DNA from: Olleya sp. Bg11-27
Lineage (GTDB): Bacteria; Bacteroidota; Bacteroidia; Flavobacteriales; Flavobacteriaceae
DNA length: 64,000 nt
Direction: 5' to 3'
Assembly: GCF_002831645.1 (NCBI RefSeq)
Contig: NZ_CP025117.1
Span: forward strand, 3,239,001 to 3,303,000
Positions 1-64,000 of this stretch are shown here, piece after piece. The notes below the pieces were generated by a model, which worked only from the letters and a program-made list of their open reading frames with translations, ran no database searches and had not been told where the DNA came from. The position numbers were made by a program, and so were the translations under genes. Numbering within the stretch: the stretch's first letter is position 1; each line of letters begins with the position of its first letter.

Positions 1-641
1 CTATAGATATTTCTCAAAATGCATTAGATCAATTAAAAGAGAGTGTTAACACGGAATTACCTCATGTAAAAACAACGACTAAACAAGGGGATTATTTTGA
101 AGTTTTAGGGTCTTTAAAACAATCTAACCATCCTAAAATTATTTTATTTCTTGGCTCAAATATTGGTAATTTAAGTGATGCACTAGCTAAAGATTTTTTA
201 ACAAAATTATCAGACTCCTTAAAGTCAAATGACAAAGTACTATTAGGTTTAGATTTAATAAAATCTAAAAATATAGTTTTGCCTGCCTATAATGATAGTC
301 AAGGTATTACAAAACGTTTCAACTTAAATTTATTAGACCGAATTAATAACGAATTCGGTGCTGATTTTGATACCGATTTATTTATTCATCAGCCAGAATA
401 CACGGAAGAAGAAGGAATAGCAAGAAGTTATTTAGTAAGCACTATATCTCAAAACGTCACGATTAAATCCTTAAATAAAACCTTTCATTTTGTTGAAGGT
501 GAGCGCATACATACTGAAACCTCTAGAAAATACAATGACACTATTTTAAACTCGTATTTAGAAAACACGTCGCTTAAAATCATTGATAAACTAATTGATA
601 GTAAGCAGTATTTTGCAGATTATATCTTAGATAAAAAATGA
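1..641 (+). CDS. egtD: EgtD, L-histidine N-alpha-methyltransferase (5' end outside window)
   Basis: The reading frame is open from base 3 to the stop at 639-641 with no start in the window, so this is the C-terminal two thirds of a gene entering from the left. The ATG-less start that a gene finder might place at 279 (a TTG) lies inside the conserved domain and is wrong. Visible motifs are the SAM-binding FLGSNIGN, then LLGLDLIK, and near the end HTETSRKY, whose Glu and Ser match the residues that hold the histidine imidazole in mycobacterial EgtD. Family knowledge: EgtD trimethylates histidine to hercynine, the first step to the thiol antioxidant ergothioneine; the sulfoxide synthase EgtB would be expected upstream. 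The next gene starts inside the stop codon (ATGA overlap). Confidence 0.9.
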   Translation, partial: IDISQNALDQLKESVNTELPHVKTTTKQGDYFEVLGSLKQSNHPKIILFLGSNIGNLSDALAKDFLTKLSDSLKSNDKVLLGLDLIKSKNIVLPAYNDSQGITKRFNLNLLDRINNEFGADFDTDLFIHQPEYTEEEGIARSYLVSTISQNVTIKSLNKTFHFVEGERIHTETSRKYNDTILNSYLENTSLKIIDKLIDSKQYFADYILDKK

Positions 642-1315
642 TTACGAAAAAAAAAGGAGTGTTAGGGGTTTTGGGGCTTGGTAGCCGAAGTACTCTGTTT
701 TATTTAGAACAACTGAATAAAACATACCATGCTGTAAAAGGTGATTATCACACCTTTCCTTCCATTACGTATTCAATAGATTTTAATACTATTAATCCTT
801 TTCTACCTAATCAATTTGAGACTCTTAGACCTGTTGTTGACAAGAGTTTAAAAGCTCTTTTTAGTCATGATATTGACCATTGTATTATTCCTAATATCAC
901 TTTACATGAAACTACAGATCAACTATTTCTGACCACACCAATACTTCACCCTTTAGTTTTAAGTATAAAGCACTTAAAATCAATTAACACATCTGAAGTT
1001 ATTGTGTTTGGGTCTTTATACACTATGACTTCAGCGTATATTTTAGACCATTTTAAATCAGAAAAAATAACCGTTGTTTTACCAGAAAAAGAGGATCAAA
1101 TAAGCATTGATAACTGTCGTAAAAAACTTTACAATTATTCAGAAACGGAAACCGACTTTATAAATTACAAAAATCTAATAACTAAGTATAGTCAAAATTA
1201 TGTGGTTATCATTGCTTGCACAGAATTATCGTTATGGAGTAATGAGTTGGGGAATTCAAAAGTAATAGATATGGCTTTGCTACAGGTTCAAGAAGCTATT
1301 AATTTATCGCTTTAA
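638..1315 (+). CDS. Aspartate/glutamate racemase-like protein, first catalytic Cys replaced
   Basis: A 225-residue protein of the Asp/Glu/hydantoin racemase superfamily, the usual length. The N-terminal glycine motif VLGLGSRST and the second catalytic cysteine region IIACTELSLW (Cys194) are clear. The first active-site motif, normally PCNTxH, reads PNITLH here (85-90), so Asn86 stands where the first cysteine should be; a cysteine occurs at position 82 but out of register. A two-base racemase needs both cysteines, so the protein may be a one-sided catalyst or have another role. The ATG overlaps the egtD stop by 4 bp, which implies translational coupling. A role linked to ergothioneine is inference from this coupling only. 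Confidence 0.75.
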   Translation: MITKKKGVLGVLGLGSRSTLFYLEQLNKTYHAVKGDYHTFPSITYSIDFNTINPFLPNQFETLRPVVDKSLKALFSHDIDHCIIPNITLHETTDQLFLTTPILHPLVLSIKHLKSINTSEVIVFGSLYTMTSAYILDHFKSEKITVVLPEKEDQISIDNCRKKLYNYSETETDFINYKNLITKYSQNYVVIIACTELSLWSNELGNSKVIDMALLQVQEAINLSL

Positions 1316-1339
1316 TTGTAACCATAATACTTGTGCTTT

Positions 1340-1966
1340 TTAAACTACGTAAAACAACACCATAAAAAAGTGACAAATAGCACCTGCCAAGACAAATAGA
1401 TGCCAAATAACGTGGTTATAAGGGATTTTCTCTATTGCATAAAACACAATACCCACAGTATAGGATAAACCTCCAGCCATGAGAAGTATAATACCATTAG
1501 GCTCCATTATACTAGATAACATAGAGAAATCAAATACAACTAGCCATCCCATAACTAAATATAATAATGTTGAAAAGAAATTAAAGCGCCCCGTAAAAAA
1601 CAATTTTAAAACCACTCCAAAAATAGCAATCCCCCACACGGTATAAAACAATGGCCAACCTAGGCTTTGTTCTAAAGTAATTAATAAAACCGGGGTATAC
1701 GTTCCTGCAATCAATAAGTAAATACTAACATGATCTACAATCCTAAAATAGTGTTTCTTTTTTTCGTCAGAAATAATATGATACAAGGTAGATGCTGTAA
1801 ATAAAATAATTATAGATACCCCATATATAACAACACTAAACAAACTAAACTCTGTTTTTTTAGTCTCTAAAATAATTAACAACACCAAAGCGGCTATACC
1901 TAAAACAGCCCCGATACCATGGGTTAAGGCATTTAATTTTTCTTCAAAAAGTGTTTGCTTACGCAT
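1340..1966 (-). CDS. trhA: Hemolysin III family (TrhA/PAQR) membrane protein
   Basis: A 208-residue, seven-helix membrane protein of the hemolysin III / PAQR family. The family motifs are present: NALTHGIGAVLG near the N-terminus, STLYHIISD, the DHVSIYLLIAGTYTP segment and the C-terminal WHLFVLAGAICHFF, which hold the conserved His, Ser and Asp residues that bind a metal in PAQR proteins. Family knowledge: these proteins act on lipids or membrane energetics in the inner membrane; haemolysis is a historical name. The start overlaps the stop of the upstream DUF4294 gene by one base (TAATG), so the two form an operon. The gene converges with the racemase-like gene, with 24 bp between them. Confidence 0.88.
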   Translation of the reverse strand: MRKQTLFEEKLNALTHGIGAVLGIAALVLLIILETKKTEFSLFSVVIYGVSIIILFTASTLYHIISDEKKKHYFRIVDHVSIYLLIAGTYTPVLLITLEQSLGWPLFYTVWGIAIFGVVLKLFFTGRFNFFSTLLYLVMGWLVVFDFSMLSSIMEPNGIILLMAGGLSYTVGIVFYAIEKIPYNHVIWHLFVLAGAICHFFMVLFYVV

Positions 1967-2652
1967 TAGTTGTTATTAGATTTATCTGTTGCATTCCATT
2001 TGTATGATAATTTGTAGTATTCAAAGTTTAATGGTGATTTTACTAATTTTATTCGCCCTTGCTGCCAAGCTCTAACTAAAATATCTTCGATTAAATAATC
2101 TTCTTCCACGTTTTCAGGGTCATACTCTCGTTTTAAAGAGATATTAAATAAATAGGCTGTACTGTTATACCAAAAAGCTCGCCAACCATTTCGTAATTCT
2201 TTTATTAAGTCAAAAGCTGTAATCCCCGTTTGCCTGTGTATTAACTTGACTAAGATTTGACCTTCTGTTTTAGTTAATTTTTTTAACTCTTCAGAAAATT
2301 CTTCTTCAATATATTTTTGTACTTTTTTTGCGTACTTTTTCTTATCTCGTTTTCTAGTTAAAGTTTTCAACCTTGTATTTAAAGCCTTCAACCGGTCCGC
2401 TGCCAATTTAGCATAAGGGTATACCTTAATTGTTTTTCGCATTAAAATATAATAACGCCGTTTGTCTTCCCTATTACTAAAAGTTAGTTTATCCAGCAAC
2501 ATAATTTCATCTAAATAAATAGACTTGTGCGGGATAGAATCTCCTTCAATAATAATATACTCGACTTCTGTCGAATCTTGAACAACCTCATTTTCTTCTT
2601 GAGCAAAAACCCAAAAAGGGAGGCATAAAAAAAGGTAAATAATATACTTCAT
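1966..2652 (-). CDS. DUF4294 domain-containing secreted protein
   Basis: A 228-residue protein with a signal peptide (hydrophobic segment ending at residue 17, FWVFA|QEE). An acidic linker follows, then a basic helical domain of about 170 residues that matches the Bacteroidota-specific DUF4294 family (RRYYILMRKTIKVYPYAKLAADRL, then GWRAFWYNSTAYLF). Function is unknown; export to the periplasm is likely from the signal. It is the first gene of a two-gene operon with trhA, joined by a one-base stop/start overlap. A TATTTTGG element about 40 nt upstream on the minus strand is a weak -7 candidate. Confidence 0.8.
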   Translation of the reverse strand: MKYIIYLFLCLPFWVFAQEENEVVQDSTEVEYIIIEGDSIPHKSIYLDEIMLLDKLTFSNREDKRRYYILMRKTIKVYPYAKLAADRLKALNTRLKTLTRKRDKKKYAKKVQKYIEEEFSEELKKLTKTEGQILVKLIHRQTGITAFDLIKELRNGWRAFWYNSTAYLFNISLKREYDPENVEEDYLIEDILVRAWQQGRIKLVKSPLNFEYYKLSYKWNATDKSNNN

Positions 2653-2774
2653 AGTGACATAACTGCTAAAACTATTCCAAAATAGAACATTTTATTGAAC
2701 AAAATTAATAATTAACGTCTTGCTAGCTATTAAAAAGTGTGAATATTCTTATTTTAGACAAAAATTAAATCAAA

Positions 2775-3863
2775 ATGGCAACAAAAAGCATACTTAACAA
2801 AAAGTCAATGGGCTTTTTAGAAAAATATTTAAATAATGCAGCTCCAACTGGATACGAGTGGGACGGTCAAAAAATATGGATGGATTATCTTAAACCATAT
2901 GTAGACGAGTTTTTTACGGATACTTATGGTACTGCTGTCGGTGTGATCAATCCAGACGCAAAATTTAAAGTAGTTATTGAGGGCCATGCAGACGAAATCT
3001 CTTGGTATGTTAATTATATTTCCGATAACGGATTAATCTATGTAGTAAGAAACGGTGGTAGTGATCATCAAATTGCTCCAAGTAAAATAGTTAATATTCA
3101 TACTAAAAACGGTATTGTAAAAGGTGTTTTTGGTTGGCCAGCAATCCATACACGCAACAAAGCTAAAGAAGAAGCTCCAAAACCACACAATATTACAATA
3201 GATGTTGGTGCTAAAGACAAAGAAGAAGTTGAGAAAATGGGCGTTCACGTGGGGTGTGTTATTACTTATCCAGACGAATTTCATATCCTAAACGGTGACA
3301 AATTTGTATGTCGTGCTTTAGATAACCGTATGGGTGGTTTTATGATTGCTGAAGTGGCGCGTTTACTTAAAGAAAATAAGAAAACATTACCATTTGGTCT
3401 ATATATCACTAATTCTGTTCAAGAAGAAATAGGTTTACGTGGTGCCCAAATGATTACTGAAACAATCAAGCCAAATGTGGCAATTGTTACTGATGTAACA
3501 CATGACACGACAACACCAATGATTGATATGAAAGTACAAGGTCATGTTGAGATTGGGAAAGGACCTGTTGTAGCTTATGCTCCAGCTGTACAACAAAAAT
3601 TACGTGATTTAATTACAGATACTGCAGATGATAATAAAATACCGTTCCAACGCGCTGCTTTAAGTAGAGCAACAGGAACCGACACGGATGCCTTTGCGTA
3701 CAGTAATGGTGGTGTTGCGTCTGCTTTAATCTCTTTACCGTTACGCTACATGCATACCACTGTAGAAATGGTACACCAAGATGATGTAGAAAACGTGATT
3801 AAATTAATTTATGAAACATTACTTAAAATTGAAGATGGTGAAACATTTTCTTATTTTAAATAA
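2775..3863 (+). CDS. M42 family metallopeptidase (glutamyl aminopeptidase type)
   Basis: A 362-residue cytoplasmic aminopeptidase of family M42, full length. The dinuclear metal site can be followed: His71 in GHADE, Asp183 in RALDNRMGG, Glu218 with general base Glu217 in SVQEEIGLRGA, Asp240 in VTDVTHD, and His327 in RYMHTTVE. Family knowledge: M42 enzymes form tetrahedral 12-mers that degrade peptides in the cytosol. There is no signal peptide. The ATG follows an A-rich leader. An intrinsic terminator sits about 40 bp after the stop, so the gene is probably transcribed alone. Confidence 0.93.
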   Translation: MATKSILNKKSMGFLEKYLNNAAPTGYEWDGQKIWMDYLKPYVDEFFTDTYGTAVGVINPDAKFKVVIEGHADEISWYVNYISDNGLIYVVRNGGSDHQIAPSKIVNIHTKNGIVKGVFGWPAIHTRNKAKEEAPKPHNITIDVGAKDKEEVEKMGVHVGCVITYPDEFHILNGDKFVCRALDNRMGGFMIAEVARLLKENKKTLPFGLYITNSVQEEIGLRGAQMITETIKPNVAIVTDVTHDTTTPMIDMKVQGHVEIGKGPVVAYAPAVQQKLRDLITDTADDNKIPFQRAALSRATGTDTDAFAYSNGGVASALISLPLRYMHTTVEMVHQDDVENVIKLIYETLLKIEDGETFSYFK

Positions 3864-3903
3864 TCAATTATGATCATTTAAATACAAATAACATAAAACA
3901 ATT

Positions 3904-3931
3904 AAAGCCTCTTTTTGAGGCTTTTTTTTAT
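3904..3931 (+). terminator. Rho-independent terminator after the M42 peptidase gene
   Basis: Stem AAAGCCTC / GAGGCTTT with a TTTTT loop, followed by a run of T. It ends transcription of the peptidase gene. Its T tract runs directly into the -7-like box of the next gene. Confidence 0.9.
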
Positions 3932-3936
3932 CTTTA
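3929..3936 (+). promoter_or_regulatory. -7-like box TATCTTTA, 4 nt before the aminotransferase ATG
   Basis: TATCTTTA differs from the Bacteroidota TAnnTTTG by one base and is followed by TACT and then ATG. The spacing would put the transcription start at or next to the start codon, giving a leaderless mRNA. The box overlaps the T tract of the preceding terminator. No convincing -33 TTTG was seen. Confidence 0.45.
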
Positions 3937-3940
3937 TACT

Positions 3941-5107
3941 ATGGATTTAAAACAACAAAAACACTTATTTGATTTACCGGAGAACATAACGTATTTAAAT
4001 ATTGCGTCGCAATCTCCAGCCTTTAATACAATGCATCAAGCTGGTTTAGATGGATTACTACAAAAAAGAAGGCCTTATTTAATTAAGGGTTCTGATTATT
4101 TTGAACCCGTAAAACAACTTAAATCCCTATTTGCACAACTTATTGATGAAGACGATTATAACCGTATTGCTTTAATTCCGTCAGCATCTTATGGTATTGC
4201 TACAGTCACAAATAACATTGTTTTAAATCCAACCGACGAAATTTTGATTATTGACGAGCAGTTTCCTAGTAATTACTATTCCTGGAAAAGATTGGCCGAC
4301 CAATACCAAGCAACTATTAAGGTTGTAAAAGTGCCTTTAGGTTCTGAAAACAATGGTAAACAATGGAATTTAGATATCATAGAAGCTATAAATAGTAATA
4401 CTGCTGTGGTAGCAATGGGTCATATCCATTGGTCTAACGGAACGTTATTCGATTTAAAAGCAATCCGAGAAAAATCTAAACAACATCAAGCGTTATTAAT
4501 TATTGATGGTAGCCAAAGTATTGGCGCATTACCATTCTCTGTTAAAGAGCTACAACCAGATGCACTAATTTGTGCAGGATACAAATGGCTATTTGGACCG
4601 TACGGTTGTGGTTATGCTTATTTTAGTGAAACGTTTGATAACGGTATTCCGCTTGAAGAAAATTGGACCAATCGATTAGATAGCGACAATTTTTCAGGCT
4701 TAACAAACTATCAAGAACAATACAAACCATTAGCCAATCGCTATTGCGCAGGAGAAAGTGCAAGCTTTTTAAATGTGAAAATGCAAATCGCAGCATTACA
4801 ACAAGTTTTAGAATGGACTCCTTTAGCTATTCAACAGTATTGTAAAACAATAACACAAAAAGCTGTTCACGACTTAAGGCTACTCGGTTTTATAATTGAA
4901 GATGACGAGTATAGAACGCATCATTTATTTGGAATTAAATTACCAAAAAACATAGCACCCGAAATTGTAAAGCAAACATTGGCTGATCATAATATTTTTG
5001 TTTCCTTTAGAGGAAATTATATTAGATTGTCTTGTCATGTATTTAATACTGCTGAAGATTTTAAATCATTAATCTCTTGTTTTTCATATATAATTAAAAC
5101 AACTTAA
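3941..5107 (+). CDS. Class V aminotransferase-fold PLP enzyme
   Basis: A 388-residue fold-type I PLP enzyme of the class V aminotransferase / cysteine desulfurase-like family. The Schiff-base lysine is Lys215 in CAGYKWLFGPYG, and Asp189 in LLIIDGSQSIGA pairs with the pyridine nitrogen. The C-terminal FVSFRGNYIRLSCHVFNT is the small-domain motif of the family. It lacks a clear desulfurase cysteine loop. The substrate cannot be assigned; relatives include isopenicillin-N epimerase-like and kynureninase-like enzymes. The NUDIX gene begins one base after the stop codon, so the two are co-transcribed. Confidence 0.82.
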   Translation: MDLKQQKHLFDLPENITYLNIASQSPAFNTMHQAGLDGLLQKRRPYLIKGSDYFEPVKQLKSLFAQLIDEDDYNRIALIPSASYGIATVTNNIVLNPTDEILIIDEQFPSNYYSWKRLADQYQATIKVVKVPLGSENNGKQWNLDIIEAINSNTAVVAMGHIHWSNGTLFDLKAIREKSKQHQALLIIDGSQSIGALPFSVKELQPDALICAGYKWLFGPYGCGYAYFSETFDNGIPLEENWTNRLDSDNFSGLTNYQEQYKPLANRYCAGESASFLNVKMQIAALQQVLEWTPLAIQQYCKTITQKAVHDLRLLGFIIEDDEYRTHHLFGIKLPKNIAPEIVKQTLADHNIFVSFRGNYIRLSCHVFNTAEDFKSLISCFSYIIKTT

Positions 5108-5108
5108 A

Positions 5109-5660
5109 ATGAACGAATTAATTGATATTGTGGATAAAAAGGGACTTCCCACTGGTCAAACTGCTTTAAAAAGCGAAATCCATAGTAAAGGACACTATCA
5201 CAACACTGTACATATTTGGTTTTACACAACAGATGGTGAGATCTTATTAGCACAACGTGGGGCCTCAAAACTAATCTATCCTTTGCTTTGGGATGTGTCT
5301 GTCGCGGGACATATTAATGCTGGTGAAACTTTAAAAAAAGGCGCTATTAGAGAAGTAAAAGAAGAAATAGGTTTAAAAATTTCTAAAAAAGACTTAGATA
5401 AAATCGGCGTTTTTGAGTGCTTTAAAACGTACCCAAATGGCATTATTGACAATGAGTTTCATCATACCTACATAACACAATTAGACCTATCGTTTTCATC
5501 TCTAATACTTCAAGAGGAAGAAGTGGAAGCTTTAAAACTAGTAAGTATGTTTGATTTTTTCGAACTTTTAGAAAACAGTGCAACCAACGGGCATTTTATA
5601 GCGTGTAATTCTGATTATTATAATATTGTCGCTGAAGCCATTTTAAAAAAGATAACCTAA
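5109..5660 (+). CDS. NUDIX hydrolase (Idi/YfcD-like)
   Basis: A 183-residue NUDIX protein. The complete Nudix box lies at residues 67-89 (G-x5-E-x7-REVKEEIG-L), including the metal-binding REVKEE helix. The N-terminus (DIVDKKGLPTGQTALKSEIHSKGHYHNTVHIW) resembles the subfamily related to isopentenyl-diphosphate isomerase and E. coli YfcD, which lacks the isomerase active-site cysteine. Substrate unknown; probably a nucleoside or organic diphosphate. It follows the aminotransferase gene with a one-base gap. Confidence 0.88.
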   Translation: MNELIDIVDKKGLPTGQTALKSEIHSKGHYHNTVHIWFYTTDGEILLAQRGASKLIYPLLWDVSVAGHINAGETLKKGAIREVKEEIGLKISKKDLDKIGVFECFKTYPNGIIDNEFHHTYITQLDLSFSSLILQEEEVEALKLVSMFDFFELLENSATNGHFIACNSDYYNIVAEAILKKIT

Positions 5661-5685
5661 CGTTTTAAAATAACGTTAAATACCC

Positions 5686-5693
5686 TAACTTAG
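5686..5693 (+). promoter_or_regulatory. -7-like box TAACTTAG, 4 nt before the prsW ATG
   Basis: TAACTTAG followed by CCCG and ATG. It deviates from TAnnTTTG at one position, and the identical octamer occurs with identical spacing before the gene at 31643. The spacing predicts a leaderless transcript. A paired AACGTT motif (5660-5677) lies just upstream. Confidence 0.4.
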
Positions 5694-5697
5694 CCCG

Positions 5698-6390
5698 ATG
5701 CAATTACTATTAATGGCCCTAGCGCCAATCTTTATTATCATTTTTTACATCTATCTAAAAGATAAATATGAAAAAGAACCCAAACGATTATTAATAATTT
5801 CGTTTTTATTAGGAGCCATTGTTAGTATAATTATTACCACACTACTTTACTCCGTCTTTAATACTTTAGTTCCTTTACAGGATAAATTAAGTGTTTGGGA
5901 ACAATTTAAACAAGCCTTTTTTGTTGTCGGTTTCTCGGAAGAGCTAAGTAAGTTTTTAATAGTGTTATTATTTGCTCAACAACGTAAAGAATTTAACGAA
6001 CCCTTTGATGGTATTGTATATGCCGTAATGGTATCTATGGGGTTTGCAGCCACAGAAAATGTCATGTACGTTATGCAAAGTGGGCATGCAACTGCATTAG
6101 CTAGAGCTTTTACAGCAGTGCCAGCACACGCCACTTTCGGTATTTTAATGGGATACTTTATGGGTAAAGCTAAGTTTGCACCTAATAAATTATACTTAAA
6201 TTTATTAGGCTTACTTTCTGCTATTTTATTTCATGGTGCTTATGACTTTTTCTTATTTATCAACTTTATCCCAGGTATTTGGATTGGTGCCTTTATATCT
6301 TTAGGTATTGGATTATACCTATCCAAAAAAGCTATAAAATACCATCAACAGAGTTCTCACTTTAAAGATACAACGGAGATTATTTCTTAA
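5698..6390 (+). CDS. prsW: PrsW-family intramembrane metalloprotease
   Basis: A 230-residue polytopic membrane protein with about seven hydrophobic helices. Family signature residues are present: EE (81-82) in GFSEELSKF, the EN pair (120-121) in MGFAATENVMY, His144 in PAHATFG and His179 in LFHGAYDFF. Family knowledge: PrsW in Bacillus cleaves the anti-sigma factor RsiW inside or near the membrane. The target here is unknown and no anti-sigma gene is adjacent. The 3' end overlaps the convergent T9SS gene by 11 bp. Confidence 0.88.
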   Translation: MQLLLMALAPIFIIIFYIYLKDKYEKEPKRLLIISFLLGAIVSIIITTLLYSVFNTLVPLQDKLSVWEQFKQAFFVVGFSEELSKFLIVLLFAQQRKEFNEPFDGIVYAVMVSMGFAATENVMYVMQSGHATALARAFTAVPAHATFGILMGYFMGKAKFAPNKLYLNLLGLLSAILFHGAYDFFLFINFIPGIWIGAFISLGIGLYLSKKAIKYHQQSSHFKDTTEIIS

Positions 6391-7855
6391 TAAATTTTAA
6401 GGTTTGAATAGTACCTTCATTATAAAACGTCACAAAATATAATCCATTAGCGAAACTACTAACATCAATTTGTTTCTGGCGGTAAATATGAGTCTTTAAA
6501 ATCGTTTTTCCAGAGATATCACTAATAGTCAACGCTAATAATTGGCTTAGCGTTGACTGTAATTGTAATTTGTCTTTTGCAGGGTTTGGATACAGGGTAA
6601 CAATCTGATTGGTGTTAACAAACTGAGTATTTGACAACGTATTTTTATTCAATTCCGCCACATAACTATCTACAGAAATACCATCTTCTGCCCCACTCCA
6701 ATCGCTACCAAATAATAATCTTGTTCCGCTTGGACTAATCGTAACATGTGGTTCTCCCCAATAGCCAATATCATCTTCATCACTTCTATGATGTGCTACA
6801 CGGTACACATCTGAATCAAACTCATTTACTTTTGCTATAAACAGTTCTTGATCCAAAATTTGCACACCATCTTGTTGATAGCCTAAACTAGAGACGGCAA
6901 CCCAACCACCATCTGTGTTTTTATGCGCTAATGCTGACATATGTGTCCCTGATTTTGGGTAACCATAATCACCAACAGGTGTTACAGAAAAACAATGCCC
7001 CGTTGTAGCATTGTGCGCCACTAATGTTCCTTGACAAGCGCCATTTGGTCCTTGCTCAAAACCAATAGAAAAATACGCGTCGTCACCATTACTTAATTGT
7101 CCTAAACAAGAATGTTCCGTACTTCCAACATTTAAATCTCTAACAAAAATACCATTTGCATCATATACTTTTCTATTATGATAAAAAAAATTACCACTAG
7201 GAAAAGGCATTGGTGACGTGTAATTAATGTCAGTAATATTAAATTGAGTTAGCGTACTTGTAGAAATTCTATAATAAAAAGCAGAACTATTCCCACATCT
7301 AAAAGCAAACACATCATCGTCCCATGACATCATTTGTATATCATTTCCACCAGATAATCCGTCAGATCCCGCACAACTACTAATCGTTCTAATATTAACA
7401 ACAATAGTTTTGACTTGTGTTTCCAAATTATAACTAATCAAATCGTCGGTATTATTATCCATATAAAACAAGATATTAGGATCAATAAATGACCAAAAAA
7501 CAGCTTCTAAATCGTCAGGATTAATATCTGAAAGCGTTCTAATAAACGAATAATCTTGACCATTTAATAGCTGATGTACACCGCCGCCATAGACAAGCAT
7601 AAAACTTTCGTCTGTATTCCAAGATTGAATTGTATTATACATTGGAGCCACAAAACTACCAGCAGTTGCTTGAGTAATACGTCTAATATTTGTCGCCGGA
7701 AATGATGGATCCGTAACGGTTTCCAGATACCCCGGCTTTGCTAATGGCTGCATGGGATGTTGCGTTAAGTCGTTAACACTATAGCCTACTGTTAAATCTT
7801 GAGCGGTACCAAATTGAAAAATAACGCATAATACAAGGAGTAGTTTTACTTTCAT
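6380..7855 (-). CDS. Secreted protein with type IX secretion (Por) C-terminal sorting domain
   Basis: A 491-residue protein with a signal peptide (MKVKLLLVLCVIFQFGTAQ) and a C-terminal T9SS type A sorting domain of about 75 residues, from VTLYPNPAKDKLQLQS to TLKFIKK. The middle contains repeated Trp/Gly/Asp-rich beta segments such as SWDDDVFAFRCG and YSIGFEQGPNG, suggesting a beta-propeller exposed on the cell surface or released. The ligand or substrate is unknown. The type IX machinery itself is not in the window. It converges with prsW (11 bp overlap). Confidence 0.87.
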   Translation of the reverse strand: MKVKLLLVLCVIFQFGTAQDLTVGYSVNDLTQHPMQPLAKPGYLETVTDPSFPATNIRRITQATAGSFVAPMYNTIQSWNTDESFMLVYGGGVHQLLNGQDYSFIRTLSDINPDDLEAVFWSFIDPNILFYMDNNTDDLISYNLETQVKTIVVNIRTISSCAGSDGLSGGNDIQMMSWDDDVFAFRCGNSSAFYYRISTSTLTQFNITDINYTSPMPFPSGNFFYHNRKVYDANGIFVRDLNVGSTEHSCLGQLSNGDDAYFSIGFEQGPNGACQGTLVAHNATTGHCFSVTPVGDYGYPKSGTHMSALAHKNTDGGWVAVSSLGYQQDGVQILDQELFIAKVNEFDSDVYRVAHHRSDEDDIGYWGEPHVTISPSGTRLLFGSDWSGAEDGISVDSYVAELNKNTLSNTQFVNTNQIVTLYPNPAKDKLQLQSTLSQLLALTISDISGKTILKTHIYRQKQIDVSSFANGLYFVTFYNEGTIQTLKFIKK

Positions 7856-7997
7856 AAATAAAGGTTTATTTATCTTAATTACGTAAAAACAAGTGCATTG
7901 GACTTAATGCTTAAATCATTTGAAATAATATAATAGAATTCTATTTTACTAAAACGTTATAGTTGTTTATCTTTATAGCTCTTAATCATAGAATAAT

Positions 7998-8483
7998 ATG
8001 AGCCAAAAATTTAATGTAAAAACAAACGATCTTTATCAATTTGAAATAGAGTCTGATGCTATAAAAAGTTTAGACTCTGTTGAAACTAAAAAGGATTCAT
8101 TTCATCTTTTAGAAAACAATAAACCCTTTAAAATTGAAGTCGTAGCAAGTGATTTTGATAATAAGTCTTATCAAATAAAAGTCAATAACAATCTGCATAC
8201 GGTCCAAATAGAAGACCAATTGGATGCTTTAATTAAAGCTTTAGGCTTTGAAGTTGGAGCGTCTAAAATAATAGACAATATAAAAGCGCCAATGCCAGGA
8301 TTAATACTAGATATTATGGTAAAACCTGGAGATGAAGTCACTGTAAACACACCTTTATTAATACTTGAAGCCATGAAAATGGAAAACAGTATTGTATCCC
8401 CTAGAGACGGTATTATAAAATCTGTAACGGGTACAAAAGGAAACACAGTGGATAAAGGTGAATTGTTAATTGAATTCGAATAA
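7998..8483 (+). CDS. Biotin carboxyl carrier subunit of an acyl-CoA carboxylase
   Basis: A 161-residue protein with a C-terminal biotinyl/lipoyl domain. The biotinylated lysine is Lys127 in EAMKMEN; APMPGLILDIMVKPGDEV opens the barrel fold. The N-terminal 85 residues are a less conserved docking part. It starts a three-gene operon with the biotin carboxylase (one-base gap) and the carboxyltransferase. The composition, separate biotin carrier, biotin carboxylase and a single PccB-like carboxyltransferase, fits a propionyl-CoA or general acyl-CoA carboxylase rather than fatty-acid-synthesis AccABCD. Confidence 0.92.
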   Translation: MSQKFNVKTNDLYQFEIESDAIKSLDSVETKKDSFHLLENNKPFKIEVVASDFDNKSYQIKVNNNLHTVQIEDQLDALIKALGFEVGASKIIDNIKAPMPGLILDIMVKPGDEVTVNTPLLILEAMKMENSIVSPRDGIIKSVTGTKGNTVDKGELLIEFE

Positions 8484-8484
8484 A

Positions 8485-9927
8485 ATGAAAAAAATATTAG
8501 TCGCCAATCGTGGTGAAATCGCAATAAGAGTCATGAGCACCGCTCAGAAAATGGGAATTAAAACCGTAGCAGTCTACTCTACTGCAGATCGAAATGCGCC
8601 TCACGTAAAATTTGCAGATGAAGCTGTTTTAATTGGTGAAGCGCCCTCTAATCAATCCTATTTATTAGGTGATAAAATTATTGAAGTTGCAAAACAATTA
8701 AATGTTGATGGCATCCATCCTGGTTATGGTTTTTTAAGTGAAAATGCTGATTTCGCAGAACTTTGCGAGAAAAACAATATCACTTTTATAGGTCCAAAAT
8801 CTCATGCCATTAGAGTCATGGGTAGTAAATTAGCTGCTAAAGATGCTGTTAAAGCATATGACATACCAATGGTACCTGGTACAGACCAAGCCATTACTGA
8901 TATTCCCGAAGCTAAAAAAATAGCTAAAACTATTGGTTTTCCGATTTTGATTAAAGCTTCTGCTGGTGGTGGTGGAAAAGGAATGCGTGTAGTAGAAAAA
9001 GAAGACGAATTTGAATCCCAAATGAATCGTGCGATTAGTGAAGCTGTTAATGCTTTTGGAGATGGTTCTGTTTTTATTGAAAAATATGTGAGTTCTCCAA
9101 GACATATCGAAATCCAAGTGATGGCAGATACACATGGTAATGTTATTCATTTGTTTGAACGCGAATGTAGTATACAACGTCGCCACCAAAAAGTAGTTGA
9201 AGAAGCACCAAGTGTTGTTTTAACACCAGAATTAAGAGAAGAAATGGGACAAGCGGCTATAAAAGTAGCCAAAGCTTGCGATTATGTTGGCGCTGGAACT
9301 GTCGAGTTTTTATTAGATGAAAACAAAAATTTCTATTTCCTTGAAATGAATACACGACTACAAGTAGAGCATCCTGTATCAGAAATTATCGCAGGTGTTG
9401 ACTTAGTCGAGTTACAAATAAAAGTGGCGCGTGGTGAAGTGCTAGACATCCAACAATCCGATTTAAAAATTAACGGTCATGCGTTAGAGTTACGTATCTA
9501 CGCTGAAGATCCTTTAAACGATTTCCTTCCAAGTGTTGGCCATTTAGACGTTTACAAGCTCCCGCAAGGTAAAGGGATTAGAGTTGATAATGGTTTTGAA
9601 CAAGGCATGGATATTCCTATCTACTATGACCCTATGTTGGCTAAGCTAATTACCTATGGTAAAACTCGTGAAGAAGCAATGGAGCTTATGCGAGAAGCTA
9701 TTGCTAATTATGACGTTAAAGGCATTGAAACCACGTTACCTTTTGGGACGTTTGTGTTTAATCACGAGGCTTTCAAATCAGGTAATTTTGATACACATTT
9801 TGTCAAAAAGTACTATTCTCCTGAAGCTTTAAAACAAGACGCAGAGCACGAAGCTAAGTTAGCCGCTCTATTTGCTGTAAAACAGTACTTAGAAGACCAA
9901 AAACAGTTAAGACTGCCAACTAATTAG
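8485..9927 (+). CDS. accC: Biotin carboxylase subunit of acyl-CoA carboxylase
   Basis: 480 residues with the complete ATP-grasp biotin carboxylase: N-terminal MKKILVANRGEIAIRV, glycine-rich ATP loop KASAGGGGKGMRVV, and the catalytic FLEMNTRLQVEHPVSE segment. The in-frame TTG at 8470 is inside the end of the carrier gene; the ATG at 8485, one base after that gene's stop, is the real start because it begins exactly at the family's conserved N-terminus. It carboxylates the biotin of the upstream carrier subunit using ATP and bicarbonate. Confidence 0.94.
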   Translation: MKKILVANRGEIAIRVMSTAQKMGIKTVAVYSTADRNAPHVKFADEAVLIGEAPSNQSYLLGDKIIEVAKQLNVDGIHPGYGFLSENADFAELCEKNNITFIGPKSHAIRVMGSKLAAKDAVKAYDIPMVPGTDQAITDIPEAKKIAKTIGFPILIKASAGGGGKGMRVVEKEDEFESQMNRAISEAVNAFGDGSVFIEKYVSSPRHIEIQVMADTHGNVIHLFERECSIQRRHQKVVEEAPSVVLTPELREEMGQAAIKVAKACDYVGAGTVEFLLDENKNFYFLEMNTRLQVEHPVSEIIAGVDLVELQIKVARGEVLDIQQSDLKINGHALELRIYAEDPLNDFLPSVGHLDVYKLPQGKGIRVDNGFEQGMDIPIYYDPMLAKLITYGKTREEAMELMREAIANYDVKGIETTLPFGTFVFNHEAFKSGNFDTHFVKKYYSPEALKQDAEHEAKLAALFAVKQYLEDQKQLRLPTN

Positions 9928-9979
9928 ATAATCACCTATCGCATAGCGTCTAACGACTTTGCGAATATAAAATTGAGAT

Positions 9980-11521
9980 ATGGAATCCAAAATAAAAACG
10001 CTAAACGAAAAACTTAAGCTATCCAAATTGGGTGGTGGTCAAGCTAGAATAGATAAACAACACGAAAAGAAAAAATTAACAGCTCATGAGCGTGTCACCT
10101 ATTTAATGGACGAAGGCTCTTTTGAGGAAATTGGAGCGCTAGTAACCCATAGAACGGTAGATTTTGGAATGCAAAATCAAAAGTTTTATGGCGATGGTGT
10201 CATTACAGGTTACGGAACAATAAACGGTAGGTTAGTCTATGTTTTTGCGCAAGATTTTACTGTGTTTGGTGGTGCGCTATCTGAAACACATGCCGAAAAA
10301 ATCTGTAAAATAATGGATTTAGCACTTAAAGTTGGTGCTCCATTAATTGGACTTAATGATTCTGGAGGAGCACGTATACAAGAAGGTGTACGGTCTTTAG
10401 GAGGTTATGCCGATATTTTTCATAGAAATGTAAAATCGTCTGGAGTTATTCCGCAATTATCAGCAATTATGGGACCTTGTGCCGGAGGTGCTGTGTATAG
10501 TCCTGCAATGACCGATTTTACAATGATGGTGGAAGACACGAGTTATATGTTTGTAACAGGTCCCAATGTTGTTAAAACAGTAACTAATGAGGAAGTGACT
10601 AGTGAAGAGCTGGGAGGCGCAAGTACACACTCCACAAAGTCTGGTGTGGCACACGTTACTTCTTCTAATGATATCGAATGTTTAGAAGACCTAAAACGTC
10701 TATTAAGTTATTTACCACAAAGCAATTTAGAGAAACCTAAAGATTTACCTTTTGAATTAGGTGAAGAAATTAGAGAAGAACTAGCTTCAATTATACCGAC
10801 TAACGCTAACAAACCATATGACATGCATACGGTTATTAAAGGTTTGATTGATGATGACAGTTTTTTTGAAATTCATAAAAACTTTGCCGAAAATATTATC
10901 GTAGGGTTTGCCAGAATTGGAGGAAAAAGTGTTGGTATTGTTGCCAATCAACCGTTGTTTTTAGCTGGTGTCTTAGATGTTAATAGTTCGCGTAAAGCGG
11001 CGCGATTCACACGTTTTTGTGATGCGTTTAATATTCCACTACTCGTATTAGTAGATGTCCCAGGATTTTTACCAGGAACGGATCAAGAATGGAACGGAAT
11101 TATTGTGCATGGTGCTAAACTATTGTATGCTTTAAGTGAAGCTACTGTACCAAAAGTGACAGTAATTACAAGAAAAGCTTACGGTGGCGCCTATGATGTC
11201 ATGAACTCTAAACACATCGGAGCCGATTTAAATTACGCTTGGCCAAGTGCTGAAATTGCAGTTATGGGAGCAAAAGGTGCCAGTGAAATTATTTTTAGAA
11301 AAGAAATAAAAGCAGCAGACCATCCTGAAGAAAAACTTTTAGAAAAAGAGGCCGAATATGCTGAGCTGTTTGCTAATCCTTATAAAGCTGCAGAACGCGG
11401 TTTTATAGATGAAGTTATTCTTCCTGAAAACACTAGACGTAAATTAATTAAAGCGTTTAAAATGTTAGAACATAAGGAAGAAGTGCTACCAAATAGAAAA
11501 CATGGAAATATTCCGTTATAA
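9980..11521 (+). CDS. pccB: Acyl-CoA (propionyl-CoA) carboxylase beta subunit
   Basis: A 513-residue carboxyltransferase with both crotonase-like halves in one chain, as in PccB/AccD5. Key motifs: [19 protein letters not shown] and [16 protein letters not shown] in the N-terminal half (oxyanion loops), [17 protein letters not shown], and [18 protein letters not shown] plus [16 protein letters not shown] in the C-terminal half. It transfers the carboxyl group from biotin to an acyl-CoA. The assignment to propionyl-CoA is family-level inference, supported by a PrpE-like propionyl-CoA synthetase elsewhere in the window (48797-50692). Last gene of the operon. Confidence 0.9.
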
Positions 11522-11622
11522 AACGACTAACTCGTTTTTAAATTTATAACCCAAACTTAGTAGCAAAAAAAAGATAAAATAAACGTAACTTATATTGCAA
11601 CTATGTTGTCGTTCATAATTCT

Positions 11623-11674
11623 AAAAAGTACACATATAATCGAAGGTCTCGATTAGATATGTGTACTTTTTTTT
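11623..11674. terminator. Bidirectional terminator between convergent carboxylase and ABC genes
   Basis: A long hairpin whose arms AAAAGTACACATAT and ATATGTGTACTTTT pair perfectly, with an inner AATCGA/TCGATT stem. T runs occur on both strands (eight on plus, five on minus). It lies midway between the two convergent gene ends. Confidence 0.88.
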
Positions 11675-11738
11675 AGACAAATAAATAGTATATCAAATAG
11701 TACTAAATATAATAAAATCTTAAAGCACTGTTTTCTGG

Positions 11739-13509
11739 CTATATTTTTGCTTGATACGTATATAGATCAAAATACCTTCCTTCCGAAGCAATTAGCTCAT
11801 CATGATTCCCTCGTTCTGCTATTTTACCGGCTTCAATAACTAAAATCTGATCTGCTTTTCTAATCGTACTTAATCTGTGCGCAATAACTATAGTAGTTCT
11901 GTTTTTAGTCAACTGAGCCAAACTTTTTTGTATTAAAGCTTCACTTTCTGTATCCAAGTTTGAAGTGGCTTCATCTAAAATAATAATTTTAGGATCTGCT
12001 AAAATCGCTCTAGCAATTGCGATACGTTGTCTTTGTCCTCCAGACAGCTTAACACCTCTTTCACCAATTAAAGTTTCTAAACCATTATCAAAACGATCTG
12101 TAAATTCATTTACATAAGCAGCCTTAACCGCCGCATCTAATTGCGCTTCTGTAGCGTTTGGTCTTGGAAACATAATATTTTCGCGAATGGTACCTTCAAA
12201 CAAAAATTCGTCTTGTAATACAACACCTAAATGTCGTCTAAAGCTATTTAATTTTACTTTGGATAAATCTTCACCATCAATTGTTATTTGTCCTTCTTTC
12301 GGGTTTAAAAATGTAGCGGACAAGCCTGCAATAGTAGATTTTCCAGAACCAGAACTACCAACCAATGCAATTACAGAACCCGATGCGGCTTTAAAATCGA
12401 TATTATGTAATACAGGCTTTCCTTCCTCATACTCGAATGACACATTATTAAACTCTATTTCACCTTTAAAATTCTCAAGCTCAATAGTACGGTTTTCATC
12501 ATCTTCTTCTGCAGCCATATTCATAAGCTCTTCAGTTCTATCTAAGCCTGCTAAGGCTTCGGTTAACTGGCTTCCAATATTACTCATTTGCACTATTGGC
12601 GCAATCATAAAACCAAGCACTAAGGTGAAGAACAAAAACTGCCCTGTCGTCATTTCTCCTAAAATCATATAATACCCACCAATCCCCATAATCCCTGTAG
12701 TTGCAACTCCTATTAAAAAAGTTGAAGAACTCGTCATTATTGCAGTTGCTGTTAAACTCTTTTTTACATTCTGAAATAATTTATCTACTCCTTTTTCGAA
12801 AATTTTATTCTCTTGTTCTTCAGCATTAAACGCTTTAATAACACGAACACCAGCTAAAGTTTCGGTAAGCCTACCTTTTACCTCAGCATTAATTTTTCCT
12901 CTGGCTCTAAATATTGGACGAATATATTTAAAGGCTTTCAACGCTATAATTGCAAAAACAGATAATGGAACAAACACAAAAAGAGTCATCCAAGCATTTA
13001 ATTTTTTTTTTTATTATTAAAGACACGATGGCTGTAAATGTACCGCCAACTAATTGTACTAACCCTGTTCCAATAAGATTTCTTACACCTTCTACATCAC
13101 TCATTATTCTAGACACTAAAGCACCCGATTTTGTGTTATCGAAAAAACTAATAGGTAATGACAAGACCTTCTTTTGTACTTGAGCACGCAATTCGCTAAT
13201 TAAATACTGCGCTTGAACACTTAAAATTCTTGTTAACGCAAAAGAAGTAACAGCTTGCACAAAAATGGCAACTAAAACAATACCAATTAATGTATATAAT
13301 TGATTGGTATCTTTATTAGGTACAACTTCATCTAACAACACTTTACTCTGCCAAGGTAAAATTAAACCCGACAAACTTCGTATTACAATTAAAACTAAAC
13401 CTAAAAAAACAAGCTTACGCCTTGGCCAAATAATAGTTTTAAACGCTTTAGCCATAGTTACTTTAGGCTTGTTCTTGTTTTTTGTGTCTGTCGTTTTTAA
13501 ATGTTGCAT
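11739..13509 (-). pseudogene. ABC exporter (TMD-NBD half transporter), split by a +1 frameshift in an A11 tract
   Basis: Two overlapping frames together encode one MsbA-type half transporter. The upstream frame (13509 to 12928) gives the N-terminal transmembrane helices; the downstream frame (from about 13001 to 11739) gives the remaining helices and the ATPase with Walker A GSSGSGKST, signature LSGGQRQR, Walker B IIILDEATSNLD and the H-loop IAHRLST. The frames meet at an 11-base A run on the coding strand (plus 13002-13012). Ten A's would join them into about 589 residues, a normal length. It could be a sequencing error, a true null, or a gene expressed through slippage on the tract; everything else is intact, which argues against old decay. 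A substrate cannot be assigned. Confidence 0.8.
13002..13012 (-). other. A11 homopolymer at the frameshift site of the ABC exporter gene
   Basis: Eleven consecutive T on plus (A on the coding strand). Reading through in the upstream frame gives Lys-Lys-Lys and a terminated tail; removal of one A restores the frame to LNAWMTLFVF. Such tracts are prone to replication, transcription and sequencing slippage. Confidence 0.85.
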
Positions 13510-13526
13510 CTGCTATTTTTATTTAG

Positions 13527-13534
13527 CAAATATA
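13527..13534 (-). promoter_or_regulatory. -7 box TATATTTG for the ABC exporter gene
   Basis: A perfect TAnnTTTG match on the minus strand, 17 nt upstream of the ATG at 13509. The nearest TTTG further upstream is about 26 nt away, too far for a standard -33, so only the -7 element is supported. Confidence 0.45.
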
Positions 13535-13674
13535 AGACTGAAATACACTTTAATTGATTTCAAAAATAAATGTTTTATTACAACGTAGTACAAAGTACTT
13601 CTCTATTCATTTGTTTGATTTAAAAGAGACTAAGTATTCGCTTTTTAAAAGTCTTAAAAAATCTCTTATTTTTA

Positions 13675-13705
13675 TTTGGATTAAATATAAATAAGCATAT
13701 TTTTG
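13675..13705 (+). promoter_or_regulatory. Promoter of the TonB receptor operon (-33 TTTG, 19 nt, -7 TATTTTTG)
   Basis: TTTG at 13675-13678 and TATTTTTG at 13698-13705 are separated by exactly 19 nt, the canonical Bacteroidota sigma-A spacing. The start codon lies 13 nt beyond the -7 box. It is the best full promoter match that I found in the window. Confidence 0.65.
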
Positions 13706-13718
13706 TAAAAAAAATATT

Positions 13719-16136
13719 GTGTTTACATTCCAAAAACTTCCTATTTATCTATTATTAATTTTTACGACTTCGGCCATTAGTCAGAATAGTAATTTTTATG
13801 GCAAAGTAAATTTAAACACTAAGGAACCTGTTGTAGGTGCCTATATATCCTTAAAAGGAAATGGTATTGAAAAAGAAACGACTTCAAATATTAATGGATC
13901 GTTTAGTTTTAGAAATCTTCCTTTAGGTAAATACACTGTCCTATTTCTTTCTCTAGATGCATCGCCAAAAACGATTACTGTTACTTTAAATTCAAAAGAG
14001 CAAGACATCAAAGTTATTTTGCAAGCATCAGAATTTCAAGCGCTAGATGAAGTCTTTCTGAAATCTAAAACGGTACAGCAAAAAATTATAGAAAAAGGGT
14101 TTGCTGTAAATGTTATCGAAATAAAGGAAGCGGCCATACAATCCATTCAGGTTAATGAATTATTAGATCAATCCGCGGGTGTAAGAGTCCGTCAATCTGG
14201 TGGTTTAGGATCACATGCGCATTATAGCTTAAATGGCATGTCGGGTAATTCTGTTAAAATATTTATTGATGGTGTTCCTATTAGAAATTTTGGGCCTTCA
14301 TTTTCTTTAAATAGTATACCGCCTTCATTAATAAAACGTATTGAGGTTTATAAAGGTGTGGTCCCTCCTCATTTATCAGATGATGCTATGGGTGGTGCCA
14401 TAAACATCGTTTTAAACGACATTACCAAAAACGAATTAAAAGCGTCAATATCTGCAGGCTCTTTTGGAACTTATAGAGCAGATATTAATGGAGGTTACAG
14501 AAACAATAAGAGTGGTTTTACCGCTAGAGGCTCTGCTTTTATAAACTATGCAGATAACGATTACGACGTTTGGGGTGATCAAGTTGCGGTTACACTAGCT
14601 GCAGGAGAACCTGATGTTTTTATACATGCTAAACGTTTTCATGATCGCTATAGATCGCAAGGAGGAAAAGCTGAATTTGGATTTACGCGTGTAGACTGGG
14701 CAGATAAACTTATAGCTGGTGTTTTATTATCTAACATGGACCAACAAATTCAAACAGGTGCAACGATGGAAAGTGTTTATGGTAATAGATTTACAGAACA
14801 AAACACCAATATGTATAGCCTAGATTATGCTAAAAAAAATATTATAAAAAATGTAGATGCAAATGCTTTTGCTTCATATTCGCGCTTAAACAGAAAAACC
14901 ATAGATACTATTGCCACACAATACAGCTGGCTAGGCTATCCTACAAGCTATTTTAACACTCCCGATGTATGGGCTACAGGAGCAGAAGCCGGAGATCCAA
15001 CATTACAAAAGGATATTGATCAAACAATTAACACACGTGTTAATTTAGCGTATCATGTTGATGACAACAATACTATTCAGGTAAATCATTTACTAAATAC
15101 ATTTACTAGAGATTCTGATGATCCAATGCTTCCTGCTGCCGAAAATGCTTTAAAAGAAGACCGCGAATATTTGAAATCGATTGTAACACTTTCTTTCGAA
15201 AACAAAGCGTTTGATGAAAAACTAAGAACCTCTATTTTTGGTAAGTTTTATACTATGGATAGAACTTCAAGGTTACGTACAAGAAGTTCTAATACCTCTA
15301 CTTCAACTATTTTTATTGAAGAAAATAATATTACCTCTAATGATTTTGGATTTGGAGCCACAATCTCATATTCTTTATCTCCTAAAATCACCGTATTTGG
15401 TTCTGCAGAAAAAGCAATCCGTTTACCAGAAGCAAATGAAGTTTTTGGTAATGTTTCTGCTAATTTAAATCCTTCTATTAATTTAAAACCAGAACACAGT
15501 AAGAATTACAATCTTGGTTTTACTTACGAAAACATAACGTTTAACAAACATACTTTTGGAATAACCTCTAATCTTTTTATTAGAGATACAGAAGATTTGA
15601 TTATGCAATTCCCTACAGGAAGTAATGAAGAGTTTTATGAAAATTCTAATATTGGTAAAATTTACACAGAAGGTTTCGATTTTACTGTAGACTATAATTA
15701 TAATGAGAAAATCTTTTTTAGCGCAAACACCTCTTATTTCAACGCTAGAGATTACAATGTAACGTATGATACTAATGGAAACCCAATTACGCCAACATAC
15801 GAAAGACTAGCCAATACGCCTTATTTTACAATGAATTACAACTTAAAGTATAAGGCCAAGGATTTTATACAAAAAGGATCTAGCTTATCTAGCTATTCCA
15901 ATCTATTATATGTACACGATTTTTTTAGACATAGTAGCGTACTTGGTGGTTCAGGAAAAACAGTGATACCTAATCAAGTGTCTTTAGATACAGGCTTTGC
16001 ATATACTTTCCCGAAGAATAAAGTCACCTTTAGTTTTGATATAAAAAACATACTAAATAATCAATTATTCGATAATTACGCGCTTCAAAAACCTGGAAGA
16101 GGCTTTTATGGCAAACTTTCATTTACAATTTTATAA
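13719..16136 (+). CDS. TonB-dependent outer-membrane receptor with carboxypeptidase-like N-terminal domain
   Basis: An 805-residue receptor starting with GTG. Order: signal peptide (about 1-21), a CarboxypepD_reg-like beta sandwich (25-105; GKVNLNTKEPVVGAYISLKG), a plug domain (about 125-235; VRVRQSGGLGSHAHYSLNGM, then IERIEVYKG-type segment RIEVYKGVVPPHLSDDAMGG), and a 22-strand barrel ending in KLSFTIL. It is of the siderophore/haem receptor type rather than SusC (length about 800, no SusD gene). The partner gene 21 bp downstream encodes a DUF4374 lipoprotein, a pairing seen in iron-acquisition loci. Uptake of an iron chelate is likely but the ligand is unknown. Confidence 0.88.
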   Translation: MFTFQKLPIYLLLIFTTSAISQNSNFYGKVNLNTKEPVVGAYISLKGNGIEKETTSNINGSFSFRNLPLGKYTVLFLSLDASPKTITVTLNSKEQDIKVILQASEFQALDEVFLKSKTVQQKIIEKGFAVNVIEIKEAAIQSIQVNELLDQSAGVRVRQSGGLGSHAHYSLNGMSGNSVKIFIDGVPIRNFGPSFSLNSIPPSLIKRIEVYKGVVPPHLSDDAMGGAINIVLNDITKNELKASISAGSFGTYRADINGGYRNNKSGFTARGSAFINYADNDYDVWGDQVAVTLAAGEPDVFIHAKRFHDRYRSQGGKAEFGFTRVDWADKLIAGVLLSNMDQQIQTGATMESVYGNRFTEQNTNMYSLDYAKKNIIKNVDANAFASYSRLNRKTIDTIATQYSWLGYPTSYFNTPDVWATGAEAGDPTLQKDIDQTINTRVNLAYHVDDNNTIQVNHLLNTFTRDSDDPMLPAAENALKEDREYLKSIVTLSFENKAFDEKLRTSIFGKFYTMDRTSRLRTRSSNTSTSTIFIEENNITSNDFGFGATISYSLSPKITVFGSAEKAIRLPEANEVFGNVSANLNPSINLKPEHSKNYNLGFTYENITFNKHTFGITSNLFIRDTEDLIMQFPTGSNEEFYENSNIGKIYTEGFDFTVDYNYNEKIFFSANTSYFNARDYNVTYDTNGNPITPTYERLANTPYFTMNYNLKYKAKDFIQKGSSLSSYSNLLYVHDFFRHSSVLGGSGKTVIPNQVSLDTGFAYTFPKNKVTFSFDIKNILNNQLFDNYALQKPGRGFYGKLSFTIL

Positions 16137-16157
16137 CCCAATTTTAATTTAAAACTT

Positions 16158-17465
16158 ATGAATTTCAAATTTAAACCTTTATTAAACATTACTTGTTTAG
16201 TTTCTTTATCCTTAGCATTGTTTTCTTGCAGCGATGATGATACACCAACGACAGATACACGATCAGAAACGGTTTATAGACCATATCATTTAGTAATAGG
16301 TTCTAGTCCAACAGGAGAGTCTGAAACATACGTACAAGGCGCTTCTTTAGAAGAGCTTAATGATCCAAATAAAACGTTTACCTTTAGTGGTTTTGGACGT
16401 GAAATACCATCAACTCGTACAGCAAGAGTGTATACGTCTAATGATGGAGAAACTGTATACAACTTAAATTATGGTGGTGGTGATATCGCAAAATATGATT
16501 ATATCAGCGGACAAACCTATAATTTACAGTTAACAACAGATGTTCAAGCAGTAATGGGAACACTATACCCACGTTGGACAAAAATTGATGATAACTACGC
16601 AATGTTACATAATGTAACTACTGAAAACATTTATGAAGACCCTACAGATGAAACTTCAACTTACTTAAGAACTAAAGCGACTGTAACCCTAGCCCGTGTA
16701 GACTTAAATACGATGACTATTTTAGAAAATAACTCTTTTGATTTTCCTTACAACGAAGATGAATCTTCCGAAGGTATACATACTTTTCGTATAGATGCAC
16801 CTGTAATTACTAATGGTAAAATGTATTATGGTGTTGCAAAACGTTTTTATGATGCTTTAACTGGAGAAAATGGGACTATGGTCTATGATAACGTCGAAAC
16901 TTTAGTTGTAGATTATCCTTCATTAGACAACGAAACAACTATAACTTCTACATTAGCACAAGGCTCAACTAATGGTTACAGAACTCCTGTAGCTCATAAA
17001 GATGAAAATGGTGATACTTACCAATTAATTACAAATGGTGATGCTTCTATTATGAAAATTAGTAATGGCGCATATGATACCGCTTACGGTAGCTTTAATA
17101 TAAAATCACTGTTAGGTCATAATGCAGAAGCTAATACTGGTTGGTTTTATGTAGGTAACGGTATTGGTTATGTCCCTGTTTTAAATACAGATTTAGGAGA
17201 TAATGCAAGTTCTAATTGGGATGTTGTTCGTGTTGATGTGTATAACAAAACAGCAGTTAAAATGAATGTCCCTCTAGATTTATGGTTACGTCAATACCAA
17301 TGGGCAAGTGTAATTGATGGTAAATTATATATGGCATTAGCCTCTTTAGGTGGTGAAGGTAAAGTTTATATTTTTGATCCTAGCTCTACAAGTGCTGATG
17401 GCTTTACAACTGGAGCAACTTTACAAACAGGAACAACAGACGCTTCTTATATTGGTCTATTCTAA
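16158..17465 (+). CDS. DUF4374 surface lipoprotein paired with the TonB receptor
   Basis: A 435-residue lipoprotein. The lipobox ends at Cys24 (LALFSC) and is followed by SDDD, resembling the Bacteroidota lipoprotein export signal that sends proteins to the cell surface. The rest is beta-rich with repeated blade-like stretches (TARVYTSNDGETVYNLNYGG, MGTLYPRWTKIDDNYAMLH, NGKMYYGVAKRFYDAL), consistent with the DUF4374 propeller-like family. It is encoded 21 bp after the receptor gene and ends at a terminator, so it probably acts as the surface ligand-binding partner of that receptor; this role is inferred. Confidence 0.82.
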   Translation: MNFKFKPLLNITCLVSLSLALFSCSDDDTPTTDTRSETVYRPYHLVIGSSPTGESETYVQGASLEELNDPNKTFTFSGFGREIPSTRTARVYTSNDGETVYNLNYGGGDIAKYDYISGQTYNLQLTTDVQAVMGTLYPRWTKIDDNYAMLHNVTTENIYEDPTDETSTYLRTKATVTLARVDLNTMTILENNSFDFPYNEDESSEGIHTFRIDAPVITNGKMYYGVAKRFYDALTGENGTMVYDNVETLVVDYPSLDNETTITSTLAQGSTNGYRTPVAHKDENGDTYQLITNGDASIMKISNGAYDTAYGSFNIKSLLGHNAEANTGWFYVGNGIGYVPVLNTDLGDNASSNWDVVRVDVYNKTAVKMNVPLDLWLRQYQWASVIDGKLYMALASLGGEGKVYIFDPSSTSADGFTTGATLQTGTTDASYIGLF

Positions 17466-17493
17466 ATCTAGAACATACTATATTTAATAACTC

Positions 17494-17528
17494 AAAAAGC
17501 CAAAACAATAATTTGTTTTGGCTTTTTT
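17494..17528 (+). terminator. Terminator of the TonB receptor/DUF4374 operon
   Basis: Stem AAAAAGCCAAAACA / TGTTTTGGCTTTTT with a short AT loop and a T6 run, 29 bp after the stop. Confidence 0.9.
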
Positions 17529-17845
17529 AATTAGAACTTGCACTAACAATCGCCTGTGATCATGTATTTACGTTCAAAAAATTAAAACTTATGGAGTCCT
17601 TTTAAAACAAATTCATAAAAATATCATAACGTAACTAATGGATTATTACTTTTACTAAACCTCCTCTACATTATTAGTTATGTTTTACAATCCTAAACTA
17701 AAATATTAACTAAAATTTAGTGTAACAATCACAAAAAGCATCACATTTGCTCATAATATTATTTTTCTGAAAAATGAAATTTTAACACTTTAATAACTAG
17801 TTATTTACATACATTTGCCGTAATATATTTAACCCATTTCTTTTA
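17529..17845. other. Intergenic region without a recognised gene
   Basis: About 320 bp of AT-rich sequence. Both strands were scanned for tRNA-like cloverleaves, small reading frames and repeats and none was convincing. The only element called is the -7 box at 17810-17817. Confidence 0.6.
17810..17817 (+). promoter_or_regulatory. -7 box TACATTTG upstream of the serine hydrolase gene
   Basis: A perfect TAnnTTTG match 28 nt before the ATG at 17846. No clear -33 TTTG at 19-21 nt upstream. Confidence 0.45.
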
Positions 17846-18745
17846 ATGAAAAAACATCTTGTTTTTATTGCTTTGGTTACTTTATTTGTAACCCATAGTT
17901 TTGCTCAAAACGAGCTTCCATTGCTAACTAGTGATGGTAAAATTGCAATGCTAACCTCTTTAGTAGATAGTGATCTTCAAAAAACACTAGAATCGGAGAT
18001 TAATAAAAATCCGCTTTGGAAAAAACTAATCAATCAGAAAAAAATGTCGGTCGGTTTAGTCGATCTTAGAGATACCAATAATGTCAAATTTGCAAGACTT
18101 AATGGTAACAACATGATGTATGCTGCTAGTTTACCTAAAATTGCAGTATTATTAGCTGCTATGGATGCGATTGATAAAAAAGAATTAATTGAAACTCCGG
18201 ACATTAAAAAAGATATGCGTCTTATGATTAGCAAATCTAATAATGCAGCAACAACAAGAATGATTGACCGTGTTGGGTATGAAAAGATTGAATCGGTTAT
18301 GAGGAGTAAAAAATATAAATTTTACGACGAGAATTTTGGTGGTGGTCTTTGGGTTGGAAAGCGCTACGGCGGTGGCGGAAACACCAATAGAGAACCTTTA
18401 AAAAACCTAAGTCATGCGGCTACTGTTACTCAAGTTTGTAGATATTATTATTTATTAGCGAATGGTAAATTGGTTAATCAAAAACGCTCTAAGCAAATGC
18501 TAGATATTATGGAAAATACAGCATTACACCATAAATTTGTAAATACACTTGATAAAATTGCACCTGACGCTAGAATCTTCAGAAAATCTGGCTCTTGGAA
18601 AAATTACCATTCAGACTCGGTATTAGTTTGGGGAAAAGATACTAACAGGCGTTATATTTTAGTTGCTTTAATAGAAGATTCATCAGGAGAACAAATTATC
18701 AGAGACTTGATAAAACCAGTAGAGAAAGTCTTAAGAGCTAATTAA
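17846..18745 (+). CDS. Secreted serine hydrolase, class A beta-lactamase fold
   Basis: A 299-residue protein with a signal peptide (cleavage near HSFAQ|N). It has the three penicillin-recognising motifs of the class A fold: S95-L-P-K98 (SxxK), S131-N-N133 (SxN) and K247-S-G249 (KTG equivalent). No obvious Glu166 in an omega loop is seen, so it need not be a true beta-lactamase; it may be a peptidoglycan-related or other periplasmic hydrolase. It lies at the left edge of a block with a nucleotide-transporter-like protein and a second serine hydrolase (21674-22933). Confidence 0.8.
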   Translation: MKKHLVFIALVTLFVTHSFAQNELPLLTSDGKIAMLTSLVDSDLQKTLESEINKNPLWKKLINQKKMSVGLVDLRDTNNVKFARLNGNNMMYAASLPKIAVLLAAMDAIDKKELIETPDIKKDMRLMISKSNNAATTRMIDRVGYEKIESVMRSKKYKFYDENFGGGLWVGKRYGGGGNTNREPLKNLSHAATVTQVCRYYYLLANGKLVNQKRSKQMLDIMENTALHHKFVNTLDKIAPDARIFRKSGSWKNYHSDSVLVWGKDTNRRYILVALIEDSSGEQIIRDLIKPVEKVLRAN

Positions 18746-18840
18746 TTTAATGACCTTATTTATTATTTTCAATAAATAAAAAAGATAGTTTATACCTTAT
18801 ATTCGTAAACTATTAATCATTACGTTTTAGACACAAAACA

Positions 18841-21684
18841 TTGGACTTAACACATTCGGTATTAAAACCTATAAAAAACATACTCTTAAAAGCATTTGAT
18901 TTAAAGGAAGAAGAGCTAAAAAAAACGCTTCTATTACAATTAAATATTTTTATAATTATCACGACGTTATTAATTGTAAAACCTACAATTAATTCGTTGT
19001 TTTTATCAGAATTAACATCGGATGCACTACCGTTAGGGTATGTATTGACAGCTATAATGGCTATTATAGGCTCTTACTTTTATGATAAAGCCTTAGAGAA
19101 ATACCCGTTAAATATTATAATAGACAAAACCATTATTGGTTCTGTCCTCTCTTTAATACTCTTTGGGCTTGGTTTAAATTTCAACTTAATTACTGGTTTT
19201 TTATTATACATCCCCTACATCTGGATTGCTATTTTTGGTCTACTTACAGCCTCCCAATTTTGGATTCTAGCTAATTTAGTTTACAATATTAGAGAAGCCA
19301 AACGTGTCTTCGGTTTTATTGGCGCTGGTGCAATTGGCGGAGGTATTTTTGGTGGTTATTTAACATCTGTGCTAACTACTTTTATTGACTCTGTAAACTT
19401 ATTGTTTATCGCAGCTCTGCTCCTTTCTGTATGCGTGTTTATTACGCGATATATATGGAAAACAGAAATAGCAAAATTGAATACCTTTCAGCTGACTTTA
19501 AAAAGTAACGCTAAAGGAGAATCACCTTTAAAACTAATAAAACAATCAAAATTACTGAGTCTTATCGCTTTAGTTATAGGTTTAAGCGTGCTTGTTGCCA
19601 AATTAGTAGACTATCAATATAGCGACTACGCGTCAAGACTTATTGATAACCAAGATGAATTGACCTCCTTTTTTGGGTTTTGGTTTTCTACCTTAAGTGT
19701 TATTTCATTATTAGTACAACTCTTCTTAACCAAGCGTATCGTTGGTACTTTTGGGGTTGGAAAAGCTTTATTATGGCTTCCAACCGGGATTTTAATTGGG
19801 TCGATCATATTATTATTACTGCCACAATTATGGGTAATTGTATTTATTAAAATTGTTGATGGTAGTTTAAAACAATCCGTGAATAAAGCATCTACAGAGT
19901 TGTTATCGATTCCTATTCCTATAGAAATTAAAAAGAAAACAAAAACTTTTACAGATGTTGTTGTAGATAGTATCGCTACAGGACTTGCTGGTTTTATTCT
20001 AATATTTTTTATAAACGGTTTAAATATTTCTTCTACTTACATCAGTGTAATTATTATCGCATTAATCGCTGTTTGGTTGGTTTTAATTTATTTCCTTAGA
20101 AAAGAATACATCATTGCTTTTAAAGATTTACTTGATAATTCTGGAATTAAAAAAGATAAGCATCATAAAGAGGTTATTAAAGTAACGTCAATTATAGATA
20201 GCGTTTTAAGAGTTTTCAATATAGGAAAAGAGAACCAAATTATTAATATGTTAGAAAGAACGTTGGACGTAAAAGATGAACGTTTTTTTTATAGTATTAA
20301 AAATCTTCTGGATCATGAATCACCAAGAGTAAAAACATTAGCTATAGATAATTTATATTTTCTAAAAACGGAAAACTTATCGTCTAAAATTGAAACCATG
20401 GTTTACGATAAAGATCAAGATGTAACCACGTCAGCGTTTAGATATCTATTAAAAAACTACAAACAAAACACTATTGTTTTATTTGAAAAGTACATCAATA
20501 GTAACGATAACACTATTGCGAATGCTGCTTTAGTAGGATTATCTTTAGAATCTAGTCATAATCAATTACTCCAAAATCGTTTTAATTTAGACTCAAAAAT
20601 AGATGCTGCTTTAAACAAATATCTAGAGTTAACCGATCAAGATTTAAAAACCAATAAGATTACAGCTATTCTAGAAAGTATAGGTAATGCTAAAATAAGT
20701 GCATATTACAATGTGCTTAAAACACAACTATTATCTAAAGATTTAGAGATTTTAAAAACAGCGATAACGAGTGCTGCCAAGACATTAGATTCTGAGTTTA
20801 TTGACGTTATTATTTCGCATTTATCAGTAAAAGAAACACGACAAACAGCTGTAGATGCTTTGTTTTTTTATAAAGAGCCAGTTATAGATGTACTCTACCA
20901 AAAGGTTATAAAAGAAACTATTGATTTTGAAGATGCGGCGTATGTCATTTTAGTTATCGAAAAATTTAAATCTCAAAAAGCAATAAACACGTTAATCCTT
21001 CTAACCAACGACACAGAACACGCAGTTAAAATCGAGGCAATTGAAGCTTTAAAACGTTTAAAATGGAAATATCCACACTTAAAAATCAAGGATCGTTTTA
21101 TAGTCGATAAAATTTTAGATGAATGCCAATTGTATCAAAACACCTTAGCTGTTATTCATACTCAAATTGTACTACAGTATAAAAAGAAATCTGGCACCAT
21201 TGAGTCTAAAGACGAAACCGAAGCTAGAAATGGACTTATACACCTTTTAGAGCAGCGTTTAGACCGACAGCTACAGCGTATCTTTAGATTTTTAGGAATT
21301 AAGTATCCACCAACCGATGTGGATCCTATATTTAATACGATGGTACATGGTCAAGAAGAACAACGCCTGCATGCTATTGAGTTTTTAGATAATATTTTAA
21401 ACAGTCAACTTAAAAAGGAACTAATCCCAGTTGCAGAATCAATGTTATTGGATTCTAATTCTGAAGAAAAAATAAAGAAACTTAATCTTAAGGTTTTAAG
21501 TGAATTGGAATGTTATAATGAACTACTAAAACGAAAAGATATTAAACTAAAATTTGCAGTACTATACCTTATTGAAAAGTCTAATACTGCAAATTATAAA
21601 CCCCTTTTAGAACTGGTTTTAATTAATGAAACCAATACAAAAATCAGGACACAAACTGAAAATCTATTACGTCTTATTTCTTAA
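18841..21684 (+). CDS. ATP/ADP translocase-like (Npt/MFS) membrane protein fused to HEAT-like repeats
   Basis: 947 residues, starting with TTG (the first in-frame ATG is 69 codons inside the membrane domain). Residues about 30-430 form some 11-12 transmembrane helices resembling the Npt1/Npt2 nucleotide exchanger family; the segment FWILANLVYNIREAKRVFGF followed by a glycine-rich GAGAIGGGIFGGYLTSVL stretch is the most telling. The C-terminal half (about 450-947) is soluble, alpha-helical and repetitive, with HEAT-like helix pairs such as NLLDHESPRVKTLAIDNLYF and TNDTEHAVKIEAIEALKRLK. Transport of nucleotides is a family-level guess; these fusions in free-living bacteria are uncharacterised as far as I know. 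It overlaps the convergent hydrolase gene by 11 bp. Confidence 0.7.
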   Translation: MDLTHSVLKPIKNILLKAFDLKEEELKKTLLLQLNIFIIITTLLIVKPTINSLFLSELTSDALPLGYVLTAIMAIIGSYFYDKALEKYPLNIIIDKTIIGSVLSLILFGLGLNFNLITGFLLYIPYIWIAIFGLLTASQFWILANLVYNIREAKRVFGFIGAGAIGGGIFGGYLTSVLTTFIDSVNLLFIAALLLSVCVFITRYIWKTEIAKLNTFQLTLKSNAKGESPLKLIKQSKLLSLIALVIGLSVLVAKLVDYQYSDYASRLIDNQDELTSFFGFWFSTLSVISLLVQLFLTKRIVGTFGVGKALLWLPTGILIGSIILLLLPQLWVIVFIKIVDGSLKQSVNKASTELLSIPIPIEIKKKTKTFTDVVVDSIATGLAGFILIFFINGLNISSTYISVIIIALIAVWLVLIYFLRKEYIIAFKDLLDNSGIKKDKHHKEVIKVTSIIDSVLRVFNIGKENQIINMLERTLDVKDERFFYSIKNLLDHESPRVKTLAIDNLYFLKTENLSSKIETMVYDKDQDVTTSAFRYLLKNYKQNTIVLFEKYINSNDNTIANAALVGLSLESSHNQLLQNRFNLDSKIDAALNKYLELTDQDLKTNKITAILESIGNAKISAYYNVLKTQLLSKDLEILKTAITSAAKTLDSEFIDVIISHLSVKETRQTAVDALFFYKEPVIDVLYQKVIKETIDFEDAAYVILVIEKFKSQKAINTLILLTNDTEHAVKIEAIEALKRLKWKYPHLKIKDRFIVDKILDECQLYQNTLAVIHTQIVLQYKKKSGTIESKDETEARNGLIHLLEQRLDRQLQRIFRFLGIKYPPTDVDPIFNTMVHGQEEQRLHAIEFLDNILNSQLKKELIPVAESMLLDSNSEEKIKKLNLKVLSELECYNELLKRKDIKLKFAVLYLIEKSNTANYKPLLELVLINETNTKIRTQTENLLRLIS

Positions 21685-22933
21685 TTAACTTATCAATATT
21701 GGCTGCTAAGTTCATGTGATCTGTTGCCGAGTTTTTACGTAATACATTAGTCATCAAAACAACCATATAAGTCGTCTTGTCTGGATGCTCTACAATTGCA
21801 ACAGAGTTCATGAAATTTTGAACATTCCCCATGTATTTTCCGCAAACCTGTCCATTAGTTCTATCACATTTATATAAACTACCTGATTTAAAATAGACTG
21901 CTGCCTCTTTTAAAGCCGGTGCTTGTGCATATCTAATACGTCTGTCCGTCATGTACATCAAGCGTTTCATCTCTAAACTAGACTCAGCATCAATTACATT
22001 ACCCTGTTCTAGTTGTACTAAAAATTTCATGACTCCAAAAGGTGTTCCTATACTTCCGCCTTTATCTCCAACATAGGTATTTGCACCTCTAGTAAAAAAA
22101 CTACCCAAACGCCATTCGTCTGCAGTAATCCCTAAATCACGTAATGGTAAATTAACGACGTCATTTCCTAGATCGGTCAATACTTTTTTCTCTGTTGTTT
22201 TAAAATAGGTTAACGCGTCTTCCTCTGATAACTCTGGGTATTTCTCTCCAAAAGCTTGCATTAACAATACTTCGCGCCAAACAATACTTGCTGCTCCGTT
22301 GTTACTTACAGATAGCATATGATCTGCCCATTCAAATAAAGTAAATGCATCACTAGCAATCACCTGACGTTTCACTAATTTTTTAGTTTCTATATTATAA
22401 ATTGGTATTGTATGCTCATCCGTTAATCCCCAAACTCCGGCTTTAACAACCTTTGTTTTTAATAATTGAATACGTTTATCAAAATCATCAGGATAAATTT
22501 TAGATAACTGATTAAACAATCCAATCAAAACAGCTAATTTACCAACACTTCCAGGCTGATATCCTGAGGTTTCATTACGATGCGCATATCTAATATCACT
22601 TAAATTAGTAATATCCATTACGGTTAACGAATAACTTTTATCCAAACCTCTAAATAGGCTACTAATTTCCTTTTGAAAAGCGTCATTTTCCTTAAAAAAA
22701 CAATGTAAACTATCAGATGTTTTTTCTTTTAGATTCAATTTAATATCTAAATACGATTTAAAAGCACCTTCTGGTAAGGTTTGTTTTTCAACAATTTCGC
22801 CACTTTTAATTAACTCTAAACGCTTTAAACGTTTGATCCCTGTATGCTCATACCCGTCAATTGGATAAAAGGTTGCGGTTGTAAACGCAGAACAGATTAG
22901 TACTAAGACTAAAACAATTATTATTTTTTTCAT
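21674..22933 (-). CDS. Secreted serine hydrolase, beta-lactamase-like, long form
   Basis: 419 residues with an N-terminal signal or anchor (KKIIIVLVLVLICSAFTTA). Active-site motifs of the penicillin-binding fold: S129-V-G-K132 in QPGSVGKLAV, the SNN triad in MLSVSNNGAAS, and KSG in YFKSGSLYKCD. A 100-residue N-terminal extension and a Cys-containing loop (KCDRTNGQVCGKY) after the KSG motif set it apart from ordinary class A enzymes. Its ATG directly abuts the stop of the upstream dikinase-like gene, so the two are one transcript and possibly one pathway. Confidence 0.8.
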   Translation of the reverse strand: MKKIIIVLVLVLICSAFTTATFYPIDGYEHTGIKRLKRLELIKSGEIVEKQTLPEGAFKSYLDIKLNLKEKTSDSLHCFFKENDAFQKEISSLFRGLDKSYSLTVMDITNLSDIRYAHRNETSGYQPGSVGKLAVLIGLFNQLSKIYPDDFDKRIQLLKTKVVKAGVWGLTDEHTIPIYNIETKKLVKRQVIASDAFTLFEWADHMLSVSNNGAASIVWREVLLMQAFGEKYPELSEEDALTYFKTTEKKVLTDLGNDVVNLPLRDLGITADEWRLGSFFTRGANTYVGDKGGSIGTPFGVMKFLVQLEQGNVIDAESSLEMKRLMYMTDRRIRYAQAPALKEAAVYFKSGSLYKCDRTNGQVCGKYMGNVQNFMNSVAIVEHPDKTTYMVVLMTNVLRKNSATDHMNLAANIDKLIKK

Positions 22934-25840
22934 TTATATCTTTTTTGAAAGCGCTATGGCTTTATTGTTATCGACTATTGGTGTTATGGATTGTAAGTAT
23001 GCAGAACTTAATGCTTTTTTATTTTCTACAAATGGCCTAATTTGAAACAACCATAATTTATTATCCTTAAACCCTAATTCTACATCATAAGCCCCTTGAT
23101 AGTCAGAATTAGTGCTCTGAGACATCGTTGCTCTTATTGTTTTAGCCAATTGTTTTATATCACTAATATTTTGAGTATTTAAGATTGGTTTTTCAAAGGT
23201 TGACGCTTTTTTAAATGTTCCACCTGTAATTGGCAAACTATTGTAAAAACGTTCTCTTGATGGTGCTAAGAATTGTAATCCGCCATCGTCTTTTAATAAA
23301 TATGTTTCTGAAGACTGCCCATCTACTGCTCCTCCGGCACCTCTACTAAAAGCAATCGTTAAGTCGTTATCATTACCAGAAGTTAAACCTTTAGTAATTA
23401 AAACACCTGAATAATCGACATCTACACTCGGAATAACCAATATTGAAGGAAACACATTCTCTGGATTCAATAAATATTTTTGTCTCCATTTAAAACTACG
23501 TTCTGTGTACGGTGATGCCCAAACATCTTTAATACCTTCTAATATTTTAGCCTTGTCAACCACATTAAATAGGGTTAGATTTAAACCAGCTCCTGTAAAC
23601 TCTTTGAGGTCTTCCATATTAGTATCGCTTCTTAAAAACACAGGAATAGCCCCTAAATCTTGACCTAAAACCGATTTAAAATCAGCTTCCATTTGGTCAA
23701 TAAAATCAGTTTTTAATGGCATTTTTTTTATTGCTGCTCTTAACGTTTCTAATTGACGTAATTGATAATGCTCAATCTCGCTTTCTACAATTCCTTTGGC
23801 TTCCATTGCGGTTGCTTCTTTAAACATAGCCTCTAAAAACTGCCAATACGATTGATTTTGTTCTGGCATATCCTGATTCATGTGATCTCTAAATATCCCA
23901 AACGGAATAACTAATCCTTCCACAACTTGCTCCGGAAACATTTGTTTAAGCTGACCTAAATTAGCTGCTTTTGGTCCGCAAATCTTACCAGAATTACTAG
24001 CGTTTACATTTCGTAAATTAAGCACTTTAGATTCATTTAAAATAATAGATTCTACCGGTACTTCTATCTTTTCGCTTTTACGTTCTGTTTTTGTAAACAA
24101 GGCACGCTCTTCTGCAGACATATCTTTTTCTGCCTTAATAATCACATTTCCATTATTAGACACTGCATAAAATACCTTTTGCCCATTAAAAGGCTTTAAA
24201 TCATCCAAATTCTGATCAGACAAGGCTGCATTTGGAATCCCTAAATTACGAGCTAATAATTGCACATGAGACACCATATTCCCTTCTGAAACCGTCGCAA
24301 TACCTGCGATTGGTTTTAAATCTGCTGGTGGGCGTTGAAAAATATAAATCTTATTTGAAGATACCTCAATAGCATCTGGTGATCCTGCAACAACGACAAG
24401 TTCTCCAAAAGCATAGCCTGGGTTTAAACCACGTACTGTGCTTTGGTTTGGTATGCTTAACACTTTATTAGTCAACGCTGATTCTTCAGCTATAAAATCA
24501 CCCAATTCTCCTACCGCTTTACCTAAATGCAAGGCGATTGAGCCTCTAATTTTATCATCTATAAAACCATAGGCTAAAGGTTCAAAAGCAGTATACGTAT
24601 TTACTTCATTTTGATAATTAGCTTTAACCATCCCTGAACTCCATTCTACTAAACTTCTTCCATTTTGTAAAACAGACGTTAACTCGCCTAAAGTAGCTTC
24701 ATTGGTTTTGTTAGCAGACAGGGTTAAATTTAAAGCGTCCCATTCATGTTGTTCAATATAACCAGTTGCAGCTGTTGCCATACCTAAATAACACACCTTA
24801 CTAACTAACTGTTCTACTGTTTCTGGTTGCCATAGTGGTGCATTTTTAAAGATAAGATCTTCAAGTACAATAGAAATATCTAATAGTTGTAAACGCGCAA
24901 GAGGCCTTTTTTCTTCAAGAAGATTCGCTCTTAGAGTGGTTAAGAATTCTGCTGTATTCTGAATTAAATCCGATGCATTATTAGAGTGATTATTTTGAAT
25001 GGCATAATTTTTAAAAGTTTCACCAAACGTTGTTGACTTTAATATACTTGCCTTTGCTTGCAATGACATCAAATCTACAGGTTTAAAAAAAGTAGTCATA
25101 GTTGCCAATAATTCATCTAAAACCTTAATTTGACTCGCACCAAGCTTAGCAAGATGCTTTACTTTAAAAGCCCTTACTTTATCAATATCACTACTTTCTG
25201 GCTGTGCATGTATCTTAACGCGTAAATCCATAAAAGAAGGATACAGATCAGATAACACTTTAGATTGACTACGCATTAATTGTGCAAGGTTATCATCACC
25301 ACTATGCGGAATATCTTTTAACGATTGCTTGATTAAAAAGTAATTTTCAACAATTAACTTATCCTTAGACAATAACCACTTGTAAAAGTCAATTCCCCAT
25401 GCTTCCTCATCTTCCGACTGTATTGCACCTCTATAAAACTGGCTTTTCTGATTAATCCAACCATTATCAATAGCTCTTAAATACTTATCGATTTGATACT
25501 GTTTTAACCTTGAGTTGTCGTTATCAACATCTAAAAAAGCGTCATTTGTTGTGTTAGTTAAAATCTGTCCTAAATAAACATGATTACTTTTTGCTAATTT
25601 TTCAACGTCATCTTTATATCTCGCATGTTGATTTCCTGGTCCAATATTGTCAGGACAAGGATCTTTAGGTTGACGTAAACTACCATCCGTACAAAACCAA
25701 CGGATATCTTTATAAGGACCACGTAAATCAGTCTTATAAATATTGATTTGCTCTTTTATCTTTTCTGGAGCAATTTGTTGCGCAGTTATTTGTGTTAAAA
25801 ACAACAAAAACACTGAGCAAAATAGAACATTATTTTTCAT
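22934..25840 (-). CDS. Secreted phosphohistidine/ATP-grasp protein with glucan-water-dikinase-like domain order
   Basis: 968 residues with a signal peptide (MKNNVLFCSVFLLFLTQITA). Residues about 30-450 are an alpha-helical region with no family that I recognise. Residues 470-560 are a PEP-utilising mobile domain with phosphohistidine candidate His525 in MVSHVQLLARNLGIP. Residues about 610-950 are a PPDK/PEP-synthase ATP-grasp domain (FLRSDTNMEDLKEFTGAGL; end DVELGFKDNKLWLFQIRPF). No PEP/pyruvate TIM barrel follows. His domain before the ATP-binding domain is the order of glucan and phosphoglucan water dikinases, not of PEP synthase, and GAGL also resembles those enzymes. A dikinase outside the cytoplasm would need exported ATP. 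Usual automatic names (PEP synthase) are probably misleading. Confidence 0.75.
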   Translation of the reverse strand: MKNNVLFCSVFLLFLTQITAQQIAPEKIKEQINIYKTDLRGPYKDIRWFCTDGSLRQPKDPCPDNIGPGNQHARYKDDVEKLAKSNHVYLGQILTNTTNDAFLDVDNDNSRLKQYQIDKYLRAIDNGWINQKSQFYRGAIQSEDEEAWGIDFYKWLLSKDKLIVENYFLIKQSLKDIPHSGDDNLAQLMRSQSKVLSDLYPSFMDLRVKIHAQPESSDIDKVRAFKVKHLAKLGASQIKVLDELLATMTTFFKPVDLMSLQAKASILKSTTFGETFKNYAIQNNHSNNASDLIQNTAEFLTTLRANLLEEKRPLARLQLLDISIVLEDLIFKNAPLWQPETVEQLVSKVCYLGMATAATGYIEQHEWDALNLTLSANKTNEATLGELTSVLQNGRSLVEWSSGMVKANYQNEVNTYTAFEPLAYGFIDDKIRGSIALHLGKAVGELGDFIAEESALTNKVLSIPNQSTVRGLNPGYAFGELVVVAGSPDAIEVSSNKIYIFQRPPADLKPIAGIATVSEGNMVSHVQLLARNLGIPNAALSDQNLDDLKPFNGQKVFYAVSNNGNVIIKAEKDMSAEERALFTKTERKSEKIEVPVESIILNESKVLNLRNVNASNSGKICGPKAANLGQLKQMFPEQVVEGLVIPFGIFRDHMNQDMPEQNQSYWQFLEAMFKEATAMEAKGIVESEIEHYQLRQLETLRAAIKKMPLKTDFIDQMEADFKSVLGQDLGAIPVFLRSDTNMEDLKEFTGAGLNLTLFNVVDKAKILEGIKDVWASPYTERSFKWRQKYLLNPENVFPSILVIPSVDVDYSGVLITKGLTSGNDNDLTIAFSRGAGGAVDGQSSETYLLKDDGGLQFLAPSRERFYNSLPITGGTFKKASTFEKPILNTQNISDIKQLAKTIRATMSQSTNSDYQGAYDVELGFKDNKLWLFQIRPFVENKKALSSAYLQSITPIVDNNKAIALSKKI

Positions 25841-26006
25841 TGATAATCAAAGGTTTATTACAATATACAACATAGTAATATAAATTATATAACTAATAAT
25901 ATTGTTTTGCAAAGTTGTTATAAAAGTTTGATAAAAATCAAATTAATTAGGTCTAATTTAACAGCTATTTCACACTAATAAAACTAAGGATAATTCTTTT
26001 TTAACC

Positions 26007-26014
26007 TACTTTTG
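26007..26014 (+). promoter_or_regulatory. -7 box TACTTTTG, 4 nt before the MFS ATG
   Basis: A perfect TAnnTTTG match followed by CAGC and ATG. The predicted start of transcription is at or within a base or two of the start codon, so the mRNA is probably leaderless. Confidence 0.6.
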
Positions 26015-26018
26015 CAGC

Positions 26019-27230
26019 ATGCAAGAAAAACAGACTGTAAAACTAGAATTTATCATTTTAATGGCGTCGCTAATGTCTATTGTCGCTTTAGCAATAGATG
26101 CTATTTTACCTGCCATGTCAGCTATTGGTATCTCTATTAATAGTTTTGATACGGGTAATAATCAATTACTGATTACTATGATTTTTTTAGGTTTAGGTTT
26201 TGGGCAATTATTATTTGGACCTTTATCGGATAGTTTTGGACGAAAACCAATTGTATACATCGGTTTTACTGTATTTGCTTTAGGTAGTATTGTCTGTGTG
26301 CTTTCGCATAGTTTAGAAATGATGGTAGCCGGTCGTATCCTACAAGGGATAGGTTTAGCAGCACCAAGAACTATTGCTATTGCTATTATTAGAGATATGT
26401 TTAAAGGTGATTACATGGCAAAAATCATGTCTTTTGTAACTACTTTTTTTATTTTAGTACCTGTTATTGCTCCAGTAATGGGAAAATTTATATTAAACCA
26501 TTATAATTGGACTGGTATCTTTTATGTCCAATTAGTTATGGCTTTTATAGTCAGTATTTGGTTTTGGAAAAGACAACCAGAAACCCTTAAACCTGAATAC
26601 AAAATAAAATTTAGTAGACATGAATTTATTGATGGTGTCAGAGAACTAATAAAGTACAAAGAAACCATCGGGTTTACTATTATTTCTGGTTTTATCTCTG
26701 GTGCTTTTATTGTATATTTAAGTGCATCTCAAGTGATTTTTGAAAACCAATACGGTTTAATAGATGAGTTTCCATACATCTTTGCAGGATTGGCTTGTGG
26801 CGTGGGTTTATCAACCTTTTTAAACGGAAGTTTTGTGATGCGTTTAGGAATGTGGCGTCTATCTTATTTAGCTATTATAGTCTTTAGTGTCAATGCATTT
26901 TTATATGTCTTGTTATTCTGGAATGCTGCCACTAACCCCTCTTTAACGGTGATACTATTATTTATGGCTATTCAGTTTTTTACCATTGGTTTTATTTTTG
27001 GGAATTTAAGAGCCATTGCAATGGAACCTATTGGTCACATTGCAGGTATCGGAGCTGCCATTACAGGATTTGTGTCAACATTAATGGCGGTACCCATTGC
27101 TAATTTTATTGGTAGCTTTGTAAAAGATACTGCTTTACCTTTATTTATTGGCTTTACTGTTTTTGGAACGTTGTCTTTTTTAATATTTACATACATCAAA
27201 TCGACTAGAAAGCGTAAAGCACGTGCTTAA
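26019..27230 (+). CDS. Bcr/CflA-type multidrug efflux MFS transporter
   Basis: 403 residues and 12 predicted transmembrane helices. The MFS motif A region reads GFGQLLFGPLSDSFGRKP in loop 2-3, and the helix-4 R-x8-G motif is present in AGRILQGIGLAAPRTIAIAI. The membrane-1 start (LMSIVALAIDAILPAMSAIG) is typical of the Bcr/CflA drug-efflux subfamily. It would expel cationic or amphipathic compounds with proton influx. The gene stands alone, with the convergent marC gene one base away. Confidence 0.88.
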   Translation: MQEKQTVKLEFIILMASLMSIVALAIDAILPAMSAIGISINSFDTGNNQLLITMIFLGLGFGQLLFGPLSDSFGRKPIVYIGFTVFALGSIVCVLSHSLEMMVAGRILQGIGLAAPRTIAIAIIRDMFKGDYMAKIMSFVTTFFILVPVIAPVMGKFILNHYNWTGIFYVQLVMAFIVSIWFWKRQPETLKPEYKIKFSRHEFIDGVRELIKYKETIGFTIISGFISGAFIVYLSASQVIFENQYGLIDEFPYIFAGLACGVGLSTFLNGSFVMRLGMWRLSYLAIIVFSVNAFLYVLLFWNAATNPSLTVILLFMAIQFFTIGFIFGNLRAIAMEPIGHIAGIGAAITGFVSTLMAVPIANFIGSFVKDTALPLFIGFTVFGTLSFLIFTYIKSTRKRKARA

Positions 27231-27231
27231 A

Positions 27232-27864
27232 TTATCCTTTTATAGACGTTAGTATATCTACAACCGAAGATATAATATACTCTACACCTATTGCTATTAC
27301 AATAAACCCTATGATTCTTGATAGAGCATTAATACCTGATGCACCTAAAAATCGCACTATAAAATGAGCACTTTTTAAGATAATATAAATTGACACCGTT
27401 GCCAAGAGAATCGCTCCCACAATAATTAATATTTCAGAAGTTAAAACAAATTCTTGGTTATAGGTTATTAGTAAAGAGATAGTCCCTGGTCCTGCTAACA
27501 TAGGTATGGCTAATGGCGTTAAACTAATAGCATCACGCGTATGTATATCTTCCTGTACTTTTTTACGCTTCATCCCTTTATGTTCTCTAAACTTACCTGT
27601 TAACAAAGCAAATCCAGACGAGGTAATTATCAGCCCTCCTGCTATCTTCAAAGCATTAAGACTAATTCCAAAAAAAGACAATATATATTGTCCAGCAAAA
27701 AACGAAAGCACTAAAATGACTAGCACATCTATCGCTGTCCAAAAAGCTGTGACAGACCGTTCTTTTTTGCTCAGTTCTTCTGTTAAACCTACAAATACAG
27801 GTACCGTTCCTAAAGGATTCATTATCGAAAATAAAGCACCAAATACGACTAAAAATAATTCCAT
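27232..27864 (-). CDS. MarC family integral membrane protein
   Basis: 210 residues, six hydrophobic helices, MarC/UPF0056 family. Signature stretches are FGALFSIMNPLGTVPVFVGLT near the N-terminus and ISLTPLAIPMLAGPGTISLLI in the middle. Function is unknown; the historic link to multiple antibiotic resistance was not confirmed for E. coli MarC. It converges with the MFS gene. No promoter with a full match was found upstream. Confidence 0.9.
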   Translation of the reverse strand: MELFLVVFGALFSIMNPLGTVPVFVGLTEELSKKERSVTAFWTAIDVLVILVLSFFAGQYILSFFGISLNALKIAGGLIITSSGFALLTGKFREHKGMKRKKVQEDIHTRDAISLTPLAIPMLAGPGTISLLITYNQEFVLTSEILIIVGAILLATVSIYIILKSAHFIVRFLGASGINALSRIIGFIVIAIGVEYIISSVVDILTSIKG

Positions 27865-28099
27865 TGTTTTTTCTGCAAATTCCGTGATTTAATTAAGTTC
27901 AAAAGTTACCACAGGATTAACTAATCTTAATTAAAACGTAAAGAATAAAAAGACACAAAACAAGAATCAACACACTCGTAAACAAATAATTAAACACCTA
28001 AAACAAGTGCTTAACAAATTATTTACATAGTAACACTACCGTAAAGGTTTCTTAAAACTTCATTCATTTTAAGGTAACATACAATTAGCTTCTTGACTG

Positions 28100-28107
28100 T
28101 AGTTTTG
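28100..28107 (+). promoter_or_regulatory. -7 box TAGTTTTG upstream of the PhoX-like lipoprotein gene
   Basis: A perfect TAnnTTTG match 32 nt before the ATG at 28140. The 275-bp gap it sits in (27865-28139) shows no other gene or repeat. Confidence 0.45.
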
Positions 28108-28139
28108 CTAAAAATTAACCATTAAAACAATCAATTAAA

Positions 28140-29642
28140 ATGAAATTATTTAAACCACGTTTTATTCAGGTATGTATTCTAAGTCTTGCTTTTGGCTTTT
28201 TAGGATGTGAAGGCGAAGATGGACTTGACGGAACAAACGGTATAGACGGTCAAGACGGTCAAGATTACACGCCACCAGAAGGGTTATTTACTAACAAATC
28301 TGCATTAGATCCGTTAGTAAACATTAGCAGTAACTTTAGTAATGTAAATGCTTACTCTTTAATAAGCTCAACAGATTATCTACCAAACGGATTCCGTTTA
28401 GTTGGCGCACAGGATGGTGCGGGTTTACTAAAAGACGGTAACGAATATATTTATATCGTTAATGCAGAAGACGATTATAGTGTCTCGAGAATTAGATTTG
28501 ACGAAAACATGACGCCTATTAAAGGAGAATGGTTATTAAACGCTGGAGTTGCAGACTTTGCAAGACAATGTTCTGGTACCATGTGGGAAGCTGCTATACA
28601 TGGTGGTGCTCAAGATTTCTTTTTATCTGCTTCAGAAAGTATTGCATACGATGTTAAAGCAATCGATCCTTGGATAGAAACACCTACACCTACTGCCGAT
28701 TTTGGTTTGGATGCTTTAGGTGAATTCTCATGGGAAAACGCAGTACCATTACCTCAAAATTCATTTGCAGGTAAAACAGTTATTATTGGTGGAGATGACG
28801 ATTCTAGTGGATCTGAAGGTCAAGTCATCATGTACTTATCAGAAAATGGTGATGCAGATTTAACTAATGGTAAAATATATGTTTTGCGTTTAAAAGAAAT
28901 TTCTGATGGTGCTAATGGTGTACAAGCTGTCACTACAAATACTGTTTATAACGAAAGTAGTTTGGACTTTGGAGCGACGTACGATGTTGAATTTGTCGAA
29001 ATTGAAAATGGGGCATCAATGACTAAAACAGAAATGGAAACAGCTTGTACTGGTGTATTTGCCTCTCAATTTATGCGTGTTGAAGATGTCGATTATCAAA
29101 AAGGAAGCGATGACAATGGAAGAAATGTCTATTTTGCAGTAACGGGAAGAGGTCCTGGCGCAGGGACTTATAATGATTGGGGAACCGTTTATAAACTAAA
29201 CTTAGATCCTACTAATCCTTTACAAGGACAGTTAACTCAAGTGGTTAGCGGTAATACCGACACTAATAATCAAGACGGAAACTTATCTAGCTTACAAAGT
29301 CCTGATAACATCTGTGTGACAGAAAACTATATTTATATCCAAGAAGATCCTAACTCATTTTCTAGAGGACATGCTGCAAGAATCTACCAAACAGATTTAA
29401 ACGGAAACAATCCAACTGCCGTTTTAGATTTAAAAATAGAAAGCAACTTATCCCCTACTGGAAGTACGTCTTTATCAGGAGAATTTGGAGCATTAATTGA
29501 CATTTCTGACAAAGTTGGTGTGCCAGACACCTTTATCCTAAACTTGCAACCACACTACTGGCAAAGCGACGAATTTATTTCTACAAACTTACCACACAAC
29601 CAAGGTGGGCAAATCGTTTTATTACAAGGATTACCTAGATAA
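28140..29642 (+). CDS. Lipoprotein with collagen-like segment and PhoX/DUF839-like propeller
   Basis: 500 residues. Lipobox cysteine Cys23 (FGFLGC) is followed by a short Gly-X-Y repeat (GEDGLDGTNGIDGQDGQD). The body is beta-rich and contains SLQSPDNICVTENYIYIQED, which resembles the SPDNI segment of PhoX/DUF839 proteins, and CSGTMWEAAIHGG earlier. Calcium-dependent phosphatase activity is possible but the PhoX metal site was not verified residue by residue, so a generic propeller lipoprotein is the safer reading. The next gene encodes a di-haem peroxidase lipoprotein, and a terminator lies between the two. Confidence 0.65.
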   Translation: MKLFKPRFIQVCILSLAFGFLGCEGEDGLDGTNGIDGQDGQDYTPPEGLFTNKSALDPLVNISSNFSNVNAYSLISSTDYLPNGFRLVGAQDGAGLLKDGNEYIYIVNAEDDYSVSRIRFDENMTPIKGEWLLNAGVADFARQCSGTMWEAAIHGGAQDFFLSASESIAYDVKAIDPWIETPTPTADFGLDALGEFSWENAVPLPQNSFAGKTVIIGGDDDSSGSEGQVIMYLSENGDADLTNGKIYVLRLKEISDGANGVQAVTTNTVYNESSLDFGATYDVEFVEIENGASMTKTEMETACTGVFASQFMRVEDVDYQKGSDDNGRNVYFAVTGRGPGAGTYNDWGTVYKLNLDPTNPLQGQLTQVVSGNTDTNNQDGNLSSLQSPDNICVTENYIYIQEDPNSFSRGHAARIYQTDLNGNNPTAVLDLKIESNLSPTGSTSLSGEFGALIDISDKVGVPDTFILNLQPHYWQSDEFISTNLPHNQGGQIVLLQGLPR

Positions 29643-29664
29643 GACTTCGTCTTTTATTATTAAT

Positions 29665-29702
29665 AATGAATCTCCGTTTTATAATGGAGATTCATTTTGT
29701 TT
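29665..29702 (+). terminator. Terminator after the PhoX-like gene
   Basis: Arms AATGAATCTCC (29665-29675) and GGAGATTCATT (29686-29696) pair perfectly and are followed by TTTTGTTTATT. A smaller AAGAC/GTCTT hairpin precedes it. The hairpin lies upstream of the peroxidase ATG and shows that a longer 5' extension of that frame is not coding. Confidence 0.82.
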
Positions 29703-29716
29703 ATTACAATCTTAAC

Positions 29717-31525
29717 ATGAAATCATACCATTCGTTTATAATTATTCTTACCTTATTATTAAGTCTTTCTGCTTGTAAAACTGATAAAACAGAAACCATA
29801 GACGTCATCCATTGGGACGTTGCTCAAAATTATTATATCGATAATTTAGATATCGCTTCTAAGTATTTAGATAGTTTAAAAACCGAAGGTCTTACTGGTA
29901 AAAACACCAAGTATTATTTTAAACTAGCCCGCGAAGCTTTTAAAAAAGCAGAACCCTTTGCTTCCTATTTAAATCCTGAAGTTGGACATAGAGCTAATGG
30001 TCCTGCTCTTCCTGTTTATAAAGAAGACACTGGCAAAATATTAAAACCAATAGGTCTTCAAAAAATTGAAGAAAGTATTTATGAGCAAGAAACTTCTATT
30101 ATTGATTTCGAGCAAGAAATTTATGTTACCAAAGGACTCTTTTCAATATTAAAAGGAAACATGGAGAAAAGAATGCTCACCCCACAACGTTTTTTTATTG
30201 CAACGCATCAACAATTATTACGCATTGTAAGCTTGGGGATTTCTGGTTTTGACACACCTGTTAGCCATTTAGGACTTTCGGAAAGCGCAGTATCTTTAAA
30301 TAGCTTAAAAATTATTTATGAAAATACAATTCAATCTTTAATCATAAAAAAAGATTCGACTTTGGATAAAGACTTTAAAGACAATATCACTAAAGCCATT
30401 CAGTTTACAAAAAGCAATACCGATTTTGATACGTTTGATCGGTTTGCATTTACTAGAGATTATCTTAATCCTATAACACGTAATTGGGTGTCTATTAGAA
30501 AAACAGCTGCTATTTGGGAACCGACTAATACCGAGCCTTTTAATTTTGAAGCACCAACTTTTTTTGAAAGCAATAGCTTCAACTTAAACTATTTTACACC
30601 TACTACCAATAGAAATCCTAGTGATAAACAAATTGCTTTAGGCGAAAAATTATTTTTTGACACACAACTTTCAGCCAATAACAGTATGGCTTGTGTCACC
30701 TGCCATAGTCCTGCTTTAGGTTATGCTGACGCTATGATTCTTAACTTAGATAATAATGGTAATAAATTACAGCGCAATACACCAACCTTAATAAATAGCG
30801 CCTTTCAAAAAAGCTTTTTTTGGGATGGGCGGTCAGAAACCATGATCGAGCAAATCTCATCTGTATTTTTAAATGACAAGGAGTTTAATACTAATGTTCA
30901 CACATTTTCTGAAGCGATTTTACAAGACACAACTTATGTAAAATTATTCAAAGAAGCGTATGGACAAGTGCCAAAAAATAATGCTAATGTTATCAAAGCG
31001 TTATCCTCTTACATTTCTACATTAAACGGTTTTGATTCTAAATTTGATAGAAACATCAGAGGAGAAATCGATACTTACACAGAAGAGGAAACACTAGGTT
31101 ATAATTTATTTATGGGAAAAGCACTATGCGCCACATGCCATTTTATGCCATTAACAAACGGAACAGTCCCTCCTTTTTATAACGACACTGAAAAAGAAGT
31201 CATTGGTGTTCCAAAAAATGCCGATAATAAAGAGAATGATACTGATTTAGGGTTTTACTTTAAATATAAAGAAGACTTACATAAAGGCATGTTTAAAACA
31301 CCAACGTTAAGAAATATAGACATTACCGGCCCCTATATGCATAACGGTGTTTATCAAACTTTAGAAGAAGTTCTTAATTTTTACAACCTTGGAGGTGGCG
31401 GTGGTTTAGGTTTCGATTTAGAACACCAAACCCTTCCTTTTGATAATTTAGACCTTACAGAACCCGAGCAACAAGCCATTATCGCCTACATGAAAACACT
31501 AACAGATAATCCCGAAGTGTATTAA
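29717..31525 (+). CDS. Di-haem cytochrome c peroxidase (MauG/CcpA type) lipoprotein with long N-terminal domain
   Basis: 602 residues from the ATG at 29717, chosen because it opens a signal with lipobox cysteine Cys20 (LSLSAC); the frame also extends to 29666 but through a terminator. Two c-type haem sites are visible: C326-V-T-C-H330 and C471-A-T-C-H475, with the di-haem peroxidase core from about 295 to the end (GEKLFFDTQLSANNSMACV, GPYMHNGVYQTLEEV). Ordinary enzymes are about 330-350 residues; the extra 270 N-terminal residues are alpha-helical and contain GHRANGP, faintly reminiscent of imelysin-like iron proteins. It reduces peroxide or performs MauG-like oxidation in the periplasm. Confidence 0.85.
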   Translation: MKSYHSFIIILTLLLSLSACKTDKTETIDVIHWDVAQNYYIDNLDIASKYLDSLKTEGLTGKNTKYYFKLAREAFKKAEPFASYLNPEVGHRANGPALPVYKEDTGKILKPIGLQKIEESIYEQETSIIDFEQEIYVTKGLFSILKGNMEKRMLTPQRFFIATHQQLLRIVSLGISGFDTPVSHLGLSESAVSLNSLKIIYENTIQSLIIKKDSTLDKDFKDNITKAIQFTKSNTDFDTFDRFAFTRDYLNPITRNWVSIRKTAAIWEPTNTEPFNFEAPTFFESNSFNLNYFTPTTNRNPSDKQIALGEKLFFDTQLSANNSMACVTCHSPALGYADAMILNLDNNGNKLQRNTPTLINSAFQKSFFWDGRSETMIEQISSVFLNDKEFNTNVHTFSEAILQDTTYVKLFKEAYGQVPKNNANVIKALSSYISTLNGFDSKFDRNIRGEIDTYTEEETLGYNLFMGKALCATCHFMPLTNGTVPPFYNDTEKEVIGVPKNADNKENDTDLGFYFKYKEDLHKGMFKTPTLRNIDITGPYMHNGVYQTLEEVLNFYNLGGGGGLGFDLEHQTLPFDNLDLTEPEQQAIIAYMKTLTDNPEVY

Positions 31526-31630
31526 AACGTAGATTACCTTCAATGCTATTGAAAAATAAATCATCTCACAAATAACCTCTTTTAAATAAAATCAAAATAC
31601 GTTTGGCTTATTAAATTATATTATTTTATA

Positions 31631-31638
31631 TAACTTAG
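31631..31638 (+). promoter_or_regulatory. -7-like box TAACTTAG, 4 nt before the cNMP/CBS gene ATG
   Basis: TAACTTAG then TACT then ATG. It is the same octamer and spacing as before prsW (5686-5693), which makes chance less likely. A leaderless transcript is predicted. Confidence 0.42.
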
Positions 31639-31642
31639 TACT

Positions 31643-33544
31643 ATGAAAAACACCATTGCCGAACGTATTTTAGATTTTCTTAAAGGCTTCCCTCCTTTTA
31701 ATGCTTTAAACCATGAGCAATTATTTGCTATTGCGTCAGAAGTCAAAGTGTTATACCTAGAAAAAGATACGTTTCTGTTTAAACAGAACGAAGATTTACA
31801 CGACTCCTTTTACGTGGTAAAAGATGGTGCAATTGGTGTTTTTAGGGGAGACAAATTGGTAGACGAATGTGATGAAGGTGATATTTTTGGGCTAAGAGCA
31901 CTTATCCGTAAAGATCATTATTTGTTAGATGCAAAAGCCATTGAAGAGAGTATTGTATACAGTATATCTTCAAAATTATTGGAGGATATTATAATTAATA
32001 ATAAAAAGGCCAATCAGTTTATAATTGCAAGTTTTGCAACTAATACCCGTAATCCGTATAGTAATGAGGACAAAGGGACTTTATTTGCTAATGTTGCCAT
32101 TTTAAAACCAGAAGCCTCTACTTTTACAGAAGTACAATCGGTTAACTACTCTAAAAACCCCATCGTTTGTGGTATTAATACAAGTATAAAAGAGGCCTCA
32201 TTAATTATGAGCCAAAATAAAGTAGGTTCCATAATTATTACAGAAAACAAACTACCAATTGGAATTATAACGGATAAAGATCTGCGTAATAAAGTCGCTA
32301 CGGGTTTACATCCCATCTCGGAACAAGTGGAAACTATAATGTCTAAACCAGTGATGACGTTTCCTGAAAATATATCTGTTGCAGAAGCACAAATTGCAAT
32401 GCTAACAAACGATATTTCTCACTTATGTATTACTACGGATGGCACATCAAACTCGGACCTTATTGGCATCTTATCAGAACACGATATAATTGTTATCCAC
32501 GGTAACAATCCTTCCGTTTTAATTAAAGAAATTAAACGTGCGACCTCTGCAGAATCCTTAAAATACATCAGAGAAAAGGCGCAAGACTTACTTAAAGGCT
32601 ATCTTAAACAAAGTATGCCAATTAGTTTTGTTTCAAAGATTATATCTGCTATTAATGACGCCATTACCAAACGTGTTATTCATTTGTCTATTGCAGAGTT
32701 TGATAAAGCACCGCCTGTATCTTTTGCATGGTTAGCGATTGGTAGTCAAGGTCGAAAAGAGCAACTATTATTTACAGATCAAGACAATGCGTTGGTGTAT
32801 GAAGATATTATTGAAGAAAGTAAAACCAAAGCCTATTTTTTAAAATTAGCCAAATCCGTTAACGATAAATTAGCCATTGTTGGTTTTGAATTATGTCCTG
32901 CAAATATGATGGCTAGCAATCCAAAATGGTGCTTATCCGTATCTGATTGGAAATCTCAATTTACCAATTGGATTACACATCCTGACGAAGACAAAATGAT
33001 GTTATGTAATATCTTTTTTGACTATGATATTGTTTACGGAAACCCTAATTTGGTTAGTCAAATGTCTGACAGTATTTTTCAAGCGATTGATAATTATAGT
33101 ATTTTCTTGAATTTTATGGGTCGAAATGTTTTAAAAAACCCGCCACCTTTAAGTTTCTTCCGAAATTTTCTAGTCGAAGACTCCGGAGAACATAAAGATC
33201 AGTTTGATATTAAACTTCGTGCCATTATGCCGCTTGTAGATGCTGCCCGTGTGTTAATCCTTTCTCATAATGTCAAAGAATTTAATAGCACCATTGCACG
33301 CTATCAAAAACTTGTCGAGCTAGAACCTCAAAACAAAGGTTTATACGAGTCTTGTATCTATGCTTTCAGAATTCTTTTACGTTTTAGAACCAAGCAAGGC
33401 TTAAAAAACAAAGACTCTGGACGCTACATAGATGTAAAAAACTTAAGTAAATCCAATAAACTAAAACTTAAAGGTTGTTTTAAACCTATCAAAGACATCC
33501 AAGAGCTATTAAGTACACGTTACAAACTCTCTCAAATGTTATAA
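31643..33544 (+). CDS. cNMP-binding/CBS/DUF294 nucleotidyltransferase-like signalling protein
   Basis: 633 residues with three modules: a cyclic-nucleotide-binding-like domain (about 15-130; FKQNEDLHDSFYVVKDGAIGVF), a CBS pair (about 170-295; GIITDKDLRNKVATGLHPI), and the DUF294 nucleotidyltransferase-like plus C-terminal domains (about 330-633; WLAIGSQGRKEQLLFTDQDNAL with the GSxxRxE/DxD motif). Family knowledge: this architecture occurs with acetate uptake and acetyl-CoA synthetase genes in Proteobacteria, together with an exonuclease-like partner. That partner follows here with a TAATG overlap, and acs/actP-type genes lie 13-25 kb away in the window. A role in controlling acetate metabolism is inference. 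Confidence 0.85.
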   Translation: MKNTIAERILDFLKGFPPFNALNHEQLFAIASEVKVLYLEKDTFLFKQNEDLHDSFYVVKDGAIGVFRGDKLVDECDEGDIFGLRALIRKDHYLLDAKAIEESIVYSISSKLLEDIIINNKKANQFIIASFATNTRNPYSNEDKGTLFANVAILKPEASTFTEVQSVNYSKNPIVCGINTSIKEASLIMSQNKVGSIIITENKLPIGIITDKDLRNKVATGLHPISEQVETIMSKPVMTFPENISVAEAQIAMLTNDISHLCITTDGTSNSDLIGILSEHDIIVIHGNNPSVLIKEIKRATSAESLKYIREKAQDLLKGYLKQSMPISFVSKIISAINDAITKRVIHLSIAEFDKAPPVSFAWLAIGSQGRKEQLLFTDQDNALVYEDIIEESKTKAYFLKLAKSVNDKLAIVGFELCPANMMASNPKWCLSVSDWKSQFTNWITHPDEDKMMLCNIFFDYDIVYGNPNLVSQMSDSIFQAIDNYSIFLNFMGRNVLKNPPPLSFFRNFLVEDSGEHKDQFDIKLRAIMPLVDAARVLILSHNVKEFNSTIARYQKLVELEPQNKGLYESCIYAFRILLRFRTKQGLKNKDSGRYIDVKNLSKSNKLKLKGCFKPIKDIQELLSTRYKLSQML

Positions 33545-34188
33545 TGGGCTGGTTTAAGCGTAAAATACATCCCGAATTTCATAACGCTTACGCGGAAACC
33601 TTTAAGTACAATTCCACCCCGTTAGAAACTACTCGATTTGTAGTGTTCGACACAGAAACTACGGGATTAAATACAAAAACAGATAAGATACTGTCTATTG
33701 GCTGCGTTGCAATTACAGACGGAATTATAGATGTCGCAGATAGTTTTGAACGTTATCTTATACAAAGCCAGTTTAATGTCGACACTGTCAAAATACATGG
33801 GATTTTAAAAAGCGGAACCATTATCAAGATAGAACAACGTGAGGCTATCATTCAATTTTTGGACTATATAAAAAATGCGGTAATAGTAGCACATCACGCT
33901 GCTTTTGATGTAGCAATGATCAACCAAGCATTAAAACAAATGGACTTACCTAAGTTAAAAAACAAGGTTATTGATACAGGGCAACTCTACAAAAAAACAA
34001 AATACGTCAAAAATCAAAAACACTATAGCTTAGACACACTATGCAACACATTTAATATTGTCATGCACGATCGTCACACTGCTTCTGGAGATGCGTATTT
34101 AACTGCTTTACTGTTTTTAAAACTATCTGCATTGCTCAAAGCTAAAAAAAATAGAGCATTGAAATTACGAGATTTTTTAAATTATTAA
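33544..34188 (+). CDS. 3'-5' exonuclease, DNA polymerase III epsilon-like (DEDDh)
   Basis: 214 residues. Exonuclease motifs: ExoI VFDTETTGLN (D/E pair), ExoII VAHHAAFDVAMI, and ExoIII HDRHTASGDAY (His and Asp of DEDDh). It lacks the polymerase-binding tail of true DnaQ. The start codon overlaps the stop of the upstream CBS/DUF294 gene by one base, so the two products are made together. The same pair is found in acetate loci of other bacteria; what the exonuclease contributes is not known to me. Confidence 0.88.
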   Translation: MGWFKRKIHPEFHNAYAETFKYNSTPLETTRFVVFDTETTGLNTKTDKILSIGCVAITDGIIDVADSFERYLIQSQFNVDTVKIHGILKSGTIIKIEQREAIIQFLDYIKNAVIVAHHAAFDVAMINQALKQMDLPKLKNKVIDTGQLYKKTKYVKNQKHYSLDTLCNTFNIVMHDRHTASGDAYLTALLFLKLSALLKAKKNRALKLRDFLNY

Positions 34189-34218
34189 CGCCTCCCTTCC
34201 AATGATAACATCTTCTGG

Positions 34219-34965
34219 TTATTTTTTACCTCGTTTGATACGCACATAAATCAATTTTGTTCGCCCTTTAGAAGCTTCACGTCTCTCGATTTCAAACGTA
34301 GAAATAGACTTTATTAAAGGGGTTAACTTTTGGAAACCATAATTTCTAGAATCAAAATTAGGTTGTTTCTTTTGTAATAAACTTCCAACATCACCTAAAA
34401 AGGCCCAACCATCATCATCTGAAACATCATCTATAGTTGATGTGATAAACTTAATTTCTTTTGTAGTAATGGTATCGTAGTTGTTTTTAGTGCCAGAAGA
34501 TTTAGTTGTAGTTTCCGAGGTATTCTCTTCTGCAACATTTTTAAGAATTTCGATATAAATAAACTTATCACAGGCCACTATAAAAGGGTTTGGAGTCTTC
34601 TTTTCACCAATACCATACACTTTCATGCCTGCTTCACGTAAACGCGTAGCAAGACGCGTAAAATCGCTGTCACTAGAAACCAAGCAGAAGCCATCTACTT
34701 TTTCTGAATATAAAATATCCATAGCATCAATAATCATGGCAGAATCCGTAGCATTTTTACCTGTTGTATACCCGTATTGTTGTATTGGCGTAATAGCATT
34801 TTCTAACAACAAACTTTTCCATTTGTTCAGGTTTGGCTTGGTCCAATCTCCATAAATACGCTTTATAGTTGGGTTACCATATTTAGCAATTTCCTCCATC
34901 ATCTCTTTTACATAAGCAGATGGTATATTATCTCCATCAATAAGTACTGCTAATTTTATATCCAT
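34219..34965 (-). CDS. NYN-domain (LabA/DUF88) protein with OST-HTH/LOTUS C-terminus
   Basis: 248 residues. Residues 1-140 form a NYN PIN-like nuclease domain with the acidic residues in VLIDGDNIPSAY, KNATDSAMIIDAMDILY and LVSSDSDFTRLATRLREAG. Residues about 165-245 look like an OST-HTH/LOTUS winged helix (SSTIDDVSDDDGWAFLGDVG). Family knowledge: such proteins are thought to bind and cut RNA. It converges with the exonuclease gene with a 30-bp gap. A TAAATTTG box lies 19 nt upstream of the ATG. Confidence 0.87.
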   Translation of the reverse strand: MDIKLAVLIDGDNIPSAYVKEMMEEIAKYGNPTIKRIYGDWTKPNLNKWKSLLLENAITPIQQYGYTTGKNATDSAMIIDAMDILYSEKVDGFCLVSSDSDFTRLATRLREAGMKVYGIGEKKTPNPFIVACDKFIYIEILKNVAEENTSETTTKSSGTKNNYDTITTKEIKFITSTIDDVSDDDGWAFLGDVGSLLQKKQPNFDSRNYGFQKLTPLIKSISTFEIERREASKGRTKLIYVRIKRGKK

Positions 34966-34984
34966 AATTTTTAAACGTTTTTTA

Positions 34985-34992
34985 CAAATTTA
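34985..34992 (-). promoter_or_regulatory. -7 box TAAATTTG upstream of the NYN gene
   Basis: A perfect TAnnTTTG match on the minus strand, 19 nt before the start codon at 34965. Confidence 0.45.
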
Positions 34993-35025
34993 TTATTGAT
35001 AACACTAAAGATAAAAGCTTTAAAA

Positions 35026-35057
35026 CAAAAAACCACCCTAAATAGAGTGGTTTTTAT
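35026..35057 (-). terminator. Terminator after the 34-residue basic protein gene
   Basis: Hairpin with arms AAAACCAC and GTGGTTTT; on the minus strand it is followed by a T run. It lies 19 bp after the stop of the small gene at 35076. Confidence 0.75.
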
Positions 35058-35075
35058 TAAACTATAGGTAACTCG

Positions 35076-35180
35076 TTATTTACGAGCTGCTTTTTTAGCT
35101 AATTTGGCAGCTTTTTTCTCTTTTGGTGATAATGCTGCTTCCTTTTTTACGTTCTTTTTTGAATCTTGTGATTTAGCCAT
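35076..35180 (-). CDS. Small lysine/alanine-rich basic protein, 34 residues
   Basis: The frame reads from ATG at 35180 to TAA at 35076 and gives a peptide starting MAKSQDSKKNVKKEAALSPK and ending KLAKKAARK. It has 14 lysine/arginine residues among 34, with an AKxAKKAA pattern like a nucleic-acid-binding or ribosome-associated tail. Support for coding: it sits alone between a terminator and an upstream TATATTTA element, and I recall similar MAKSQDSKK-type short proteins in Flavobacteriaceae, although I could not check that. Function unknown. Confidence 0.65.
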   Translation of the reverse strand: MAKSQDSKKNVKKEAALSPKEKKAAKLAKKAARK

Positions 35181-35311
35181 GACTTTATGTTTTAAGATTA
35201 ATTACCTTCAATTTTATTTTATAAATATAGTCTTTTTTTAATAGGCAACACTTTTAGATACGTCTTGGTTTTTACTCTACACGTTGTAAAAGCACGCCTT
35301 CAGTCCTATTT

Positions 35312-35665
35312 TCAATGTTGATAACATCTTTGATTAGCTTTTTTAGTTTTACGTTTACAACGTTTTCCTGTTTTTGTTTTACCTATACATTGTAAAGCTG
35401 TAGTACTTTTTACTGTACTAGTTTGTTTTTTATTTGATATTGCATTCACTGATGTTGTTCCCTTTCCTGGCTTACAAACGGAACAAGCAGAAAAACCAAG
35501 TGCTAAAGCTTTTTCTAAGGTGTATTCCTTTTTAGAATATTTTAAATACCTACAATTAGATTTATGATACTTCTCTCCTGTTTTAGTGGTGTAAACTGTT
35601 TGACTTACAGCACTATTTACAAAAGAAAAGGTTAAAATTAGTAATAGTGTTTTTAAGAGCTTCAT
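35312..35665 (-). CDS. Small secreted protein with two cysteine/histidine metal-site candidates
   Basis: 117 residues with a signal peptide (cleavage near SAVSQ|T). Residues 25-65 contain YHKSNCRYLKYS and SACSVCKPGKG, resembling the zinc site of Ada-like metal-binding domains. The C-terminus, CIGKTKTGKRCKRKTKKANQ then RCYQH, matches the pattern of the small DUF5763-like zinc-binding tail (C-x8-C-x9-C-x2-H). It lies 19 bp downstream of the secreted nuclease gene on the same strand, and is often found, in my recollection, next to or fused to such nucleases. Likely periplasmic; the function is unknown. Confidence 0.7.
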   Translation of the reverse strand: MKLLKTLLLILTFSFVNSAVSQTVYTTKTGEKYHKSNCRYLKYSKKEYTLEKALALGFSACSVCKPGKGTTSVNAISNKKQTSTVKSTTALQCIGKTKTGKRCKRKTKKANQRCYQH

Positions 35666-35684
35666 TTTAAACTTGGTTTTATTT

Positions 35685-36215
35685 TTAGTCCTTATTTTTA
35701 TTTAGTTTTTTTAATCTAGATGCTTCTTTTTTATTAGCTCTCCATTGCCATGGCGAAATAGCATTTAGCTCTTGCCATAAGCCCAACCTGTTTTTTTTAG
35801 CACTATCCTCTAAACTTTGCAAGAGAGTATCCTTAGAATATTTTACATAATGCCATGCCAATCCGTTTTTAACCAATTGATGATTAAGATTTATAGAATC
35901 TCCATAAAACACATTAGCTATTAAACGTCTATATCTATCTTTTTTTAATATTTGAACGGTAACATTTTTATTAAAAATGGCTTGCGAAACAAAGCGCTTA
36001 GCATTTGTAGAAAAAGGTTGCTTTTTTTCTGGGCAATCTATGTTTGCTAATCTTATTTTTACAGTTGTAGTGTCTTTGGTCAAAAGCTTAAATGTGTCTC
36101 CATCCATAATACCTATTACTTTACCTGTTAGTATTGTTGGTTTAACTTTACTATTCAGAGTAAATGAACATAATAAAATGATAAGCAATAATGAGGATAG
36201 CCAGAGTTTAGACAT
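35685..36215 (-). CDS. Secreted thermonuclease (staphylococcal nuclease family)
   Basis: 176 residues with an N-terminal signal/anchor (LWLSSLLLIILLCSFTLNS). The SNase fold motifs are complete: GIMDGDTFKLL, KIRLANIDCPEKKQPF with the catalytic Arg and Glu, and RYRRLIANVFYG with the second Arg. Length and motifs fit an active calcium-dependent nuclease in the periplasm or outside the cell. It forms an operon with the small cysteine-rich secreted protein 19 bp downstream. Confidence 0.9.
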   Translation of the reverse strand: MSKLWLSSLLLIILLCSFTLNSKVKPTILTGKVIGIMDGDTFKLLTKDTTTVKIRLANIDCPEKKQPFSTNAKRFVSQAIFNKNVTVQILKKDRYRRLIANVFYGDSINLNHQLVKNGLAWHYVKYSKDTLLQSLEDSAKKNRLGLWQELNAISPWQWRANKKEASRLKKLNKNKD

Positions 36216-36287
36216 CAGTTATATAATTTGGTTTAACATAATATAATTTTACGAATTACATATTACTAACTCCAAAAATAAACCCTT

Positions 36288-36320
36288 TAAAAAACAAAAC
36301 CTTACGGTTTTCCGTAAGGC
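36288..36320 (-). terminator. Distal terminator hairpin with ACGGTTTTCCGT core
   Basis: CCTTACGG / CCGTAAGG arms around a four-base loop; on the minus strand followed by TTTTGTTTTTT. The same TTACGGTTTTCCGTAA core recurs at 36541-36558, nearer to the regulator gene. The rest of the gap 36247-36572 shows nothing that I can name. Confidence 0.7.
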
Positions 36321-36540
36321 ATGTAAATTGAGTAGAAAAACTAAATGATTTGCTATTATTAATTCTAGAACTCAACTTTAGGGTGAAAAAAATATATTAT
36401 AATCTTGACATATAAAAACCAAATTTATTTTAAAAACTGTTCTCAAAAAAAGAGGCAACCATTGCTGGCTACCTCTAATTCCCTTTATAATAAACTAGTA
36501 ACTAATAACATGCAATTTTAAGCAATTCATTACTTTCTAT

Positions 36541-36558
36541 TTTACGGTTTTCCGTAAA
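36541..36558 (-). terminator. Proximal hairpin after the response regulator gene (same core)
   Basis: TTTACGGTTTTCCGTAAA is a perfect inverted repeat 14 bp after the stop codon of the regulator at 36573. The T run after it is weak, which may explain the second copy of the hairpin 240 bp further on. Confidence 0.6.
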
Positions 36559-36572
36559 AAGAGTGTTTTATT

Positions 36573-37238
36573 TTAAAATAACCCCAAATCTTTAACTATA
36601 GTTACTAAATGTATTGCATTTCTAGCTTTAAATTGGATCCGTAACTTATTCAGACGTTTTTCTAAGGAACTGACACTATTGGGTAACAAATTTTGAGCTT
36701 TTAAGTGTGTTGCAATCTGGCCCTGAGATAATCCAGTAGACAATAATCGGATTAATTCTATATCGTAGTCGTCAATCTCTAAATTGGTTTTTGGGCTTAG
36801 TGCCTGTTGCACTTGCGGAGACACATATTGCTCGTTATTATAAACTGTCGTTATGGCCTTATTAAGCTCGATTAAACCACGTCTCCCCTTACAGACATAA
36901 GCATTAGCTTGATATGTATTAACCAAAGCTCTTACTTTTTGCAAACGATCTTCTACAGAATAAACGATGATTTTTATTTCTGGATAGTCTTTTTTTAAAG
37001 CCTTTACCAAATCTTCTCCAGAGTTATAGGTTTGCTCCCTATGATCTGCTACAAATGATAAATCCGTTACTACCAAATCAAAAGGCACCCCATCCAAACT
37101 GGCTTTTTTAATTTTTAAATACGCGTCATCGCAATATTGTACTTGTTTTATATTAGTAATAGACAAGCTATCTAAAACGGTTAACACCCCTTGATTGATA
37201 CTTCCTAAGTCATCCGAAATCAAAACTTTTTTAAACAT
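36573..37238 (-). CDS. LuxR/NarL-type response regulator
   Basis: 221 residues: receiver domain 1-125 with phospho-acceptor Asp59 (LVVTDLSF), acidic pocket SDD (8-10) and Lys at VCKGRRG; then a GerE-like helix-turn-helix (about 155-215; DIELIRLLSTGLSQGQIATHL). The recognition-helix region is atypical, with a NSVSSLEKRLNKLRIQFKA stretch, as in many Bacteroidota regulators. It is encoded 3 bp after the TPR histidine kinase and is its cognate partner. Targets unknown. Confidence 0.88.
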   Translation of the reverse strand: MFKKVLISDDLGSINQGVLTVLDSLSITNIKQVQYCDDAYLKIKKASLDGVPFDLVVTDLSFVADHREQTYNSGEDLVKALKKDYPEIKIIVYSVEDRLQKVRALVNTYQANAYVCKGRRGLIELNKAITTVYNNEQYVSPQVQQALSPKTNLEIDDYDIELIRLLSTGLSQGQIATHLKAQNLLPNSVSSLEKRLNKLRIQFKARNAIHLVTIVKDLGLF

Positions 37239-37241
37239 AAT

Positions 37242-38870
37242 TTAAACTATAAAAAAGGCTTTAAAACCTTGGTTAATTTCTGAGTCAAAAGTAATTGTTC
37301 CATTAATAGACTGAATACGGTTTTCCACATTTTGTAAACCATTTTGTTTTTTTAACACACTTCCAACACCATTATCTTTATAACTTATTTCTATTTTTTT
37401 ATTTTTTTGGATGAAGACTAATACTACAATTGTAGCTTCGCTATGTTTTTTCATATTAGTCATTAACTCTTGAAGAATCCTATAAACTGCTGTCTTTTTT
37501 ATATCCGAAAGCACTTCCCACTCTATTATTGAAAGTCCTTTGGTCATCACATTGACTTGATCACTTTTATAACTTAATAATAAATCTGTAAGTAGTTCTT
37601 TAAAATCGTGCGCAACATCAATGGCACTATTTTCTTTTGAAATATCTCTAGTTTTGGTATAAATCTGCTCTAAATCATCCAAAACATCTTCTTTTACAAT
37701 AATATCACCTTGTAGTTTTGTCATAACCTGATAAACATCATTAGCCACTTCGTCATGTACTTTTTTAGAAATGCGAGTTTCTGTAGTATAGATTTCTAGT
37801 AATTTTTCTTTTCTATGTTTGTTTTTTAATAAAAAGAATAAGGATATACCAATAATAGAAAGGAGCACTACTATAAATTGATACTGTTGTTTTTTAGTTT
37901 TCTCTTTTTGAGATTTAAGTTCACTTTTACTGTAATCATATTTCATTGAAGCAAATTTATTTAAGTTAGTTTGCCTAGCTAATTTAATACTATCACTTAG
38001 TCTCAAATATGCTTCAAAAACAGAATAATCATTTAAATTCACTCTTAATTTAAGCGCATCTTCTCTGTAAGCTGCACTCTTAATAGTATTCGCTATATCG
38101 AATGCTTCTAGTGCAAATGCCTTCGCTGTATTGTAATCTTTTTTTTCTTTATAATAATTGGATAAATGGTTATAGCTAGCATATAAATTATATTTATTAT
38201 TCAATAACCTCCTGATTTCCAAACCCTCTAACATGAATAGGTAACCTTCCGCTTTGTTTAATTTAAATTTCACAAAACCTAAATTATCTAATACTCTCGC
38301 TTTTTCAGTTGAATCATTAACTCTATCAAACAGACTATGCGCTTTTAGAAGCTCTACTTCTGCTTTTTCAAACTGTTTATCCTCTTTTAATACATTAGAT
38401 ATATTATTATATAGCGTCATACTATCTCTTGCTGTTTCTGCTAAAGCAAAAGACGTTTTATATGTTTCTATAGCTTTTGTGGTATTACGTTGTTCTTTAT
38501 ATAAAATCCCCAAACGATTATATAATATAGCTTTAAGTCTTAAATAATATGAATCTACTTTTTTTTCATTATCAATTAATCCTATAGCCTTCACTACCGA
38601 AACCTCACTTTCATAATAAAATCCTACCTTATATTCTATTATAGATATATGTAATAAATCGTAGGCTATTCTTTTAATATTGTTCTTGTTTAATTCTTTT
38701 TTTAAATCATTTTGAAAAAACTGATATGCCTTTACTAAATCATCACTAGATTTTACATGTTCTATTATATCAACATAATAAGCTGTGCTATCCTTATTTT
38801 GTTGAGAAAAACTGGTTTTATAAACCATAAAAAAAACAAAAAAGAGGAATGAATATTTAAATAATTTCAT
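37242..38870 (-). CDS. TPR-containing sensor histidine kinase (HisKA_3-like)
   Basis: 542 residues. An N-terminal signal/anchor precedes a periplasmic array of tetratricopeptide repeats (about 30-310; ILYNRLGILYKEQRNTTKAI, LDNLGFVKFKLNKAEGY). One transmembrane helix is at about 331-348, then a coiled stretch and the kinase: His372 in KKVHDEVANDVYQ, ELMTNMKKHSEAT (N box) and YKDNGVGS (G1). The final glycine-rich box is short and the protein ends at INQGFKAFFIV. It signals to the regulator encoded 3 bp downstream. The TPR array probably senses a protein or peptide; a small polyproline lipoprotein is encoded 27 bp upstream. Confidence 0.88.
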   Translation of the reverse strand: MKLFKYSFLFFVFFMVYKTSFSQQNKDSTAYYVDIIEHVKSSDDLVKAYQFFQNDLKKELNKNNIKRIAYDLLHISIIEYKVGFYYESEVSVVKAIGLIDNEKKVDSYYLRLKAILYNRLGILYKEQRNTTKAIETYKTSFALAETARDSMTLYNNISNVLKEDKQFEKAEVELLKAHSLFDRVNDSTEKARVLDNLGFVKFKLNKAEGYLFMLEGLEIRRLLNNKYNLYASYNHLSNYYKEKKDYNTAKAFALEAFDIANTIKSAAYREDALKLRVNLNDYSVFEAYLRLSDSIKLARQTNLNKFASMKYDYSKSELKSQKEKTKKQQYQFIVVLLSIIGISLFFLLKNKHRKEKLLEIYTTETRISKKVHDEVANDVYQVMTKLQGDIIVKEDVLDDLEQIYTKTRDISKENSAIDVAHDFKELLTDLLLSYKSDQVNVMTKGLSIIEWEVLSDIKKTAVYRILQELMTNMKKHSEATIVVLVFIQKNKKIEISYKDNGVGSVLKKQNGLQNVENRIQSINGTITFDSEINQGFKAFFIV

Positions 38871-38897
38871 TCCTCTAAAATAGTAACTATTTTTAAG

Positions 38898-39083
38898 TTA
38901 TTTACCGCCTTGAGCTATTTTCCCTCCATCTGTTGGCGGTGGTGGCGGTGGTGGTTCTAATTCACCATCCTCGCCACAACAGGCATGGGTAGAATTAATA
39001 TCTTCAACTATATTCTCTGGTGTACAAGAAAATAATGTCGCATTGAGGAAAACCGTAAACATTATAACATATATTTTATTCAT
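38898..39083 (-). CDS. Small polyproline lipoprotein, 61 residues
   Basis: A signal peptide with lipobox cysteine Cys20 (ATLFSC) leaves a mature peptide of 42 residues: an acidic part with a vicinal HACCGEDGE cysteine pair, then seven prolines in a row and a Gly/Lys tail. It is the first gene of a unit with the TPR kinase and response regulator. The position suggests a ligand or tether for the kinase's TPR domain; this is inference. Coding is supported by the intact lipobox and the operon position. Confidence 0.72.
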   Translation of the reverse strand: MNKIYVIMFTVFLNATLFSCTPENIVEDINSTHACCGEDGELEPPPPPPPTDGGKIAQGGK

Positions 39084-39171
39084 TTTGTAGTATTAAAAAT
39101 TAGACATCAGTGTTGCTGTCCGAGATTTTACTCAGATACTTTTATAGTTTAACAACACATTTAAATAATAA

Positions 39172-39183
39172 AGAGACGTCTCT
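39172..39183. promoter_or_regulatory. Perfect 12-bp palindrome AGAGACGTCTCT
   Basis: A perfect palindrome in the divergent intergenic region between the polyproline lipoprotein (minus) and the unknown membrane protein (plus). Possible operator for a dimeric regulator, for example the LuxR-type protein of the adjacent operon. No binding evidence. Confidence 0.35.
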
Positions 39184-39340
39184 CTTTCAGGAAGTTTAGA
39201 GCGCAGGAGTAATTAGATATTATTACTTCCCAATTACTAATATCAATTTACTTCGCAACTCTAATATTGAATTGATCAGTGCCGTAAACCATATTATGAT
39301 TATGACATAAATTAATTCTGAAGCAAATAAAAGGAACAAT

Positions 39341-39384
39341 TAGAAAACGAATAGGAAACCACTAGGAAGTGTTTAGGAAACTTT
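39341..39384 (+). promoter_or_regulatory. Four direct repeats (TAGGAA-type) with exact 11-bp period
   Basis: TAGAAAACGAA, TAGGAAACCAC, TAGGAAGTGTT and TAGGAAACTTT start at 39341, 39352, 39363 and 39374. The 11-bp spacing puts all copies on one face of the DNA helix. A TAATTTTT -7-like element follows at about 39403, so the repeats sit where an activator or repressor would bind. They show that the frame upstream of 39432 is regulatory rather than coding. Confidence 0.6.
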
Positions 39385-39431
39385 TGAGAAAAAAAAATCC
39401 TAATTTTTTCCTGATAAAAACAACTAAAAAA

Positions 39432-40148
39432 ATGCATAAAAAGCTAATTATTTTCGCCTTTGAGAAAGCAAAAAAAGAAGAAATAAAAAAAGGCATAAAG
39501 ACACCATCTTTAACCCATCTCGCTAAAAATATTTCATTAATTATAGAAGACTATTCAGGATTGGCTTTTGGAGAAAAAAGCTTGAGAAACTACTACAATT
39601 CGGCCATAAAAGAAAATGAAGAAACCAATATCAAGCAACCAAAAGTTATTAATGCTTTATGTCAGTATTTAGGATATGAAGATTATCCGGAATTTTATAA
39701 TCAAAAAGGTGTATTAGAGACAAATGATATAACTGATAACAGCTTTAAAAAAGAGAGTCAATCTTTTAATTTCAATAGAAAAAAAATAATGAGCTATTCA
39801 ATTATAGCAATTATAATTGGCTACTTCGGATATGATACTACAAAAAAAGACTGTATGATTTGGGTCAATAATACCCACTATGAACTTGTTTCATGTGATA
39901 AAAAAGAAGACTTGCGGTCTCTATCAAAAGACCAATATATTTTAGAGAATTTTAGACGTGTAAAACCAGATTCTACTTATCCGTTTTTTAAAATTAATGG
40001 CGCGGAAAATTTATGGTATGAAAAAAATAATACTGGTGATTTAGACTATTTCACAAGTTATGGAGCCCATCCAATTACAGGAAAAACTTTAAAAAGAATA
40101 ACACCTTACATGATAAAAACACATATATGGAAGAGGTTTAAGCGATAA
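39432..40148 (+). CDS. Unknown single-pass membrane protein with HTH-like N-terminus
   Basis: 238 residues from ATG 39432. A GTG at 39369 would add 21 residues, but it lies inside the 11-bp repeat block. Residues 1-100 are basic and helical (SLTHLAKNISLIIEDYSGLA, then VINALCQYLGYEDYPEFY), resembling a winged-helix or other DNA-binding fold seen in Bacteroidota proteins that I cannot name. One membrane helix (MSYSIIAIIIGYFGYD, about 118-135) separates this from an extracytoplasmic domain with two cysteines. A membrane-tethered regulator is possible. The promoter region with phased repeats suggests tight control, perhaps by the adjacent two-component system. Confidence 0.65.
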   Translation: MHKKLIIFAFEKAKKEEIKKGIKTPSLTHLAKNISLIIEDYSGLAFGEKSLRNYYNSAIKENEETNIKQPKVINALCQYLGYEDYPEFYNQKGVLETNDITDNSFKKESQSFNFNRKKIMSYSIIAIIIGYFGYDTTKKDCMIWVNNTHYELVSCDKKEDLRSLSKDQYILENFRRVKPDSTYPFFKINGAENLWYEKNNTGDLDYFTSYGAHPITGKTLKRITPYMIKTHIWKRFKR

Positions 40149-40277
40149 TTATAGTAACACAGAATGTTCGTTAATTTATGCCATAAAGACAATGCTTTAC
40201 CATAAAATCAATATCCAATGGTTAATAGTATAACAGTCAATAGATATTAACTTTCTTTTAAACTAGAAGTACAAAAC

Positions 40278-41504
40278 CTAATCAAAACGATAATATCCAC
40301 ATTTTAAATAGGCACCTTCAGGGAATCCAATAGGATGATCCGTATCATGCTGTGTGTTTTTAATAGTTTTAAAAGTTCTTTTTGTACTAGATAGTGTTGC
40401 TATGTTAATATCGTAAAATGCCTGTGCTGTTACTCGACTAGAACAAGACGCCAATACTAACAACCCTTTTTTTGCGGTTAATTGCTCTCCTAACTGTGCT
40501 AATTGCGCATATTTTTTCTTGGCTAAATCTATTTCTGTTTGCTGCTTCGCAAAACTTGGTGGATCAATAACTACAACATCAAAAACAACTCCTTTTTTCA
40601 CCAAATGCTTTAAAGCTTTAAAAGCATCGTCCGCAATGGTATGATGTATTCCTGAATACGTATTTAGTTCTCCATTTTGTTTTGCAATTTCTAATGCTTG
40701 TGCACTAATATCTAAACTAGTTACCTCTGTAGCTCCATTAGCTAAAGCATGCACGGAGAATCCCCCCGCGTAACTAAAAACATCTAAAACTGTTTTACCA
40801 TTACTAAACAGACCAACTTGTCTTCTATTATCTCTGTGATCTAAGAAGTAACCTGTTTTATGTCCTTTTATAACATTTGCCGAAAAATTAACGCCATGCT
40901 CTACAAACTGAACAACCTCGTTTTCAAGTGTCCCATAAACTACATCGCCATCCTTTAATTGGTGTGTTTTGGATTGTTGTAAACCGCGACTTAATCGGAT
41001 AACAACTGTTTTACATTTTGAAATACTTATTAAACTTTCTAAAATAGAATGTATGTAGGGTAACCAAATTTCTGAATACAATTTAACCACCAATACATCG
41101 GCATAAACATCTGCTATTAACGACGGAAAACCATCATTTTCGCCAAATAATAAGCGATAACTATTAGTATTGGTTTCTAATAACGGTAAGCGCTTTGCGT
41201 AAGCAGTTTGAATTTTTTGCTTAAAAAACTCAGCATCAATTACCACAGATGCTGTATCATTATAAATCATTTTCAATTGGATAGGCGAATTGGCATCATA
41301 TAGCCCGATGCCAATCATGGCATTTCTTCGCTTTCCGAAAATAATAGCTAAATCTCCTGTATTAGCATCATTATTAATCTTAACTATACTATCTGAAAAC
41401 ACCCAAGGATGTCCTTGATGTACATATTGTTCCCCATTAGACGTTAGTTTTACTGCTAATCGTTTTGGCTTTAAGTTGGATGGTATTGCTTCAGAAATTA
41501 TCAT
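40278..41504 (-). CDS. rlmI: RlmI-like 23S rRNA (cytosine-C5) methyltransferase
   Basis: 408 residues: an N-terminal PUA-like RNA-binding domain (about 15-90; HQGHPWVFSDSIVKI), a central EEHEE-like part, and the Rossmann SAM domain (FLDHRDNRRQV, DVFSYAGGFSVHALANGA, VVIDPPSFAK and the catalytic cysteine region ASCSSR). These match E. coli RlmI, which methylates C1962 of 23S rRNA. Length is standard. The promoter box TAATTTTG ends 4 nt from the ATG. Confidence 0.88.
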   Translation of the reverse strand: MIISEAIPSNLKPKRLAVKLTSNGEQYVHQGHPWVFSDSIVKINNDANTGDLAIIFGKRRNAMIGIGLYDANSPIQLKMIYNDTASVVIDAEFFKQKIQTAYAKRLPLLETNTNSYRLLFGENDGFPSLIADVYADVLVVKLYSEIWLPYIHSILESLISISKCKTVVIRLSRGLQQSKTHQLKDGDVVYGTLENEVVQFVEHGVNFSANVIKGHKTGYFLDHRDNRRQVGLFSNGKTVLDVFSYAGGFSVHALANGATEVTSLDISAQALEIAKQNGELNTYSGIHHTIADDAFKALKHLVKKGVVFDVVVIDPPSFAKQQTEIDLAKKKYAQLAQLGEQLTAKKGLLVLASCSSRVTAQAFYDINIATLSSTKRTFKTIKNTQHDTDHPIGFPEGAYLKCGYYRFD

Positions 41505-41508
41505 GATA

Positions 41509-41516
41509 CAAAATTA
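41509..41516 (-). promoter_or_regulatory. -7 box TAATTTTG, 4 nt before the rlmI ATG
   Basis: A perfect TAnnTTTG match on the minus strand followed by TATC and ATG. It predicts a leaderless mRNA, like the MFS gene at 26019. Confidence 0.58.
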
Positions 41517-41650
41517 GTGTTTTTATTATCATTGTTAGCATCACAAAGCTATCTAGCACAATAAAAATTGTGCTTTTAAATGTAATAATTTTGAGACGTC
41601 ATACATGACACTTTTAATACTAGATCAATTATTAAATACAACCGATAAAC

Positions 41651-41700
41651 ACATAACAAAATAACCGATGTGAGATTACAATAATCACCACATCGGTTAT
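41651..41700 (-). terminator. Terminator after the desaturase gene
   Basis: Arms ATAACCGATGTG and CACATCGGTTAT pair over 12 bp with an inner GATTA/TAATC extension; on the minus strand TTTTGTT follows. It ends 71 bp after the desaturase stop. Confidence 0.82.
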
Positions 41701-41770
41701 AAGTATAAATATATTAAAGACAAGTTATAAAGAGCTCTTAAAAAAGTATCTGTAACGAGCAAAAGATCTA

Positions 41771-42505
41771 CTAAACTGCTGTTTTCTTAATTTTAATAAT
41801 ACGTAGTTTATCTAAAACAACCATTATTAAGTAAGTAAAATCAATTTCAAACCAGCGTACCCCAAAGTTTGCACGTCCACTATGTGAGTGGTGATTATTA
41901 TGATACCCTTCTCCCATCATTAAAATATCAATGGGTAATAGATTTTTAGAAGTATCACTAACCTTAAAATTACGGTAACCGTAAATGTGAGCAAACCAGT
42001 TAATAATAACACCGTGGATCGGAGCCATAAAAAAGGCTATTGGCAATAATAACCATTGCCACCAAGCGGTTGCAAAAACAATAAAAAACACGATATAAGC
42101 TGCAGCCCATGATAATCTAGAAATTCTTGAACTTGCTATTTTATCAAATGCCTTCCACTGTGGTACGTTTTTAGTAAATTTATCCGCTACTGCAATACGC
42201 TTTTTATTAATGTCTTGATAAATGTTTTTGGTACGCCACATCATCGTGAACAAGTTACTGTCGTATTTAGGAGAATGTGGATCTTTTTCGGTATCTGCAT
42301 ACGCATGATGCATCCTATGCATTACGCCATAACCATAAGCACTTAAATAATTAGAACCTTGAAATACCCACGTTAATACAAAACAAACGCGTTCTGTAAC
42401 TTTAGACATTGTATATGTTTGGTGCGCTGCGTAACGGTGTAAAAAGAAGGTTTGAAAGAACAAACCTGTGTACCATAAAATAATGATAAAGATTATAATA
42501 GTCAT
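41771..42505 (-). CDS. Acyl-CoA / fatty acid delta-9-type desaturase
   Basis: 244 residues with four membrane helices and the three histidine boxes of the integral di-iron desaturases: H23-R-Y-A-A-H28, H63-R-M-H-H67 and YHNNHHSHSG near the C-terminus. It is shorter than eukaryotic stearoyl-CoA desaturases but normal for bacterial ones. It inserts a double bond into membrane acyl chains, typically for cold adaptation. A Crp-family regulator is encoded just upstream in the same direction with a 57-bp gap. Confidence 0.9.
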   Translation of the reverse strand: MTIIIFIIILWYTGLFFQTFFLHRYAAHQTYTMSKVTERVCFVLTWVFQGSNYLSAYGYGVMHRMHHAYADTEKDPHSPKYDSNLFTMMWRTKNIYQDINKKRIAVADKFTKNVPQWKAFDKIASSRISRLSWAAAYIVFFIVFATAWWQWLLLPIAFFMAPIHGVIINWFAHIYGYRNFKVSDTSKNLLPIDILMMGEGYHNNHHSHSGRANFGVRWFEIDFTYLIMVVLDKLRIIKIKKTAV

Positions 42506-42562
42506 AGTCTTTGTTTTATTACAAAGGTCTATAATTATAATCAGAAATAAAATGAACCTAAG

Positions 42563-43135
42563 TTAAGAAATACGCTTTCTAATTCGGCTTAACGCCTGTG
42601 GTGTCACACCAATATAAGAAGCAATATACTTCAGCGGAATCTCTTTTATTAAGTTGGGACGTTCTGTAAATAAATTAAGGTAACGGGTTTCTGCAGACTC
42701 ATTTAACAAAGACTGTTCTCGTTTTGATTTGATCAAAAATAAACGCTCTGAAGACAAGCGACCAATAACATTACCTGCAAAACTTTTCTCATATACTTCC
42801 TGTAAATCTTGATATGAAATACTCCACATGGAAATATCTGTTAGCGCTTGCAATTTGTAAAGTGATGGTTTTTTAGTAAGAAATGAATCATACGCACTAA
42901 CAAATTCGTTTTTAAAACAAAAACCAAAAGTTAAATCTTTCTTTTCTTCTTGTTTCGGAATTAAAAAGCGCGCAATACCTTCTTCTATAAATGAGATATA
43001 GTTTTCCGTCTCTCCAACATCTAAAATAGTGGTCTTTTTTTTGAAGATTCTATTTTTTAATTTAGAAGAAAACAACTGCCAATCTGCATCAGAAATGGAG
43101 ACCGTTTTTTCTATATATTCTCTAATGTTTACCAT
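42563..43135 (-). CDS. Crp/Fnr family transcriptional regulator
   Basis: 190 residues. A cupin-like cNMP-binding fold (about 20-120; [27 protein letters not shown]) is followed by a short winged helix ([24 protein letters not shown]). The cNMP-binding consensus arginine region is not conserved, as is common for Bacteroidota members of this family, so the ligand is unknown. It may control the neighbouring desaturase gene; this is inferred from position. Confidence 0.85.
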
Positions 43136-43369
43136 ATTTACTTATCGTTTGCAAATATCGCCATATAATTTAATAGTTATATTAATTTTGACTTAAATAC
43201 TGCGATCGTTTTAAGAAATAAGTCTTAAATATTAAAATTAATGGTGAATTTTTATTTTTTTAAAACTTTATTGAATAAAACCCTTCCGAATTCATGCTTT
43301 TAAGAAAGTATGAATCCACCTTCCCTGAAAAGAGAAATAGTACTAAATGTGGATTACTCTTATGTTAAA

Positions 43370-44569
43370 CCCTTCCGAATCCATACTTTTTAGAAAGCAT
43401 GAATCCACCTTCCCTAAAAAAAGGGAAGGAATACTTACTGTTGTAGGCTTACTGAGGTTTGACTACTCTTATACAAACCCCTTCCGAATACTTACTATTA
43501 TGATTTAATTAAACTAATATTTAGAAAATACAACAATTATCAAAATCAACTAAATGAAACCTGTAAAAACAGCCGAGTAAAAGTCTCCTCCTTTTTTTAA
43601 GGAGGAGAATGAATTTAAAATTCCCTTAAAAGAATTTTAAAGAAAGAGGTGGTTATTTATTACTACCAAGAAAACCCTTCCGAATCCATACTTTTTAGAA
43701 AGCATGAATCCACCTTCCCTAAAAAAAGGGAAGGAATACTTACTGTTGTAGGCTTACTGAGGTTTGACTACTCTTATACAAACCCCTTCCGAATACTTAC
43801 TATTATGATTTAATTAAACTAATATTTAGAAAATACAACAATTATCAAAATCAACTAAATGAAACCTGTAAAAACAGCCGAGTAAAAGTCTCCTCCTTTT
43901 TTTAAGGAGGAGAATGAATTTAAAATTCCCTTAAAAGAATTTTAAAGAAAGAGGTGGTTATTTATTACTACCAAGAAAACCCTTCCGAATCCATACTTTT
44001 TAGAAAGCATGAATCCACCTTCCCTAAAAAAAGGGAAGGAATACTTACTGTTGTAGGCTTACTGAGGTTTGACTACTCTTATACAAACCCCTTCCGAATA
44101 CTTACTATTATGATTTAATTAAACTAATATTTAGAAAATACAACAATTATCAAAATCAACTAAATGAAACCTGTAAAAACAGCCGAGTAAAAGTCTCCTC
44201 CTTTTTTTAAGGAGGAGAATGAATTTAAAATTCCCTTAAAAGAATTTTAAAGAAAGAGGTGGTTATTTATTACTACCAAGAAAACCCTTCCGAATCCATA
44301 CTTTTTAGAAAGCATGAATCCACCTTCCCTAAAAAAAGGGAAGGAATACTTACTGTTGTAGGCTTACTGAGGTTTGACTACTCTTATACAAACCCCTTCC
44401 GAATACTTACTATTATGATTTAATTAAACTAATATTTAGAAAATACAACAATTATCAAAATCAACTAAATGAAACCTGTAAAAACAGCCGAGTAAAAGTC
44501 TCCTCCTTTTTTTAAGGAGGAGAATGAATTTAAAATTCCCTTAAAAGAATTTTAAAGAAAGAGGTGGTC
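43370..44569. repeat. Identical core: almost four perfect 305-bp tandem copies
   Basis: Units starting at 43370, 43675 and 43980 read as identical over 305 bp, and the unit at 44285 is identical until about 44569, where GGTGGTTATTTATT becomes GGTGGTCTTTTTT. Flanking units differ at several percent of positions. This points to recent amplification, or to ongoing expansion and contraction. Confidence 0.92.
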
Positions 44570-44886
44570 TTTTTTACTACCAAAAAAGCTCTTCCGAATC
44601 CATACTTTTTTTTGGAAAGCATGAATCCACCTTCCCTAAAAAGAGGGAAGGAATACTTACTGTTGTGGCTTACTGAAGTTTGATTACTCTTATGCTAAAC
44701 CCTTCCGAATATTTACTATTGTGGTTTAATTGAAATAATATTTAAAAAAACAACTAATATCGAAATCAACTAAATGAAACCTGCAAAAACACCCGAGTAA
44801 AAGTCTCCTCCTTTTTTTCAAGGAGGAGAATGAATTTAAAATTCCCTTAAAAGAATTTTAAAGAAAGAGGTGGTTATTTATTACTA

Positions 44887-45243
44887 CTATTTAAAACAAG
44901 TTTTTATCCCATTAAGCACATAATCTAGATCTTCAAAAACAAATTTATTCTCAATTCTGAAAATAGTAAATCCCAAATTATTTAAAACCTCATCACGTTC
45001 GTAATCTTTTAATTGTTGTTCAAAACGCAAATGATAGCCACCATCCAACTCAATGATCAACTTTTCTTTTGGACAATAAAAATCAACGATATAATTTAAT
45101 ATACTATGTTGCCTTCTAAATTTGCGTCCTTCTAACTGTTTTTGTTTTAAATGATTCCATAGTGTTGCCTCAACAGACGTCAAATCTTTACGGAGTGCTT
45201 TTCTCTTATCTTCTAAGTATTTACGATTATGTATGGGTTTCAT
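44887..45243 (-). CDS. DUF559 (Vsr/PD-(D/E)XK-like) endonuclease domain protein inside the repeat array
   Basis: 118 residues from ATG 45243; a longer frame to 45369 would translate repeat-unit DNA (MDSCFLKSMDSEGF) and is rejected. It starts MKPIHNRKYLEDKRKALRK, then the DUF559 core SVEATLWNHLKQKQLEGRKF, RRQHSILNYIVDFYCPKEKL, IIELDGGYH with the Asp...Glu-x-Asp acidic residues of a Vsr-like nuclease. Length is typical for stand-alone DUF559 proteins. Repeat units flank it on both sides, and its TAG stop overlaps the conserved end of the left unit. A role in spreading or amplifying the repeats is inferred from this arrangement, by analogy to REP-associated transposases. Confidence 0.85.
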   Translation of the reverse strand: MKPIHNRKYLEDKRKALRKDLTSVEATLWNHLKQKQLEGRKFRRQHSILNYIVDFYCPKEKLIIELDGGYHLRFEQQLKDYERDEVLNNLGFTIFRIENKFVFEDLDYVLNGIKTCFK

Positions 45244-45305
45244 TTTTACATCTATTGAATAACTAAAGTTATGAAAATATATTTTATGGGGGTTTGTGAT
45301 TGACT

Positions 45306-46440
45306 TGTGTTTGATTACTCTTATGTCAAACCCTTCCGAATCCATACTTTTAAGAAAGCATGAATCCACCTTCCCTAAAAAGAGGGAAGGAATACTTACT
45401 GTTGTGGGCTTATTGAGGTTTGACTACTCTTATGAAAACCCCTTCCGAATATTTACTATTATGATTTAATTAAACTAATATTTAGAAAATACAACAATTA
45501 TTAAAATCACATAAAAAGAGACTCGCAAGAACAGCCGAGTAAAAGTCTCCTCCTTTTTTTCAAGTAGGAGAATGAATTTAAAATTCCCTTAAAAGAATTT
45601 TAAAGAAAGAGGTGGTCTTTTTTACCACCAAGAAAACCCTTCCGAATCCATGCTTTTTAAAAAGCATGAATCCACCTTTCCTAAAAAGAGGGAAGGAATA
45701 CTTACTATTGCGGGCTTACTGAGGTTTGATTACTCTTATGTTAAACCCTTCCGAATACTTACTATTATGATTTAATTAAACTAATATTTAGAAAATACAA
45801 CAATTATCAAAATCAACTAAATGAAACCTGTAAGAACAGCCGAGTAAAAGTCTCCTCCTTTTTTTCAAGGAGGAGAATGAATTTAAAATTCTCTTAAAAG
45901 AATTTTAAAGAAAGAGGTGGTCTTTTTTACTACCAAGAAAACCCTTCCGAATCCATGCTTTTTACAAAGCATGAATCCACCTTCCCTAAAAAAAAGGAAG
46001 GAATACTTACTGTTGTGAGCTTACTGAGGTTTGATTACTCATATATAAAACCCTTCCGAATATTTACTATTGTAGTTTAATTGAAATAATATAAAAAAAA
46101 CAACTAATATCGAAATCAACTAAATGAAACCTGTAAGAACAGCCAAGTAAAAGTCTCCTCCTTTTTTTTAGGAGGAGAATGAATTTAAAATTCCCTTAAA
46201 AGAATTTTAAAGAAAGAGGTGGATGTTTTCACTACCAAGAAAACCCTTCCGAATCCATGCTTTTGAGAAAGCATGAATCCACCTTCCCTGAAAAAAAGGA
46301 AGGAATACTTACTGTTGTCGACTTACTGAGATTTGATTACTCTTATGTCAAACCCTTCCGAATCCATGCTTTTGAGAAAGCATGAATCCACCTTCCCTAA
46401 AAAAAGGGAAGGAATACTTACTGTTATGGGCTTACTTAAC
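45306..46440. repeat. Right-hand, diverged half of the repeat array
   Basis: Units at 45331, 45637 and 45942 are full length but differ from the identical core and from each other. Two shortened units (46244, 109 bp; 46353, to about 46440) retain only the first hairpin pair. The first 25 bp (45306-45330) is a unit fragment joined to the upstream region of the DUF559 gene. Confidence 0.88.
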
Positions 46441-46466
46441 TCTGAATTCTTTTTTAAATAAATAAT

Positions 46467-46505
46467 AAAAAAAACGCAACCTTTTTGAGGTTGCGTTTTT
46501 TTTGC
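46467..46505. terminator. Bidirectional terminator between the repeat array and acs
   Basis: AAAACGCAACCT / AGGTTGCGTTTT with a short loop, flanked by A8 and T8 runs, so it can act on both strands. On the minus strand it would end the acs transcript, 166 bp after the stop. Confidence 0.85.
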
Positions 46506-46670
46506 ATTAGGGATAGTAGTGGCATCCTTTTGCCTTTTAGCAAAAGATATAACGGATAGCCCGACACTTTGTAGCTTAAGCGGAAAAGTGTAATGCCCAA
46601 ATAATAGTTTTATATATTATTATTATTATTATTATCCAAGATTGTTTCGTCGTACCTTCTCGTAATGACA
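46506..46670. repeat. Dispersed Bacteroidota-type intergenic repeats and a TTA microsatellite
   Basis: Contains GGATAGTAGTGGCATCC, a CTTTTGC/GCAAAAG hairpin, GATATAACGGATAGCCCGAC, about seven TTA triplets (46614-46635), and TTCGTCGTACCTTCTCGTAA followed by TGACA. I recall near-identical strings (for example TCATTGCGAGGAGGAACGA-like) from many Bacteroidota intergenic regions, so these are probably multi-copy elements. Copy number in this genome cannot be seen here. Confidence 0.5.
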
Positions 46671-48578
46671 TTACAATACATTATCCATAATATCTTGCAC
46701 ACATTCTGGATTTAGTAATGTACTTGTATCTCCCAAATTATCGGTCTCATTACTAGCTATTTTACGTAAAATACGTCGCATAATTTTTCCGCTTCGTGTT
46801 TTAGGTAATCCGTCTGTAAACTGAATTTTATCCAACTTAGCGATAGGTCCTATTTGCTCTGTAATAATTTGGTTTATTTCTTTACGCAGGTTGACATGAT
46901 CTCTACTTTCCCCTGTTTCTTTAAGAGTTACGTAACCATACAATGCGTTTCCTTTAATATCGTGCGGAAAGCCTACAATTGCACTTTCGGATACTGCAGG
47001 ATGCTCGTTAATAGCATCTTCGATTGGTGCAGTCCCTAAATTGTGTCCAGATACGATGATCACATCATCTACACGACCTGTAATACGGTAATACCCAACC
47101 TCATCACGTAAGGCACCATCTCCTGTAAAATACATATTGTCATAAGCAGAGAAATACGTGTCTTTATAGCGTTGATGGTTTCCCCAAATGGTTCTTGCCA
47201 TACTTGGCCAAGGGAATTTTATACATAAACGTCCATCGACCTGATTTCCTTTAATTTCTTGTCCATGCTCATCCATTAATGCTGGTTGCACTCCAATAAA
47301 CGGTAGTGTTGCGTAAGTTGGCTTGGTTGGAGTAGCAAATGCGATTGGTGTAATCATGATACCTCCTGTTTCGGTTTGCCACCAAGTATCTACAATTGGT
47401 GCTTTTTTCTTACCAACATTATCATCGTACCAATGCCAAGCTTCCTCGTTTATAGGTTCTCCGACGGTACCTAAGACTTTTAGAGACGATAAATCGTGTT
47501 TTTCTAGATGCTCTATACCTTCTTTTGCGAGTGCTCTAATAGCGGTTGGTGCCGTATAAAACTGACTCACTTTATGTTTTTCTACAATCTCCCAGAAACG
47601 TCCAAAATCGGGGTAACTTGGCACGCCTTCAAACAAAACGGTTGTTGCTCCATTACATAATGGCCCATAAACAATATAACTGTGTCCTGTAATCCAACCT
47701 ATATCTGCTGTACACCAATACACATCTTCCTCTCTGTATTGAAATACATTTTTAAACGTATACGCCGTATATACCATATATCCTGCTGTGGTATGTACCA
47801 TTCCTTTCGGTTTTCCGGTAGATCCTGAGGTATATAAAATAAATAATGGATCTTCTGCATCCATAATTTCTGGATCACAATCGTGATAGGCTTCATCCAA
47901 TAGTGGTTGTAACCATTGGTCACGACCTTCTTGCATGTTTATATCTGAATTGATACGTTTTGCTACCAATACATTACTTACATCTGGACACTCCTCTAAA
48001 GCTTCGTCTACAATCCCTTTTAAGTCGATAGTTTTTGCGCCACGATAAGACCCATCTGATGTGATTACCATTTTACAATCACTATCATTAATTCTGGTTG
48101 CTAATGCTGTTGAAGAAAACCCTGCAAAAACTACAGAGTGTATCGCACCTATACGGGCACATGCTAAAACAGAGACTGCTAATTCTGGAATCATTGGCAA
48201 GTAAATACAAACACGATCGCCTTTACCTACTCCATTTTCTTTAAGTACATTGGCGAATCTACAAACACGCTCATGTAATTCTCTATATGTAATATGAAGC
48301 GCTTTTTCTTTTGGACTGTTAGGCTCAAAAATAATTGCTGTTTTATCTCCTCTTGTATATAAATGCCTATCCAAACAGTTTTCTGTAATGTTTAATTTAG
48401 CGCCTTCAAACCATTTGACTTCAGGTTTAGAAAAATCCCAACTTAAAACGTTGTCCCATTTTTTACGCCACATAAAATGCTCTTCTGCGATTTCTTCCCA
48501 AAAGCTTTCTGGGTTTCTGACGGATTTACGGTAAACTTGGTAGTACTCTTCTAAATGTTTTATGTGATAATTACTCAT
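46671..48578 (-). CDS. acs: Acetate-CoA ligase (acetyl-CoA synthetase)
   Basis: 635 residues of the adenylate-forming family, standard Acs length. Motifs: ACS N-terminal RNPESFWEEIAEEHFMWRKK, the P-loop YTSGSTGKPKG, the acyl-pocket DTWWQTETGG, hinge GRVDDVI and the C-terminal acetylation-site lysine region PKTRSGKIMRR. It converts acetate, ATP and CoA to acetyl-CoA via acetyl-AMP. It is the last gene of the acetate/propionate gene group; the gap of 218 bp to prpE carries a dispersed repeat, so it may have its own promoter. Confidence 0.95.
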   Translation of the reverse strand: MSNYHIKHLEEYYQVYRKSVRNPESFWEEIAEEHFMWRKKWDNVLSWDFSKPEVKWFEGAKLNITENCLDRHLYTRGDKTAIIFEPNSPKEKALHITYRELHERVCRFANVLKENGVGKGDRVCIYLPMIPELAVSVLACARIGAIHSVVFAGFSSTALATRINDSDCKMVITSDGSYRGAKTIDLKGIVDEALEECPDVSNVLVAKRINSDINMQEGRDQWLQPLLDEAYHDCDPEIMDAEDPLFILYTSGSTGKPKGMVHTTAGYMVYTAYTFKNVFQYREEDVYWCTADIGWITGHSYIVYGPLCNGATTVLFEGVPSYPDFGRFWEIVEKHKVSQFYTAPTAIRALAKEGIEHLEKHDLSSLKVLGTVGEPINEEAWHWYDDNVGKKKAPIVDTWWQTETGGIMITPIAFATPTKPTYATLPFIGVQPALMDEHGQEIKGNQVDGRLCIKFPWPSMARTIWGNHQRYKDTYFSAYDNMYFTGDGALRDEVGYYRITGRVDDVIIVSGHNLGTAPIEDAINEHPAVSESAIVGFPHDIKGNALYGYVTLKETGESRDHVNLRKEINQIITEQIGPIAKLDKIQFTDGLPKTRSGKIMRRILRKIASNETDNLGDTSTLLNPECVQDIMDNVL

Positions 48579-48651
48579 AATTAGTTTAATTTATTAAACA
48601 CGTTGATTGTGTTTAGTGGGATATTTATATTATTAATTTAGTTTTTATTTC

Positions 48652-48730
48652 TAGACACTTCGACTCCGCTCAATCTGACAAACAAGACTTATCTATCTTG
48701 ATGATATATCGACTGCACTCAGTGTGTCAA
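48652..48730. repeat. Dispersed repeat CTTCGACTCCGCTCAATCTGACA and a degenerate second copy
   Basis: Two related arms, CACTTCGACTCCGCTCAATC followed by TGACA, and ATCGACTGCACTCAGTGTGTCA, lie between acs and prpE. The reverse complement (GACTGAGCGGAGTCGAAG-like) is a common intergenic repeat in this phylum, from memory. A decayed copy is at 54274-54304, in the other large gap of this gene group. Confidence 0.55.
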
Positions 48731-48796
48731 TCATTACTTATGTTTTTTGTTAAAAGGTATTGTTTCTCAAAAATCACATGATATTTTATTTACAGT

Positions 48797-50692
48797 TTAT
48801 TTATGAATCCCAATACTATGGGTTTTATATACTGTTTTTATTTCGTCTATAATTGTAACATCATCAATGGTTGATGGTATATTATACTGTTGCTCGTCTG
48901 CGATATTACGCAACAATTTACGAAGAATTTTTCCACTTCGTGTCTTTGGCAATCGGCTTACAACTAACACCTCTCTAAAAGAAGCGACTGCACCAATTTC
49001 TTGACGCACAGCCTGTATAATTTGGTTTTGAATCTCATCGTTATCTAAAGCTGTTTCTGTTTTCAAAACCACTAACCCTAGTGGTTTTTGCCCCTTAAGC
49101 TCGCAATGGACACCAAATACAGCACATTCTGCTACCGATTTATGCGAGGACACAATTTCTTCCATTTCTGCAGTCGATAATCTGTGACCCGCCACATTAA
49201 TAACATCATCTACACGACCGGTTATAAATACATAACCATCTTCATCTTTATAACCACCATCTCCTGAAAAATAATAGCCAGGAAAACGCTCTAAGTACCC
49301 AGATTTAAAACGCTCTGGATTCCCCCATAGGTTACTTAATGTTCCTGGTGGTAAAGGTAGTTTTACAGTAACGTAGCCTTCTACACTAGACTGTACCTCT
49401 TCTCCTTCTTCATTTAAAATCTGGATATCATAACCACTTACAGGCAAACTTGCTGATCCTGGTTTTATCTCCTGTAGTCCTACACCGACCATATTAGAAA
49501 TCATTGGCCAACCACTTTCTGTTTGCCACCAATGGTCAATTACTGGTACATTCAATTTTTCTTCAGCCCATTTTAAAGTAGCCACATCACAACGTTCTCC
49601 TGCCAAAAACTGATATTTTAAGCACGACAAATCAAAACGCTTTAACATATGCCCATTTGGGTCTTCTTTTCGTATTGCTCTAATAGCAGTAGGCGCTGTA
49701 AACATTGCTTTTACATTATGCTCGCTAATGACACGCCAAAATGTAGACGCATCTGGAGTTTTGATGGGTTTTCCTTCAAACAGAATGGTTGTGTTTCGAT
49801 TTAATAATGGTCCGTAAGCAATAAAACTATGTCCTACAACCCATCCAACGTCACTTGCAGCCCAAAATGTTTCGCCTTCGTTTACGCCATAAATGTATTT
49901 CATAGCGAATTTTAAAGCAGTTGCATAACCACCTGTATCTCTTATAATCCCTTTTGGTGTGCCTGTTGTTCCTGATGTGTATAAAATATATGACGGGTGT
50001 GTAGACTCTATAGCAACAGCAGCAATGGAGGGCGATGCCTCTACTAAAGTTGTATAATCTATATCGTAGCTTTTCTTCGGAATCTCAACACCTAAGGCTC
50101 TATCAAAAACGATAACGTGTTCTGGTTTGTTTTTGGCTTTAGTGATGGCTTGATCAACAAATGGTTTATAAGGTATTATTTTCTGAATCTCTACTCCATT
50201 GGATGCTGTTATAATTGCTTTTGGTTTACAATCGTCTATCCTGATAGCCAACTCATGTGGTGCAAAACCACCAAATACTACCGAATGTATTACGCCTATT
50301 CTAGCACAAGCTAACATAGCATATAACGCTTGCGGAATCATTGGCATGTAAATAATACATGTATCCCCTTTTTGCAATCCTAAACTTTGCAATCCACCTG
50401 CAAGTTTTGACACTTCGTGATGTAATTGATTAAAAGTAATATGTTGCTTTACATTAGTTACAGGAGAGTCGTAAATAATAGCATTCTGATCGCCAAAACC
50501 CTCCTTGATATGTTTATCAATACACAGATAACTTAAGTTAAGTTGCCCATCTTCAAACCATTGATCATAGTCATATTTATCCTTAGACAATATGGTTTTT
50601 GGCACTTTAAACCACTCCAATTGCATGGCTTGTTCTTGCCAAAATTGTGCTGGTTGATCTATACTTTTTCTATAAAATTCTTGATAATACAT
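48797..50692 (-). CDS. prpE: Propionyl-CoA synthetase (PrpE-like)
   Basis: 631 residues. Adenylate-forming motifs YTSGTTGTPKG, DHWWQTESGWP, GRVDDVINVAG and PKTRSGKILRK are complete. The GVEIQKIIPYKPFVDQAI segment and PKGIIRDTGGY after the P-loop are characteristic of PrpE/ACSS3 rather than Acs. It activates propionate (or other short acids) to the CoA ester, feeding the acyl-CoA carboxylase of the 8-11.5 kb operon; the link between the two loci is inferred. The small membrane protein gene upstream ends 2 bp before its start. Confidence 0.88.
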   Translation of the reverse strand: MYYQEFYRKSIDQPAQFWQEQAMQLEWFKVPKTILSKDKYDYDQWFEDGQLNLSYLCIDKHIKEGFGDQNAIIYDSPVTNVKQHITFNQLHHEVSKLAGGLQSLGLQKGDTCIIYMPMIPQALYAMLACARIGVIHSVVFGGFAPHELAIRIDDCKPKAIITASNGVEIQKIIPYKPFVDQAITKAKNKPEHVIVFDRALGVEIPKKSYDIDYTTLVEASPSIAAVAIESTHPSYILYTSGTTGTPKGIIRDTGGYATALKFAMKYIYGVNEGETFWAASDVGWVVGHSFIAYGPLLNRNTTILFEGKPIKTPDASTFWRVISEHNVKAMFTAPTAIRAIRKEDPNGHMLKRFDLSCLKYQFLAGERCDVATLKWAEEKLNVPVIDHWWQTESGWPMISNMVGVGLQEIKPGSASLPVSGYDIQILNEEGEEVQSSVEGYVTVKLPLPPGTLSNLWGNPERFKSGYLERFPGYYFSGDGGYKDEDGYVFITGRVDDVINVAGHRLSTAEMEEIVSSHKSVAECAVFGVHCELKGQKPLGLVVLKTETALDNDEIQNQIIQAVRQEIGAVASFREVLVVSRLPKTRSGKILRKLLRNIADEQQYNIPSTIDDVTIIDEIKTVYKTHSIGIHK

Positions 50693-50694
50693 AG

Positions 50695-50913
50695 CTAGGC
50701 TTTTTTAGAATTAAATAAGCCGAACCAATTGGGATTAAGTACTTTTAATTTGACAAGTGCATAGATTATAAGCACAAAACAGAGTCCCAAAACAATTGAG
50801 AGCATTGGGCTTGTATAGGTTTGACTTTCAAATTTAAACCTAAAATAAAGCGTAGCGATAATATAAATACTAATTATAATATCTGACGCTAATGGGTTGA
50901 TGTGAAATTTCAT
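50695..50913 (-). CDS. Small two-helix membrane protein, 72 residues
   Basis: Two hydrophobic helices (LASDIIISIYIIATLYF and MLSIVLGLCFVLIIYALVKL) with a basic C-terminal tail. Not recognised. It is encoded between the response regulator and prpE, 2 bp from the latter, and is part of the transcript. It could be an accessory subunit of a transporter. Confidence 0.7.
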   Translation of the reverse strand: MKFHINPLASDIIISIYIIATLYFRFKFESQTYTSPMLSIVLGLCFVLIIYALVKLKVLNPNWFGLFNSKKA

Positions 50914-50984
50914 GTCTTTAAACTTTAATTAAACTTAGTTTGTTTGCACACAAAACCAATTTTAAATAAACTTAAAAAACTGTT

Positions 50985-51350
50985 TTAAGTCACTAGTTCC
51001 AATATTTCTGAAACTATTTTTTTTACTGAAAAAGGTTTTGTTAAATACTTATCTGCTCCAAGTTTTAAACCTTTTTCAATATCTGAAGCTTTATTTTTTG
51101 CAGTTAAAAAGACCACTTTGGTATCCTTTAAACTATCTGTATTTTTAATTTGCGTTAAGGTTTGAAAACCATCAACGTTTGGCATCATAATATCTAACAA
51201 AACCACGTTAGGAATATGATGTTTTAATATCTCTAAAGCCTCACTTCCATCCCTTGCAATAAACACTTCAAAACCTTGTTTTTTGAAAGTGTATTCTAAC
51301 GACATAACAATATTTGGCTCGTCGTCAACAATTAAAATTTTCTTCTTCAT
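50985..51350 (-). CDS. Single-domain response regulator (receiver only)
   Basis: 121 residues, receiver domain alone: acidic pair DD (9-10), phospho-acceptor Asp53 in VVLLDIMMPNVDG, Thr/Lys switch residues in VFLTAKNKA and KPFSVKK. No output domain. It is encoded 16 bp after the symporter-kinase fusion and would be its immediate phosphorylation target; signalling onwards must be by protein contact or phosphorelay. Confidence 0.9.
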   Translation of the reverse strand: MKKKILIVDDEPNIVMSLEYTFKKQGFEVFIARDGSEALEILKHHIPNVVLLDIMMPNVDGFQTLTQIKNTDSLKDTKVVFLTAKNKASDIEKGLKLGADKYLTKPFSVKKIVSEILELVT

Positions 51351-51366
51351 ACTTTACGACAACAAT

Positions 51367-54057
51367 TTACTTAAAAGGTATGGTAAAAACAAGCGTTGCG
51401 CCATTTTTAACGTCTTTTTTTGCCCAAATTTTCCCGTTATGCTTTTCTACAATTTGTTTTGTAATTGCTAAACCTAATCCACTGCCTTGTGGTTTGATGG
51501 TGTTTTGGTGTTTTGACTGGTAAAATTTATCAAAAACAAACTTATGGTCTTCTTCCGGAATTCCTTTACCATTGTCTGTTACAGAGATTTCTACAGTTTG
51601 ATTTCCTAGCTTATAATCTATTTCAATAACTCCTGTTTTTGGATTACAAAACTTGATTGCATTGGACAGTAAATTGGTTAATACCTGCAGAATACGATCC
51701 TCGTCATAATTTGTTTTAAAACTATGCGAATTTTTATTAGATATTTTTACTTCTTTTTTAGCAGCAATCTGAGAGATACTACTAATAGCTTTGGTAATGG
51801 TTTTCTGGATATCTTGATATTGTAAATCCAAGTGCAAGCGTCCAGTTTCCAACTTTTCAAAATCAAGGATATTATGTATTAAGCGTCCTAAACGATCGGA
51901 ATCCTGAAGGATATTTTTTAAAAACTGTGTCTTAATGTCTTGTGGCATATCATCGTCTTCATCCATCAAAAGCTCTGTTGCGGCTCTAATACCGGTAATT
52001 GGTGTTTTTAACTCATGCGCAACAGTATCTAAAAATTCGTCTTTTTGCTTGTCTTTACTTATTAATTCGTCATTAGCATCTTTTAACTTTGAAGATAGCT
52101 GAGATAATTCATTTGACTTTTCTAAGAGTATCTTATTACTGACGATATTTTCTTTAGACTCTTCTAAAATCTTTAATACTTCGACTAAACTTATCTGCTC
52201 TTCCTTGACTACGCTGGCAATTAATATTTTGGCTGAAGCCGAACCAATACTTCCTGTTAACAATTTTTCTGAGAAATTAATTAATCTAGCATCCGCTAAT
52301 TGTGTGTCTTGAGGTAATTTGTATTTAGTGAAGAATATAGTCAGTGCACGAGTGGCTCTTTTTTCACCTAAAAACCGAATTAATACACTTTTAATATCAG
52401 AGACGTAAGCTTCTCCTTTCCAAACCAATGCATTATCCTGAAGTGTCGTAAAGTTATTACTATCCACAAACATCTCAGCATAATTACGCTCTCTGTAATT
52501 TCCTTTTGAGGTTAATGAAAACACCGCATAACATAACATGTTAAAAGTAATACTCCAGAAAAAAGCATGTGCAGGCGGACTTAAAAAATCAATACCAAAT
52601 AACGCATAAGGTTTTAAAGCTGAAATACCGAACAAACCAAGTTGCGTAAAATCATCTGTACCTGTGTAAGCTTGAAGTGTAAAGGGTAACACTAATGTAT
52701 ACACCGCTATAAAAAAACCGACTAATATCCCTATAATTGCTGCTTTAGAAGCCCCTCGATTCCAATATAATCCAATAAAAAAGGAAGGCGCTAATTGCGA
52801 AATAATAACAAACGATATTAATCCAATAGAATACAACGATAATTCTTTTGAGAATAACACATAGAAAAAATAGGCTGTAATAATGATTGTAAAAATAGAA
52901 ATACGACGGATATTCTTAATGTACTTAGAGTTTCGTTCTGGTTGGTTTTTTATAAACTTATCTAAAAACCCATAAGGAATAATCAAGTTGTTACTCACCA
53001 TAGTAGACAACGCCAAGGTTGACACAATAACCATTGATATTACAGCGGAAAAACCACCTAGAAAAACTAATGTTGCTAAAAATGAATTCCCATTTTCTAA
53101 TGGTAATAATAACGAGTAATATTCTGCATTCTGAGTCGATCCAAACGTGATTTTACCTGCCCAAGCTATAAAAATAACAAACAGATTAAATAATAATAAA
53201 TACAATGGGAACAACCAAATAGCCTTTTTAAGATGTTTTTCTCTATTATTTTCTAAAACTGAAACCTGAAATTGTCTCGGCAATAAGAATATTGCCATAA
53301 AAGACAATCCTATTAAGAAAAACCAATTAAAACCATCCTCCACACCACTAAGCGTGGTGAGTTGTTTAAAATTTTCAGTTTTTGAAATCTGATTATAAAT
53401 ATCTGTAGTCCCATCAAACAAGTAATAGGTCACATAAACGCCGATAGCCAAAAAGAATACTAGTTTTAAAACCGACTCAAAAGCCACAGTAGCAACAATT
53501 CCTTTATGTTTTTCGGAAGCATCCGCATTTTGTGTTCCGAAAAAAGTAGCGAATATCGCTAACAATAAAGCGACGTAAAAAGTAGAATCGTCAATTACAG
53601 TTGTAGAAACATAACTAGTATCGTCAGACATAATTTCAAACGTTTCGGAAACTGCTTTTAATTGTAATGAAATGTATGGCAAGGTTCCAAACAAACAGAC
53701 TATGGTCACTAAAGCTCCAAGAAACCGACTATTTCCATAACGTAGTGAAATAAAATCGGCAATAGACGAAATTTTATGCTGTTTAGAAATCCTAATAATC
53801 TTCCGAAGCACCACAATCCATAAAGGCGCTGCTATAACTGGCCCTAAATAGATTGGCAAAAAATTAATTCCTGAATTTGCTGCAATACCAACACTTCCGT
53901 AATACGTCCATGCAGAGCAATACACCGCTAAAGACAGTGTATATACGTAGGGATTGTTAACCCATTTGCTTTGTTTCTTTTTTTCACCAAGAAAAGCAAT
54001 GTAAAATAACACCGCTAAATAAATTACAATTATGGCAATTAGTGCGTAGTTATTCAT
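51367..54057 (-). CDS. Sodium/solute symporter-histidine kinase fusion (CbrA-like)
   Basis: 896 residues. The first about 500 form a 12-13-helix sodium:solute symporter domain (SLAVYCSAWTYYGSVGIAA, ISSIADFISLRYGNSRFLGA). A cytoplasmic linker with a coiled coil follows (about 600-665; SNELSQLSSKLKDANDELIS), then HisKA with His681 in TVAHELKTPITG, and HATPase with NLLSNAIKF, DNGKGIP and GSGLGLAI. Family knowledge: CbrA-type proteins couple solute uptake to control of carbon-use genes. The neighbours suggest that it senses acetate/propionate or carbon status here. It overlaps the DUF3311-like gene by 8 bp. Confidence 0.92.
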   Translation of the reverse strand: MNNYALIAIIVIYLAVLFYIAFLGEKKKQSKWVNNPYVYTLSLAVYCSAWTYYGSVGIAANSGINFLPIYLGPVIAAPLWIVVLRKIIRISKQHKISSIADFISLRYGNSRFLGALVTIVCLFGTLPYISLQLKAVSETFEIMSDDTSYVSTTVIDDSTFYVALLLAIFATFFGTQNADASEKHKGIVATVAFESVLKLVFFLAIGVYVTYYLFDGTTDIYNQISKTENFKQLTTLSGVEDGFNWFFLIGLSFMAIFLLPRQFQVSVLENNREKHLKKAIWLFPLYLLLFNLFVIFIAWAGKITFGSTQNAEYYSLLLPLENGNSFLATLVFLGGFSAVISMVIVSTLALSTMVSNNLIIPYGFLDKFIKNQPERNSKYIKNIRRISIFTIIITAYFFYVLFSKELSLYSIGLISFVIISQLAPSFFIGLYWNRGASKAAIIGILVGFFIAVYTLVLPFTLQAYTGTDDFTQLGLFGISALKPYALFGIDFLSPPAHAFFWSITFNMLCYAVFSLTSKGNYRERNYAEMFVDSNNFTTLQDNALVWKGEAYVSDIKSVLIRFLGEKRATRALTIFFTKYKLPQDTQLADARLINFSEKLLTGSIGSASAKILIASVVKEEQISLVEVLKILEESKENIVSNKILLEKSNELSQLSSKLKDANDELISKDKQKDEFLDTVAHELKTPITGIRAATELLMDEDDDMPQDIKTQFLKNILQDSDRLGRLIHNILDFEKLETGRLHLDLQYQDIQKTITKAISSISQIAAKKEVKISNKNSHSFKTNYDEDRILQVLTNLLSNAIKFCNPKTGVIEIDYKLGNQTVEISVTDNGKGIPEEDHKFVFDKFYQSKHQNTIKPQGSGLGLAITKQIVEKHNGKIWAKKDVKNGATLVFTIPFK

Positions 54058-54244
54058 AGTGGCGTTTTAATACGATATATGAAATAACGATAGATACTAA
54101 CCAAATTGAAAATATTGAAAAATATAAGGTTGGAATACCAAAAATGGCGCCTTCAAAATTAAAGACTAAGATAAATGGAACATTAAAAATTAAACATAAT
54201 GCTATTGATAATACAACTAGCTTTTGTTCGTGGCGTTTTTTCAT
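54050..54244 (-). CDS. DUF3311-like small membrane protein
   Basis: 64 residues, two helices. IFNVPFILVFNFEGAIFGIP followed by TLYFSIFSIWLVSIVISYIV resembles the short DUF3311 proteins that accompany sodium:solute symporters, including the short invariant FGIP-type turn. Its end overlaps the start of the symporter-kinase gene by 8 bp. Probably an accessory subunit of that protein. Confidence 0.75.
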   Translation of the reverse strand: MKKRHEQKLVVLSIALCLIFNVPFILVFNFEGAIFGIPTLYFSIFSIWLVSIVISYIVLKRHYE

Positions 54245-54273
54245 TGGAAATTATTATCTAAATAGATTTATTG

Positions 54274-54304
54274 ATTAGACTTCACCTAGCTCAGTCTGAC
54301 ATGA
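54274..54304. repeat. Decayed copy of the CTTCGACTCCGCTCAATCTGACA repeat
   Basis: Reads AGACTTCACCTAGCTCAGTC then TGACA. It lies in the 207-bp gap between the DUF3311-like gene and the ActP-like gene. The remainder of that gap shows no gene. Confidence 0.45.
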
Positions 54305-54451
54305 TTTGAGCAACAGAATTTAGTTTATTTTACTAATATAAGAAATCAGCACTACATAAATGTAATGCTGATTTGCATACTAACTAAATTAAAATTAAGT
54401 TCTTTAATTTTCAGCGAAAGCTAAAAACGATTAAAGACCGAACTCAATGCC

Positions 54452-56218
54452 TTAATGATCCTGAGCTTCTCCAGCTCCTGAAGGGATCCTGATACTTTCA
54501 ACCATATCTTGTACATTCTGAGGTGGAGCAGGTGTTAAGCGTGATACCACTAACGATACCACAACATTTAAAATCATTGCTATAGTACCAAATCCTTCTG
54601 GAGATGTACCAAACCACCAATCTTCTTTTGTACCACCACCAAACATGTCGAGTTTAAATTTCATCATGTAGAATAACATTAAAACAATACCGACAACCAT
54701 TCCTGAAATAGCACCTTCGCTATTCATACGCTTATCAAATATCCCCAAAATAATAGCTGGAAAAAAGGACGCTGCTGCTAGACCAAATGCTAGTGCGACG
54801 ACCGCTGCGACAAATCCCGGCGGATTAATACCGAAGTACCCCGCAATTAAGATGGCTACAAAAATGGCGATTCTTGCGACTTTCAATTCGTCTTTATCAG
54901 AAATATCTGGTTTCAATTGTTTTTTAACTAAATCGTGAGACACAGATGTCGAAATTACTAACAACAATCCTGCTGCTGTAGATAGTGCTGCTGCTAACCC
55001 TCCGGCTGCGACTAATCCAATAACCCAATTTGGTAGGTTTGCAATCTCTGGATTTGCCAATACCATAATATCTCTATCTACGTAAAGCTCGTTTGAAGCA
55101 TCACTAACATTAGATACGATACGTTCTCCACTTGCGCCTCTAGCATCCGTATATATCGGTTTTTTACTTGATAAGGCATCACCTGCAACATATTGGATTT
55201 TTCCATCTCCATTTTTATCAGACCATGCTATTAACCCAGTGTTTTCCCAGTTTTTAAACCATTCTGGAATTTCTTTATACTCTTTATTACTAACCGTTTC
55301 AATTAAATTAGTTCTTGAAAATACTGCAATTGCAGGTGCTGTTGTATATAAAATAGCAATTAAAAATAAAGCATAACCAGCAGATTTACGGGCATCTTTT
55401 ACTTTTGGCACTGTAAAGAAACGTACAATTACGTGCGGTAATCCTGCAGTACCAGTCATTAATGCTAATGTAATTGCAAAAACATCCCAAGTGGATTTTG
55501 TTCCGCTGGTATACTCGTTAAATCCAAGTTCTGTATGTAATAAATCTAATTTATCTAATAGAAAGGCACCACCTTCAACCTTACCTCCCATTCCAATTTG
55601 AGGAATAATGTTTCCTGTCATTTGTAAAGAGATAAAAAATGCAGGCACCATAAAAGCGAAAATCAAGACACAATATTGTGCGACTTGTGTGTATGTGATT
55701 CCTTTCATTCCTCCTAATAACGCAAAAGTTAAAACAACCGTCATCCCAATGATAACACCTATATTAATATCTACTTGTAAAAATTGAGAAAATACAATAC
55801 CTACACCACGCATTTGACCTGCAACATATGTAAATGATACAATTAACGCACAAATTACTGCTACTGTTCTTGCTGTGTTTGAGTAATATCTATCTCCAAT
55901 AAAATCTGGCACTGTAAACTTACCAAATTTACGCAGGTAAGGTGCTAATAATAACGCTAACAGTACATAACCACCAGTCCATCCCATAAGATAAACTGAG
56001 CCATCATATCCTGAAAAGGAAATAATACCAGCCATACTAATAAAGGAGGCTGCACTCATCCAATCGGCTGCGGTAGCCATACCATTCGCTAACGGAGAAA
56101 CACCTCCACCAGCAACATAAAACTCTTTAGTTGAGCCTGCTCGGGCCCAAATTGCTATTCCAAAATATAAGGCAAAAGTAATTCCTACTAATAACCATGT
56201 CCAAAATTGTACACTCAT
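54452..56218 (-). CDS. actP: ActP-like sodium/solute (acetate) symporter
   Basis: 588 residues, 13 or so helices, SSS family. Motifs: GVSPLANGMATAADWMSAAS with the ADWMSAASF signature, FIGDRYYSNTARTVAVICAL and GLPHVIVRFFTVPKVKDARK. It matches the ActP/YjcG subgroup, which also has the DUF4212 partner encoded upstream. It imports short-chain acids with Na+ or H+. A roughly 90-residue extra loop with DKNGDGKIQYVAGDALSSK (an EF-hand-like stretch) occurs in the middle, between helices. Confidence 0.87.
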   Translation of the reverse strand: MSVQFWTWLLVGITFALYFGIAIWARAGSTKEFYVAGGGVSPLANGMATAADWMSAASFISMAGIISFSGYDGSVYLMGWTGGYVLLALLLAPYLRKFGKFTVPDFIGDRYYSNTARTVAVICALIVSFTYVAGQMRGVGIVFSQFLQVDINIGVIIGMTVVLTFALLGGMKGITYTQVAQYCVLIFAFMVPAFFISLQMTGNIIPQIGMGGKVEGGAFLLDKLDLLHTELGFNEYTSGTKSTWDVFAITLALMTGTAGLPHVIVRFFTVPKVKDARKSAGYALFLIAILYTTAPAIAVFSRTNLIETVSNKEYKEIPEWFKNWENTGLIAWSDKNGDGKIQYVAGDALSSKKPIYTDARGASGERIVSNVSDASNELYVDRDIMVLANPEIANLPNWVIGLVAAGGLAAALSTAAGLLLVISTSVSHDLVKKQLKPDISDKDELKVARIAIFVAILIAGYFGINPPGFVAAVVALAFGLAAASFFPAIILGIFDKRMNSEGAISGMVVGIVLMLFYMMKFKLDMFGGGTKEDWWFGTSPEGFGTIAMILNVVVSLVVSRLTPAPPQNVQDMVESIRIPSGAGEAQDH

Positions 56219-56249
56219 AATATCTTATTTTTTAAGTTATTAGTTTAGA

Positions 56250-56510
56250 CTACTCGTCAAAACCGTATTTTTTATCTAGTTTATTCATTAATCTTACATA
56301 CACAAATATTAAAATCACGAATACATATATAGACCCTTGTTGGGCGAACCAAAAACCGAGTTTAAAGCCTCCAAGTCTAAATTGATCTAACTCTTCTCTA
56401 AATAAAATGCCACATCCAAAGGATACCACAAACCATATGACAAGAAGTATTGCCAAATATTTAATATTTTCTTTCCAATACGCTGACGCGTGTTTTTGTT
56501 TATCACTCAT
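56250..56510 (-). CDS. DUF4212 domain protein, symporter small subunit
   Basis: 86 residues and two helices. AYWKENIKYLAILLVIWFVV followed by SFGCGILF is the DUF4212 hallmark. These proteins are encoded directly before ActP-type symporters and are considered their small subunit. 31 bp upstream of the symporter gene here and 12 bp downstream of the porin gene. Confidence 0.9.
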   Translation of the reverse strand: MSDKQKHASAYWKENIKYLAILLVIWFVVSFGCGILFREELDQFRLGGFKLGFWFAQQGSIYVFVILIFVYVRLMNKLDKKYGFDE

Positions 56511-56522
56511 AGTTGTTAGTTT

Positions 56523-57770
56523 TTATAGATAAATCATAGCTTGAAGCGAAATAGTATTTGCATCTAAAGCCCCAAATTCTTCGTTTTTATATTCTAAAGT
56601 TAATTTTGAATTATGTCCACTCATATAAGCGTTAACACCAACACCTAATTTAGATCGGTTATCACCTACAGCATCATAACTATGCGTACCGTAACTTACA
56701 TAAGGTTGAAATCTTGTTTTTGCAACATCGCCTTTAAAGACATAACCAACATGACCATAAATCATACTTCCAGTACCATAAGCACTGTATAAGTAATCCT
56801 TACCGTAATCGCTATTTTGATAGGTCGCATAAGCCGTTATTGCACTTCCATTGTCACTAAGTGGCGCATCATAAAAAGCATCTACTGCAAAGATTGAAAC
56901 ATCTTCACCTTCTAAGTTTGGTGCTAATGCTGTACCAGTATCAATTACAGATCCTTTTGGATGCAAGAAGAACCCTGCTCCAACATTAAAAATCTTTTTT
57001 CCTCCTAAATAACTTCCTACTTTGTATGGCAGAAAATTAGATTCTTGATCTAAGAAATTATAATCAAAATAACCGGCGTATGTTTTACCCGCATCTTTAG
57101 ATCCTAAAGTAGCACGACCATTATAAACTGCGTCTCCACCAGCAACTGCTGTGCGACCGTCCAGTGTTGATACCGCAGCGTCATTAATAGCGACACGATA
57201 TTGAAGCTTATCAAATTTACCTTTTGCAAAAACACCTAAATGACGCGCAAATTGATCGGATAAACCAATTGTTGCCCAAGATTGACGGTTGTTATCCAAC
57301 GTCATCATATTAAGTGTACTTTGATTATTTAGTCTTGAAATACCATTAAAGTAATGTAAACCACCACCAACAGTGTGGTCTTTACCTAAATTGTATTGTG
57401 CCCAAACATCATGAAAAAAGAGTTGAGAACCATCTCCTTTTCCCGTTGGACTTAATGTAGCACTTGTTAAACTGTTTAATCCGAAGTGTGTTACGATTAA
57501 AAAGTCCTCATTAATTTGCGCAAACATTAAAATACGAGCACGACGTAAATTAAAATTTAATTTACTGTTTTCGTTTCCGTTTGCATCAAATGTATCGTCT
57601 GTGTTATAGTTAGCTTGGACTTGCGCCCAAGAAATAAGCCGAAGATATTTAGAACCATCTTCGTTAAACTTAAACTTAAGACCTCCATCATAATCGGGAG
57701 AGCCTTGAGCGGTCATTAATTGAAAGGACATTAACAAGAGTCCTGCCAATAATAGGGTTTGTTTTTTCAT
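56523..57770 (-). CDS. Outer-membrane porin of the acetate locus
   Basis: 415 residues with a signal peptide (cleavage near QLMTAQ|G). The mature protein is Gly/Asn/aromatic-rich with alternating beta strands and ends in aromatic-hydrophobic NTISLQAMIYL, as expected of a barrel. NFNLRRARILMFAQINEDFLI resembles phosphate-selective porin O/P-like strands. It is the first gene of the porin-DUF4212-symporter unit and probably admits short-chain acids across the outer membrane; this specificity is inference. Confidence 0.83.
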   Translation of the reverse strand: MKKQTLLLAGLLLMSFQLMTAQGSPDYDGGLKFKFNEDGSKYLRLISWAQVQANYNTDDTFDANGNENSKLNFNLRRARILMFAQINEDFLIVTHFGLNSLTSATLSPTGKGDGSQLFFHDVWAQYNLGKDHTVGGGLHYFNGISRLNNQSTLNMMTLDNNRQSWATIGLSDQFARHLGVFAKGKFDKLQYRVAINDAAVSTLDGRTAVAGGDAVYNGRATLGSKDAGKTYAGYFDYNFLDQESNFLPYKVGSYLGGKKIFNVGAGFFLHPKGSVIDTGTALAPNLEGEDVSIFAVDAFYDAPLSDNGSAITAYATYQNSDYGKDYLYSAYGTGSMIYGHVGYVFKGDVAKTRFQPYVSYGTHSYDAVGDNRSKLGVGVNAYMSGHNSKLTLEYKNEEFGALDANTISLQAMIYL

Positions 57771-57836
57771 TGTTTAAAGGATTAATTAGTAGTTAATTAG
57801 TTTTGTGTGCACTACTAAGCTCTTAAAAACAATGTG

Positions 57837-57867
57837 TTAACAGAAAATTAATATATTTATCTGTTAA
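57837..57867. promoter_or_regulatory. Inverted repeat TTAACAGA/TCTGTTAA upstream of the porin gene
   Basis: Perfect 8-bp arms separated by 15 AT-rich bases in the 106-bp gap between the IS1-like regulator gene and the porin gene. It could be an operator for the porin-symporter unit, or a weak terminator of the regulator gene. Confidence 0.4.
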
Positions 57868-57876
57868 TTTATTATA

Positions 57877-58296
57877 CTAATCTTTAAAACGCTCCCATTT
57901 AATCAACATAAATTTATCCCCTAGTTCAGTAACAACAACACCTGCGCCTTTAATATTTTGAGCATTACTAAAATAAACACCCAGTTCTGTAGCGTTTAAA
58001 ATCTTATAAGTAGGATGGTAATTAGAATTATAAGGGCGTTTAATATTGTACTTTTTCACCCAATTCATGATACTGACGTGAGAGATCCCTAAAATACGTT
58101 CGATTTCTCGATAAGTCAATCCTTCTAGGTATAATTGCAGCGACTTGTTAACGTAGTAGTCGTCTATCTTCTTACCGATCTTATTAACAGAGAAAAAATA
58201 ATTGCATTTTTTACACTTATAACGCTGTCTATCGTTAACAATTCCGCTTTTAATGTAATGGTCTGATCCACAATTGGGACATAAATCTACAGTCAT
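57877..58296 (-). CDS. IS1 InsA-like zinc-ribbon/HTH protein without a transposase domain
   Basis: 139 residues. A zinc ribbon C6-x2-C9...C28-x2-C31 (CPNCGSDH, RYKCKKCNYF) is followed by an InsA-type helix-turn-helix (about 55-82; GLTYREIERILGISHVSIMNWV). The C-terminal 50 residues (LGVYFSNAQNIKGAGVVVTE) are not from IS1. There is no DDE catalytic domain, no second frame downstream and no terminal inverted repeats. It looks like a transposase DNA-binding domain turned into a regulator, placed upstream of and in line with the porin/actP/acs genes. Control of those genes is inference. Confidence 0.78.
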   Translation of the reverse strand: MTVDLCPNCGSDHYIKSGIVNDRQRYKCKKCNYFFSVNKIGKKIDDYYVNKSLQLYLEGLTYREIERILGISHVSIMNWVKKYNIKRPYNSNYHPTYKILNATELGVYFSNAQNIKGAGVVVTELGDKFMLIKWERFKD

Positions 58297-58303
58297 GTAT
58301 ATT

Positions 58304-58331
58304 AATTTAGCATAAATATATCAATTTAGCA
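58304..58331 (-). promoter_or_regulatory. Direct repeats AATTTAGCA flanking a -7-like box upstream of the IS1-like gene
   Basis: AATTTAGCA at 58304-58312 and 58323-58331, period 19 bp, on either side of TATATTTA (minus strand). The layout fits autorepression by the encoded DNA-binding protein. Confidence 0.42.
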
Positions 58332-58372
58332 ATAAAATAAAAACCAAATTGTTAAATAATTAATTATTACCC

Positions 58373-58420
58373 TAAAAAAAAGCCCTAAAACCAACAATAT
58401 CATTGATTTTTAGAGCTTAT
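58373..58420 (-). terminator. Terminator after the DUF779 gene
   Basis: AGCTCTAAAAA / TTTTAGGGCT arms (one mismatch) followed on the minus strand by a T8 run, 30 bp after the DUF779 stop. Confidence 0.75.
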
Positions 58421-58449
58421 ATTATTAAAATCTGAATACCTGTTTAAAA

Positions 58450-58803
58450 TCAGCTATTAAAAAAAGCCTCCTCTTCTGTAGTTAATAATCTAGAATGAAT
58501 TAAAAACCGAAGTCCTAAAGGGATTTCTAAAGAAAAGCTAGCACCACGACCTTCTGTTATGTCTACAGTAAGATGTGTGTGCTTCCAATATTCAAATTGA
58601 TCTTGATTCATATAAAAATTAACGCCTTTTAGCGTTCCTAACAACACATCGCTTTCATCCAGATACATATCCCCTTTTTCAAAAACCATAGGCGCAGACC
58701 CGTCACAACACCCGCCACTTTGATGAAAAATTAAATCGCCATGTTTTGCTTTTAGTTGTTCCAAAACCGTTATTGCTGCTTCTGTAATTGCTACTCTTTC
58801 CAT
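58450..58803 (-). CDS. DUF779 protein associated with aldehyde dehydrogenase
   Basis: 117 residues, full length. The signature GGCCDGSAPM lies at about 31-40, followed by YMNQDQFEYWKHTHLTVDI and a GRGASFSLE segment. DUF779 proteins are regularly encoded next to acetaldehyde-type aldehyde dehydrogenases; the vicinal cysteines suggest metal or thiol chemistry but the function is unknown. It is downstream of the dehydrogenase, separated by a hairpin. Confidence 0.9.
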   Translation of the reverse strand: MERVAITEAAITVLEQLKAKHGDLIFHQSGGCCDGSAPMVFEKGDMYLDESDVLLGTLKGVNFYMNQDQFEYWKHTHLTVDITEGRGASFSLEIPLGLRFLIHSRLLTTEEEAFFNS

Positions 58804-58819
58804 AACTTAATTGTATTAA

Positions 58820-58850
58820 AAAAGGCTGAATTAACTAAACTCAGCCTTTT
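58820..58850 (-). terminator. Hairpin between aldehyde dehydrogenase and DUF779 genes
   Basis: Perfect arms AAAAGGCTGA / TCAGCCTTTT with an 11-base loop and a T6 run on the minus strand. It would act as a partial terminator, lowering DUF779 expression relative to the dehydrogenase. Confidence 0.72.
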
Positions 58851-58881
58851 GTGCTATTAATAAGACGTTTCTAAACAACTA

Positions 58882-60381
58882 CTAAAAGAACCCTAATTTG
58901 TTTTTATCATAAGAGATTAACATGTTTTTAGTTTGACGATAGTAGTTTAACATCATCACATGATTTTCTCTACCAAATCCAGATTTTTTATAACCTCCAA
59001 ATGGTGCATGCGCAGGATACGCGTGGTAACAGTTTACCCAAACACGACCCGCTTTTATTGCACGCGGAATTTGATATAATTGGTGTGCATCTCTAGTCCA
59101 AACGCCTGCTCCAAGTCCGTAAAGCGTATCATTAGCAATTTCAATCGCTTCAGCCTCATCTTTAAACTTAGTCACACAAGCTACCGGTCCAAAAATTTCT
59201 TCTTGGAAGACTCTCATTTTATTATGACCTTCTAATAAGGTTGGTTTTATGTAAAACCCATTTGCTAGATTACCACTTAGATTATTTGCAGATCCCCCGG
59301 ATAATACTTTAGCACCTTCGTCTTTACCTATTTTAAAATACGATTGTATTTTCTCATGTTGATCTTTAGAAGCTTGTGCCCCAACCATTGTATTTACATC
59401 GTATGGATTATCTTGTATAATGGCATTTGTGCGCGCCACAACGCGTTTCATAAACGCATCATAGATATCTTCTTGAACCAATATTCTAGAGGGTGCAGTA
59501 CAAACTTCTCCTTGATTAAAAGCAAATAACACCGCACCTTCAATAGCTTTATCTAAAAAGGCATCGTCATGATCCATAACAGAGTTAAAGAAAACATTTG
59601 GCGACTTACCACCTAATTCCATAGTTACAGGATTCAAGTTTTTAGAAGCATATTGCATAATTAATTGCCCTGTTGTTGTTTCCCCTGTAAAGGCTACTTT
59701 ATCCACTTTCGCGCTTGACGCTAATGGTTTTCCGGCTTCTGGACCAAAACCATGTACTATATTTATAACACCTGGAGGGAAGACATCTGCAATTTTCTCC
59801 ATTAATAATGTCGCTGTAGACGGTGTTTGTTCTGCTGGTTTTAAAACCACACAATTACCTGTTACTAATGCTGGCGGTAATTTCCAAGACAACATTAATA
59901 ACGGAAAATTCCATGGTATAATTTGACCAATAACACCTAAAGGCTCCTTAATATTCATGGATAATGTGTTTTGATCTAACTCGGTTGCACTTCCTTCTTC
60001 TGATCTAATACACGCTGCAAAATAACGCCAATGGTCTATTGCCAAAGGGACATCTGCATTTAAAGTTTCACGGATAGGCTTACCATTATCGCAGGTTTCC
60101 ATAACTGCAAACTCTTCTAAATTGGCTTCAATAATATCGGCTACTTTATTTAATAACGTTGCTCTCTCCGTTGCTGAGGTATTTCCCCAAGCTTCTTTGG
60201 CAGCATTGGCAGCATCTAAAGCCAGCTCGACATCTTCTTTTTGAGAACGCGGATATTTTGCTATTAAACTATTATCAATCGGTGAGGTGTTCTCAAAATA
60301 TTGCCCACCAATAGGAGCGACAAATTTTCCATTAATAAAATTAGCATATTTCTCTTTAAACTTAGGTTTAGAATAACTCAT
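58882..60381 (-). CDS. NAD-dependent aldehyde dehydrogenase (acetaldehyde type)
   Basis: 499 residues, complete ALDH fold: PWNFPLLMLSWKLPPALVTG (cofactor binding), TMELGGKSPN (general base Glu), FNQGEVCTAPSR (catalytic Cys) and EEIFGPVACV. The sequence type, with GFGRENHVMMLNYYRQTKNM at the end, and the DUF779 partner fit the AldB/ExaC-like acetaldehyde or chloroacetaldehyde dehydrogenases. Acetate formed would feed the acs pathway encoded nearby. An AraC-family gene is divergently oriented. Confidence 0.92.
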   Translation of the reverse strand: MSYSKPKFKEKYANFINGKFVAPIGGQYFENTSPIDNSLIAKYPRSQKEDVELALDAANAAKEAWGNTSATERATLLNKVADIIEANLEEFAVMETCDNGKPIRETLNADVPLAIDHWRYFAACIRSEEGSATELDQNTLSMNIKEPLGVIGQIIPWNFPLLMLSWKLPPALVTGNCVVLKPAEQTPSTATLLMEKIADVFPPGVINIVHGFGPEAGKPLASSAKVDKVAFTGETTTGQLIMQYASKNLNPVTMELGGKSPNVFFNSVMDHDDAFLDKAIEGAVLFAFNQGEVCTAPSRILVQEDIYDAFMKRVVARTNAIIQDNPYDVNTMVGAQASKDQHEKIQSYFKIGKDEGAKVLSGGSANNLSGNLANGFYIKPTLLEGHNKMRVFQEEIFGPVACVTKFKDEAEAIEIANDTLYGLGAGVWTRDAHQLYQIPRAIKAGRVWVNCYHAYPAHAPFGGYKKSGFGRENHVMMLNYYRQTKNMLISYDKNKLGFF

Positions 60382-60444
60382 ATAAATTGATGTTAAATTA
60401 GTAATTAGATAATTTTTTGTTCTAAAAAATATATTATCTTTAGT

Positions 60445-60467
60445 TTTGATAAAGTTATTTTATCAAA
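60445..60467. promoter_or_regulatory. Inverted repeat TTTGATAAA/TTTATCAAA in the ALDH-AraC intergenic region
   Basis: Perfect 9-bp arms around GTTAT in the 172-bp divergent gap. A likely operator for the AraC protein or another regulator of the aldehyde dehydrogenase. Confidence 0.5.
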
Positions 60468-60553
60468 TCCGAAGTTTATTGCACGTATTTATCATAATTG
60501 TGAACATATCTCTTATTAACAGATCTGCTGACTAAAATTTTGTAATATTGAAT

Positions 60554-61474
60554 ATGAAACCGCTTTTAAATCAACATCTAAATACCAGAAAACTAACCAC
60601 TTTAGTAGAAAACAGAACGACTTATAGTGCCGACTATGCAGAACTTAATATCTATGAGACACACGCTTTCGCGGAAAAAGTCTCGTTGACATTTAATTTT
60701 CCAATTATAGCAAGCATGTTAACTGGCCAAAAAGTTATGCATATTGATGGTTATGATCCTTTTGATTTTCTTCCAGGCGAATCTGTAGTTATGCCTTCTA
60801 ATAAAGAAATGGTTATTGACTTCCCCATTGCAACACAAAATACCCCAACACAATGTTTAGCTTTGGGAATTGATGCCTTTAAAATTGATGAGGTTGTAGA
60901 AAAATTTAACCAGCAAGTCGCTATTGAAAATGAGAATAATACTTGGGATTTAGATGAAACCACATCACACTTAATAAATAACACAGATGTTAATCATTTA
61001 ATAGAACGCCTGACTTATACTTTTACAAACAATAATAAATCTAAGGATGTATTGTTGGACTTAATGATTCAGGAATTAATTATTAGACTATTACAAACCA
61101 AAGCCAAGTCTTTAATTATTAATGATCCTAATCAGATTTTTAACGACACCAGAATAGGCACTGTCATTAAATATATAAAAGAGAACTTAACTGATAAAGA
61201 TATTAGTGTTGATGTGCTGGCTAAAAAGGCTTACATGAGCACGTCGCACTTCCATAAACAATTTAAAAACACCTTAGGCATCTCTCCTATTGATTATATA
61301 AATTCTGAAAAGATTAAATTTTCTAAAAAGTTAATTAAAGAATCTAAAGATTTTAGAATGTCTGAAATTGCCTTTAAATCTGGTTTTAATAATACCAGTT
61401 ATTTTAATAGACAATTTAAAAAAATGGAACTAATGACGCCTCAACAATTTAAGGCGTCCGTTAATAAAATCTAA
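60554..61474 (+). CDS. AraC family transcriptional regulator of the aldehyde dehydrogenase locus
   Basis: 306 residues from ATG 60554 (a TTG two codons earlier is possible). N-terminal AraC_N-type beta domain (about 1-180; LPGESVVMPSNKEMVIDFPI), then the two-HTH AraC DNA-binding domain (about 210-303; VLAKKAYMSTSHFHKQFKNT and SEIAFKSGFNNTSYFNRQFK). Its divergent position and the inverted repeat between the genes indicate that it controls the dehydrogenase, probably in response to an aldehyde or alcohol. The 204-bp gap after it shows no gene. Confidence 0.9.
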   Translation: MKPLLNQHLNTRKLTTLVENRTTYSADYAELNIYETHAFAEKVSLTFNFPIIASMLTGQKVMHIDGYDPFDFLPGESVVMPSNKEMVIDFPIATQNTPTQCLALGIDAFKIDEVVEKFNQQVAIENENNTWDLDETTSHLINNTDVNHLIERLTYTFTNNNKSKDVLLDLMIQELIIRLLQTKAKSLIINDPNQIFNDTRIGTVIKYIKENLTDKDISVDVLAKKAYMSTSHFHKQFKNTLGISPIDYINSEKIKFSKKLIKESKDFRMSEIAFKSGFNNTSYFNRQFKKMELMTPQQFKASVNKI

Positions 61475-61678
61475 CCTCTTTCTTTCCTCCGCAACATGCT
61501 GTAGTATTATTTTATTACAACTGAATTCTTTTAGAATACATATAAAAACAGTAAAGTACAACGACTTACAATTTTAGATTTTATTTTCTACTAACTATAA
61601 GTGTAATCTATCGAAAATACAGTTTACTATTTCTGTAACAGTTTAAAAAAAATTATATTCGTTTTCTAAATAAACGCT

Positions 61679-63601
61679 ATGCCCAAAATTACAGTTTGCC
61701 TTATTCTAACCTTATTTTCTTTTCAATTTTTATTAGCTCAAAAAAAAGCAGACCCAACAACATCCGAAAAACTATACGCTGAGCAATTAAAAACTCAATT
61801 TCCAGATGACAATATCGCTTTAGACGCCAGCGATGACGTACTTAGTTTTAGTTATGATAAAAACACTGATAAAGTAACCGTTAATCACGTTTTAAAAGAA
61901 ACGCTTATTAATTTAGATTCGCGATCAGATATTCAATTATACTGTGTTTATGATGATCAAACTGAGATAAATACATTCAACATAACATATAAAACAAATA
62001 AAGACGCTTATTTTCGGATTATAGATGAAGCTTATACTAGTCAAGATCTCTTTCATGTCGATACTCGTGTAAAATATACTAATATAGATTTTCCTTTATT
62101 AGGATATAAGTACCATAATACCATTGATAAAACATATTTAGATGTAAAATATTTAACTAAATTATATTTTAATGACAATTATCCTATAGTAAAAAAGACT
62201 ATTAAAATTGAAGTCCCTGACTGGTTAGATATTGAATTAAAAGAAATGAATTTTGATGGTTATGACATAATTAAAACAACAAAAAGTAATTCAAAAAGAA
62301 AATCCAAGACGCATACTTATAGTATTGAAAACATAAAAGCAATGTCTAAAGAAGAAAATGCTCCTGGGCCAACTTATATTTATCCTCATATTTTAATACT
62401 TGCTAAATCATATACTATAAAAAATGACAAAAAAGTGCTTTTTGCAAATACTCAAGACTTATACAATTGGTATAAATCACTGGCCAATGAGTTAAAAAAT
62501 GATAATTCATTACTAAAAGACAAAGTTATTGAACTAACAAAAAACGCAAAAACTGATGAAGACAAAATAAAAAACATCTATTACTGGGTTCAAGATAATA
62601 TTAGATATATCGCTTTTGAAGATGGTATTGCTGGATTCAAGCCTGATGAAGCGTCTTCGGTATACACTAAACGTTTTGGAGACTGCAAAGGAATGGCAAA
62701 CTTGACTAAACAAATGCTTGTTGAGGCAGGTTTTGACGCTAGATTAACCTGGATTGGTACAAAAAGAATTGCATACGATTATTCTATACCAAGTTTATCC
62801 GTTGATAACCATATGATATGTACATTATTTAAAAATGGTAAAACTATATTTTTAGATGCTACAGAAAAATACAATCCTTTTGGAGAATATGCGGATCGAA
62901 TTCAAGGTAAGCAAGTTTTAATTGAAGATTCTGATCAGTACATCATAAAAACGGTACCCAATAGTAAAGCCTCATTTAATAAAGAAGTTTTTAATTATGA
63001 CCTATCATTACAAGGAGAAACTATTATAGGAAATGTTACAAAACAATATAATGGAGAAAGTCGATCTGGCTTGCTGTATTACTTTAACACTATTAAAAAT
63101 GACAAAAAAGATACATTTTTAGAATATTTTTTAAATGAAGGAAATAATAATATTACTGTTTCAAACATCAATACTAACGACTTAAATGATAGGGAATCAA
63201 ATATTGACATTTCATATAACGTCAAAGTAAACAACGCGATATCCTCCTTTGACAACACATTATATGTGGATTTAGATTTTGATAAAGAATTTTTGAATTA
63301 TGATTTTAAAGAACGGGAGACAGATTACATTTTTAGTGCTAAAAAACATATAGAATCTAATACGCGATTAAAAATCCCTTCAGGATATACTGTTTCTGAG
63401 TTACCGAAAAATATCAGTATAACAAATGAGAACTATAATTTATCAGTCAGTTTCTTAAAAGAAAACGATATTATAAAGTATAATAAATCTTTCACTATTA
63501 CTAATGCTAAAATTGAGAAAAAAGATTTCCCGCAATGGAATGATTTTATCTCACAACTGACAAATTTATATAAAGAACAAATTATCCTAACCAAGCAATA
63601 A
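61679..63601 (+). CDS. Secreted DUF3857 / transglutaminase-like protein
   Basis: 640 residues with a signal peptide (FSFQFLLAQ|KK). An N-terminal DUF3857 beta domain (about 50-260) is followed by a transglutaminase-like core (about 275-395): Cys in FGDCKGMANL, His in VDNHMICTLF and Asp in IFLDATEKY form the complete triad. A C-terminal beta domain ends the chain. Bacteroidota encode many such periplasmic proteins, often in tandem; substrates are unknown. The next gene starts in its stop codon (TAATG). Confidence 0.87.
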   Translation: MPKITVCLILTLFSFQFLLAQKKADPTTSEKLYAEQLKTQFPDDNIALDASDDVLSFSYDKNTDKVTVNHVLKETLINLDSRSDIQLYCVYDDQTEINTFNITYKTNKDAYFRIIDEAYTSQDLFHVDTRVKYTNIDFPLLGYKYHNTIDKTYLDVKYLTKLYFNDNYPIVKKTIKIEVPDWLDIELKEMNFDGYDIIKTTKSNSKRKSKTHTYSIENIKAMSKEENAPGPTYIYPHILILAKSYTIKNDKKVLFANTQDLYNWYKSLANELKNDNSLLKDKVIELTKNAKTDEDKIKNIYYWVQDNIRYIAFEDGIAGFKPDEASSVYTKRFGDCKGMANLTKQMLVEAGFDARLTWIGTKRIAYDYSIPSLSVDNHMICTLFKNGKTIFLDATEKYNPFGEYADRIQGKQVLIEDSDQYIIKTVPNSKASFNKEVFNYDLSLQGETIIGNVTKQYNGESRSGLLYYFNTIKNDKKDTFLEYFLNEGNNNITVSNINTNDLNDRESNIDISYNVKVNNAISSFDNTLYVDLDFDKEFLNYDFKERETDYIFSAKKHIESNTRLKIPSGYTVSELPKNISITNENYNLSVSFLKENDIIKYNKSFTITNAKIEKKDFPQWNDFISQLTNLYKEQIILTKQ

Positions 63602-64000
63602 TGAAAAAACTACTAATTATAACACTCGCTTTTATTGTTTCGACTCAATTATATAGTCAAACAAAAATTGAAGAAAAAGCCGAAGCTTTTTTTTGGGGAG
63701 CAAACGACACACATAAATCTAGTTTTGACATTCCCGAAAAATGGGTTAATGAATCTGCAGTAATTCTATATAAAAATGAAAATTACGATTTCCACAAGTT
63801 TGGAAAAAATGTAACGTATACAACTTCCATAAGAAAACGTGTAAAATTATTAGATGCCGCTGCTGTAGAAGAATTTTCTGAGTTTTCTTTTGTTAACAGA
63901 TTTAGATCAAACAAAGGACGCTACACTTGGAAAAGCAAAGGCGATAACGTAATTGGAGTAAAAATAGTTAAATCTGATGGGAAAGAGATTATTATTGATG
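63601..64000 (+). CDS. DUF3857-family secreted protein, 3' end outside window
   Basis: The frame from ATG 63601 is open to the window edge (133 codons). It starts with a signal peptide (MKKLLIITLAFIVSTQLYSQ) and continues with AEAFFWGANDTHKSSFDIPE, KWVNESAVILYKNENYDF, typical of the DUF3857 N-terminus. Whether a transglutaminase core follows cannot be seen. The one-base overlap with the upstream gene marks an operon of related proteins. Confidence 0.82.
   Translation, partial: MKKLLIITLAFIVSTQLYSQTKIEEKAEAFFWGANDTHKSSFDIPEKWVNESAVILYKNENYDFHKFGKNVTYTTSIRKRVKLLDAAAVEEFSEFSFVNRFRSNKGRYTWKSKGDNVIGVKIVKSDGKEIIID

Follow-up and report, generated by a model that had tools for sequence, protein, structure and literature searches.

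A hairpin array around a DUF559 endonuclease gene in Olleya sp. Bg11-27, a candidate amplified form of a mobile element

The described systems closest to the locus analysed here are the REPtrons, in which REP/BIME repeats accompany a RAYT gene: inverted pairs of short hairpin modules enclose a single small gene, other pairs that lack a gene are dispersed or arrayed, and the type of module follows the type of the enzyme. These traits have counterparts in what we call DUF559 elements, whereas the enzyme differs, REPtrons using a Y1/HUH transposase and DUF559 elements a Vsr-like nuclease together with a triplex-type third block in their modules. Homing endonucleases, typically found in introns or inteins, include a Vsr-like (EDxHD) enzyme, I-Bth0305I, with the same fold as DUF559; unlike these, DUF559 genes lie between inverted structured ends that would move with the gene and make gene-less copies. 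Two further classes of repeat are presented as orphans: CGTC-REPs (Di Nocera 2013; PMC3733652) without a mobilising or partner enzyme, and the intrastrand triplex motif BoxC/PIT/TM (Holder 2015; PMC4666352) without mobility genes. As for DUF559 itself, a role in mismatch repair has been proposed for Caulobacter VsrA, a DUF559 protein linked to cytosine methylation (PMC12907096), and a 2025 Legionella study reports a segment with a transposase and DUF559 among recombination hotspots (PMC12308824), which fits with mobile DNA. In searches of titles and abstracts in open literature we found nothing that links DUF559, COG2852 or ycjD to such repeats, which falls short of proving priority.

The window analysed here is a stretch of 64,000 nucleotides from Olleya sp. 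Bg11-27 (contig NZ_CP025117.1, positions 3,239,001 to 3,303,000). It carries a tandem array of units of about 305 bp whose single interruption is a DUF559 gene and whose neighbours on the two sides are genes for a Crp-like regulator and for an acetyl-CoA synthetase-like protein (Table 1). Repeat searches and TRF found eight near-full copies plus partial ones surrounding the intact gene; the "ten or so copies" of an earlier note on this DNA hold when the partial end units are counted. The eight copies of a 300-nt reference are spaced by 305, 305, 305, 306, 740, 306 and 305 nt, and TRF reported two blocks of period 305, at 43367-44887 (5.0 copies, 97% matches) and 45328-46363 (3.4 copies, 91% matches). 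Where the earlier note saw nearly four identical units, three adjacent units are identical and the fourth matches at 97%, from which we take the amplification to be recent. Each unit consists of a part A of about 109 bp, as given by the spacing at the right end, and a part B of about 196 bp. Other features read previously were borne out, namely four perfect inverted repeats in the unit examined (stems of 8, 6, 10 and 10 bp), a complete DUF559 gene whose stop codon (44887-44889) lies within the ACTACTA that closes the left-hand unit, and units without evident coding capacity, since the longest stop-free frame across 43341-44887 spans 64 codons. Directly to the right of the array, at 46499-46570 (+), there is a match to Flavo-1 RNA (RF01705, 57.3 bits, above the gathering score).

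Table 1. Array, modules and neighbouring genes, in positions of the window
Feature	Position	Strand	Basis
Crp-like regulator gene, neighbour of the array	42563-43135	-	cNMP-binding domain
Left block: partial A unit followed by five A+B units of ~305 bp	43280-44887		repeat search, TRF
DUF559 (Vsr-like) endonuclease gene, 118 aa, ATG at 45243	44887-45243	-	Pfam PF04480, structure model
Right block: three A+B units and a partial end	45302-46440		repeat search, TRF
Acetyl-CoA synthetase-like gene, neighbour of the array	46671-48578	-	ORF read by eye
A-type module 1 of 7: on + strand third block CCCTTCC, inner hairpin, hairpin CCTTCCC/GGGAAGG	43370-43429	-	module rule
A-type modules 2-5 of 7	43675-43734, 43980-44039, 44285-44344, 44589-44651	-	module rule
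A-type modules 6-7 of 7	45331-45390, 46353-46412	-	module rule
B-type module 1 of 7: hairpin CTCCTCC/GGAGGAG, inner hairpin, third block GAGGTGG	43584-43651	+	module rule
B-type modules 2-5 of 7	43889-43956, 44194-44261, 44499-44566, 44804-44872	+	module rule
B-type modules 6-7 of 7	45851-45919, 46154-46221	+	module rule

Within each unit lie two inverted modules, A and B, each combining a C-rich hairpin with a further hairpin and with a third block in which one arm of the C-rich hairpin is mirrored, in B with one mismatch. Given this layout of hairpin plus mirror block, A and B could form intrastrand triplexes. A rule requiring a hairpin and a mirror third block, with blocks of 7 nt, picked out 14 places in the 64-kb window, every one of them within 43370-46412, a clustering that exceeds chance. 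In this respect the 14 modules share the arrangement of BoxC/TM, with the triplex form predicted, and DUF559 modules generally resemble that motif, as judged from its description, in pairing a C-rich hairpin with a third purine block; the second loops TTA and CCG given for BoxC also occur beside DUF559 genes of E. coli and Synechocystis, whereas modules of Bacteroidota often carry a second hairpin instead of the short second loop (PMC4666352). With CGTC-REPs (PMC3733652), type-I relatives share an inner hairpin with a CGTC tag and a TCCA tail, and DUF559 elements share in-frame insertion in genes and, at a Novosphingobium gene, inverted CGTC hairpins; the difference is that here the CGTC hairpin belongs to a larger module, which accompanies DUF559. 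The CGTC tag, stem-loop and CCA tail are present in type-I relatives and Novosphingobium, while the tags in the window are variants (CCGA, and TTTC on the reverse strand). By their sequence, the modules appear to agree with BoxC/triplex motifs as published and partly also with CGTC-REPs.

The start of the DUF559 gene was taken as the ATG and not as the GTG at 45369 of the mechanical ORF, which has 160 aa and matches PF04480 over residues 52-157 (113.5 bits). Foldseek searches with an AlphaFold2 model of the protein (pLDDT 92) found NGO0050 as the closest structure (3hrl, E 1.5e-7), followed by the homing endonuclease I-Bth0305I (3r3p, E 2.5e-4) and Vsr (1vsr, E 0.011), so that the model has the fold of a homing family. 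An alignment of 24 DUF559 sequences has 14 invariant columns, including D54, E65, D67 and H71, which we infer to be catalytic. To our knowledge, DUF559 is not a known class of transposase. A role in anti-phage defence was rejected, as PADLOC matches were weak or partial (the best 2e-7 over 47 residues of DpdF). The earlier note had also entertained a repeated structured RNA cut by this protein, and the unit does fold strongly as a computed single strand. We dropped this reading as very improbable: Rfam matches to the unit all stay below the gathering score, the modules are found on either strand as well as in frame within genes, and the fold best matches DNA endonucleases.

The relation between DUF559 genes and modules was assessed at 171 distinct standalone loci, pooled from three sets with six duplicates dropped. 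The family set comprised 81 loci from Flavobacteriaceae (80 standalone genes among the matches listed and the second gene of the source genome, with the window's own gene left out); the named-genome set comprised the best 80 of at least 572 confirmed stretches, mostly from Bacteroidota, with the gene end set at a fixed position for most loci and accurate to about 20-70 bases; and 16 loci outside Bacteroidota, from Cyanobacteriota, Deinococcota and alpha-, beta- and gamma-proteobacteria, were hand-picked from 39 records. A triplex-type module was present within 300 bp of the gene at 146/171 loci versus 13/1395 control windows, which were spaced every 800 bp and overlap slightly; by set, before removal of duplicates, the counts were 65/81, 74/80 and 13/16. 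Modules stood on both sides of the gene at 83 of the 171 loci versus one of the 1395 control windows, and at these two-sided loci the nearest modules were mutually inverted in 61 cases and not in 22, with the third block pointing toward the gene at some loci and away from it at others. Control ORFs of at least 150 aa had a module in 11 of 471 cases, small GIY-YIG genes had none within 300 bp (0/28), and module density was 3.3 per kb in DUF559 flanks versus 0.08 in distant intergenic DNA. In the family set, a direct repeat common to both 800-bp flanks, in some cases of only 20-26 nt, was found at 55/81 loci versus 20/441 shifted windows, and a TRF array of period 50 or more lay within 600 bp of the gene at 18/81. 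Perfect CGTC/TGTC hairpins occurred at 5/81, 13/80 and 2/16 loci of the three sets versus 8/1180 in the control, the perfect-stem finder being too strict for many DUF559 loci. Most of the DUF559 genes examined, in several phyla, are flanked by predicted hairpin/triplex modules, and the tie proposed in the earlier note extends far beyond the source genome.

That note had held that DUF559 genes without repeats in relatives would speak against the tie; the module rule finds none at 25/171 loci, E. coli ycjD included, and finds them at the other 146. The rule fails at three loci of other phyla: the Novosphingobium gene is bordered at either edge by perfect CGTC hairpins in inverted orientation, and C-rich hairpins can be read by eye at the loci of E. 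coli and Picosynechococcus. Several loci were noted for their setting. Genes with modules sit inside operons in Deinococcus psychrotolerans (L237, between paaD and paaZ) and Sphingomonas parapaucimobilis (L239, between sufB and sufC). At L125, where the rule finds no triplex module, two DUF559 genes 1.4 kb apart both lie within a 605-bp repeat of 96.7% identity, and we therefore consider them duplicated together with their flanks. Small GIY-YIG nuclease genes (28 loci, L285-L314 minus L310 and L313) may form a second nuclease-repeat pair with a hairpin repeat of their own: a GAGC..AGTCGA hairpin with a TGTC tag lies within 300 bp at 7/28 (for example L288 and L290) and on both sides at 6, versus 0/81 DUF559 loci and 11/1181 control windows.

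From genome to genome, the type of the flanks goes with the type of DUF559. Over 82 loci (3294 between-genome pairs), the similarity of DUF559 proteins correlated with the 7-mers common to the adjacent 220 bp (r 0.436, a value reached in 0/2000 permutations), while for sequence 1.5 kb away rho was -0.017, and the three proteins most similar to that of the window (L074, L091 and L088) are all among the six loci with the most similar flanks. Three strict module patterns were searched in 249 Flavobacteriaceae genomes, of which 119 have a DUF559 match. Pattern I matched 9 genomes, all DUF559-positive; pattern II matched 16, of which 13 were positive; and pattern III matched 18, all positive, three of them weakly. 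Combined, 32/35 matched genomes were DUF559-positive versus the base rate of 119/249 (p 6.6e-9), and 29/35 had a strong match (p 1.8e-9), a test that is partly circular because the patterns were drawn from DUF559 flanks. For matches more than 3 kb from DUF559 places, 24/27 genomes were positive (p 3.2e-6) and 21/27 strongly so (p 4.7e-6), with the sorting done by hand against the DUF559 places among the matches listed and leaving out unlisted places (G119, G157, G227 and some of G125, G176, G201 and G212). In the reversed-pattern control, the matches listed numbered zero. Among the 20 pattern I matches listed (18 distinct), the stems vary, CGTC and TCCA being fixed by the pattern, and 17 of the 20 have a perfect stem of at least 5, which the pattern does not require. 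Copies of the modules at a distance from the gene are thus found mostly in genomes that carry DUF559.

These data bear on an alternative in which other machinery, either another transposase acting in trans or slippage of replication where the DNA forms triplexes, moves the modules, and DUF559 is a homing-type endonuclease that colonises them as an ever-present target. The closeness of the fold to a homing endonuclease agrees with it, as do modules and arrays that lack the gene and the few pattern-matched genomes without DUF559 (G024, G045 and G245); in G157, which has ten pattern copies, the DUF559 match is weak. We nevertheless regard this alternative as unlikely: flank type follows DUF559 type, genomes without DUF559 hold 4 of the 191 pattern copies and positive ones 187, and DUF559 is the only gene inside the piece that moves. 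Nor do the two Y1_Tnp matches of the source genome help, as both are weak and neither is near the arrays or DUF559 genes, for which reason a RAYT was also rejected as the partner of the array; between the array repeats lies only DUF559, with no Y1/HUH transposase gene. One of the weak Y1 matches (L042) is surrounded, as judged by eye, by different hairpin repeats of the CTAGT..ACTAG type.

The source genome (one contig, 4.31 Mb) has two DUF559 genes, the second of which is also within a tandem array, with a different unit of about 174 bp and GTCCCC..GGGGAC hairpins. Two further arrays, with periods of about 183 and 270 bp, repeat the 66-bp core of the B module, which is also present in a third cluster (L035) and in single copies, everywhere at a large distance from either DUF559 gene; thus, as in REPtrons, inverted hairpin modules flank a gene and gene-less copies occur elsewhere. 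Units in the two gene-less arrays (L033 and L034) each also contain a second, different hairpin motif (..GTTCTCGATACAC..). According to the earlier note, units with no DUF559 gene nearby would count against the link, and such arrays are in part what we find; MITE-like derivatives would explain them. The gene-less units look like MITE-like offspring of a DUF559 element, being non-coding and having inverted modules, with mobilisation in trans putative.

Many DUF559 domains were found in frame within long ORFs. We read 23 such loci, 13 in leuS, 3 in metH, 6 in hemD and 1 in hisD, and for each of these genes NCBIfam and Pfam confirmed one example. A typical leuS insert starts with TTCCCCATCCTA.CCTTCCCC-AAA-GGGGAAG and ends with CCCCCTTCGGGGGCTAGGGGG. 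Among 30 further genomes, the corresponding turn of leuS is 21 aa long in 19 and 25-44 aa long in 10, while a single one has 174 aa including DUF559; in 4 of the 10 with 25-44 aa (L261, L263, L281 and the source genome, L284) a solo hairpin of the CGTC/TGTC type makes up the extra codons; the in-frame hairpin of the source genome is of the GAGC..AGTCGA kind associated with GIY-YIG genes. The metH gene of L046 contains two copies of an element that share 418 bp at 82.5% homology, bounded exactly by the inverted repeats of the modules (AGCCCCCC..CCCCC-AAA-GGGGGAGC) and with DUF559 as the sole gene, so that terminal inverted repeats enclose one enzyme gene as in an insertion sequence. Of 30 metH loci of other genomes, 10 showed site 1 uninserted (17-22 aa) and 6 showed site 2 so (24-35 aa), no insert of the L046 size was present at the anchored sites, and 16 gave neither anchor; at site 2, L050 retains a solo mini-module. 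No target-site duplication was readable at the metH elements. In E. coli (RR1) the DUF559 gene is ycjD, and in 3362/5426 E. coli genomes a match spans at least 80% of the ycjD query; in three strains examined at the sapF locus that lack such a match, no clean empty site was readable because an efflux cassette follows sapF in them. Module-DUF559-module is found within conserved genes as one insert, in frame and with exact module boundaries, and the double metH insert together with the uninserted metH and leuS sites indicates that it is a mobile element.

At the locus of the array, the copy numbers of gene and unit vary among congeners, a variation for which the earlier note had proposed to look. 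The array found downstream of this acetyl-CoA synthetase gene holds two DUF559 genes in G253 and one, in a different unit layout, in G251, while in G249, G250, G252, G254 and G256 the regulator is present and module and DUF559 gene are absent; no module was seen in G171 and G255, where the stretch examined lacks the regulator. Beyond the regulator, G249 and G256 have a 27-bp match to the unit and G256 a 30-codon tblastn match of 40% identity, and in the spacers of G249, G250, G252 and G256 another coding-looking sequence occupies the place of the array. DUF559 is found in 4/10 genomes of the genus. A role in repair or genome maintenance, in which DUF559 would process mismatches or structures at these repeats for the host and stand beside them for regulation, would agree with the link of Caulobacter VsrA to cytosine methylation (PMC12907096). 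We consider such a role improbable, since the patchy presence of DUF559 (119/249 genomes of the family, 4/10 congeners) and its inserts inside leuS, metH, hisD and hemD point to mobile DNA.

Taken together, we favour, at a probability of roughly 0.6, the reading of the array as a mobile element in tandem-amplified form, with a DUF559 (Vsr-like) endonuclease gene as its sole gene, inverted hairpin/triplex modules as its ends and a copying that would be driven by the nuclease. The selfish element proposed in the earlier note survives as a REP/RAYT- or MITE-like one, given the metH insert and the co-variation of flanks, although not with the array as its basic form, which would rather be DUF559 between inverted modules, the 305-bp unit being the tandem-amplified gene-less form. 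We infer that DUF559 catalyses the movement. It would recognise its cognate modules, probably once these had been extruded, as may happen in replication, in the form of single-strand hairpins or triplexes, and nick or cut at them; repair from another copy, or slippage, would then copy units to new sites and lengthen arrays, with gene-less units copied in trans. We know of no nuclease that joins strands alone, so host repair would have to finish the movement. Such an element would work like RAYT/REP with a different class of enzyme.

At about even odds, DUF559 elements are a distinct class of mobile DNA spanning several phyla, whose triplex/hairpin-ended DNA is copied through the action of a Vsr-like PD-(D/E)XK nuclease, and BoxC/TM repeats and part of the CGTC-REPs are non-autonomous offspring, which would make DUF559 the mobilising enzyme that has been missing for both orphan classes of repeat. 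The question is testable in laboratory E. coli, where a BoxC-like motif adjoins ycjD, as seen in strain H240. The pairing names a common protein family that is positioned between such repeats and moves along with them, and proposes a function for it; it may thereby provide the missing enzyme for bacterial repeats described without one.
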